From Dechloromonas sp. (GTDB taxonomy: Bacteria; Pseudomonadota; Gammaproteobacteria; Burkholderiales; Rhodocyclaceae), in contig JAEUOD010000188.1 of the NCBI GenBank assembly GCA_016791065.1, positions 1 through 34,344 of the forward strand: a stretch of DNA of 34,344 bases. Direction: 5' to 3'. The notes under the pieces were generated by a model. The model had not been told where the DNA came from, ran no database searches, and saw only the letters and a list, made by a program, of their open reading frames with translations. The translations under genes and the position numbers were made by a program. Below are positions 1 through 34,344 of the stretch, piece after piece (positions within the stretch are counted from its first letter, which is position 1; every line of letters starts with the position of its first letter).

Positions 1-42
1 GATCTGAGGATCGAAGACGAGGTTTTCAGTTGCGAAATTCAT
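1..42 (-). CDS. hemN: Probable oxygen-independent coproporphyrinogen III oxidase, N-terminus only
   Basis: Only the first 14 codons are in the window, reading MNFATENLVFDPQI from an ATG at 42 on the minus strand. This resembles the start of betaproteobacterial HemN proteins from memory, and hemN is often divergent from fnr in this group. HemN is the radical-SAM enzyme that makes protoporphyrinogen precursors without oxygen. The shared upstream region carries an FNR box at 97-110, which suits an anaerobically controlled gene. The call rests on 14 residues and context, so it is tentative. Confidence 0.4.
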   Translation of the reverse strand, partial: MNFATENLVFDPQI

Positions 43-96
43 GGGGCAGACCACCGGAAGGTGGAACGATTATGTTCGGAAGGCTCTCAATACCGG

Positions 97-110
97 TTGA
101 CATGGATCAA
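97..110. promoter_or_regulatory. FNR-binding site between hemN and fnr
   Basis: The 14-mer TTGACATGGATCAA matches the FNR consensus TTGAT-N4-ATCAA at nine of ten defined positions. It ends 17 bases before the preferred fnr start codon, so bound FNR would sit on or just after the fnr promoter. This suggests negative autoregulation, while the same site could activate the divergent gene. Confidence 0.75.
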
Positions 111-127
111 GCGAACGCAGGTTGCAA

Positions 128-871
128 ATGCCCCACACGAATCCAGTGACTCAGGATGTATCGCTGTCCGTCATCAAGACGGCCTGCTCGAATTGTAACC
201 TGCGCGAGTTGTGCCTACCGTTTGGCCTTTCCCTCGAAGAGTTGGAACGCCTGGACGACCTGGTCTCGACCCGCCGCCGCATCAAGCGCGGCGACCATCT
301 TTACCGCGCCGGCGAACCCTTTGACGCCATCTATGCCATCCGCAGCGGCTTCTTCAAAACCGATGTCTTGCTGGAGGACGGCCGTGATCAGGTGACGGGC
401 TTCCAGATGGCCGGAGAGCTACTCGGCCTTGATGGCATCAGCACCGAACACCACACCTGCAACGCCATTGCTCTGGAAGACAGCGAGATCTGCTCGATTC
501 CCTTCTCGCGCCTGGAAAGCCTGTCGCGCGAAATCCACACATTGCAGCACCACTTCCACAAAGTGATGAGCCGCGAGATCGTTCGCGACCATGGCGTCAT
601 GATGCTGCTCGGCACCATGCGTGCCGAAGAGCGTCTGGCCGCCTTCCTGCTCAACCTGTCGCAGCGCTTTACCTCGCGCGGTTTCTCGCACGCCGAGTTC
701 TACCTGCGCATGACGCGCGAGGAAATCGGCAGCTATCTTGGCCTCAAACTGGAAACGGTGTCGCGTGCCTTCTCGCGCTTCCAGGAAGAAGGCCACATCG
801 CCGTGCAGCAGAAACACATCCGGATTCTCAACGTCAACGGCCTCAAGGCCCTGATGAACCACAGAGCCTGA
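128..871 (+). CDS. fnr: FNR-type oxygen-sensing transcriptional regulator
   Basis: A Crp/Fnr-family regulator that senses oxygen through a 4Fe-4S cluster and switches genes between aerobic and anaerobic growth. The N-terminal cysteines follow the C-x2-C-x5-C pattern of FNR (about residues 20, 23 and 29 from the ATG at 128), and the fourth ligand cysteine is near residue 122, just as in E. coli FNR. A cyclic-nucleotide-binding-type beta-roll follows, then a dimer helix, then a helix-turn-helix with the FNR-type recognition sequence ETVSRAFSRF. The frame stays open back to a TTG at 122, but ATG 128 is preferred because AGG lies six bases upstream of it. An FNR box directly upstream indicates autoregulation. 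Confidence 0.95.
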   Translation: MPHTNPVTQDVSLSVIKTACSNCNLRELCLPFGLSLEELERLDDLVSTRRRIKRGDHLYRAGEPFDAIYAIRSGFFKTDVLLEDGRDQVTGFQMAGELLGLDGISTEHHTCNAIALEDSEICSIPFSRLESLSREIHTLQHHFHKVMSREIVRDHGVMMLLGTMRAEERLAAFLLNLSQRFTSRGFSHAEFYLRMTREEIGSYLGLKLETVSRAFSRFQEEGHIAVQQKHIRILNVNGLKALMNHRA

Positions 872-874
872 ATA

Positions 875-923
875 ACGGTCCCGGAGTGACGCCCCCGAAA
901 GACCGTCGGCTAAAATGACGGTC
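875..923. repeat. Overlapping inverted repeats between fnr and the next gene
   Basis: ACGGTC at 875-880 pairs with GACCGT at 901-906, and GACCGTC at 901-907 pairs with GACGGTC at 917-923. The two hairpins are mutually exclusive. They lie between the fnr stop and the start of the 203-residue gene, with the second arm ending one base before its ATG. They could act as a terminator or as an operator; there is no T-run to favour a terminator. Confidence 0.4.
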
Positions 924-924
924 C

Positions 925-1536
925 ATGGGACATTCCAACCCCAACTCCTCCGTCACAGCGGAAACGCCTGATAAAGCGCGCCCTCTCGCCAAAGCTCCGG
1001 TGGACGTTCGCTCGCTCACAGCGACATGCGAATGGACGACCCACCTTCAAACCCGACAGGGTGCAATCGTTGTGCGCAGCGACTGTCGGCCGGGACGCAG
1101 TGCCGATGGCGGCGAAGTGCATGTACGCTTTTTCCTGGCCAACAACACTGAACCGATCGGCAGCGTCTCGCTTTACGCGATGAACCGCGACTTCGACTTC
1201 AACCGGCTCTACATGGCCTGGCTGGAGTTCGAAATCATCTTCGGCGATGAGGGCAAGAATGCCGGCTTTTGGTGGCTGGACGACTTCCGCAAGAACAAGG
1301 CACACCCACGCAGCGCCGAAACCAATCTGAGTGCTATCGCAGATGCTTATTTCAGAGCGGAGGCGGACGGCCTCTTCCGTTCGGTCGAGGGCTTCTACAT
1401 GTTTCCAGCCGCCTATGGACCGCAAAGCGAGGAGGTACGACTGAAGATCGTCGCGCAATACGCCAAGTACATGCGCTGCGAGGACGTCCCCGGCGCCAAG
1501 TATCTCAAGTATCTACCGCTCTACCACGCGCACTGA
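925..1536 (+). CDS. Hypothetical protein, 203 residues
   Basis: I do not recognise this protein. It has a low-complexity N-terminus of about 30 residues and then a compact domain rich in aromatic and charged residues, for example FWWLDDFRKNK near residue 113 and KYLKYLPLY near the C-terminus. There is no signal peptide, no membrane segment and no cysteine-rich motif, so it is probably cytoplasmic. Codon usage matches its neighbours and the antisense frames look like shadows. It follows fnr on the same strand by 53 bases, a gap filled with inverted repeats. No clear Shine-Dalgarno precedes the ATG. It converges with the nitroreductase gene, whose stop lies one base away. Confidence 0.7.
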   Translation: MGHSNPNSSVTAETPDKARPLAKAPVDVRSLTATCEWTTHLQTRQGAIVVRSDCRPGRSADGGEVHVRFFLANNTEPIGSVSLYAMNRDFDFNRLYMAWLEFEIIFGDEGKNAGFWWLDDFRKNKAHPRSAETNLSAIADAYFRAEADGLFRSVEGFYMFPAAYGPQSEEVRLKIVAQYAKYMRCEDVPGAKYLKYLPLYHAH

Positions 1537-1537
1537 A

Positions 1538-2275
1538 TCAACCTGCACAGGCACCGTCGTGATAAACGACGAACTCGGCAAGCGGCACACGCGCCGGGTG
1601 AAGCTCGTTCTCGATCGCCCTCGGATCGGCATAGCCCAGCGCCATGCCGCAAACCAGTTGTTCGTGCTCGGCAAAGCCGAGTTGTTGGCCGACGACTCCG
1701 TGAAAATCGATCCAGGCCGCCTGAGGGCAAGTTGCCATGCCACGCGCTGTGGCGGCCAACATCAGGTTCTGCAGGAACATGCCGAAATCGAGCCAACTCC
1801 CCTGCGCCAGACGACGATCGACGGTGAAGATCAAACCGACCGGCGCATCGAAGAAGGTGAAATTGCGCCGCATCTGAGCCCGCATCCGGGCTTTTTCCTC
1901 GCGCTGGATGCCTAGCAGGCCATAGAGCGACCAACCGTTCTCGCGCCGCCGGGCAAGATACGGTTCAAAAAAATCGGACGGGTAATAATCGTATTCCCGC
2001 GACTCGAACGCATCGGCGTCAAAGGCGCAACAAACGGCCGCACAAAGCGCGTCGCGCACCTGACCGGTGAGAACATGGACGTGCCAGGGCTGCATGTTGC
2101 TGCCGGAAGGAGCCCAACTGGCCAGTGCGAGCAATGCTTCGATGTCCGCCGGCGCCACCGGTTTCGACAAAAAGGCCCGTGTTGCACGCCGAGCGCGGAT
2201 GACCCGCTCGACGGCTGAACGTTCGTCATGAGCACCTGATACCGCTTGCGACGGCCCTGCACGATGCATGTCCAT
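1538..2275 (-). CDS. Nitroreductase-family FMN oxidoreductase
   Basis: A 245-residue FMN-dependent NAD(P)H oxidoreductase of the nitroreductase superfamily. Family marks are RRATRAF near residue 30 (FMN phosphate contact), APSGSNMQPWHV near residue 55, the dimer helix around FLQNLMLAA, and MALGYADP near residue 215. The pattern resembles the PnbA/NfnB subgroup, which reduces nitroaromatics or quinones, but substrates cannot be read from sequence. The ATG at 2275 has AGGTG five bases upstream. A strong terminator at 2287-2315 separates it from the catabolic operon, so it is probably transcribed on its own. The first dozen residues may be dispensable, as there is a second ATG at 2269. Confidence 0.85.
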   Translation of the reverse strand: MDMHRAGPSQAVSGAHDERSAVERVIRARRATRAFLSKPVAPADIEALLALASWAPSGSNMQPWHVHVLTGQVRDALCAAVCCAFDADAFESREYDYYPSDFFEPYLARRRENGWSLYGLLGIQREEKARMRAQMRRNFTFFDAPVGLIFTVDRRLAQGSWLDFGMFLQNLMLAATARGMATCPQAAWIDFHGVVGQQLGFAEHEQLVCGMALGYADPRAIENELHPARVPLAEFVVYHDGACAG

Positions 2276-2286
2276 ATTTTCACCTG

Positions 2287-2315
2287 AAAAAAAACGGAGC
2301 GGTCCTCACCGCTCC
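2287..2315 (-). terminator. Rho-independent terminator of the catabolic operon
   Basis: The stem GGAGCGGT/ACCGCTCC (2296-2303 and 2308-2315) has a CCTC loop and is followed on the minus strand by a run of eight T. It lies just after the reductase stop and marks the 3' end of unit C. Confidence 0.9.
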
Positions 2316-2357
2316 AGAATGCCTGAGTAGGCAACTACTACAGAGGAATCGTCCAGA

Positions 2358-3380
2358 TCAGGCGGCCTTCGCCTGAGCCTGTGTGAAATAACCTTCGGTA
2401 TGAATCAAGCGTTCCGCCGCCCCCAAACGTCGAGCTGCCGTCGAACATGCATCGACGAAGGCCGGACTACCCGCAATGAAGACACTGTGGTTCGACAGAT
2501 CGCCGAACAGCTTGGGCAGCAACTCCGGTACCCGGCCGGTCAGTCCCTCATGCACCTCCTGCGTCAACGTCGGTAGATAGCGGAAATTGGGATAGCGCTT
2601 GCACCAGTAGTCGAGCAGGCCGCTTTCGTAGAGGTCATCCCGGGTTTTGGCCGAGAAAACCAGGGTGACCTGCTGCCGGAAACCGCGCCGAAAGGCCGCC
2701 TCGGACAGCGACAAGATTGGGGCCAGCCCTGAGCCGGCGGCCAGGCAGAGGACAGGGGTCTCGACGGAGGGATCGCCGATGAACGTGCCGTAGGGCCCCG
2801 AAACGCTGACCGAATCGCCGATCCGAAGATCGTCATGCACCCAGCGGCTGGCTCGTCCGTCCTCGACCCGGGTGATCTGCAGGAGCAGTTCGCCGTCGGC
2901 TTTCGGCGCGTTGGCCAGGGAATAGCAGCGCTGCGGAATGCGCCCCTCGAGATCACCGAGCAATACGTACTGCCCCGGCCAGAAACGCATCGGCGCAGCC
3001 AACGGTTGCAGGCGCAGTTCGACGATGCGCCCGGTACGACGAATGCGCTCGGTAACAACGTGGATTTGCCCGGTCTGCGGCGGGAAGAGCTTGGGCTTGG
3101 CATCCTCGGTACCCCACTCGATGACCAGTTCGTCCGAGAGCGGCTTGGCCATGCACATCAGACCGTAGCCTTGATCACGGTCCTCCAGGGAGAGAGCCAT
3201 GTCGAGCACAATCCCTTGGTCGAACTCGCCGGACACGACGCGGACCTTGCAATCGCCGCAGGCCCCCGCCCGGCAATTGTTGGGCAGGGCATAGCCGGCG
3301 TTCTCGAGGGCCATCAGCACGGTATCGCCGCTGCCGCATTTGACCTCGTGGCCCGAGGGATGGAGGCGGATGGTTTTCAT
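2358..3380 (-). CDS. 2Fe-2S ferredoxin / FAD / NAD(P)H oxygenase reductase
   Basis: A 340-residue single-chain electron-transfer protein. Residues 1-90 form a plant-type 2Fe-2S ferredoxin with ligands C36-x4-C41-x2-C44 and C76. Residues 105-205 are the FAD domain with RCYSLAN, the RxYS flavin motif. The rest is a NAD(P)H domain with AAGSGLAPILS. This N-terminal-ferredoxin order is that of AscD-type and methane-monooxygenase-type reductases, while PaaE has its ferredoxin at the C-terminus. The most likely partner is the diiron oxygenase at 12311-13342, because no other oxygenase is in the cluster and both genes follow the same operator type. It is the last gene of unit C, just before a terminator. 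GGAG lies 11 bases before the ATG. Confidence 0.9.
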   Translation of the reverse strand: MKTIRLHPSGHEVKCGSGDTVLMALENAGYALPNNCRAGACGDCKVRVVSGEFDQGIVLDMALSLEDRDQGYGLMCMAKPLSDELVIEWGTEDAKPKLFPPQTGQIHVVTERIRRTGRIVELRLQPLAAPMRFWPGQYVLLGDLEGRIPQRCYSLANAPKADGELLLQITRVEDGRASRWVHDDLRIGDSVSVSGPYGTFIGDPSVETPVLCLAAGSGLAPILSLSEAAFRRGFRQQVTLVFSAKTRDDLYESGLLDYWCKRYPNFRYLPTLTQEVHEGLTGRVPELLPKLFGDLSNHSVFIAGSPAFVDACSTAARRLGAAERLIHTEGYFTQAQAKAA

Positions 3381-3405
3381 TGGTTGTTGTACTCCGTGGC
3401 GAGGC

Positions 3406-4740
3406 TCATGGTTGCTGACGCTTGATGACGCGGGTTGCCTTGGCCTCGTAGCGCGGCAACAGCCCTTCGCCGTAGCACTTGACGGCGCAGGTCAGGCCGA
3501 GCCGGGCGCGCAGTTGCTGACGCAACTCTTCTTCCATTTGTGCCGACGGCATCGAAGCATCGGGCGTCCGCTCGAAGGCGACCTCGATCTGGTCCATGCT
3601 GCCCTCTCGGGAATCGACGTAAACCTGCCAGGCCTCCTTGACCGTCCCCGGCAGCCCGGCGATGACGTCCTCGATCTGCGACGGGAAAACCATGACGCCG
3701 CGCACCTTCATCATGTCGTCCGAACGCCCGATGATGCGGCCGACCAGCGGGAAGCCGTGACGACCGCAGGGGCAGCCGTAGGGATCCTTCGACAGCCGGA
3801 CGAGATCGCGGGTACGCCAGCGAACGACTGGCGATGCCTCCTTGTCGAGCGTCGTGATGACCAGTTCACCAACCTCTCCCGGCCCGACCGGCTCCAGGGT
3901 TTGCGGGTCGAGAATCTCGGTCAGCACCGAATCGTCGTTGATCAGGTGCATCTCGTCGGCGGCATGGGAATGCTCGCAGGAAATACCCAGGATGGGGCCA
4001 CCGGCCTCGGTCGTGCCGTAGATGTTATGCGCCTTGAAACCCTCCGGCATCATCGCTTCCATCTCGTTGCGGAAGGTGGTCGAGACCGACTGGCCGCCGA
4101 ACAGGCCGACCCGCAGTTTCCAGTCCTTGCGGGGATCAATGCCGAGCTTGTGGGCATGGGTGATCAGGGTCATCAGCCAGAGCGGCGACATGGTGGTCGC
4201 ATCGTAAGCATGATCGCGGATCCAGCCCGGCATCAGATCGCTGCGCCCGGGGCCGATCGGGAAATTGACCGCGCCGTAGGACTGGATCGCCTCGTCCATC
4301 GACGAGCCGCCAACCCACAGACCATAGCCGTAGCCCTGATAGATCTTGTCGCCCGGCACGATGCCGACGGTGCGGAAAATCCGGTGCAGTTGCTTGACCA
4401 CCGTCTCGCGCCAGTCCCTGGCCGTGAAACCGAACAGCACCGGCAGGCCGGTCGTGCCCGAGGTGGCAGTGAAGCGCATGACCTTCTCGAGTTCGACGGT
4501 CAGCATCGGGTAGGGATACATCGCGCGCAGGTCGGCCTTTTCCAGTGTCGGGAACTTGCTCAACGCGGTCCGCCCGGTGAGGTCGGCGGCACTGATGCCG
4601 GCGGCGCCGAAATGCTTCTGCCAGGCGGCCGAGCCTTGCAGGCGCTGGCCCAGTTGCTGCAGCTTGCGCTCCTGGATGGCCAGTACTTCGTCGCGGCTGG
4701 CGTAATCTTCGCCCATTCTTTTTTGGTCGCTCATGTCCAT
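3406..4740 (-). CDS. Phenylacetate-CoA-ligase-family acyl-CoA synthetase
   Basis: A 444-residue adenylate-forming CoA ligase of the PaaK group, full length for that family. It shows the ATP-binding loop TSGTTGLPV near residue 94, YGTTEAGG near residue 240, RWRTRDL near residue 305, the hinge region GRSDDMMKVRG near residue 338, and the C-terminal lysine in EAKATRVI. It should convert a free carboxylic acid to its CoA thioester with ATP, giving AMP. It is probably the entry enzyme of the pathway. PaaK relatives also act on benzoates, indoleacetate and other aromatic acids, so the substrate is open. A strong AGGAGG precedes the ATG at 4740. It lies between DUF2889 and the reductase in unit C. 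Confidence 0.9.
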   Translation of the reverse strand: MDMSDQKRMGEDYASRDEVLAIQERKLQQLGQRLQGSAAWQKHFGAAGISAADLTGRTALSKFPTLEKADLRAMYPYPMLTVELEKVMRFTATSGTTGLPVLFGFTARDWRETVVKQLHRIFRTVGIVPGDKIYQGYGYGLWVGGSSMDEAIQSYGAVNFPIGPGRSDLMPGWIRDHAYDATTMSPLWLMTLITHAHKLGIDPRKDWKLRVGLFGGQSVSTTFRNEMEAMMPEGFKAHNIYGTTEAGGPILGISCEHSHAADEMHLINDDSVLTEILDPQTLEPVGPGEVGELVITTLDKEASPVVRWRTRDLVRLSKDPYGCPCGRHGFPLVGRIIGRSDDMMKVRGVMVFPSQIEDVIAGLPGTVKEAWQVYVDSREGSMDQIEVAFERTPDASMPSAQMEEELRQQLRARLGLTCAVKCYGEGLLPRYEAKATRVIKRQQP

Positions 4741-4820
4741 TGTCTCCTCCTGTGGGGGTTGAATTCGGGGTGGCCGTCTAGGCCGTCTGTCCCTGGTTTG
4801 TCATCACTCGCTTCCTTTCT

Positions 4821-5423
4821 TCATTCGCTGCCTTGCTTCGATTGCCGCCACCAGCGGGGATAGACCTCGCGCACGATCTCGCCGTTCTCGGCGAGGGCAT
4901 GGCAACCGTCGATTTCGAACGGCCGCTGCCCATTGTCGCGGCGATGCCAGCGCTCCTCGACCAGGCTCTGGATCGCCACGGTCGGCACCAGGTATAGCAT
5001 CTCGGTCAGGTGGCTGCAGCCGGCCACGCCACCGAACAGTTTCTGCACCGCGGAACGGAAACCGTCGAGCAGGTTGAGACCAACGATCTGCCGATAGGCC
5101 GGGCTGATCGTGTCGCAGATACCGGGGTACGGCGTCGCCAGCGAATTCGCGATGACATCGACAATCCGGTAGTCGGCATCGATCGTCGCCCGCAGGGCCA
5201 TGTGGTGCATTGGCTGCTCACCCAGGCGGATACCGCGGGTCAGCGGAAAATCCTCGGGCTTGACGTCGACCATCGTGACTTCAATGTCCCACAAGCCGTC
5301 GTCGCGGGCATAACCGGCACACTCAAAGCTGCGGCGATGCAGGAGCTTCCGACGCAGGCTGACTGCCCTGCCAGAAACTTCCCGCCCGGCCGTTTGCCGC
5401 AGTTGCGCTATCTTCTCGTTCAT
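4821..5423 (-). CDS. DUF2889-domain protein
   Basis: A 200-residue protein that matches my memory of the DUF2889 family: LLHRRSFECAGYARDDGLWDIE near residue 28, a central segment around MHHMALRATID, and the GGVAGCSHLTEML motif near residue 130. The function of the family is not established. Two conserved features, H-R-R near the start and G-C-S-H-L later, could serve metal or ligand binding, but that is inference. The open frame extends far upstream to 5735, overlapping the thiolase. I chose ATG 5423 because it has GAGG eight bases upstream, follows the thiolase stop by eight bases, and begins the conserved part. It is embedded in unit C between the thiolase and the ligase, so a role in handling the CoA intermediates is likely. 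Confidence 0.8.
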   Translation of the reverse strand: MNEKIAQLRQTAGREVSGRAVSLRRKLLHRRSFECAGYARDDGLWDIEVTMVDVKPEDFPLTRGIRLGEQPMHHMALRATIDADYRIVDVIANSLATPYPGICDTISPAYRQIVGLNLLDGFRSAVQKLFGGVAGCSHLTEMLYLVPTVAIQSLVEERWHRRDNGQRPFEIDGCHALAENGEIVREVYPRWWRQSKQGSE

Positions 5424-5431
5424 CGTCTGCC

Positions 5432-6616
5432 TCACGCTGCCTGATACAGGGTCACGACGCAGGCGCCGCCGAGCCCCAGGTTGTGCTGCAAGGCCGTACG
5501 CGCCCCCGCCACCTGCCGGTCGCCGGCCTGGCCGCGCAATTGCCAGACCAGTTCGGCGCACTGGGCGAGTCCAGTGGCGCCCAGCGGATGCCCTTTCGAC
5601 AGCAGGCCGCCGGAAGGATTGGTCACGTAACGCCCGCCGTAGGTATTGTCGCCGTCGAGGATGAAGCGCTCGGCGGTTCCCGGCGGGGTCAGGCCGAGCC
5701 CCTCGTAGGTAATCAGTTCGTTGGCGGTGAAGCAATCGTGCAACTCGATCACGTCGACGTCCTCCGGACCGATACCGGCCTGTTCATAGACCGCCCGGGC
5801 CGAACGCTCAGTCATCTCGTAGCCGACGACATAGCGCATGTCGCGCCCCGCGAAGGTTTGCTCGGTATCGGTCACCATCGACTGCGCCGCAATGCTCACC
5901 CGCATGTCCAGGCCGTGCCGGCGCGCGAAGCTTTCGGAACACAGCACGGCGGCAGCGCCACCGCAGGTCGGCGGGCAACACTGCAGACGCGTCATCGGAT
6001 GAAAAACCGTCGGCGAGGCCATGACTTCTTCGAGCGTTACCGTCTCCCGGAAGACGGCGTTGGGATTACGTGCCGCATGCTGGCGCGCCTTCACCGCGAT
6101 ACGGGCGAAGACCTCCGGCCCGACGCCGTACTGCGCCATGTAGGCGCGCCCGGCACCGCCAAAGAACTGGGCGGCCCGCGGGATACCGTCGTCGTAGCCC
6201 TGGATCTCCCGCATCTGCTCGGCAAAGCGGGCGACCGGCGAAGGGCGGTCGGTGAAATGGCTTTTCAGGGCGCCTGGCGGCATCTGCTCGAAACCGACCG
6301 CCAGCACGCACTCGGCAGCGCCCGATTCGATGGCCTGGCGCGCCAGGAAAAGCCCGGACGAACCGCTGGCGCAGTAGTTGTTCAGGTTGAAGATCGGGAT
6401 GCCGGTTAGGCCGACCTGGTAGAGCACCGCCTGCCCGGCCGCCGAATCCCCGTAAACATAGCTGGCGTAAGCCTGCTGCACGGCCGAGTAAGGCAGCCCC
6501 GCATCCGCCAGCGCCCGTTCGACGGCACCGGCACCGAGTTCGGTATAAGGCACGTTGGCGCTCGGCTTGACGAAAGGCACCATGCCCACCCCGACGACGA
6601 AGACACGATTTCCCAT
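5432..6616 (-). CDS. SCP2-type thiolase / lipid-transfer thiolase
   Basis: A 394-residue thiolase-superfamily enzyme of the SCP-x/Ltp type. The acylated cysteine is C82 in NNYCASGSSG. The second signature is ELHDCFTANE, and the C-terminal motif LSKGHPLGATG carries the general-base histidine. A glycine-rich HNLGLGGACVV closes the fold. Such thiolases cleave 3-ketoacyl-CoA or act as retro-aldolases, and members handle branched or bulky substrates such as sterol side chains and ibuprofen-CoA derivatives. Unlike many Ltp loci, no DUF35 partner is present. The frame opens at a TTG at 6622 overlapping the hydratase stop, but ATG 6616 is preferred. It is the third gene of unit C. Confidence 0.9.
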   Translation of the reverse strand: MGNRVFVVGVGMVPFVKPSANVPYTELGAGAVERALADAGLPYSAVQQAYASYVYGDSAAGQAVLYQVGLTGIPIFNLNNYCASGSSGLFLARQAIESGAAECVLAVGFEQMPPGALKSHFTDRPSPVARFAEQMREIQGYDDGIPRAAQFFGGAGRAYMAQYGVGPEVFARIAVKARQHAARNPNAVFRETVTLEEVMASPTVFHPMTRLQCCPPTCGGAAAVLCSESFARRHGLDMRVSIAAQSMVTDTEQTFAGRDMRYVVGYEMTERSARAVYEQAGIGPEDVDVIELHDCFTANELITYEGLGLTPPGTAERFILDGDNTYGGRYVTNPSGGLLSKGHPLGATGLAQCAELVWQLRGQAGDRQVAGARTALQHNLGLGGACVVTLYQAA

Positions 6617-6618
6617 GA

Positions 6619-7389
6619 TCAACGCCCGACGAACGTCGGCCGGCGTTTTTCCTGGAAGGCCTTTAGCCCCTCGTCGGCATCCCGGGTCAGCATGAGCATG
6701 GCCTGGCTTTCCGCTTCGAGGCGAACGACCTCTTCATAGCTATGGCCTTCGTCGAGAATGCGCTTGCTCGCGCGGAAAGACTGGGTCGGCCCCTGGGCGA
6801 TCGATTCGAGCAGTTTGCGTGAAACGGCTTCGAGATCGGGCGCGGCCACAGCCCGGTTGACCAGCCCCATGCTGGCTGCCTCAAGACCGGAGAACAGGCG
6901 ACCGGTGAAGATCAGTTCGGCGGCTTTCGCCCGCCCCAGGCGTTCGCGCAGGTAATAATGACCGCCGGAATCGAGCACCAGGCCGATATTGCGGAACGGA
7001 CTGCCGAGCAAGGCCGTTTCGGCGACATAAACGATGTCGCAGGCGAGCGCCAGGCCGAAGCCGAAGCCCAGGGCCGGCCCCTCGACCTGGGCGAAGGTCG
7101 GGATCGGGCATTGGCGAACGGCATCGAGCACCGGGTTGATGCGGTCACGCAGGAGAATCAGCGTATCGTCGGTCGCCGCATCGACGCCGCTCAAGTCGCG
7201 CCCAGCACAGAAACTGCCGCCCGAACCGCAAATCCGGATACAACGGCTATCCTGATCACGCGCCAGTGAGATGGCCTTGGCAATATCCTCCATGCCCTCG
7301 ATGGTGAGACTGTTCTTTTTTTGCGGCCGATTCAGGGAAATCGTGGTTACCCCGCCCTGCTGCTCGACGAGCAGCGATTCGGTTTGCAT
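6619..7389 (-). CDS. Enoyl-CoA hydratase/isomerase (PaaG-like)
   Basis: A crotonase-fold enzyme of about 256 residues. The oxyanion-hole motifs are GSFCAGRDL near residue 62 and EGPALGFGFGLALACD near residue 105. At the usual second catalytic position it has LVLDSGG, keeping the Asp seen in PaaG, while the first catalytic Glu of true hydratases is not obvious. An isomerase role is therefore as likely as hydration. The frame opens at 7497, but the extension overlaps the MaoC gene and lacks family residues. ATG 7389 starts the conserved domain, although its Shine-Dalgarno is distant (AGGA about 16 bases upstream); a CTG or TTG just before it is possible. It is the second gene of unit C. Confidence 0.88.
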   Translation of the reverse strand: MQTESLLVEQQGGVTTISLNRPQKKNSLTIEGMEDIAKAISLARDQDSRCIRICGSGGSFCAGRDLSGVDAATDDTLILLRDRINPVLDAVRQCPIPTFAQVEGPALGFGFGLALACDIVYVAETALLGSPFRNIGLVLDSGGHYYLRERLGRAKAAELIFTGRLFSGLEAASMGLVNRAVAAPDLEAVSRKLLESIAQGPTQSFRASKRILDEGHSYEEVVRLEAESQAMLMLTRDADEGLKAFQEKRRPTFVGR

Positions 7390-7412
7390 CAACAGGCTGA
7401 ATTTTTCCTTGC

Positions 7413-7868
7413 TCAATTGGATGCTCCCTTGAAAGCCATCAGTATCTGCAGATCGCTCTTCATGACCGTGATGCCGTTCTGGTTGACCATGTTCCACTCC
7501 AGGCGGATCAGTCCGTCACGCCCTTCCCGCTTGGTCTCCTTGGCGAGCACACGGGCTTCGAGATGCAGGGTGTCGCCGATGAAGGTCGGTGCGATGAAGC
7601 GCAGGTTGTCGGTGCCGTAGTTGGCGACGATCGCCGGCGCATCCGGCGGCACGCCGAGGCCGGCGGCATAGGCCAGCACCAGCAGGCCGGGGACGACGCG
7701 CTGGCCGAAGCGGGTTTGCGCCGCGTAATGGGCATTTGTATGCAGGACATACCAGTCGCCGGTCAGGGAACACCACTGGACGATGTCGGATTCGGTGATC
7801 GTCCTGCCACGACTGGCCATCCGCTCATCAACTTCGATTTCGTCGAAATATCGATTCAGAAACGACAA
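7413..7868 (-). CDS. MaoC-type hot-dog enoyl-CoA hydratase (PaaZ hydratase-like)
   Basis: A 151-residue single hot-dog domain. TGDWYVLHTNAHYA near residue 36 is the hydratase motif that places the catalytic Asp and His, and VPGLLVLAYAAGL then VANYGTDNLRF resemble the hydratase domain of PaaZ, which opens the oxepin ring in phenylacetate breakdown. Here the domain stands alone, with no fused aldehyde dehydrogenase. It would hydrate an enoyl-CoA or a ring-opened or epoxide intermediate. It starts with TTG, supported by AGGAG six bases upstream. It is the first gene of unit C, and two TetR-type operators lie within 90 bases upstream. Confidence 0.88.
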   Translation of the reverse strand: MSFLNRYFDEIEVDERMASRGRTITESDIVQWCSLTGDWYVLHTNAHYAAQTRFGQRVVPGLLVLAYAAGLGVPPDAPAIVANYGTDNLRFIAPTFIGDTLHLEARVLAKETKREGRDGLIRLEWNMVNQNGITVMKSDLQILMAFKGASN

Positions 7869-7896
7869 GAGACTCTCCTTCGGGGATCAAAACATT

Positions 7897-7908
7897 CCGT
7901 CTAGACGG
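7897..7908. promoter_or_regulatory. TetR operator, copy 1 (unit C promoter)
   Basis: The perfect palindrome CCGTCTAGACGG lies 29 bases upstream of the MaoC start. It shares the flank GGGTTA with the copy at 10040. A site this close to the start codon would block transcription when occupied. Confidence 0.75.
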
Positions 7909-7945
7909 GTTATTTACAACTTATTTTGAAGCACTTATTTATTGA

Positions 7946-7957
7946 CCGTTTGGACGG
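7946..7957. promoter_or_regulatory. TetR operator, copy 2 (unit C promoter)
   Basis: CCGTTTGGACGG is one base away from the symmetric form and is preceded by TTGA, giving TTGACCGTTTGGACGG. Its centre is 49 bases from copy 1, so two dimers could flank or cover the unit C promoter. Confidence 0.65.
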
Positions 7958-8032
7958 ATAATACGGCGATTGGTTCCCACCCGCAACGATTTTCGAAACC
8001 AATTTACCTATTCAGAACTTCAGGCGAATCGC

Positions 8033-8635
8033 TCAGGCCGGTGTTTTTCGGCCGATGCCGTTCAGACAGAAGTCGGATGCTTCCGCCGCGAGCACATCGA
8101 GGCCGAGCTTGCCGGACGGCTTATACCAGGTGTAGGTCCAGTTCAGCATCCCGTAGATCAGCATGGCGTGGGCTGAAGCCAGGTGCTTGGTGGAGAATTT
8201 CTCCGGATTGACCTGCTGCAGCAACGCGCTCAGGAAGCCCATCAGGGTTTGCTGCGCCTCGCGGATCTTTTCCTGGGCCGCTTCGCTCAAGTAGCCATAA
8301 TCCTCGATCAGCACCGTGTGGCGGTCCCTGCCCGCGTCGTAATACTTGAGGTGCAGGTATATGTAATCGCGCAGCCGCTGATCCGGATCACCCTTCCCTG
8401 CGGCGATGTCGCGCGCCAGCTCAACCAGTCCATCGACGTGCTGGTAAAGCATTTCTTCCAGCATCGCCTCTTTGGACGGGAAATAGTGATACATCCGCGA
8501 CTTCGAGGCATTGCACGCTTCGCCAATCTCGATGATGTTGGTGTTGCGGAACCCTTTGGCCGCAAACACTTTCGCCGCCGAGTTCAGGATCGCCTCACGG
8601 ATCTCCTCGAAATTTTCCGCCTTGATTCTTGCCAT
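8033..8635 (-). CDS. TetR-family repressor of the catabolic cluster
   Basis: A 200-residue TetR regulator. Residues 10-55 form the DNA-binding domain, with AAKVFAAKGFRNTNIIEIGEA followed by the recognition segment ASKSRMYHYFPSKEAML. The rest is a helical ligand-binding domain of the size seen in acyl-CoA-responsive members such as PaaR and FadR-like TetR proteins. It sits between unit B and unit C, and four copies of one palindrome lie before units A, B and C. The inferred role is repression relieved by a pathway CoA thioester. No copy of the palindrome lies directly before its own start, so strong autoregulation is not evident. Confidence 0.9.
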   Translation of the reverse strand: MARIKAENFEEIREAILNSAAKVFAAKGFRNTNIIEIGEACNASKSRMYHYFPSKEAMLEEMLYQHVDGLVELARDIAAGKGDPDQRLRDYIYLHLKYYDAGRDRHTVLIEDYGYLSEAAQEKIREAQQTLMGFLSALLQQVNPEKFSTKHLASAHAMLIYGMLNWTYTWYKPSGKLGLDVLAAEASDFCLNGIGRKTPA

Positions 8636-8739
8636 GATCTATTTCCGGATTGACCGAGCCGCATCCCGTTGGAGGAATTCGTCAGTACCCACTGATTGAT
8701 TGGCCGCCATTATCCATCACCCTAACGTGTTATCGGCAA

Positions 8740-8775
8740 CCGGGTAGCCGCCAACGCTTTGCGGCGACTACCCGG
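8740..8775 (-). terminator. Hairpin after the binding-protein gene, possible terminator
   Basis: CCGGGTAGCCGCC at 8740-8752 pairs with GGCGACTACCCGG at 8763-8775 with one mismatch. It lies just after the binding-protein stop on the minus strand. There is no T-run, so termination would be weak or Rho-dependent. Confidence 0.45.
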
Positions 8776-8786
8776 ACCACGCCCGA

Positions 8787-9935
8787 TCAGTTGAGAATTT
8801 GCCACTCGCCGTTCTTGATTTCCAGCAAGCGGAAAGCCGAGTTTGACAGCCCCATGTGATCGGCCGGCGTCATGTTGAAAACGCCGCCGGTGCCGATGAA
8901 GCCGGTCGTCTGCTCAATGGCGTCGCGTACCTTGGCCTTGTCGGTGGAACCCGCCCGCTTGAGCGCATCGATGGCGATGAACAGGCCGTCGTAGGCATAA
9001 CCGCCAAAGGTCGACGGTTCGGCTTTGGCAATCGCCTTGTATTCGCGGGCGTAATCCATCACCACCTTGCGCTGCGGATCGGAGGCCGGCAACTTGTCGG
9101 CGACGAGCACCGCCGGCGACGGCAGGCGTACCCCTTCGCCGGCCGGGCCGGTGAATTTCTTGAACTCCTCGTTGGCCACGCCATGGCTCTGGTAGACCGG
9201 CAATTTCATGCCGAGCTGGGCGATGTTTTTGGTAACGATGATCGGCCCCTGACCGAAACCGAAGACATGGATCGCCTGAACCCCCGGCGTACTGCGAATT
9301 TTGGTCAATTGCGAGGTGACGTCAGTATCTTTCGGGCCGTAGGTTTCATCGGCCACCAGGTTAATGCCAAACTTCTTGGCGGCGATCTGTGACTCCTTGC
9401 GGCCGGATTGCCCAAAGCCGCCGGTATCCGACAACAGCGCCACGTTGGTGATGCCCCGCTTCTTCATGTCCTCATAGACACGCTCGGCGGCCATGCGATC
9501 AGTATGCGGCGTCTTGAAAATCCACTTCTTGACCGGCTCGATGACCACGACCGCCCCGCTCAGCGAGATGAGCGGAATCCCGGCCTTCTCGATGATCGGC
9601 ACCATGCTCATCGTGGCACCGGTTGTTGTGCCGCCGATGATCAGGTCCACGTTGTCGTTCTCGATCAAGCGCTTGGCGAAGCTGTTGGCCTTGAGCGAAT
9701 CGCTGGCGTCATCGTAGTTGATCCATTCCAGTTTTTTGCCCAGAACGCCGCCTTCCTTGTTGATCTTGTCGATATAAATCTCGAGCGTCTTGAGTTGGGG
9801 CTCGCCGAGTGCCGCCGCTGGTCCGGTCACCGAAATGATCGTTCCGACCTTGATGGTATCGGCCGCCAGAGTAACGCCGGCCATCAAGAGCGCTGCTGCG
9901 CCGAGACCGAGCTTGAACATTTGCCTTCTTTTCAT
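8787..9935 (-). CDS. ABC transporter substrate-binding protein (LivJ/branched-chain type)
   Basis: A 382-residue periplasmic binding protein of the Leu/Ile/Val (peripla_BP_6) family. Residues 1-25 are a signal peptide with KRR, a hydrophobic core and a cleavage region around LAAD. The mature part begins with IKVGTIISVTGPAAALGEPQ, the usual first strand and ligand loop, and includes GGTTTGATMSMVP near residue 98 and YDGLFIAIDAL near residue 318. In catabolic loci of this kind such proteins often bind aromatic or other carboxylates. No permease or ATPase is in the window, so it must use a transporter elsewhere. GGAGGAGAC precedes the ATG. A TetR operator lies 105 bases upstream. Confidence 0.92.
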   Translation of the reverse strand: MKRRQMFKLGLGAAALLMAGVTLAADTIKVGTIISVTGPAAALGEPQLKTLEIYIDKINKEGGVLGKKLEWINYDDASDSLKANSFAKRLIENDNVDLIIGGTTTGATMSMVPIIEKAGIPLISLSGAVVVIEPVKKWIFKTPHTDRMAAERVYEDMKKRGITNVALLSDTGGFGQSGRKESQIAAKKFGINLVADETYGPKDTDVTSQLTKIRSTPGVQAIHVFGFGQGPIIVTKNIAQLGMKLPVYQSHGVANEEFKKFTGPAGEGVRLPSPAVLVADKLPASDPQRKVVMDYAREYKAIAKAEPSTFGGYAYDGLFIAIDALKRAGSTDKAKVRDAIEQTTGFIGTGGVFNMTPADHMGLSNSAFRLLEIKNGEWQILN

Positions 9936-10039
9936 TGTCTCCTCCTACGTGGTGAATCGTGTCTCTGTTGGTCTTCCGGCCTGTCGGCCGGTATTGCTGC
10001 GGCGCCTGCGACAGCGTCCGCAAATCACTATAATTTAAC

Positions 10040-10051
10040 CCGTCTGGACGG
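10040..10051. promoter_or_regulatory. TetR operator, copy 3 (binding-protein promoter)
   Basis: CCGTCTGGACGG is a perfect five-plus-five palindrome about a TG centre, and the minus strand reads TTGACCGTCCAGACGGGTTA. It lies between the racemase stop and the binding-protein start, giving unit B its own regulated promoter. Confidence 0.75.
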
Positions 10052-10113
10052 TCAAATATAAATCAAGCAAAGTAATCTCCTTTCCCGCAGCGTTATTTGC
10101 CAGCATTGGCCAA

Positions 10114-11244
10114 TCACGATTCCACTGTCGTCAGCGCGCCGAAACGTTCGCCAAGCGCCGGTGAAACGCCCCAACGTCGCAAGGTCGCGACAATGTCTTC
10201 CGAACCGGACTCCAGCGCCGACGGCGTTCGCGAAAAGCGCGGCGCCGCAGCGGGTTGCATCCCTTCATCACCTTGCACATAAGTCCGGCGTGCCCGGTTG
10301 TGCGCGTCTTCCGGCGCTTCGTCAAGGCCGAGCACGGGCGAAACACAGGCATCGATGCCGGCAAAGCGTTCGACCCACTCGTCACGGCTATATCGCAGAA
10401 AGACCTCGGCCAGTATCGCCTTCTGTTGCGGCCAGCAGGAACGATCCCATTGCCGCTGCATGATCGCGTCGTCGATCCCGCACACCGCCAGCAGCGCCTT
10501 GTAAAACGGTGCCTCGATCGCGCCGACGGCGAGGTATTCGCCATCGGCGCAACGATAGGTATCGTAGAACGGCGCGCCGCCGTCGAGCATGTTGCTCCCC
10601 CGCGTTGCGCACCAGGCCCCCATGTTTTTGAGGCTGTATATCAGGGACAGTTGTAGCGCGCAGCCATCAACCATGGCGGCGTCGACCACCTGTCCGCGCC
10701 CCGAGCGCTGCTTCTCAAGCAGGGCCGCGAGGATGCCAACGACGAGCAACATGCCACCACCGCCAAAATCAGCCACCATGTTCAAGGGCGGCACCGGCCC
10801 GGTATCCCGCCGCCCGATGGCAGACAGCGCCCCGGACAGCCCGAGGTAATTGATGTCGTGACCAACCCGCTCGGCGAGAGGCCCGTCCTGCCCCCAGCCG
10901 GTGATACGCCCATAGATCAGCCCGGGGTTGCGCTCCAGGCATACCGCCGGCCCCAGGCCGAGGCGCTCCATGACGCCCGGCCGGAAGCCTTCGATCAGCC
11001 CATCGGCACGTCCGATCAGTTCGTGGACGACCGCGACGTCGGCCGGGCTCTTGAGATCCAGCGTCAGCGGAATGCGCCCCCGGTTCAGGATGTCGTACGC
11101 CGGGTCGATCAGCGGCGCCTCGCCGGTCGTCCGGCGACGGATCTGGATCACCTCTGCCCCCATATCGGCCAGCATCATGCCGCAGAACGGCGCCGGCCCC
11201 AGGCCGGCTATTTCGACAAAGCGGAAACCGCTCATAGCGCCCAT
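10114..11244 (-). CDS. Alpha-methylacyl-CoA racemase-like family III CoA-transferase-fold protein
   Basis: A 376-residue CaiB/BaiF-fold protein. It carries racemase signatures, not those of a formyl-CoA transferase: GHDINYL (H129, D130), ADFGGGGM (D159) and VGAIEAPF (E244). Counted from the second methionine these become H126, D156 and E241, the numbering I recall for the catalytic residues of the M. tuberculosis racemase Mcr. It should invert the configuration of a 2-methylacyl-CoA so that beta-oxidation can proceed, although a CoA-transfer role cannot be excluded. ATG 11244 has GGAG seven bases upstream, and the preceding gene stops only four bases before it, so the two are translationally coupled. 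It is the last gene of unit A. Confidence 0.82.
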   Translation of the reverse strand: MGAMSGFRFVEIAGLGPAPFCGMMLADMGAEVIQIRRRTTGEAPLIDPAYDILNRGRIPLTLDLKSPADVAVVHELIGRADGLIEGFRPGVMERLGLGPAVCLERNPGLIYGRITGWGQDGPLAERVGHDINYLGLSGALSAIGRRDTGPVPPLNMVADFGGGGMLLVVGILAALLEKQRSGRGQVVDAAMVDGCALQLSLIYSLKNMGAWCATRGSNMLDGGAPFYDTYRCADGEYLAVGAIEAPFYKALLAVCGIDDAIMQRQWDRSCWPQQKAILAEVFLRYSRDEWVERFAGIDACVSPVLGLDEAPEDAHNRARRTYVQGDEGMQPAAAPRFSRTPSALESGSEDIVATLRRWGVSPALGERFGALTTVES

Positions 11245-11248
11245 CGTT

Positions 11249-12241
11249 TCACTCCATTTCTTGTGTGTCGGGCAAAACCGCTTGCCCGAGCGAATCCGCC
11301 ACCCATTGCCGGGCCAGCGACAGGCAACGCCCGGGCTGCAGTGGTTCGGCCAGGGTGCCGAATTCGAAATCGGCGCGCCGCTTGCCGAGAAAGGCGGCGA
11401 TCCCTTTCGGAAACTCGCCCGAAGCGGTCAGCTTGCCGACCAGATCCCTTTCGACGGCGAGCCGCTGCGGATAGCCGAGTGTCGCAACGCGCCCCTCATT
11501 TAGTAGATACCAGAAGACCGTGGCGGACAGCGCGCTGCAGCGCCCGGCAAAAACCCGGGCGTGATCGCCCTCGGGGAGCACCTTTTCCAGATGGGCAAAA
11601 CCATCGAAGGCACTGCCCAGAGCGGCAAAATTCCCCGCCAACGCATCGATCTCCAGCCCGCCCACGGCCGACGCCTCGCTTGCGGCAGGCGACTCTCCCC
11701 AGCCCCAGCGCGCAGCTTCGCCGGCTGCGGCCCGGTAACCGCTGAGCGCCATGACCAGGCCGTGGCCGACCGACGGCCGCGCCAGGAAGCCGCTGGCACC
11801 GACATCCGGAATCAGCCCGATCGCCAGTTCCGGCATGGCGAAGACCGCCTGACGGCCGATCAGGCGGCGGGAACAGGCCATCGCCAGGCCAAGACCGCCG
11901 CCCATGGCCAGCCCATCGACCCGGCAGACCGTGCGCAACCGGCTGGCCCGGATGGCCGCCAGCAGCACATATTCGGTGTCGAGAAAGCGGCGCTGATAGG
12001 CCGGATCGAGCGCTCCGTCACCGACGAAGGCGGCGATATCGCCACCCGCCGAAAACATGCCCGGCACGGCCGACGAGATGCACAGCTCGGTAATCGCCGG
12101 ATCGCGCTCCCAAACGGCCAAAGCCTCCCGAATCTCGAGCAGCATGGCCAGATCGATGGCATTTCGCCGCGCCGGCCGCGCCAACCGGATGCCGCGCCGA
12201 TGCGGGGCATCCGGGTCGTCGACCCAATCGATGTTCGGCAC
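11249..12241 (-). CDS. 3-hydroxyisobutyryl-CoA-hydrolase-like crotonase protein
   Basis: A 330-residue crotonase-superfamily protein of the HIBCH (ECH_2) type. It has the oxyanion motif FSAGGDIAAF near residue 63, MGGGLGLAMA near residue 112, and FAMPELAIGLIPDVG near residue 133, where the Glu of MPE and the Asp of PDVG are the HIBCH catalytic pair. The C-terminal part, including the region around GEFPKGIAAFLGKRRADFEFG, also matches HIBCH. Such enzymes hydrolyse 3-hydroxyacyl-CoA to the free acid in valine breakdown, but related members hydrate or isomerise. It starts with GTG, and AGAGAGG lies five bases upstream. It is the middle gene of unit A. Confidence 0.82.
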   Translation of the reverse strand: MPNIDWVDDPDAPHRRGIRLARPARRNAIDLAMLLEIREALAVWERDPAITELCISSAVPGMFSAGGDIAAFVGDGALDPAYQRRFLDTEYVLLAAIRASRLRTVCRVDGLAMGGGLGLAMACSRRLIGRQAVFAMPELAIGLIPDVGASGFLARPSVGHGLVMALSGYRAAAGEAARWGWGESPAASEASAVGGLEIDALAGNFAALGSAFDGFAHLEKVLPEGDHARVFAGRCSALSATVFWYLLNEGRVATLGYPQRLAVERDLVGKLTASGEFPKGIAAFLGKRRADFEFGTLAEPLQPGRCLSLARQWVADSLGQAVLPDTQEME

Positions 12242-12310
12242 ACAAGCCTCTCTGTCTTGTGGGGTTCTGTTGGGGTTGGAGGGGCTGTAACCGCCCCTTC
12301 CTTTTTCGAA

Positions 12311-13342
12311 TCAGAAGACGGGAATGATGTCGTCCCAGTCAATGTCCGAGATTTCCTGGCCGTCGATACCGACTTCCGGAATCGCCGGGAAGGGAATGTC
12401 GTATTTGTCGAGCAGGCCCTTCAGGTTGAGCATCGACTTGCGCCAGTTGTCCTTCTTCTGCTCATAATCCGGGATGAAGAAACCGGCGGCACGGGCGATC
12501 GCCTCGGATTCGCGCTGTGTCGCGATGAAGTCGGAGGGAAGGTCCCAGAATTCCGGCGGCGGCTCGAAGAGAACGGCGGACAGGAAGAGGTAGCCGGCAC
12601 GAATCTGCTTGGTGATGATCGATGCCTCCTCCTTCGGCAGCTTCGGATAATCACGCTCCATGACCGTCATGCAGATCGCCATGTGACGTGCTTCATCGCG
12701 GCCAATGCTGCGGAAGGCTTCCTTGAACAGGGTTTCCTTGCAGCCGTTGGCCATCTGGTGGAAGATCGTCGCGGCGGCGATCTCGCCCATCATGAAGGAA
12801 GAGAACAGGACGGCCAGGCTGTACTTCGGCACGGCCTTCTTGTAGCCGTTCCAGTAGCGTGCGCCGTTGTGGTACAGCCACTGCACATTGCGCTTGAGGC
12901 GGCGTCCGAGATCGGTCTTCGGCTCGTAATCGACGGCGCTGGCGACGCCTCCGAGCAGGCGCTCGATCATCATGCCGCAGACCACTTCATGATTCATCTC
13001 GTCGCGGGTAATCGAGAAGAAGGCACGGCGCACCGGGTCTTCCTCATGCTCCTCGAAGGTCTTGATGACCGCGGCGGCGAAGACCGGTGGGCCGGAGCCA
13101 TCGAAGACACCGAGCAGGGTCCACCAGTAGGCGATGGCCTCGCGCTGCTCCCAGGTGTACTGGTCGAAATTCATCGTATCCCAGGGCAGCTTCTTCGGAT
13201 CCCAGGCATCGCGCAGGGAGGCATCCCACACTTCTTCCAGCTTCAGGGTCTTGCGGTCCCAGCGGATCGGGAAGACATTGGGCCCTTCGATGGGCGGGGG
13301 CAAATCCATGGTGTCAGCGAGCTTCGCTTGGTTCATCGACAT
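12311..13342 (-). CDS. Ferritin-like diiron oxygenase (R2/BMM-type fold), unassigned family
   Basis: A 343-residue helical protein with the diiron-carboxylate ligand pattern: E115-x2-H118 in RDEMNHE, E187 in MMGEIAAATIF and E217-x2-H220 in RDEARHM. D81 or an adjacent acidic residue is a candidate sixth ligand. Spacing resembles ribonucleotide reductase R2 and bacterial multicomponent monooxygenases. It does not align, by memory, with BoxB (about 470 residues) or PaaA, whose motifs differ. The likely job is O2-dependent epoxidation, hydroxylation or desaturation of the CoA-activated substrate, with electrons from the reductase at 2358-3380. It is the first gene of unit A, with AGGAG six bases before the ATG and an operator 38 bases upstream. 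Confidence 0.82.
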   Translation of the reverse strand: MSMNQAKLADTMDLPPPIEGPNVFPIRWDRKTLKLEEVWDASLRDAWDPKKLPWDTMNFDQYTWEQREAIAYWWTLLGVFDGSGPPVFAAAVIKTFEEHEEDPVRRAFFSITRDEMNHEVVCGMMIERLLGGVASAVDYEPKTDLGRRLKRNVQWLYHNGARYWNGYKKAVPKYSLAVLFSSFMMGEIAAATIFHQMANGCKETLFKEAFRSIGRDEARHMAICMTVMERDYPKLPKEEASIITKQIRAGYLFLSAVLFEPPPEFWDLPSDFIATQRESEAIARAAGFFIPDYEQKKDNWRKSMLNLKGLLDKYDIPFPAIPEVGIDGQEISDIDWDDIIPVF

Positions 13343-13379
13343 GTTTGTCTCCTGTTAAGGTGTCGGGTTTATTTATTGA

Positions 13380-13391
13380 CCGTCCAGACGG
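13380..13391. promoter_or_regulatory. TetR operator, copy 4 (unit A promoter)
   Basis: CCGTCCAGACGG is a perfect palindrome, and the symmetry extends to ACCGTC-CA-GACGGT. With its flank it reads TTGACCGTCCAGACGGTTTA, nearly identical to the minus-strand reading of copy 3. Confidence 0.78.
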
Positions 13392-13462
13392 TTTATTCAT
13401 TATCGACAATTCAGGCGCACTGTCAACACCCTGTTTCTCGCCTCCCACCCCGGCAAAGTGGA

Positions 13463-13490
13463 CGAAAAAAAAGCACCTCCGGGGAGGTGC
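13463..13490 (-). terminator. Rho-independent terminator of the aldehyde dehydrogenase gene
   Basis: GCACCTCC at 13473-13480 pairs with GGAGGTGC at 13483-13490, and on the minus strand it is followed by a run of eight T. It ends the dehydrogenase transcript before the unit A promoter, so the dehydrogenase is not in unit A. Confidence 0.9.
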
Positions 13491-13511
13491 TTTGCTGGGC
13501 CAGGTACCCAC

Positions 13512-14957
13512 TCAGACGTTGGCGATCGTGACCGTGCGCGTATTGAGATAGGCTTCGAGCGCCTCCGGCCCGCCCTCGGAGCCATAGCCGGAATCCTTGA
13601 TGCCGCCGAAGGGCATCTCGGCGGAGGGCATGGCCGGCTGGTTGATCCAGAGCATGCCGACCTCGATGCGCTGCGCCAGCAGATGGGCGTTCTTCAGCGA
13701 GGCCGTGTAGGCATAGGCGGCCAGCCCGAAGGACAGGCGATTGGCCTCGGCAATCGCTTCCTCCAGTTGCGAGAAGCGGCGGATGCCAATCAGCGGCCCG
13801 AAGGGCTCGTCGTTGAAGATGCGGGCCTCCAGCGGTACATCGGCAAAGACCGTCGGCGCGAAGAAATTGCCCTTGTCGCCCACGCGCTGCCCGCCGGTCA
13901 GCAAACGGGCACCGCACTGCACGGCATCTTCGGTGAAGGCCGCCATCGCCTCCAGGCGACGCGGATTGGCCAGCGGGCCCATCTGGGTTTCTTCCTGCAA
14001 ACCGTCACCCAGGCGCAAATCGCTGGCGTATTTCGCCATGCCCTCGGCGAAGGCATCGGCCAGGCTGTCGTGAACCAGGAAACGGGTGGGCGAAATGCAG
14101 ACCTGGCCGGCATTGACGAACTTCGCGGCAGCGCAGGACTTGACCGCCAGATTCAGGTCGGCATCCTCGGCGACGATCACCGGCGCATGCCCGCCCAGTT
14201 CCATGGTGACGCGCTTCATGTGCTGCCCAGCCAGGGCCGCGAGATGCTTGCCGACCGGGGTCGAGCCGGTGAAAGTGACCTTGCGGATGACCGGATGGGC
14301 GATCAGGTAGCGCGAAATTTCATCCGGATTGCCATAGACCAGGCCGACCGCCCCGGGCGGCAGGCCGGCATCGACGAAGGCGCGGATCAGCGCGGCAGGC
14401 GCAGCCGGCGTTTCCTCGGCCGCCTTGACCAGGATCGAGCAGCCGGTGGCCAGTGCCGCGGCCGCCTTGCGCACCACCTGGTTGATCGGGAAGTTCCACG
14501 GCGTGAAGGCAGCCACCGGCCCGACCGGATCCTTGACCACCATCTGGCTGACCGTCGATTTACGCGACGGGACGATGCGGCCATAGACACGCATGCCCTC
14601 GTCGGCGAACCATTCGATGATGTCGGCGGCGAGCAGCGTTTCCATCTTGGCTTGGACCAGTGGCTTGCCCTGTTCCTGCGTCAGCATCACGGCGATCTCG
14701 GGTGCGCGTTCGCGGACCAGCGCCGCCGCCCGCCGCATCTTCTTGGCGCGGTCGAAGGCCGAGGTATCGCGCCAGGCGGCAAAACCGCTGGCCACCGCAG
14801 CCAGCGCCCGGTCGAGATCGGCGATGCCAGCATGGGCGACGCGGCCGATTTCGAGACCGGTCGCGGGGTTCACGACAGGCAGCGTGCGTCCGTCGGCGGC
14901 GTCCTGCCACTCGCCGGCAATCAGGAGTTGGGTGTTGGGATAGGTTGCGTTAGGCAT
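13512..14957 (-). CDS. NAD(P)-dependent aldehyde dehydrogenase (succinate-semialdehyde-dehydrogenase-like)
   Basis: A 481-residue aldehyde dehydrogenase. The oxyanion Asn is N155 in FTPWNFP, the NAD-contacting Lys is K178 in LVKAAEETP, the Rossmann motif is FTGSTPVG at 229-236, the general base is E253 in MELGGHAP, and the nucleophile is C287 in NAGQVCISP. The overall pattern is closest to GabD-like semialdehyde dehydrogenases. It could oxidise an aldehyde from ring or chain cleavage in the neighbouring pathway, or one made by the PQQ dehydrogenases, but it has no TetR operator upstream and its own terminator. GGAGAAGCTT precedes the ATG. Confidence 0.9.
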
Positions 14958-15056
14958 AAGCTTCTCCGTCTTGTTGTAATGACCGGGGACAGAAAGCGCC
15001 CCGGCAGTCAGCTAGCATAGCCGAAGCGATGCCGCCGACGGAACGGCAATGGCACA

Positions 15057-15704
15057 ATGGGCGGCATGGACAACCTGCTCTCCCTGCAACAACTGGCCGG
15101 CTTCCTGCTGGCCTCGATTCTCATCACGCTCGCCCCCGGCCCGGACAATCTGCTTGTGCTCAGCCTCGGCGTGGCACGCGGCCGCCGGGCCGGCATCGCT
15201 TTCGGCTTGGGTTGCGCCGCGGGCTGCCTGAACCATACCGCCCTCGCCGCCCTCGGCGTCAGCGCCCTGATCGCCGCTTCGCAAACCGCTTTTTCCGCAC
15301 TCAAGATGGCCGGCGGACTGTACCTGATCTGGATCGGATACCAGGCCATTCGCCACGCCGGCGAGGCGGACGCCGTCCCCGATACCGGCAACGCCAGCGC
15401 CAATGCGCGCCAACTGTTCGTCAAGGGGCTGGTCGCCAACGCCATCAATCCCAAGGTCGTCTTGTTCTTCCTGGCCTTCCTGCCCCAGTTCGTCGACACG
15501 GCGAGCGGCCACAGCGGCTGGCAGATCCTGCAACTGGGCAGCCTGTTCGCGCTTCAGGCCGGGCTGATCTTCGGCCTCATCGGCTGGTCCGCCGGAACGC
15601 TCGGGGGCTGGTTCAGACGCACACCGGGCATTTCGCATGGGCTGAACCGCATTGCCGGCGGCGTGTTCATCCTGCTCGGCGCCAAGCTGATCGTCGACCG
15701 CTGA
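15057..15704 (+). CDS. LysE/RhtB-family amino-acid or metabolite exporter
   Basis: A 215-residue inner-membrane protein with about six hydrophobic segments. The N-terminal family motif LAPGPDNLLVLSLGVARGRRAG spans roughly residues 25-47, and AINPKVVLFFLAFLPQFV near residue 128 is the second signature of the LysE/RhtB group. Members export amino acids, homoserine lactones or other small metabolites driven by proton motive force; the substrate cannot be told. Translation may start at ATG 15057 or ATG 15066, and neither has a good Shine-Dalgarno. It is divergent from the aldehyde dehydrogenase, and its stop abuts the stop of the opposing DUF302 gene with no spacer. Confidence 0.9.
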   Translation: MGGMDNLLSLQQLAGFLLASILITLAPGPDNLLVLSLGVARGRRAGIAFGLGCAAGCLNHTALAALGVSALIAASQTAFSALKMAGGLYLIWIGYQAIRHAGEADAVPDTGNASANARQLFVKGLVANAINPKVVLFFLAFLPQFVDTASGHSGWQILQLGSLFALQAGLIFGLIGWSAGTLGGWFRRTPGISHGLNRIAGGVFILLGAKLIVDR

Positions 15705-16226
15705 TTACCAGCGCAGGCGCGCCACGTCGAGCGTACGCCGAAGCAACCGATTCAGCACCTCTCCGGCTTGGCGCCGTGCCGCACTGGCACGCCCCGGCGA
15801 ACGATAGGCCAGCATGATCCGCTCCGGTTCGGCTGCCGTCGCATAGAGGCTGATCGACAGCGGGCAGAGGGCGACTTGTGCGGCGTCCTCTTCGATCAAT
15901 TGCCAGGCCACGCCGGTGCTGCAGAACTGCACGGTGATGGCCTGCGCGAATGGACTCGCCGACTTTCCGAGATCGCCGGCGGTTCGCGCCAGCATGTCGT
16001 TGATCGACAGTTCCGCGCCAACCACCAGGCCCTCGCCTTCGATCGCCTCGATCAGCGCCTCACGGGCTGACGTGAAATCGGCACCGACCAGTTGCCTGCG
16101 CACCACATCTTCATCGGCGGCAGCATCCGGGATCATGCAGGTCGCCAGCGCCGCCAACAGCCAGGCGCCCACCCTGCGCAAAAAAGGCTCCCCGCAGGGA
16201 GCCTCGAACGAGCGCAATCGTGCCAT
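15705..16226 (-). CDS. Secreted DUF302-domain protein
   Basis: A protein of up to 173 residues with a signal peptide (RRVGAWLLAALATC, cleavage around DAAADE) and a DUF302 domain, recognised by the DFTSAREALIEAIEGEGLVV start and the FCSTGVAWQLIEED region. Its biochemical role is unknown. The start is ambiguous. ATG 16226 overlaps the porin stop as TGATG, but the porin terminator hairpin then lies inside the coding region. TTG 16181 has GGGGAG six bases upstream and gives a compact signal peptide; GTG 16172 is also possible. I give the longest form. It would be made either by read-through from the porin or from its own promoter. Confidence 0.75.
   Translation of the reverse strand: MARLRSFEAPCGEPFLRRVGAWLLAALATCMIPDAAADEDVVRRQLVGADFTSAREALIEAIEGEGLVVGAELSINDMLARTAGDLGKSASPFAQAITVQFCSTGVAWQLIEEDAAQVALCPLSISLYATAAEPERIMLAYRSPGRASAARRQAGEVLNRLLRRTLDVARLRW
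16180..16204 (-). terminator. Rho-independent terminator of the porin gene
   Basis: AGGCTCCC at 16185-16192 pairs with GGGAGCCT at 16197-16204 around a CGCA loop, followed on the minus strand by six T. It begins about 20 bases after the porin stop and overlaps the 5' part of the DUF302 frame. Confidence 0.85.
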
Positions 16227-17449
16227 CAGAAGAAGATCAGGCCGCCGACAGAAAGCGTCCGGTTCTTGTTGTCGAAATTGGTGTCGGTCACGTTGGTGAT
16301 CTTTTCCTGGTTGAGTTCGCCGACCAGCGTAATGTACTTGTTCAGCGAATGGTAGACCCCCAGCGTATAGGCCTTATTGGTGATGCTGTTCATCGAACTG
16401 GCGCCGGTCAGTGCATAGCCGTTCTTGTCCTTGTTCTCGCCGAAGTTCAAGCCGATCTTGGTGGCGCCGAACTTGTATGTACCCTGCAGGAAATAGCCCT
16501 GCGAATCGGTCTTGTCGCCGGCGCCGTTGCTGCCGCCAAAAAACTGCGCGCCGACCGTGGACAAGCCCAGGCCGCTGCCGCCGAAGGCATAGGCCACCGC
16601 CTCGAAATCGCCGAAGCCGGCCTTGGCGCCCAGCTCGTAGCCGGTTGCCGTAAAGGAATCAGTTGAACACGAACCGCTGGAGCAACTGGTGCTTTGGGTC
16701 ACCACGCCGCCCCAGACCTTGCCGCTGCTCGCCGATGCCTTCCAGTCGTAGGTGGCGATGGCCTGGAAGCCCGGCGTCTTGGTCTCGTCGCCAGCAAACT
16801 TGCTCGGCTGGAAGATACCGGCCGAGGCCTGGAAGCCGCCATAGTTGGGCGTGGTATAGGTGATCTGCGGCTGGAAGCCGGTGTACATGTAGCCATGGCC
16901 GATCATGCCGAACGTGGTGTTGTACGGGATACCGGCGTTGCTGGTGCCGCCGACGCCAATCAGGGTCATGTCGGAGAGGATGATGTGCTGGCCGAACAGA
17001 CCGATGTCACGGCCGAACTTGAGCGTGCCCCAGTTGTTGTTGCCGAACTGGAAATAGACGTTGCGCGTGTCGATCTGGCTGTAGGGATTGGTCGTCCCGG
17101 CGCCGTCGGCATTGTTGCCGATCGGCAGACCGACGACCTGGGAATTGTTGTTGATGCCCGGCGCGAAACTGAAGTGCGCCTTGATGTCCTGGCCGTTGGC
17201 CTGGGTCGTCGCGACGAAGTTGATCCAGCCCGGCAACAGGCCGTTGGTCAGCTCGCTGTTGTTGGTCGTCGTCGTTTCACCGGTGGCGCGATTGATCGAC
17301 TTGGCTTCGCGATTGACGTAGAAGCCGTTGATGGTGCCGTTGATGTCGAGCGTGATGTCGTTATGGGTAAAGCTGACGGCCTGGCTGGCCCCGCTCAGGG
17401 TGGCGAGCATGGCGAAAAGCAAGGGACGAACGGACTGATTTTGATTCAT
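16226..17449 (-). CDS. Gram-negative outer-membrane porin
   Basis: A 407-residue trimeric-porin-type beta-barrel protein. The first 24 or so residues are a signal peptide ending near SQAVSF. The body has alternating aromatic and polar beta-strands, with typical pieces such as FGRDIGLFGQH, GYELGAKAGFGDFEAVAYAF and GVYHSLNKYITLVGELNQEK, and it ends in LIFF with the terminal Phe needed for outer-membrane assembly. It resembles the betaproteobacterial porin_4 group. The frame opens upstream, but ATG 17449 is used because GGAG lies seven bases before it and it begins the signal peptide. A sigma-54-type promoter lies about 100 bases upstream, the same promoter class as the alcohol-oxidation locus. 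Confidence 0.92.
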   Translation of the reverse strand: MNQNQSVRPLLFAMLATLSGASQAVSFTHNDITLDINGTINGFYVNREAKSINRATGETTTTNNSELTNGLLPGWINFVATTQANGQDIKAHFSFAPGINNNSQVVGLPIGNNADGAGTTNPYSQIDTRNVYFQFGNNNWGTLKFGRDIGLFGQHIILSDMTLIGVGGTSNAGIPYNTTFGMIGHGYMYTGFQPQITYTTPNYGGFQASAGIFQPSKFAGDETKTPGFQAIATYDWKASASSGKVWGGVVTQSTSCSSGSCSTDSFTATGYELGAKAGFGDFEAVAYAFGGSGLGLSTVGAQFFGGSNGAGDKTDSQGYFLQGTYKFGATKIGLNFGENKDKNGYALTGASSMNSITNKAYTLGVYHSLNKYITLVGELNQEKITNVTDTNFDNKNRTLSVGGLIFF

Positions 17450-17548
17450 TGAATGTCTCCGGATTTTGTACTTGAACCCCGCCGGCACCGATCATTCGGG
17501 CCGGACTCCCCGCTGCCATCCGTTTGGATGACAGGCTGCATCCCGGTT

Positions 17549-17564
17549 TGCGAAGCCTGTGCCA
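17549..17564 (-). promoter_or_regulatory. Sigma-54 promoter of the porin gene
   Basis: The minus strand reads TGGCACAGGCTTCGCA, with GG and GC separated by ten bases, matching TGGCACG-N4-TTGCW except for two positions. The inferred start point is about 90 bases before the porin ATG. Confidence 0.65.
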
Positions 17565-17723
17565 GCCCTGTCAAAAACGGCTGAAACGTCCATGCAGCAA
17601 GGGTTTTCGAAACACTCAAAGAAACTTGATCAAATCCGGATGGAGCGCTTTTCCCGCTCATTTTCCGGACACCTGTTCCAGCGCCTGAGCCAAAAATCAA
17701 CATCCCCCCGGTGCACCGTGGAC

Positions 17724-17748
17724 AAAAAAAAGCCCGGCGAACCGGGCT
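17724..17748 (-). terminator. Rho-independent terminator of TonB receptor 1
   Basis: AGCCCGG at 17731-17737 pairs with CCGGGCT at 17742-17748 around CGAA, with a run of eight T on the minus strand after it. Confidence 0.9.
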
Positions 17749-17772
17749 TGAAAGGACGACGATCAAGAAAAA

Positions 17773-19893
17773 TCAGAAGCTGTAGCGCGCGCTCAGGCCG
17801 AGCAGCCAGTTGCGACCCGGCGCCGATTCGTAATAGCGGCCGTTGCTGTCGCCGACGACCACCGAACCGACGTACTGACGATCGAAGATGTTGTCGAGGC
17901 GGGCGAAGCCGCGCAGGTTGAGGGCGCCGTACTGGCGCTCGATCCCGGCCCGCAGGTTGACGATGCCGTAGCTCGGCGCCGCCTGCTGCGTGTTGCTGTC
18001 CTCGACATAGACCTTGGCGCGTGCCACACCCTCGACAGCAGCATGAAAACCGCTGGCCGGATGCCGCCAGGCGAGGTCGGCGAACAGGGTGTGCGCGGCG
18101 ACACCGGGCAGGCGTTTGCCAGCCTCGACGGTGCCCGACGAACTGGTGAAATCCTCGGAGTAACGGGCATCGAGCCCGGTGTAGGCGATCCGGCTGGTGA
18201 AGTTGCCGGCCCAGCGGCTGTCGAGCGCCGCCTCCAGGCCGCGGCGCATCGTCTGGCCGGCATTGACGTAGCTCGTGCGGCCGCCGCTGCTTGAGGCGAC
18301 GACCAACTCGTCCTCAGTGCGGATCTGGAAGAGTGCGACGTCGAGCCGGCTGTCGTTGCCGACGAAGGCCTTGAGCCCGGTTTCGAGGTGGGTGCTGGTG
18401 GCCGGCTTGAGGTCGTAGCTGAACGTGCCGTTGGCGCCGGAATAGAACAGTTCGTTCAAGGTCGGCGTTTCAAAACCGCGGGCCAGGCTGACGTAGAGGT
18501 TGGCCGCCGGGGTCAGGCGATAGAGCGCGGCCAGCATCGGCGTCGTCTTCTCATAGCTGACCTCGCCGCTGTCGTCGCCGTTGCCGGTCGCGATGTAGTT
18601 GTCGTCCACCTTGAAATTCACCTTGCTGTGGCGCAGGCCGCCGGTGAAGACCCAGCGCTCGCCCTGCCACTCGGCCTGGGCATACTGGTCGAAGCTGCTG
18701 ACGCGATCTTCCTCGTCGCGGCGCAGGCGTCCCTTGACCCCGAGATTGGTCGCGCTGGTGTAGTTCTCGTAGCCCTTGCGGTCGTCGAGCGAGCGCTCGT
18801 ACTCCAGGCCGAAGGTCGTCGTCAGCTTGCCGCCGGCGACGTCGAAGCGGCTGATCCAGCGCCCGGAAGCGCCGGAGAAGCTGCGGTCGAAATCAATTAC
18901 CCCGCCCGAATGCTTGCGCTTCGGATCTGAGGGCTTGGTCGCCGGAGTGATCAACTGCACGGAACGCGGAATCGACTGGTACTGGACGACCGAACGCTGG
19001 CCGGTATAGGCCGCCAGCTGCAGTTCATGATCGCCGAAGCGGCGCTCGTAGCTCAACCCACCCTGCTGGTGGTCGATGCTCTTGCGCGTGTTGTAGAGCA
19101 AGGCGGCCGCCTCGACGCTGCGCGGGTCTTCCTGGTACTTGCTCCAAGTCAGGCCGAGCGGGTCTTCCGCTTTCTGCGAGAAGCCGTTGGCGACGAACAT
19201 CAGGCGGCTGTCTTCGTCCGGCCGCCAGGTCAGCTTGGCCATCTGCTGATTGCGCTCGGCGCTGCTGTGGTCGCGATAGCCGTCGGTGATGAAGCGCGAG
19301 GCATCGAGCACGTAGCCGAGGGAACCGACCTCGCCCTGGGCCGAGACATCTCCCTTCCAGCTGCCGTAGCTGCCGGCGGTGAAGCCGCCTTCGACGCTCG
19401 GTCGCCCCTTGCCGTCAGCGGTGAACATCTGGATCACGCCGCCGGCGTGATTGCCGTAGACCGAGGACATCGGGCCACGCATGACCTCGATGCGTTCGGC
19501 GCGGTCGAGGTTGAAGGTGGCGGCCTGGCCCTGGCCGTCCGGCATCGAGGCCGGAATGCCGTCGGCGACCAGGCGGATGCCGCGCACGCCGAAAGCCGAG
19601 CGTGCACCGAAGCCGCGCGAGGAAATCTGCAGGTCCTGGGCGTAGTTCTGACGATTGTTGGCCGTGATGCCGGGCACCGCCGCCAGTGCCTCCGAGGCGT
19701 TGACCTTGGCCTGGTCGGCGCCAATGCGGTCGGCACCGACGACATCGACCGCCGCCGGCAGGTCGAAGCTGTTGTGCTGGACGCGACTGCCGGTGACGAC
19801 GACCGAATCGAGGGTTACCGCTGTTTGAGCCACCGCCAGGCAGGGAAAGGCCGTAGCAATCAGGAGGGAAAGGCGACGAGGATGAAGGTTCAT
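17773..19893 (-). CDS. TonB-dependent outer-membrane receptor 1
   Basis: A 706-residue TonB-dependent receptor. A signal peptide occupies residues 1-22, followed by a TonB box around DSVVVTGSR. The plug has ALAAVPGITANNR and IEVMRGPMSSVYGNHAGGVI, the usual plug signature. The C-terminal 22-strand barrel ends in LSARYSF with terminal Phe. It imports a chelated metal, cofactor or similar ligand; no ligand can be read from sequence. It lies after the TonB/receptor/kinase/regulator operon on the same strand but across a 233-base gap, so it may be regulated by that system. The ATG at 19893 has a poor Shine-Dalgarno. A lanthanide or PQQ-related ligand is suggested by context only. Confidence 0.9.
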   Translation of the reverse strand: MNLHPRRLSLLIATAFPCLAVAQTAVTLDSVVVTGSRVQHNSFDLPAAVDVVGADRIGADQAKVNASEALAAVPGITANNRQNYAQDLQISSRGFGARSAFGVRGIRLVADGIPASMPDGQGQAATFNLDRAERIEVMRGPMSSVYGNHAGGVIQMFTADGKGRPSVEGGFTAGSYGSWKGDVSAQGEVGSLGYVLDASRFITDGYRDHSSAERNQQMAKLTWRPDEDSRLMFVANGFSQKAEDPLGLTWSKYQEDPRSVEAAALLYNTRKSIDHQQGGLSYERRFGDHELQLAAYTGQRSVVQYQSIPRSVQLITPATKPSDPKRKHSGGVIDFDRSFSGASGRWISRFDVAGGKLTTTFGLEYERSLDDRKGYENYTSATNLGVKGRLRRDEEDRVSSFDQYAQAEWQGERWVFTGGLRHSKVNFKVDDNYIATGNGDDSGEVSYEKTTPMLAALYRLTPAANLYVSLARGFETPTLNELFYSGANGTFSYDLKPATSTHLETGLKAFVGNDSRLDVALFQIRTEDELVVASSSGGRTSYVNAGQTMRRGLEAALDSRWAGNFTSRIAYTGLDARYSEDFTSSSGTVEAGKRLPGVAAHTLFADLAWRHPASGFHAAVEGVARAKVYVEDSNTQQAAPSYGIVNLRAGIERQYGALNLRGFARLDNIFDRQYVGSVVVGDSNGRYYESAPGRNWLLGLSARYSF

Positions 19894-20002
19894 GATGTTT
19901 CGCAATCTGTAGGCCAGGTTTCGTTGACGGCGATTACCGTCCCTGATTCGAATTATTGGCGGCTGCCGGGATCGGCGCCCCCGGCAATTCGCCAAAAGCG
20001 CC

Positions 20003-20017
20003 TCATGAAAATCATGA
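20003..20017. repeat. TCATGA-AAA-TCATGA palindrome upstream of receptor 1
   Basis: Two self-complementary TCATGA hexamers are separated by three bases about 110 bases before the receptor start, inside the only gap between the regulator and receptor genes. It is a reasonable candidate operator; nothing identifies the protein that would bind it. Confidence 0.35.
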
Positions 20018-20126
20018 ACTCCGGGGCTGTACCAGTTTTCATACCCGTCCTGACCGGAAATTCCCGGAGCTGACACAATGCCTTATTGGTCTGATTGGCG
20101 ACTTCCATCGGGGCTTGCCGGGTGAA

Positions 20127-20774
20127 TCACCCCTCGATCAGCCCGTTGCGCAAGGCGACCAGGGTCAGTTCGGCGCCGTTCTGCACGTTCAGTTTCTGCT
20201 TGATGTGATAGAGATGCGTGCCGACCGTGCTTGGGCTCAGGCAGAAATCTCCAGCCACATCATTGACCGAGCGCCCTTCCGCAAGCTTGAGGAAGACGGC
20301 AAGTTCCTTTTCGGTCAGCGCCTCGACCGGATTGGCCGAGCCTGAAAGCTGCGCCAGGGCGACGATCTGCGCCAGTTCCGGATCGAGATAGCGGCGCCCG
20401 CCAGCGACCTGCCCGACCGCACGCAGGAACTCCTCGGGCTCGGCCCGTTTGCACAGGTAGCCGCTGGCGCCAAGGCGCAGGGCACGGACCGGGACAATGT
20501 CGTCATGGTGCGCCGAGAGCATCAGCACGCGGGCTTTCGACTCCCAGACCAGCAGGCGTTCGAGCGCCGCCAGACCACCGATCCCGGGCATCGAGACATC
20601 CATCACGACGACATCGGGATTGCTCTCGGCGTAAAGGCGGATCGCATTTTCGCCATTGCCCGCCTCGCCCACGACCTCGGCCCCCGCCCCTTCGAGCAGC
20701 AGGCGAAAGCCCAGGCGGACGACCGCGTGGTCGTCGGCCAACAGGACGCGGATGCCTTGCAGGTTCTTGTTCAT
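20127..20774 (-). CDS. NarL/LuxR-type response regulator
   Basis: A 215-residue response regulator. The receiver domain has acidic residues D14-D15, the phospho-acceptor D59 in VVVMDVSMPG, the conserved Ser in MLSAHH and Lys in LCKRA. The C-terminal LuxR-type helix-turn-helix has LTEKELAVFLKLAEGRSVNDVA and STVGTHLYHIKQKLNV. It is the partner of the histidine kinase immediately upstream, whose stop overlaps this ATG as ATGA; AGGAGG lies seven bases upstream. NarL-type regulators of this kind (ExaE/AgmR, PedR1 and PedR2) control quinoprotein alcohol dehydrogenases in pseudomonads, which fits the context. It does not contain an AAA+ domain and so cannot activate the sigma-54 promoters itself. 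Confidence 0.93.
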   Translation of the reverse strand: MNKNLQGIRVLLADDHAVVRLGFRLLLEGAGAEVVGEAGNGENAIRLYAESNPDVVVMDVSMPGIGGLAALERLLVWESKARVLMLSAHHDDIVPVRALRLGASGYLCKRAEPEEFLRAVGQVAGGRRYLDPELAQIVALAQLSGSANPVEALTEKELAVFLKLAEGRSVNDVAGDFCLSPSTVGTHLYHIKQKLNVQNGAELTLVALRNGLIEG

Positions 20775-22120
20775 GCGTATTCCTCCTGAAGATTCGGGAT
20801 GGGCAGGCGGGCAAACAGGCAAAAGCCACCGGCCGGTGTCTGCGTGAATTCGAGTTGGCCATCGAGCGCCGCGACACGTTCGGCCATGCCAGTCAGCCCG
20901 AGGCCGCAACCGGCCTGCGCCGACGGCGTACGCTGCCTGCCGCGACCGTTATCAGCCAGGCGAAGCCGCAGTTCGCCATCGGCCCGCTCGACCGCGAGTT
21001 CAACCCGGCTGGCAGCGGCATGACGTACAACATTGGTCAGCCCTTCCTGGACGATACGGATAACCGTTCGGGAAACGGCCTCATCCAGCGGCTGCGGCCC
21101 AAGCGCCAGACGGACATCGAGCTCGATCCGCTCATGCTGCAGACGCCAGCCGGCAAGCAGCTTGTCCAGCGCCCCCGCCAGGCTGCCGGCAGTCACCGGA
21201 TGCAGTCGGTGCAGGATGGCCCTGACGCCCTGCTGCATTTCCCCGGTGACGGCGACGATGCTTTGTGCCGGGCTATACACGGTCGGCTGCTCTTTCGTGC
21301 GCTGGGCAATCGCCCCGGCCAGGGCGCGCACGGCAGTGATGCCCTGGGCCAGTTCGTCGTGCAGTTCGCGGGCGATCTGGCGACGTTCGTCTTCCAGCCG
21401 GGACTGCATGCAGCGCGCCAGTTCATGCTCGGTTTCGAGGCGGACATTCTCATCCACGGCCGCTCCCAGGCGATCGGCCATACCGTTGAAGGCGCGCGAC
21501 AGGCGACCGAGTTCGGGAGTCGCGAAGACCGGCAGACGGGTATCGAAACGGCCATTGCCGGTACGCTCCAGCGCCTGCATGACCAGTTCCAGCGGACGCA
21601 GCGCGTAATCCAGGGCGCGCCGGGTAAGCATGAAAAGCAGGCCGAGCAGTGCGACGGCCCAACCGGCCATGGCAATCAACTCGTCCCAGGCATCGATCAC
21701 CGCCCGCGAGGCATCGGGCTGGAGCTGGACATGAACTTCGCCGATGGCCAGGCGACGGGACTCAAAAAATTGTGGCTGGAGCAAGTCGGCAAACCATTCC
21801 GGCACGCTACGCCCGGCCTTGTAGCTTGGCCCCGGCGAACGGTAGAGCAGGCGCCCGTCGGCGGCGATGACCCGCAGTTCGTTGGCGCGGATGCGGCCGA
21901 GCGGACGCAGGACGGCGACCAGGCGTTCCGCCGGCGCCTCGCGAAACTCCTCGGCCAATGCCTTGAGCCATTGCTCGGAAACCCGGCTCGCCGCCTCGAC
22001 TTCCTCATGGATGGCGAGCCGCGCGCCATGCAGCCAGACGGCGGCGAGGACCAGCAGCAGGCTGGCGGCAAGGCCGGTGAGGACGAGGCTGATACGGGTA
22101 TGCAGATTGAGGCTTTGCAT
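20771..22120 (-). CDS. Membrane histidine kinase (HisKA_3, NarX/MoxY-like)
   Basis: A roughly 449-residue sensor kinase. Transmembrane helix 1 is at about residues 9-31 and helix 2 at about 148-166, enclosing a periplasmic sensor of roughly 115 residues. HAMP follows. The phospho-accepting His is in RQIARELHDELAQGIT (about residue 254), of HisKA_3 type. The ATPase domain has VQEGLTNVVRHA, DNGRG and GLGLTGMAERV. The periplasmic region begins with a pattern like LapD/MoxY-type sensors found in methanol and alcohol-oxidation kinases such as PedS2. It could sense the metal or a product of alcohol oxidation. The start overlaps the receptor stop (TGATG); ATG 22120 or 22123 are both possible. Confidence 0.9.
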   Translation of the reverse strand: MQSLNLHTRISLVLTGLAASLLLVLAAVWLHGARLAIHEEVEAASRVSEQWLKALAEEFREAPAERLVAVLRPLGRIRANELRVIAADGRLLYRSPGPSYKAGRSVPEWFADLLQPQFFESRRLAIGEVHVQLQPDASRAVIDAWDELIAMAGWAVALLGLLFMLTRRALDYALRPLELVMQALERTGNGRFDTRLPVFATPELGRLSRAFNGMADRLGAAVDENVRLETEHELARCMQSRLEDERRQIARELHDELAQGITAVRALAGAIAQRTKEQPTVYSPAQSIVAVTGEMQQGVRAILHRLHPVTAGSLAGALDKLLAGWRLQHERIELDVRLALGPQPLDEAVSRTVIRIVQEGLTNVVRHAAASRVELAVERADGELRLRLADNGRGRQRTPSAQAGCGLGLTGMAERVAALDGQLEFTQTPAGGFCLFARLPIPNLQEEYA

Positions 22121-24438
22121 CATTTCCCCCACACATAACGCACGCCGACCCAGGCCGCACGCGGTGCGCCGGGAGCGACGAAGGTTTCGCGGCGCCAGTC
22201 GCCGGAGTCGGCCTGGAAATGGCCGCTGCCGTCGAACGGATTCTCGGCCAGCGCGGCGGCCGTGGCGTAGCGCTTGTCGAAGACGTTGTTCACCCGCAGG
22301 AAGGCCTGCCAGCCGGCACCCAGACTGGCTTCGGCATTGAGGTTGAGGATGGCGTAGCCGGCCGTCTTGCCCGCTCCCTCGAAGCTGCGCGTATTGCCGA
22401 AGGCATCGGTGGCCTCGCCCGACTGGTGCCGGTTGTTCTCGTTGCCCCGCGCGTACTGGCCGGAAAAGGCCTGGACGTCGCCGCCCAGGCGCAGCCAGTC
22501 GGTCGCCCGCCAGCTCAGGCCGAGCTTGAGGCTGTGCTCGGGCAGACCAGGCAGGCGGTTACCCTTCTTGACGAGAATCTCGTCGTCCTGCCCATTGGCC
22601 GTGCAGGCGGCGGCCGTGCCGCGCGAACTGTTGTTCTCGGCGAGCAGGCAGGCCTCGGACTGGAAGGTGGCATGCAGGTAGCTGTAGTTGGCGAACCACT
22701 CGAAGCGACGCTGCCGGCCGTTGATGCCCAGTTCGACGCCCTGGCGCTGGGTCTTGCCGAAGTTGGTGAAATAGCCGGCGCTGGTCGAGGTACCGACGAA
22801 GAGGATGTCGTCGCTCGACACGGTGCGATAGACCCCGGCGTTCCAGCCGATGTCGGCCCCGAGCTTGCCGCGCAGGCCGGCTTCGAAGGTGCGGGCGACG
22901 ACCTGCTTGAGATAGGGGTCGGCCGCCATCGAGTTGGGCAGCGTACAGGGATTGGCCGGGTCGGCGCAGCCCAGTTCGATCGGCGTCGGCACCCGGTTGC
23001 CCTGGCTGAAGCCGCCATAGACGTTGAGCGCCGGCGCTGCCTGCCAAGTCAGGCCGAGGGCCGGGTTGAGCTTGCGGTAGCTGTGATCGCCATCGAGGTT
23101 CGGCGCCGTGCGATCGAGTTCGTCGAAGGTCGTCACCCGGCTCATGTTGTAGCGGGCCGAGGCGGTCAGATGCAGGCTCGGTGCCAGAGCGATAGTATCG
23201 GTGACGAACAGGCTGGCCGTCCGCGTCGAACCGTGCAGACGGTTTTCCTCTTCCTCCTCGCCGAGTTCCGAAACGCCGCGCGTCGAATCGATGACGCCGA
23301 TTTGCTGGGTCTGCCGGAACTTCACCTTGGCGTAATCGAACGAGCCGCCCACGGTCAGTTGCTGCCGATCCGTCGTCAGGTTCCACTGCAAGGCGGCGCC
23401 AGCGCCCTGCTGCCGGGTCCGGGTCCGGTTGTAGGCACCGGACTCCTGGTTGGCGATGCCGTCAAAGGGGCCGTCCTCGAATTCGTCGTTGGCATCGCCG
23501 TTGAGCGTGCGCGTCGTGTTCTGGCGGTAGTAGAGGTTGCCGGAAAGCGATTGCGCCTCGCCGAGCCAATAGCGGCCGTTCAGGGCCAGTTGGGTCATGT
23601 CGTTGCGTGTCTGGTCGGGATGCGTGAACACCTGGTCGCGGCGGCTGGCGAACATCGACTCCGGCAGCAGGCCGTTGCCGGTCATCTTGGTCACGGCGCG
23701 GCTCAGGGTGAGGTCGGCCTCGCCGGCGGCGCTACGATGAGAGAGCTTGCCGAAGAACTGCTGCGCGTCGGACTTCGAGTAATCGCGCCAGCCATCCTCG
23801 GCAAAGGCATCGGCGGCGACATACCAGCCGAGCGAGCCGTTGTTGCCGCCATACTCCACCTCGAAATTGCGCCGGGCGAAGCTGCCGCCGGAGAGTTCGA
23901 CCTTGCCGCCGGGATGGCTGAAGCCGCTCTTGGTCCGGATGGCCAGCGCGCCGCCCAGGGTGTTGAGGCCGAACAGCGGATTCGAGCCGGGCATCAGCTC
24001 CATGCCGGCAATCGCCGAATGCGGCAGCAAGTCCCAGTTGACCGTGTCGCCGAAGGGTTCGTTGATGCGCACGCCGTCGAGATAGACCGACAGGCCCTGC
24101 GGCGTGCCGAGGAGCGGCGAGGCCGTAAAGCCGCGGTAATTCACATCCTGCTGGAAGGGATTGCCCTGGACTTCGTTGATATTGACGCCGGGCAGGCTGC
24201 GCGCCATGAACTCGGGCAGGTTGAGGCTTTCCTGCTCGTCGAGCTGGCGGTCGCTCACGGTCTGCACATTGGCCGGCACCTGCAGGCGCGGAATGCCGAT
24301 GCCGGCGAGCGGCGAATTGCCGATGACCTCGACCGTCTCGGTCTGGATCACCTTGTCGGCGGCAAAGGCCGGTGCGAAGGCGGCACTCAGCGCCAGGGCC
24401 AGGAGGCTGCGTTGCGGGCAGTGGGTTTGTCTCGTCAT
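22120..24438 (-). CDS. TonB-dependent outer-membrane receptor 2
   Basis: A 772-residue TonB-dependent receptor. A signal peptide ends near residue 27, and the TonB box is about TETVEVIG at 33-40. The plug includes LPGVNINEVQGNP and LMPGSNPLFGLNTLGGALAI, and the barrel ends in WVGVRYVWGK. Two predicted loop regions are strongly acidic: 315-326 (D315, D318, E319, E321, D322, D326) and 391-398 (E391, E394-E398). Acidic loops could help bind a hard metal ion or its chelate, but this is inference. It lies directly after tonB (ATGA overlap) and directly before the histidine kinase, so import and sensing are co-expressed. LutH, a lanthanide receptor of methylotrophs, is the functional analogue I would test. 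Confidence 0.9.
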   Translation of the reverse strand: MTRQTHCPQRSLLALALSAAFAPAFAADKVIQTETVEVIGNSPLAGIGIPRLQVPANVQTVSDRQLDEQESLNLPEFMARSLPGVNINEVQGNPFQQDVNYRGFTASPLLGTPQGLSVYLDGVRINEPFGDTVNWDLLPHSAIAGMELMPGSNPLFGLNTLGGALAIRTKSGFSHPGGKVELSGGSFARRNFEVEYGGNNGSLGWYVAADAFAEDGWRDYSKSDAQQFFGKLSHRSAAGEADLTLSRAVTKMTGNGLLPESMFASRRDQVFTHPDQTRNDMTQLALNGRYWLGEAQSLSGNLYYRQNTTRTLNGDANDEFEDGPFDGIANQESGAYNRTRTRQQGAGAALQWNLTTDRQQLTVGGSFDYAKVKFRQTQQIGVIDSTRGVSELGEEEEENRLHGSTRTASLFVTDTIALAPSLHLTASARYNMSRVTTFDELDRTAPNLDGDHSYRKLNPALGLTWQAAPALNVYGGFSQGNRVPTPIELGCADPANPCTLPNSMAADPYLKQVVARTFEAGLRGKLGADIGWNAGVYRTVSSDDILFVGTSTSAGYFTNFGKTQRQGVELGINGRQRRFEWFANYSYLHATFQSEACLLAENNSSRGTAAACTANGQDDEILVKKGNRLPGLPEHSLKLGLSWRATDWLRLGGDVQAFSGQYARGNENNRHQSGEATDAFGNTRSFEGAGKTAGYAILNLNAEASLGAGWQAFLRVNNVFDKRYATAAALAENPFDGSGHFQADSGDWRRETFVAPGAPRAAWVGVRYVWGK

Positions 24439-25157
24439 GTTGTTTTATTGAGTTTGTAGTGGATGGGAACGACAACCTGGATCTCGCCGCCGTCGAGCCC
24501 TTCGGGCAAGGGCGGCAAACCGGACATGGCGGCCAGCATGGCCAGGGCGTGCTGGTCGAGCACCTCGAAGCCGCTGGAACGATCGAGCGCGACGCCGAGA
24601 AGATTGCCCTTGCGCGCCACCCGCAGGCGCAGGCGGACCTCGCCTTCCCAGCCGCGCAGGGCGGCGATACGCGGGTATTCGCGCTGTCCGGCGAGCAGCC
24701 GGGTCAGTTGCTGGCGGTAGGCAGCGAGCAGGTCGGGCGCATTGGCTGCTGCCGGCTGTGGAGCAGCTACCGCCGCTGCCGGCGCCGATTCGGCAGCAGG
24801 CGCGACCACCGCAGCGGGCGCACTGCCGGCTGCGGCCTGGGCCGGCACATTGGCCGGCCCGGCAAACGCCTGCGCGGCGGGAGACGACCGGTTCTCCCGG
24901 CGCGACGTGGCTTGCCGGACCTTCTGGGGGATCGCCGCCGGTACCGGGACGACAACGGCGGGCGATCCGGATTCGATAGGCGCAAGCAGGCGGATGCTCG
25001 CCATGATGGGTGGCAGATCGAGCGGGGGACGCTGCCGCTGCCACGAATTGAACAGAAACAGGCCGCCATGCAGGGCGACGGACAACCCGAGGATGACGGC
25101 GAAGCGCCGACCGAACGGGCGCGGCACCGCATAGGCGCGCAAGGCGGCGGCGCTCAC
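24435..25157 (-). CDS. tonB: TonB energy transducer
   Basis: A 240-residue TonB-like protein. It has one N-terminal membrane anchor (FAVILGLSVALHGGLFLF, about residues 19-36), a long alanine- and proline-rich linker (60-145), and a C-terminal TonB domain with REYPRIAALRGWEGEVRLRL around residue 163 and the closing strand IQVVVPIHYKL. It couples the inner-membrane proton gradient to the receptors. No exbB or exbD is present here. Because it sits directly upstream of receptor 2 with an ATGA overlap, it is probably dedicated to this receptor. Its own start overlaps the metallohydrolase stop in the same way. Confidence 0.92.
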   Translation of the reverse strand: MSAAALRAYAVPRPFGRRFAVILGLSVALHGGLFLFNSWQRQRPPLDLPPIMASIRLLAPIESGSPAVVVPVPAAIPQKVRQATSRRENRSSPAAQAFAGPANVPAQAAAGSAPAAVVAPAAESAPAAAVAAPQPAAANAPDLLAAYRQQLTRLLAGQREYPRIAALRGWEGEVRLRLRVARKGNLLGVALDRSSGFEVLDQHALAMLAAMSGLPPLPEGLDGGEIQVVVPIHYKLNKTT

Positions 25158-26092
25158 TTCGGCCCGCCCAGCGCTTCCTGCTCGGCGGCAGGAAAGAGAT
25201 GGCCGACCGAGCGGCGGTATTCGCTGGCCGCCACCGGCAGCTCGGCGAACTCGGCCGGCAGCGGCCGGGCCAGCACTTCGTTCATGTCCAGGCCTTCGCG
25301 GGCGGCCTGGCGCATGGCCGCCTGCAGCCAGCGCAACCAGGCGCGGGTCTGGCGGATCGGCGCGGCGTCACGGGCGACGGCACCATGGCCCGGCACCAGG
25401 GCTGTGAAGCCGGCTTCGCGGGTGATCGCCTCGAGTTGATCGAGCGCCGCCAGCCAGTGGGCGATGTCGGCGTGCGGGGTGGTCGGGGCGCGGCCGTTGA
25501 AGACGAGATCGCCGGCGAAGAGCACGCCGCTCGCCTCGTCGAAGATCGCCAGGTCGGCCCCGGTATGGCCGTCGAGCCCGATCAGGCGCAGGCGACGCCC
25601 GGCGACCTCGGCCACGCCGCCGGCCAGCGTCTTGTTCGGCGCAACGACCTCGGTGCCCTTCATCCAGTCACCGGTCAGCCGGAACAGGTTCTCGGCGAAG
25701 GCATTACCCTCGGCGGCGATGCCCTGCTGCGTCGCCGGCAGCGCGGCGATCGGCAGGCCGGCGTATGCCTGGTTACCGAGAAAATGGTCGGGGTGGTGAT
25801 GAGTGTTGATGAGCAGCGCCAGCGGCCGCCCGCTGACTGCCACGATGGCCCGCCGCATCTGTTCGCCGTAGCGTAGCGCGGGCCCGCTGTCGATGACGAC
25901 GATGCCGCCGGGGGCGACGATGAAGCCGGTATTGACGATATTGCCGCCATTAGCCGGGGTGAAGTCCTCCGTTTTGCCGACGAAAGCGTAGACGCCCTCG
26001 GCGACACGCTCGGCCTGGAGGCGATAGTCATAGTCGGCGGCCACCGCCAGCACGGCAACACTGCCGAGGACGATTCCGAGCAAGGCTTTCAT
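25154..26092 (-). CDS. Quinoprotein relay system zinc metallohydrolase (MBL fold)
   Basis: A 312-residue secreted metallo-beta-lactamase-fold protein. A signal peptide ends around residue 19. The zinc motif is THHHPDH at residues 97-103, followed by later ligands in GHTGADLAIF, FAGDLVF and VPGHGAV. It matches the group called quinoprotein relay system zinc metallohydrolase 1, found next to PQQ dehydrogenases and a SoxYZ-like carrier and related to SoxH. The reaction is not established; by analogy it may process a carrier-bound intermediate in the periplasm. The frame extends upstream to 26428, but ATG 26092 begins the signal peptide and overlaps the SoxYZ-like stop as ATGA. Confidence 0.9.
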   Translation of the reverse strand: MKALLGIVLGSVAVLAVAADYDYRLQAERVAEGVYAFVGKTEDFTPANGGNIVNTGFIVAPGGIVVIDSGPALRYGEQMRRAIVAVSGRPLALLINTHHHPDHFLGNQAYAGLPIAALPATQQGIAAEGNAFAENLFRLTGDWMKGTEVVAPNKTLAGGVAEVAGRRLRLIGLDGHTGADLAIFDEASGVLFAGDLVFNGRAPTTPHADIAHWLAALDQLEAITREAGFTALVPGHGAVARDAAPIRQTRAWLRWLQAAMRQAAREGLDMNEVLARPLPAEFAELPVAASEYRRSVGHLFPAAEQEALGGPK

Positions 26093-26859
26093 GGAGCGAT
26101 CCGCGCCTTGAAGACGTTGCCGTTGTTGTCGCGGCCGCTGGCTTCGAGCGGCCCGTCGACGGCACCGCGGTTGAGCGTGAACACCGGATTCTCGCTCACC
26201 GGCTCGTAGGTCTGCAGGCGCATCAGGCGCTGGCCGCCGGCATCGCGGAACTCGATCTCTTCGAGATGAAAGGCTGGCGTGCCGGCGATCAGCCCGGTAT
26301 CCATCGGGTGCTCGATGCGCAGGCGGACGCGACCGACATTCGGGCCTTCCGTCCATTGACGGCCACTCACCATGTTGAGCCGTTGCTGCCAGTCCTTGCT
26401 CGCGGCCGTGCCGGTCGGCGCCGTGCACCCGCCACCGACGGTATTCACCCAGATCCCGCCGACATGCCAGACGCCGTCGGCCGTGCGCACCGCGGCGCGC
26501 ACCGGCGTCGATTGCTGCAGCTTGACGCGAAAGCCGAGGTAGGCCGGGGCGGCCTCCGGAAAGAAGCGCAGCACCTGGAGAATGGGATTGAAGTCGGCGA
26601 AGACGAGCACCTCGACCACCTTGCCGAGTGCCGTGGCATCGACCGTAACCGGCACCTGCATCGGGTTCTCGGCGGTCGACGGCGCCACCACCTTGACGCG
26701 CGGATCGAAGAGCACCGGCGCGCCGGCCAGAAAAGCCTTCTGCATCTCACCCCAGCGCGCCGAGGCCAGCGGGTCGCCGCTTTCGCGCAGGGCCGCCGCT
26801 TCGCCCGGTGGCATCAGCGCGGCCAGTGCAATGGCGGCTACGGTCATGTGGAACTTCAT
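26089..26859 (-). CDS. Quinoprotein dehydrogenase-associated SoxYZ-like carrier
   Basis: A 256-residue secreted protein that looks like fused SoxY and SoxZ halves. A signal peptide covers about residues 1-22. The SoxY-like half ends in TVGGGCTAP with C145, equivalent to the carrier cysteine of SoxY, but internal and not at the C-terminus. The SoxZ-like half follows (RVRLRIEHPMDTGL, then AFHLEEIEFRDAGG). This corresponds to the group known as quinoprotein dehydrogenase-associated SoxYZ-like carriers. What is carried on the Cys is unknown. It is the first gene of the six-gene operon, with a sigma-54 promoter about 40-65 bases upstream. ATG 26859 was chosen for the signal peptide, and GGAG lies upstream. 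Confidence 0.88.
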   Translation of the reverse strand: MKFHMTVAAIALAALMPPGEAAALRESGDPLASARWGEMQKAFLAGAPVLFDPRVKVVAPSTAENPMQVPVTVDATALGKVVEVLVFADFNPILQVLRFFPEAAPAYLGFRVKLQQSTPVRAAVRTADGVWHVGGIWVNTVGGGCTAPTGTAASKDWQQRLNMVSGRQWTEGPNVGRVRLRIEHPMDTGLIAGTPAFHLEEIEFRDAGGQRLMRLQTYEPVSENPVFTLNRGAVDGPLEASGRDNNGNVFKARIAP

Positions 26860-26908
26860 CGTCTGTCTCACTCCATTCGCCCTTGTGGGCTGTTTGGAAT
26901 GAGCAGGT

Positions 26909-26924
26909 CGCAAGCGCCATGCCA
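26909..26924 (-). promoter_or_regulatory. Sigma-54 promoter of the SoxYZ/MBL/TonB/receptor/kinase operon
   Basis: The minus strand reads TGGCATGGCGCTTGCG, with GG-N10-GC spacing and only two departures from TGGCACG-N4-TTGCW. The predicted start point is about 40 bases before the SoxYZ-like ATG. Confidence 0.7.
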
Positions 26925-27011
26925 AACCCGGCGTACCGCCGAAGATGGCCGCCCCGCAAGCAAAAGCCGCCAGCGGGAATACACCCGCCATGCGCCGCAG
27001 CAGTTGTCTTG

Positions 27012-27042
27012 TGCAAATCTGGAGCAGCTGTGTTCATTTGCA
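27012..27042. promoter_or_regulatory. Candidate activator site between divergent sigma-54 promoters
   Basis: TGCAAAT at 27012-27018 and ATTTGCA at 27036-27042 form a seven-base inverted repeat with a 17-base spacer. The centre is about 130 bases from either start point, a usual distance for a sigma-54 enhancer. The identity of the binding protein is unknown. Confidence 0.35.
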
Positions 27043-27137
27043 GCAGGCAGGTACCTCACCACCGGACAGAGAACAGCATGCCGGCCACCGGCTGCCTTGC
27101 CAGTTGCCGCCAGTGGTTCCGCACGTTTATGAGGTAA

Positions 27138-27153
27138 TGGCACAGGCCTTGCA
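27138..27153 (+). promoter_or_regulatory. Sigma-54 promoter of the lanthanide-type PQQ dehydrogenase
   Basis: TGGCACAGGCCTTGCA matches TGGCACG-N4-TTGCW at every position but one. The predicted start point is near 27164, leaving a leader of about 95 bases before the dehydrogenase ATG. Confidence 0.8.
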
Positions 27154-27257
27154 GACAGTCCTGCCTGCCGGCGGCCGAGTCAGGGAATGACAGGTGGCCG
27201 CCGGTCCGCTTCCGCCGCCCTGGCGCCGGAACTCATGCAAATACAAGGAGACGATCC

Positions 27258-29039
27258 ATGCACAGTAAGCACCTCCCCCAGCGGCGCGGCCTCGGCCTCG
27301 CGCTGGCCGTCGCCCTGGCCTTCGCCGGCAGCCCGGCCAGCGCCGAGGTCAGCGACGCCGACATCCTCAATGACGCCACCACCAAGGGCGACGTCGTCAG
27401 CTTCGGCCTCGGCACCCAGGGCCAGCGTTACAGCACCTCGACCCAGATCAACACCAAGAGCGTCAAGAACCTGGTGCCGGCCTGGTCGATGTCCTTCGGC
27501 GGCGAAAAACAACGCGGACAGGAATCACAGCCGGTCATCCATAACGGCAAGATGTTCGTCACCGCCTCCTACAGCCGCCTCTTCGCGATCGACGCCAAGA
27601 GCGGCAAGAAGCTCTGGAAATACGAGCATCGCCTACCCGACGGCATCAGGCCCTGCTGCGACGTGATCAACCGCGGCGCCGCGCTCTACGGCAACCTGGT
27701 CATCTTCGCCACGCTCGACGCCCAGCTCGTCGCCCTCAACCAGGAAACCGGCAAGGTCGCCTGGAAGGAAAAGATCGGCGACTACGCCGCCGGCTATTCC
27801 GCCACCGCCGCCCCGATCATCGCCCGCGGCAAGCTGATCACCGGCATTTCCGGCGGTGAGTTCGGTGCCGTCGGCCGCATCGATGCACGCAACCCGCTGA
27901 CCGGCAAGCTGATCTGGACCCGCCCGACGGTCGAAGGCCACATGGGCTACCGCTATGAAGAGGGCAAGGAGATCGAAAACGGCATCTCCGGCACCACCAA
28001 CGCGACCTGGGAAGGCGACCTCTGGAAGACCGGCGGCGCCGCCACCTGGAACGGCGCCACCTACGATCCGGAAACCAACCTGATCTTTGCCGGCACCGGC
28101 AACCCGGCCCCGTGGAACAGCCACCTGCGCCCGGGCGACAACCTGTTCTCGTCCTCCACCGTCGCCATCGACGCCGATACCGGCAAGATCGCCTGGCACT
28201 ACCAGAACACCCCGCACGACGGCTGGGACTTCGACGGCGTCAATGAATTCGTCTCCTTCGACTACAAGGATCCGAAGACAGGCAAGCTGCTCAAGGCCGG
28301 CGGCAAGGCCGACCGCAACGGCTTCTTCTTCGTCAATGACCGGACCAACGGCAAGCTGCTCAACGTCTTCCCCTTCGTCAAGAAGATCACCTGGGCCACC
28401 GGCTACAACATGGAAACCGGCCGTCCGAACTACATCGAGGAAGGCCGTCCGGGCGACCCGACGCAAGGTGCCGACGGCAAGAAGGGCAAGGTCGTCTTCT
28501 CGGCCCCGTCCTTCCTCGGCGGCAAGAACCAGCAGCAGATGGCCTACTCGCCGCAGACCGGTCTCTTCTACGTGCCGGCCAACGAGTGGTCGATGGACAT
28601 CTGGAACGAGCCGGTGTCGTACAAGAAGGGCGCCGCCTACCTCGGTGCCGGCTTCACGATCAAGGCCATCCACGACGACCACATCGGTGTGCTGCGCGCC
28701 GTCGATCCGGCCACCGGCAAGATCGTCTGGGAAAACAAGAACTACGCCCCGCTCTGGGGTGGCGTCCTGACCACGGCCGGCGGCCTGGTGTTCTATGGCA
28801 CCCCGGAAGGCTTCCTCAAGGGTGTTGACGCCAAGACCGGCAAGGAACTGTGGTCCTTCCAGACCGGCACCGGCATCGTTGCACCGCCGGTCAGCTGGGA
28901 ACAGGATGGCGAGCAAATGATCGCTGTCACCACCGGCTGGGGCGGCGCCGTGCCGCTCTGGGGCGGCGACGTCGCCAAGCGCGTGAACTTCCTCGAACAG
29001 GGCGGTTCCGTGTGGGTCTTCAAGCTGCACAAAGGTTGA
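27258..29039 (+). CDS. PQQ-dependent alcohol dehydrogenase, lanthanide-type signature
   Basis: A 593-residue periplasmic quinoprotein alcohol dehydrogenase. A signal peptide ends near residue 29. The vicinal disulfide over PQQ is C133-C134 in [10 protein letters not shown]. Metal ligands are E201 (SGGEFG), N282 (GTGNPAPWN) and the catalytic base D324. D326 two residues on (WDFD) is the extra Asp that marks XoxF-, ExaF- and PedH-type enzymes using lanthanides. Tryptophan-docking repeats of the eight-bladed propeller are visible throughout, for example in AYLGAGF and the C-terminal [11 protein letters not shown]. It oxidises primary alcohols to aldehydes and passes electrons to a cytochrome c. 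AGGAGA lies seven bases before the ATG. Confidence 0.93.
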
Positions 29040-29074
29040 TCTGAAAGCACTTCGGACGCTCCGGCGCCCGATTG

Positions 29075-29112
29075 AAACGGCGCGACGACTGCGGTCCTCG
29101 CGCCGTTTTCTT
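29075..29112 (+). terminator. Rho-independent terminator of the PQQ dehydrogenase gene
   Basis: An 11-base perfect stem, AAACGGCGCGA at 29075-29085 with TCGCGCCGTTT at 29098-29108, followed by T-rich sequence. Confidence 0.88.
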
Positions 29113-29241
29113 TTGGCCTCCCGGTTCCCTTCCTCCGCGCCCGATTCGGGCAATCAACAACAAATAAGTACAATGGCATTCGCAGCCACGTGGCGATGCG
29201 AAATTCATTCGAAACAGAAAAAACGGAAGGAATCTCTGCCG

Positions 29242-29985
29242 ATGCACGTTCAGCAGACACTCAGGATCACGGCCGCCGTGCTGGCTGGCCTACTGCTCAC
29301 CTCCTGCGCCAGCGAAATGCGCCGCGCAGAAAACAAGGCGCTTGAACAGCAACTGGACACGCCGCAGACCGTCCAGGTCACCACACCGCCCTTCGACGAA
29401 GCCTTTGCTAACGCAGCCCTGGCCGAAGGGAGCAGCACAATCAAGGGGGTGGTTTTCCACAAGATCCGTAACGGTGGAAAGGACGCCGGTCGGGATGCCG
29501 CGCTGCTGAATTTCTCTTCCGGTACGCCGATGGCGAATGTGAAGCTTTTCCTCTACCCGGCGACCGAGCATTTCAAGGAAATCATGCGCCTGGAGAATGA
29601 GAACCGCTCGGCGCGGGCCTGGCGAAAAGTACAGTTAAAAAGCTTCGTAGGCGATCCGCGCGTCTATAAATACCGCTTGATCGCCACCTCCGACGCCAAT
29701 GGCCTGTTCGAATTCCCCAAGATGCGGCCGGGCAAATACGTGTTGCTCACAGACAACTGGAGCATCACCTCGAACGGCCAGGAAACCGTGCTCACCGGCC
29801 ATGGCTACGAAACAGCCGGCTACGTCGTCAGCCAATACGGCGCCACCCCCATTAACCGATTGGTTGTCCATACCCAGGAACAGAATTTCAAGGTCAGGAC
29901 CGACGTGTCATTCACCGACGAGGTCAATGTCCCGGCTGACAACACGGTGGTCAAGGTCGAAGCGCGCATGCGGCCGATCCGCTAG
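29242..29985 (+). CDS. Lipoprotein with a carboxypeptidase-regulatory-like beta domain
   Basis: A 247-residue predicted lipoprotein of unknown function. The lipobox LLLTSC places the lipid-carrying cysteine near residue 22. After a polar linker, residues 65-180 include TPMANVKLFLYPA and SDANGLFEFPKMRPGKYVLLTDNW, a pattern like the transthyretin-like or carboxypeptidase-regulatory fold, in which a gene product is shown and then modified by loops. The C-terminal part is beta-rich. It follows the lanthanide-type dehydrogenase but is separated by a terminator, so it has its own promoter. GGAAGGA lies about ten bases upstream of ATG 29242. A role in PQQ-dehydrogenase assembly or surface metal handling is only suggested by position. 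Confidence 0.75.
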   Translation: MHVQQTLRITAAVLAGLLLTSCASEMRRAENKALEQQLDTPQTVQVTTPPFDEAFANAALAEGSSTIKGVVFHKIRNGGKDAGRDAALLNFSSGTPMANVKLFLYPATEHFKEIMRLENENRSARAWRKVQLKSFVGDPRVYKYRLIATSDANGLFEFPKMRPGKYVLLTDNWSITSNGQETVLTGHGYETAGYVVSQYGATPINRLVVHTQEQNFKVRTDVSFTDEVNVPADNTVVKVEARMRPIR

Positions 29986-30014
29986 GAAAGTACGAAACAA
30001 ATCGCGTTCCTCAT

Positions 30015-30030
30015 TCCCGCGCAGGCGGGA
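30015..30030. repeat. REP-like palindrome
   Basis: TCCCGC-GCAG-GCGGGA lies in a sequence resembling the dispersed ATTCCCGCGCAGGCGGGA element common in beta- and gammaproteobacterial intergenic DNA. Its recurrence in this genome cannot be seen here. Confidence 0.5.
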
Positions 30031-30047
30031 TTTCATCGGACTCCAGA

Positions 30048-30079
30048 CGCTGAATCTACGTTTTCGCGAAGATTCAGCG
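30048..30079. terminator. Hairpin between the convergent lipoprotein and cytochrome genes
   Basis: CGCTGAATCT at 30048-30057 pairs perfectly with AGATTCAGCG at 30070-30079. It lies between two convergent genes and probably ends one or both transcripts, though a clean T-run is missing. Confidence 0.5.
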
Positions 30080-30157
30080 CAGCCTTTCGCCCGATAGCGG
30101 CCTCGGCCGACACGGCTTTTTCAATTTTGGGCTTTTTCCCCGGTTGACCGTGAGAAT

Positions 30158-30616
30158 TCACCTGCCCGCTCCCGCCCGGAACTCGACGAAGGTCTGGATG
30201 GCCCAGGCCAGTTCCTGCTTGAGCACGCCCTGCCAGGGCGGCATGTGGGTGACGCCGACGATGATCTTGCCGTTGCGCACCGTCTTGGCGAAATAGGCGT
30301 CGTTGTCGCGCAGGCAGGCGGCCTTCAGTTCGGCATCGCCGATCCGTCTGCAGAAGCGGTTGAGCTGGCGGAGATCGGGGGCCGGGGCGGCATTGGTACT
30401 GGCATCGGCGCCGTGGCAGCGGGCGCAGGCCTGGTTGTAGGCCTGCTGGCCGAGGGCAACGGCCTCGGGATTGCCGCGATAGGGGTTTTCGCTGCGCCAG
30501 GTTTCGCCGAGCGGCGGCAGGCTGTCGGCCGACACGCTGGGGGCGACGGCGACTTCGTTGGCCAGCGCCGAAGCGGCCAGCAGTGAAGCGATCAGGGTGA
30601 TGAGCAGTTTGTTCAT
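30158..30616 (-). CDS. pedF: Cytochrome c550, PedF-like
   Basis: A 152-residue periplasmic cytochrome c. A signal peptide covers residues 1-19. The heme motif is C64-A-R-C67-H68, followed by an APDLRQL stretch and the axial-Met region VTHMPPWQG. The segment ENPYRGNPEAVALGQQAYNQ is typical of the cytochrome c550 PedF group that takes electrons from PQQ alcohol dehydrogenases. It sits downstream of the pentapeptide protein and near the Ca-type dehydrogenase on the same strand, so it is the likely electron acceptor of one or both enzymes. Two extra cysteines (C89 and C100 region) could form a disulfide. The Shine-Dalgarno is weak and translation may be coupled to the upstream stop five bases away. 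Confidence 0.87.
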   Translation of the reverse strand: MNKLLITLIASLLAASALANEVAVAPSVSADSLPPLGETWRSENPYRGNPEAVALGQQAYNQACARCHGADASTNAAPAPDLRQLNRFCRRIGDAELKAACLRDNDAYFAKTVRNGKIIVGVTHMPPWQGVLKQELAWAIQTFVEFRAGAGR

Positions 30617-30621
30617 GGTGG

Positions 30622-31188
30622 TCACCAGTCCGTCGGGCAGCCGATGCAGCCCTCGAAATCGGCATCCTGGAACACGGCAAAGCGGCGGTAGATGCCCGTC
30701 AGGTCGGCTTTGCGGAAATTGACGGTGAAGAATTTGGTCTCCTGCAGGTTGGCGTTGGTCAGGCGAACGCCGATGAACCAGGCGAAATTGGCCTTGGCCG
30801 CTTCGAGGTTGGCGCCGGTCAGGTCGGCCTCGGTGAAATCGGTGCGGAACAGGCGGGCAAACTCGAGATCGGCGCCGACCATCTTGGCGCCGCGAAAGGT
30901 CGCCGTCGGGGCGCTGACCTTGTTGAGCCGGGCGGCCGTCAGATCCGCGCCGTCGAGCGTGGCGCCGGCCAGATTGGCACCACGCAGGTCGGCCCGGGCG
31001 AGCTGGGCGCCGGTCAGGTCGGCGCCAGCGAGATTCTGCCCGGCCAGGTTGGCGTGGCGCAGGTCGGCACCGGGGCAGCGGGTATGCGGCCAGATGCCGC
31101 AACCGTTGATGACCAGCGGCTCGAAGGGTTCGGCTGCCACTGCCACGGTGGACAGAAAAAACAGGCTGAAAATGAGATGTCTGGACAT
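30622..31188 (-). CDS. Secreted pentapeptide-repeat protein
   Basis: A 188-residue exported protein. Residues 1-19 are a signal peptide (LIFSLFFLSTVAVAA). From about residue 40 to 165 it consists of A(D/N)LxG/x pentapeptide repeats, for example ADLRHANLAGQNLAGADLTG, which fold as a right-handed beta-helix. Cysteine pairs (CGIWPHTRC near the start and CIGC at the end) bracket the helix and may form disulfides in the periplasm. Function is unknown; such proteins occur beside PQQ dehydrogenases. It lies between the Ca-type dehydrogenase and pedF, and its stop is five bases before the pedF ATG. A GTG at 31197 is an alternative start, but ATG 31188 gives a normal signal peptide. Confidence 0.85.
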   Translation of the reverse strand: MSRHLIFSLFFLSTVAVAAEPFEPLVINGCGIWPHTRCPGADLRHANLAGQNLAGADLTGAQLARADLRGANLAGATLDGADLTAARLNKVSAPTATFRGAKMVGADLEFARLFRTDFTEADLTGANLEAAKANFAWFIGVRLTNANLQETKFFTVNFRKADLTGIYRRFAVFQDADFEGCIGCPTDW

Positions 31189-31227
31189 GGTCGTCACTCG
31201 ATAAGGTACGCGTCTCGAACAGTTCCC

Positions 31228-31264
31228 TGGCTGGGCCAGCGTCCATGCAGCGCTGGCCCAGCCA
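31228..31264. repeat. Long perfect hairpin downstream of the Ca-type dehydrogenase
   Basis: TGGCTGGGCCAGCG at 31228-31241 pairs perfectly with CGCTGGCCCAGCCA at 31251-31264, giving a 14-base stem and nine-base loop. It has no T-run. It could stabilise the 3' end of the dehydrogenase mRNA or attenuate read-through to the pentapeptide and pedF genes. Confidence 0.6.
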
Positions 31265-31278
31265 TGCTTGCGGGCAAT

Positions 31279-31306
31279 CCGGTGGCTGTGGGAATCCAGC
31301 CACCGG
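31279..31306. repeat. Second perfect hairpin downstream of the Ca-type dehydrogenase
   Basis: CCGGTGGCTG at 31279-31288 pairs perfectly with CAGCCACCGG at 31297-31306. It is the first structure met after the dehydrogenase stop on the minus strand, ahead of the longer hairpin. Confidence 0.6.
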
Positions 31307-31333
31307 CGGGAACGGTTTGAGCGAACGTCTTGC

Positions 31334-33205
31334 TCAGTTCTTCAACGACTTCGGCAGCTTGAACACCCACATCGAGCCGCCCTGCGTCACCTGCTTGGTC
31401 AGGTCGGCCATGTCGCCGCCCCACAGCGGCACGGCACCGCCATAACCGGACTGGATGCCAACGAATTGCTCGCCATCCATTTCCCAGGTGATCGGCACGG
31501 AGACCACGCCGGAACCGGTCTGGAACTTCCACAGTTCCTTGCCGCTCCTGGCGTCGAAGGCTTTGACGTAGCCGTCCGAGGTGCCGGTGAACAACAAACC
31601 GCCGGCGGTGGTCATGGTGCCGGCCCAGAGTGGGAATTTCTCCTTGTGTTCCCAGACGATCTTGCCCGTCTTCGGGTCCATGGCGCGTAGCGTGCCGACG
31701 TGGTCGTCGAACAGGCGCTTGATACGGAAGCCCTGTCCCAAGTAGGCGGAGCCGGCCTTGTAGGTCAGCTTCTCGGTCCAGTAGTCCATCGCCCAGTGAT
31801 TGGCCGGAATGTAGAACAGCCCGGTCTGCTGGCTGTAGCTCATCGGCATCCAGTTGGTGCCGCCCAGGAAAGGCGGCGAGACGAAAACCGATTCACCCTT
31901 CTCGGCGCCTTCTTTGGGCAGCGGCGGGCGCTGGCCGTCGACTTCGATCGGCTTGCCAGTCTTCACATCGAAGCCCTTGGCCCAGGTGATGCCCTCGACG
32001 AAGGGCCAGGCCCCGATCAGCGAAGTCGGCTTGTTCGGGTAGCCGGCACCGTCGGACAGCTTCTCGCGGTCGGTGACGAAAAAGAAACCATTGCGGTCGG
32101 CGTGGGCCGACGCCTTGACCTGCCTGCCACTCTTCGGATCCTTGTACTCGAAGAGCACCACCGAGTTGTTGCCGGAAAAGTCCCAGGCGTCGTTCGGCGT
32201 GTGCTGGTAGAAACCCTTGAGTTCGCCGGTGCTGGCATCGACATAGGCCTGCCCCGAGGTAAACAGGCTGTCCCAGTTGCGCGGATCGTCGCCCTCCTTG
32301 GTCCGATGCCAGGTGTTCCACGGCGCCGGATTGCCGTTGCCGATCACCACCATGTTCCTGTCCACATCGTAGCTCGCTGTCTGCCACGGGGCGCCGCCAC
32401 CGTGGTGCCAGGCTTCGACCATCTTGCCCTCCTTGTCGCGCGGCCAGGACGGCGCTTCCTTGTCGCCGGTCGGTGTGCTTTCCTTGCCGTTCAGGCGGCC
32501 CATGTGGCCTTCGACCATCGGGCGAGCCCAGACTTCCTCGCCGGTATCCGGATCGCGGGCGAACAGGTAGCCGACGACGCCGAATTCGTCGCCCGACGAA
32601 CCATGCACGAGCAGCACCTTGCCGCTCTTCTGGTCCTTCACGACAAAGGGAGCGCCGGTCATCGTGTAGCCGATCTTGTGGTCGCCGAATTTCTTGCGCC
32701 AAACGACCTTGCCCGTGTCCTTGTTGAGCGCAACGATGGTTGCGTCGAGCGTTCCGAAATAGATCTTGTCGCCGTAGATCGCCGCACCGCGGTTGATCAC
32801 GTCGCAGCAAGGGCGGATGTCTTCGGGCAGGCGCGCCTCGTATTCCCACAGGCGCTTGCCGGTACGGGCGTCAATGGCGTAGATGCGCGAGTACGAGGCG
32901 GTAACGTAGATCACGCCATCATGCACGAGCGCCTGCGCTTCCTGGCCGCGCTGCTTTTCGCCGCCGAAGGAGAAGCTCCAGGCTGGGACGAGGTGCTCGA
33001 CATTCTTGGTGTTGATCTTGGTCAGCGGGCTGTAGCGCTGCGCCTTGAGGCCCAGACCGTAGGACAGTACGTCCTGCGTCGTTTTGTCGTCGTTGAGGAT
33101 GTCTTCCCAACTGACGGTCTTGCTGGCCATGGCAGGGCTGCAGCAGGCGGCCGCGACCAATGCGGCGATCAGGGTCTGACGGGGAAGTACGCAAATCGGG
33201 TTCAT
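31334..33205 (-). CDS. PQQ-dependent alcohol dehydrogenase, calcium-type (ExaA/PedE-like)
   Basis: A 623-residue periplasmic quinoprotein alcohol dehydrogenase related to ExaA and PedE. A signal peptide ends near residue 27. It has the C133-C134 disulfide, E207 (SSGDEFG) and N292 (GNGNPAPWN) as metal ligands, and the catalytic base D342. Two residues after it is S344 (WDFS), where lanthanide enzymes have Asp, so Ca is the expected metal. It is longer than the plus-strand enzyme, with an insert around residues 238-262. The frame opens upstream at 33382, but ATG 33205 begins the signal peptide. It is divergent from a histidine kinase gene, as exaA-type genes often are from their regulators. Confidence 0.93.
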   Translation of the reverse strand: MNPICVLPRQTLIAALVAAACCSPAMASKTVSWEDILNDDKTTQDVLSYGLGLKAQRYSPLTKINTKNVEHLVPAWSFSFGGEKQRGQEAQALVHDGVIYVTASYSRIYAIDARTGKRLWEYEARLPEDIRPCCDVINRGAAIYGDKIYFGTLDATIVALNKDTGKVVWRKKFGDHKIGYTMTGAPFVVKDQKSGKVLLVHGSSGDEFGVVGYLFARDPDTGEEVWARPMVEGHMGRLNGKESTPTGDKEAPSWPRDKEGKMVEAWHHGGGAPWQTASYDVDRNMVVIGNGNPAPWNTWHRTKEGDDPRNWDSLFTSGQAYVDASTGELKGFYQHTPNDAWDFSGNNSVVLFEYKDPKSGRQVKASAHADRNGFFFVTDREKLSDGAGYPNKPTSLIGAWPFVEGITWAKGFDVKTGKPIEVDGQRPPLPKEGAEKGESVFVSPPFLGGTNWMPMSYSQQTGLFYIPANHWAMDYWTEKLTYKAGSAYLGQGFRIKRLFDDHVGTLRAMDPKTGKIVWEHKEKFPLWAGTMTTAGGLLFTGTSDGYVKAFDARSGKELWKFQTGSGVVSVPITWEMDGEQFVGIQSGYGGAVPLWGGDMADLTKQVTQGGSMWVFKLPKSLKN

Positions 33206-33320
33206 GTTCTGTTTTGTCTCCGGAAGAGTGTGGTTTGTCACCCGGGCTGGGCGGCCCATCCTTGGCGACAGGCTGACGCAGTGTAGGAATCGCTGCAGCC
33301 GCCTGTCTCGGGACTTGCTC

Positions 33321-33355
33321 CCCGGCATTCCGGGAAAAACTCCCGGAGTGCCGGG
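33321..33355. promoter_or_regulatory. Large inverted repeat in the dehydrogenase/kinase divergent region
   Basis: CCCGGCATTCCGGGA at 33321-33335 pairs with TCCCGGAGTGCCGGG at 33341-33355 with one mismatch around AAAAC. It lies 116-150 bases before the dehydrogenase ATG and 48-83 bases before the kinase ATG. A response-regulator operator is the favoured reading; a related TTCCCGGAG piece lies at 20061-20069. Confidence 0.5.
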
Positions 33356-33403
33356 TACGAAACCTGCAGTGAGCTCCCCCAAACACCCATAACGAGGAGA
33401 CCC

Positions 33404-34344
33404 ATGGATCTGCGCCGCCGCCTGCTCGGCATGCTTGGCCTGCTACTGGGCGGGCTGATGACGATGGCCCTGCTCATCCAGCTGCACTCGCTTCGCCGGG
33501 ACATCGACACCGAAGTCGCGGCCTCGACCCGTCTCGTCACGACGCTGCTGGCAGCGGCCGGAGAAGCCGACACTGCGCCCGATGGCGAAGGTTTGCGCCA
33601 TATCCACCTGCGCATCGCCCCCCGGCCGGCGGACGACGCGCCCCCGCCACTGCTGGTGAAATGGCTGGGGCTGGCCGCAGCGGAACATCCGGAAGAAGCA
33701 ATCCGCATTGGCGAGCGCACCTTCTACATCGCGCCCAATCCGCGCTCCGAGATCGAGGAGAGGCTGGGCGACACTGTTCGACTTTTCATCACCCTGCTGC
33801 TCTATTCTGGAGCAACCCTGCTCGCCGTCTGGTGGTCGGCCGACCGTGCCCTGCGTCCGGTGCGTGCACTTGAGGATGGCCTGAACCGCCTGGCCCGGGG
33901 CGAGCGAGACCCGGCCCTACCCCACTTCGCCTTGCACGAGTTCCGGCGCGTTGCCGGTGCAATCGACCACCTGGCGGTCGCACTGAGGGAATCGCGTGCT
34001 GCGCGAAGCGCCATGGCCCGGCAACTGATCGACGCCCGGGAAGAGGAACGCCGGGCGCTGGCCCGCGACCTACACGACGACATGGGCCAGAACCTGACGG
34101 CGCTCAATGCCACCGCCGCCCATCTGGAGCGCAACGCCCGCCGACTCGATGCTGCGGCAGTGGCCGAATGCGCGGCCGACCTGCGCCGCGATCTCCGGAC
34201 CAGCGGTGAGCAGTTGCGCCGGATGCTCAAGGCGCTGCGCCCGCACGGACTGGATGCAGGCGGACTGAGCGTAGCCCTGCGCGAACTGATCGATGGCTGG
34301 CAAAGCCGGGGCACGGGCATCGAATTTGCATTGGAACAATCCGC
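33404..34344 (+). CDS. Histidine kinase 2 (HisKA_3, MoxY-like), 3' end outside window
   Basis: The first 313 codons of a sensor kinase that runs off the right edge. Transmembrane helices are at about 8-27 and 126-145, with a periplasmic domain between that opens with DTEVAASTRLVTTLL, like the LapD/MoxY-type sensor. HAMP follows, and the phospho-accepting H224 is in RALARDLHDDMGQNLTAL, HisKA_3 type. The ATPase domain is beyond the window. GAGGAG lies upstream of ATG 33404. It is divergent from the Ca-type dehydrogenase and is architecturally similar to the kinase at 20771-22120, so the locus has two sensors of the same type. Its response regulator is probably just beyond the edge. Confidence 0.88.
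   Translation, partial: MDLRRRLLGMLGLLLGGLMTMALLIQLHSLRRDIDTEVAASTRLVTTLLAAAGEADTAPDGEGLRHIHLRIAPRPADDAPPPLLVKWLGLAAAEHPEEAIRIGERTFYIAPNPRSEIEERLGDTVRLFITLLLYSGATLLAVWWSADRALRPVRALEDGLNRLARGERDPALPHFALHEFRRVAGAIDHLAVALRESRAARSAMARQLIDAREEERRALARDLHDDMGQNLTALNATAAHLERNARRLDAAAVAECAADLRRDLRTSGEQLRRMLKALRPHGLDAGGLSVALRELIDGWQSRGTGIEFALEQS

What the first reader, a model, noticed from the sequence alone, without database searches (positions are those of the whole stretch)
22120..26859. Six-gene overlapping operon joins SoxYZ-like carrier, metallohydrolase, TonB, receptor, kinase and regulator
Consecutive genes from 26859 to 20127 are joined by ATGA overlaps at four of five junctions, with a one-base TGATG overlap between the receptor and the kinase. 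This joins quinoprotein-associated carrier genes to a dedicated TonB, a TonB-dependent receptor and a complete two-component system. PQQ-locus carriers and MBL proteins are known neighbours of quinoprotein dehydrogenases, but I do not know a described case in which they share an operon with metal-type uptake and its sensor. It may be a self-contained unit for sensing and importing the metal or chelate needed by the dehydrogenase across the divergent promoter.
Basis: partly seen in the sequence, partly recalled or inferred. Interest (0 to 1): 0.78.

Follow-up and report, generated by a model that had tools for sequence, protein, structure and literature searches.

The report
Lanthanide-uptake operon beside alcohol dehydrogenase
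A soil and water bacterium carries a tightly packed set of genes that looks built to pull rare-earth metal (and, next door, the cofactor PQQ) through its outer membrane for a rare-earth-dependent alcohol-oxidising enzyme, which matters because how bacteria that do not live on methanol get rare earths across that membrane is unsolved.

Summary
The six-gene run is real: all five junctions overlap, and by my count the whole order recurs in 26 of 37 further genomes of the genus (Dechloromonas/Azonexus) that I fetched. The divergent enzyme is a PedH-type PQQ alcohol dehydrogenase with the lanthanide motif WDFD; a calcium-type one (WDFS) lies 2.3 kb beyond. The receptor is homologous, over nearly its full length, to the TonB receptor standing between the lut ABC genes and lanM (LutH by position), and is that protein's best match in the window's genome. 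Homologues elsewhere often sit beside lanthanide-type dehydrogenases or PedA1A2BC-type ABC genes, and a few beside lanmodulin; others sit in copper, heavy-metal or unrelated settings. Of 17 PedH genomes without a full pqqC, 16 have PqqU. Best reading: an outer-membrane lanthanide (or lanthanide-chelate) uptake and signalling operon for PedH, with PQQ scavenging nearby. Metal identity and what the kinase senses are inferred, not shown. New variant of a known kind.

The parts
27258..29039 (+). PedH-type PQQ alcohol dehydrogenase, lanthanide motif WDFDG, adjacent-Cys (CC) pair
   Evidence: TIGR03075 769 bits; best PDB matches 6zcv/6zcw, E 4e-256; motif read
27138..27152 (+). sigma-54 (-24/-12) promoter TGGCAC-N5-TTGC facing PedH
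   Evidence: one of only 2 exact matches of the pattern in the window, 0.18 expected; conserved in 35 of 35 regions
27008..27048 (.). conserved tandem element between the two promoters; probable activator site (inference)
   Evidence: alignment of 35 intergenic regions; window matches at 27018 and 27035
26910..26924 (-). sigma-54 promoter TGGCAT-N5-TTGC facing the SoxYZ operon
   Evidence: such a site faces SoxYZ in 41 of 41 loci
26089..26859 (-). quinoprotein-associated SoxYZ-like carrier
   Evidence: TIGR04557 213 bits
25154..26092 (-). quinoprotein relay system zinc metallohydrolase 1 (SoxH-like)
   Evidence: TIGR04558 420 bits; start
24435..25157 (-). TonB, GTG start; dedicated by position (inference)
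   Evidence: TIGR01352/PF03544
22120..24438 (-). TonB-dependent receptor related to LutH (called TBDR1 in the report)
   Evidence: 33% identity over residues 50-771 to LutH by position, 383-387 bits; best LutH match in own genome; AF2 model pLDDT 83, pTM 0.84
20771..22123 (-). sensor histidine kinase, two predicted TM helices, about 110-residue periplasmic domain without a Pfam match
   Evidence: AF2 model pLDDT 79, pTM 0.45
20127..20774 (-). LuxR/NarL-type response regulator
   Evidence: Response_reg + GerE
17773..19893 (-). PqqU-type PQQ importer, 233 nt behind the regulator; linked, not shown to be cotranscribed
   Evidence: NF041535 685 bits (cut-off 1200 not reached); phmmer to 6v81/9c4o E 1e-165/3e-164; F99, K274, R304, R365, R536
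30158..30616 (-). cytochrome c-550 PedF-like
   Evidence: TIGR04494 112.6 bits, cut-off 122 not reached
31334..33205 (-). second PQQ alcohol dehydrogenase, calcium-type motif WDFSG (PedE/ExaA-like)
   Evidence: TIGR03075 732 bits; motif read

Best explanation
It is the outer-membrane lanthanide arm of a PedH system. Shown by sequence: a lanthanide-type PQQ alcohol dehydrogenase and a six-gene operon face away from one gap that carries a sigma-54 promoter motif for each. Inferred from homology and linkage: TonB energises the LutH-related receptor, which brings lanthanide ions or a lanthanide chelate into the periplasm; PqqU nearby brings PQQ, also where the genome lacks pqqC; SoxYZ and the metallohydrolase mature or protect the enzyme, as proposed for P. 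putida PP_2677/PP_2678. Least certain: the kinase reads lanthanide, or holo-enzyme, status in the periplasm, and the LuxR-type regulator shifts the balance between PedH and the calcium enzyme, as PedS2/PedR2 does. No PedA1-type binding protein reached its cut-off in 60 genus genomes, so metal uptake may stop at the periplasm.
For: Lanthanide motif WDFD and closest PDB relatives 6zcv/6zcw (6ZCW is named PedH in a passage of PMC11996626). Receptor homologous to LutH by position in two whole lut clusters (L255, L257); it is LutH's best match in the own genome, 197.5 + 169.8 bits in two pieces against 24.8 for PqqU; in the reverse direction LutH by position is best in G702 and the lanM-linked receptor best in G619. 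A homologue stands next to a response regulator and a lanmodulin over its curated cut-off in Methylobacterium nodulans. PedH and the receptor go together: 37 both, 3 PedH only, 4 receptor only, 16 neither, of 60 genomes (Fisher 2e-8, not corrected for descent); three of the four 'receptor only' genomes are 74-86% complete. G008 (listed 100% complete) has no PedH, keeps the calcium enzyme, SoxYZ, metallohydrolase and PqqU, and shows no TonB, receptor, kinase or regulator at the locus. Of 80 named loci with a homologue, 27 have a lanthanide-type dehydrogenase and 22 a PedA1- or PedA2-like gene within reach. A sigma-54 site faces PedH in 35 of 35 loci and SoxYZ in 41 of 41, but TonB in 0 of 37, receptor 0 of 32, kinase 0 of 37, regulator 0 of 38.
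Against: No binding, uptake or expression data. Some homologues have no PQQ setting: Ideonella dechloratans beside MbnP/MbnM copper genes, Azoarcus Aa7 and Aromatoleum evansii beside what I read by eye as heavy-metal efflux genes, Caballeronia and Ca. Methylocalor plasmids, Methylophilaceae without a dehydrogenase within 10 kb. 36 of 80 loci had no dehydrogenase, ABC, Sox, metallohydrolase or PqqU match in reach, some on short contigs. 14 of 17 lanM loci held no match to the receptor in the stretch fetched. G006 (listed 100% complete) has PedH without SoxYZ carrier over cut-off or receptor; G079 has PedH with an internally deleted receptor. In G577 a second homologue scores slightly above LutH by position (204.8 against 197.2 bits). 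The closest solved relative of the receptor is PqqU by sequence profile and, by a small margin over other receptors, by fold. The kinase's invariant periplasmic residues include six basic ones, which does not especially suit a cation.
Confidence: 0.62

Rival explanations
1. The receptor imports PQQ itself or a PQQ-metal complex, as a second PqqU-like transporter.
For: Closest solved structure is PqqU by profile (E 4e-36) and by fold (rank 1, small margin). PMC12124388 (section 10 read) models co-binding of metal by PqqU variants with Glu at 274.
Against: A PqqU-type gene with the key residues is encoded next door. In the profile alignment the receptor has L, S and T at the published signature positions 99, 304 and 365 (read by me; loop alignment uncertain). 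The receptor is also kept in genomes with pqqC.
Confidence: 0.1
2. The receptor imports another metal or chelate (copper, iron for the c-type cytochromes, calcium), and the lanthanide link is only shared regulation.
For: Copper setting in Ideonella and apparent heavy-metal efflux setting in Azoarcus and Aromatoleum evansii, at 50-57% identity.
Against: Absent together with PedH but not with the calcium enzyme in G008; lanM and PedABC linkage in distant lineages.
Confidence: 0.18
3. The two-component system senses alcohol, aldehyde, PQQ or redox state, not metal; the operon is an alcohol-response operon with an uptake passenger.
For: Periplasmic domain without a Pfam match, with invariant R47, R77, R79, K102, R105, R140. 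Sigma-54 promoters suggest a further activator.
Against: By analogy PedS2/PedR2 and MxaY answer lanthanide (PMC6115532, passages); the kinase-regulator pair is absent from the locus where PedH is absent (G008).
Confidence: 0.35
4. Mere neighbourhood: the overlaps and order are inherited by descent in one genus and say nothing about function.
For: Most complete cases are one genus; near relatives share descent.
Against: The associations recur, in the same or another order, in Denitromonas, Sulfuritalea, Stutzerimonas, Variovorax, Burkholderia and lut clusters.
Confidence: 0.08

Closest known systems
lut cluster of Methylorubrum extorquens AM1 (LutA-LutI, LanM)
   Same: TonB-dependent receptor of the same family, in the service of a lanthanide-dependent PQQ dehydrogenase.
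   Different: Here no PedA1/LutA-type binding protein over cut-off (TIGR03863 in 0 of 60 genus genomes, best 26.9 bits) and no LanM match in the own genome; instead an own TonB, SoxYZ and metallohydrolase, a two-component system, and PqqU nearby.
ped cluster of Pseudomonas putida KT2440 (PedE, PedH, PP_2677, PP_2678, PedS2/PedR2, PedA1A2BC)
   Same: PedH/PedE pair, SoxYZ-like and SoxH-like genes, c550, a kinase with LuxR-type regulator.
   Different: P. putida has the ABC system but, by PMC12997753 (passage), no LutH homologue and an unresolved outer-membrane step; here the outer-membrane step is present and the ABC binding protein was not found.
PqqU (YncD), high-affinity PQQ importer
   Same: The gene behind the operon keeps the PQQ-contact positions tested in E. 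coli (F for Y at 99; K274, R304, R365, R536).
   Different: NCBIfam's equivalog cut-off is not reached (685 of 1200 bits).
LanA, the lanthanide receptor of Methylotuvimicrobium buryatense
   Same: TonB-dependent receptor needed for the lanthanide switch (PMC12482762, passages).
   Different: No LanA sequence was in hand, so no comparison was made.

Membership tests
LutH-type lanthanide receptor | full-length homology to the TonB receptor between the lut ABC genes and lanM | tested here: met
   residues 50-771, 33%, 383-387 bits; shared paired-Cys stretch of the type CxxPxxPCxLPN, not seen in PqqU
LutH-type lanthanide receptor | best match in both directions | tested here: inconclusive
   own genome: yes; LanM genomes: lanM-linked receptor best in G702 and G619, second in G577; about 18 and 21 kb from lanM in G546 and G764; elsewhere in G585, G600 and G471
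LutH-type lanthanide receptor | lanthanide uptake | not testable with these tools
   needs uptake or growth assays
lut cluster as a system | ABC transporter with LutA-like binding protein | tested here: not met
   TIGR03863 over cut-off in 0 of 60 genus genomes, own included; four weak matches, best 26.9 bits; so not filed as a lut cluster
lut cluster as a system | lanmodulin | tested here: not met
   no match in G000 at E 1e-12; genome 82% complete
Lanthanide-type PQQ alcohol dehydrogenase (PedH) | second Asp two positions after the catalytic Asp | tested here: met
   WDFDGVNE aligned with 6zcv and 6zcw
PqqU (gene 17773-19893) | aromatic residue at 99, R304, R365 (PMC12124388, section 10) | tested here: met
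   F, R, R in the window and in 25 of 25 sequences aligned, window included
PqqU (gene 17773-19893) | NCBIfam NF041535 equivalog cut-off | tested here: not met
   685 of 1200 bits; called PqqU-type only
PqqU (for the operon receptor 22120-24438) | aromatic residue at 99, R304, R365 | tested here: not met
   L, S, T in the profile alignment, read by me
PedS2/PedR2 switch | orthology of kinase and regulator | not tested
   no PedS2/PedR2 sequence in hand
sigma-54 promoter | TGGCAY-N5-TTGC (consensus recalled) | tested here: met
LapD/MoxY periplasmic sensor (MxaY type) | LapD/MoxY N-terminal domain in the kinase | tested here: inconclusive
   no such domain listed for the four operon-type kinases scanned at E up to 5; fold comparison covered mainly residues 238-445

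The most novel reading that the evidence does not exclude
A cofactor-scavenging island: a bacterium that makes no PQQ imports both halves of its enzyme's PQQ-lanthanide cofactor through two related outer-membrane receptors (the LutH-type one and PqqU) powered by one dedicated TonB, loads them wholly in the periplasm without any inner-membrane lanthanide importer, and uses a new kind of periplasmic sensor kinase to report cofactor supply.
Probability: 0.3. Interest if true: 0.78.

Novelty: new variant of a known kind. Interest (0 to 1): 0.6.

Why it matters
The outer-membrane step of lanthanide supply to PedH in P. putida is described as unresolved (PMC12997753, passage). This operon names a testable receptor, its TonB, promoters and signalling genes in named isolates (Dechloromonas denitrificans, D. 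hortensis), and puts lanthanide and PQQ acquisition side by side. It also extends the LutH-related family to many bacteria outside the methylotrophs and offers markers for rare-earth use in genomes from wastewater and groundwater.

Tried and rejected
Generic siderophore receptor: not kept as the main reading because the receptor gave no PDB match by plain phmmer at E 0.001 but matches LutH by position over residues 50-771. Lanthanide-binding EF-hand-like loop: a conserved NGDxND stretch (residues 313-318) ends a barrel strand in the model, but it also occurs in homologues without PQQ setting and reads VDGND in LutH, so I claim nothing from it. Sensor-domain fold: the structural comparison covered mainly the catalytic half of the kinase; nothing is said about the sensor's fold. 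An enhancer-binding activator was not seen in the window by a GAFTGA-type motif search; such proteins were seen in loci of other organisms. The precedent of a LuxR-type regulator acting with sigma-54 at exaA of Azospirillum brasilense comes from a passage of PMC6115532, so the regulator here may still act at these promoters. ABC counts are generous: the binding protein itself is in 16 of 80 loci (my count; one of them supplied the query), and some beta-propeller matches are only 28-32% identical. The label XoxJ-like is mine. Of 25 plasmid records with a homologue I looked at the annotation of seven: three had a lanthanide or PQQ setting, one copper, three none (in one of these, Methylobacterium fujisawaense, the match is split by an IS66 gene). 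The second plasmid with a LanM-like stretch, M. extorquens CM4, shows no receptor near it. The SoxYZ-like carrier was found over cut-off in 40 of 369 genomes of the class, whose neighbourhoods I did not examine. Some tree rows from the genus were outside my context table and are drawn as 'other'. The lut gene order rests on passages of PMC7391723; calling the unnamed lut genomes Methylobacteriaceae and six other lanM loci Bradyrhizobium-like is my guess.
Full report
What is there. The window is a contig of an 82%-complete genome of 3.17 Mb. Its relatives, read by name in a scan of genome contigs, are Dechloromonas and Azonexus. On the minus strand six genes follow one another: a SoxYZ-like carrier, a metallohydrolase, a TonB, a TonB-dependent receptor (TBDR1), a histidine kinase and a LuxR/NarL-type response regulator. 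All five junctions overlap: ATGA, GTGA, ATGA, ATGATG, ATGA. Upstream and divergent lies a PQQ alcohol dehydrogenase whose closest solved relatives are 6zcv and 6zcw (6ZCW is named PedH in a passage of PMC11996626) and which carries WDFDG, the pattern of lanthanide-dependent enzymes. Beyond it, 2.3 kb on, a second PQQ dehydrogenase carries WDFSG, the calcium pattern, with a PedF-like cytochrome between. These residues are the same in 25 of 25 sequences aligned, window included. PMC12124388 (sections 9 to 11 read) tested these positions in E. coli and uses 99, 304 and 365 as signature.

Conservation. I fetched loci from 37 other genomes of the genus. By my count keep the whole order of six; the 11 others are listed under the observation check. 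The 4-nt overlaps recur: SoxYZ/MBL 28 of 34, TonB/TBDR1 28 of 30, kinase/regulator 32 of 34; MBL/TonB overlaps in 21 of 31; TBDR1/kinase lies within 50 nt in 26 of 34; PqqU lies 121 to 10,229 nt behind the regulator in the 20 loci measured and never overlaps. So PqqU is a neighbour, not shown to be a member of the transcript.

Promoters. The gap between PedH and SoxYZ holds one exact sigma-54 site for each side; these are the only two matches of TGGCAY-N5-TTGC in 34 kb, where 0.18 are expected. All 35 gaps examined have both, against 0.07% of base-shuffled gaps per strand (at least two rows are second copies). Facing other genes within 400 nt there were none: TonB 0 of 37, TBDR1 0 of 32, kinase 0 of 37, regulator 0 of 38, PqqU 0 of 24, PedE-like 0 of 14, c550 0 of 19. 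Between the two promoters is one conserved tandem element. This argues for transcription of the operon from SoxYZ on and for joint control with PedH by a sigma-54 activator. Sigma-54 activators normally have an AAA+ domain (established knowledge); the regulator here has none, and a motif search found no such gene in the window. PMC6115532 (passages) mentions an Azospirillum exaA gene that depends on sigma-54 and a LuxR-type regulator, so the operon's own regulator is not excluded.

What the receptor is. Plain phmmer gave no solved relative; a family profile finds PqqU first (E 4e-36), and so does the predicted fold, by a small margin (pLDDT 83, pTM 0.84; TM-score 0.71 for PqqU, 0.70 for FecA). 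But at the PqqU signature positions the profile has L, S and T, as I read the alignment. The better relative is LutH. Among 398 proteobacterial genomes, 14 have lanmodulin over the curated cut-off. Of the 17 lanM loci fetched, two (L255, L257) show the order binding protein, beta-propeller, ATPase, permease, TonB receptor, lanM, as described for M. extorquens AM1 in PMC7391723 (passages). TBDR1 matches that receptor over residues 50-771 at 33% identity and 383-387 bits; a third lanM-linked receptor (L269) matches at 31% and 334 bits; the other 14 loci hold no match in the stretch fetched. In the own genome LutH's best match is TBDR1, far ahead of PqqU. In eight LanM genomes, TBDR1's best match is the lanM-linked receptor in G702 and G619, and that receptor is second best in G577; in G546 and G764 the match lies about 18 and 21 kb from lanM, in G585, G600 and G471 elsewhere. 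In a tree of 104 sequences the four lanM-linked receptors form one group inside the family (SH-aLRT 100; long branches, quick method). In M. nodulans a homologue is followed by a response regulator and a lanmodulin over its cut-off.

Setting of the family elsewhere. In 80 named loci, 32 have a PQQ alcohol dehydrogenase in reach, 27 of the lanthanide type; 22 have a PedA1- or PedA2-like gene; 47 have a kinase or regulator within 2.5 kb; 44 have at least one dehydrogenase, ABC, Sox, metallohydrolase or PqqU match. Variovorax, Rhizobacter OV335 and Piscinibacter carry a lanthanide-type dehydrogenase, a XoxJ-like protein, the ABC genes and the receptor together, Rubrivivax the same with binding protein and propeller only; Stutzerimonas carries pedA1A2BC-like genes, a two-component system and the receptor. 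Burkholderia multivorans has a receptor divergent to a WDYDG enzyme next to pqqABCDE, Variovorax boronicumulans a WDFDG enzyme with the receptor and ABC genes. Against: copper genes in Ideonella, apparent heavy-metal efflux genes in Azoarcus Aa7 and Aromatoleum evansii, nothing related on Caballeronia and Ca. Methylocalor plasmids or, within 10 kb, in Methylophilaceae.

Gain and loss in the genus. In 60 genomes, PedH and TBDR1 occur together in 37, PedH alone in 3, TBDR1 alone in 4, neither in 16 (Fisher 2e-8, descent not corrected). Of the four, G021, G060 and G082 are 74-86% complete; G078 is 93%. G008 has only the calcium enzyme and keeps SoxYZ, metallohydrolase and PqqU but not TonB, TBDR1, kinase or regulator at the locus: absence goes with the lanthanide enzyme. 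G079 has an internally deleted TBDR1, G011 lacks kinase and regulator in the operon, G029 and G034 lack TBDR1 there but have a 47-48% homologue beside the calcium enzyme, G006 has PedH without the carrier over cut-off or the receptor. pqqC is over the cut-off in 24 of 60 and was not found in the own genome. Of 17 PedH genomes without a full pqqC, 16 have PqqU; the exception, G061, is a fragmented genome with a pqqC piece. Of 23 with pqqC, 20 have PqqU, so PqqU does not mark auxotrophs alone.

The sensor. The kinase has two predicted membrane helices around about 110 periplasmic residues without a Pfam match. Nineteen sequences share, in that stretch, invariant R47, R77, R79, K102, R105, R140 and E40, E41, D137, D144. 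Whether it binds a lanthanide, an anionic ligand such as PQQ, or the enzyme cannot be told. No PedA1-type protein reaches the cut-off in 60 genus genomes, so a periplasmic reading is simplest. Passages on P. putida disagree on this point: PMC12997753 says lanthanide must reach the cytoplasm for PedS2/PedR2, PMC7391723 says ABC mutants still express pedH, so that periplasmic lanthanide suffices.

How it most likely works, and what is known. The steps are given under Best explanation. The pieces are known: lut receptors, the ped cluster with SoxYZ- and SoxH-like genes and PedS2/PedR2, and PqqU (PMC12997753 passages and section 15; PMC12124388 sections 9-11). PMC12997753 says P. putida lacks a LutH homologue and that its outer-membrane step is unresolved. 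My searches (in an open-licence library only; listings, abstracts and the passages cited) showed no paper on this combination, and none with the words lanthanide, Dechloromonas and alcohol dehydrogenase together. I therefore call it a new variant of a known kind: lanthanide receptor, own TonB, two-component system and quinoprotein maturation genes in one sigma-54 operon facing PedH, with PQQ uptake nearby.

Noticed in passing
window 31334-33205 and 27258-29039: The contig carries both a calcium-type (WDFS) and a lanthanide-type (WDFD) PQQ alcohol dehydrogenase, as in P. putida.
   Followed up: yes
L167, L168, L174, L179 and other Methylophilaceae loci, about 12.3-14.1 kb: LutH-family receptors of Methylophilaceae are followed by an NtrC-like (sigma-54 activator) response regulator, and no PQQ dehydrogenase was matched within 10 kb.
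   Followed up: partly
L100 6119-6463: Internally deleted receptor gene in G079 while TonB, kinase and regulator are kept.
   Followed up: no
L117 from 11131 on: In G082 a reading frame of 558 residues that looks by eye like a transposase occupies the place where PedH is expected.
   Followed up: no
L056 11975-16517 and L057 4005-8531: A second receptor type with its own kinase and regulator next to the calcium-type dehydrogenase; a two-component pair of this second kind also sits near PedE-like genes in L106 (kinase only in reach), L118, L120 and L121.
   Followed up: partly
G068:C1:1854798-1858160, G077:C15:44246-47589, G029:C15:126839-130176: In some genomes PqqU lies next to pqqC instead of directly behind the operon.
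   Followed up: partly
window 29242-29985: Protein behind PedH with a lipoprotein-like start and no NCBIfam or Pfam match at E 0.001; one relative seen beside PedH in L045/L129 (65%).
   Followed up: no
L238: LutH-family receptor with a kinase-regulator pair in an MbnP/MbnM copper setting in Ideonella dechloratans.
   Followed up: no
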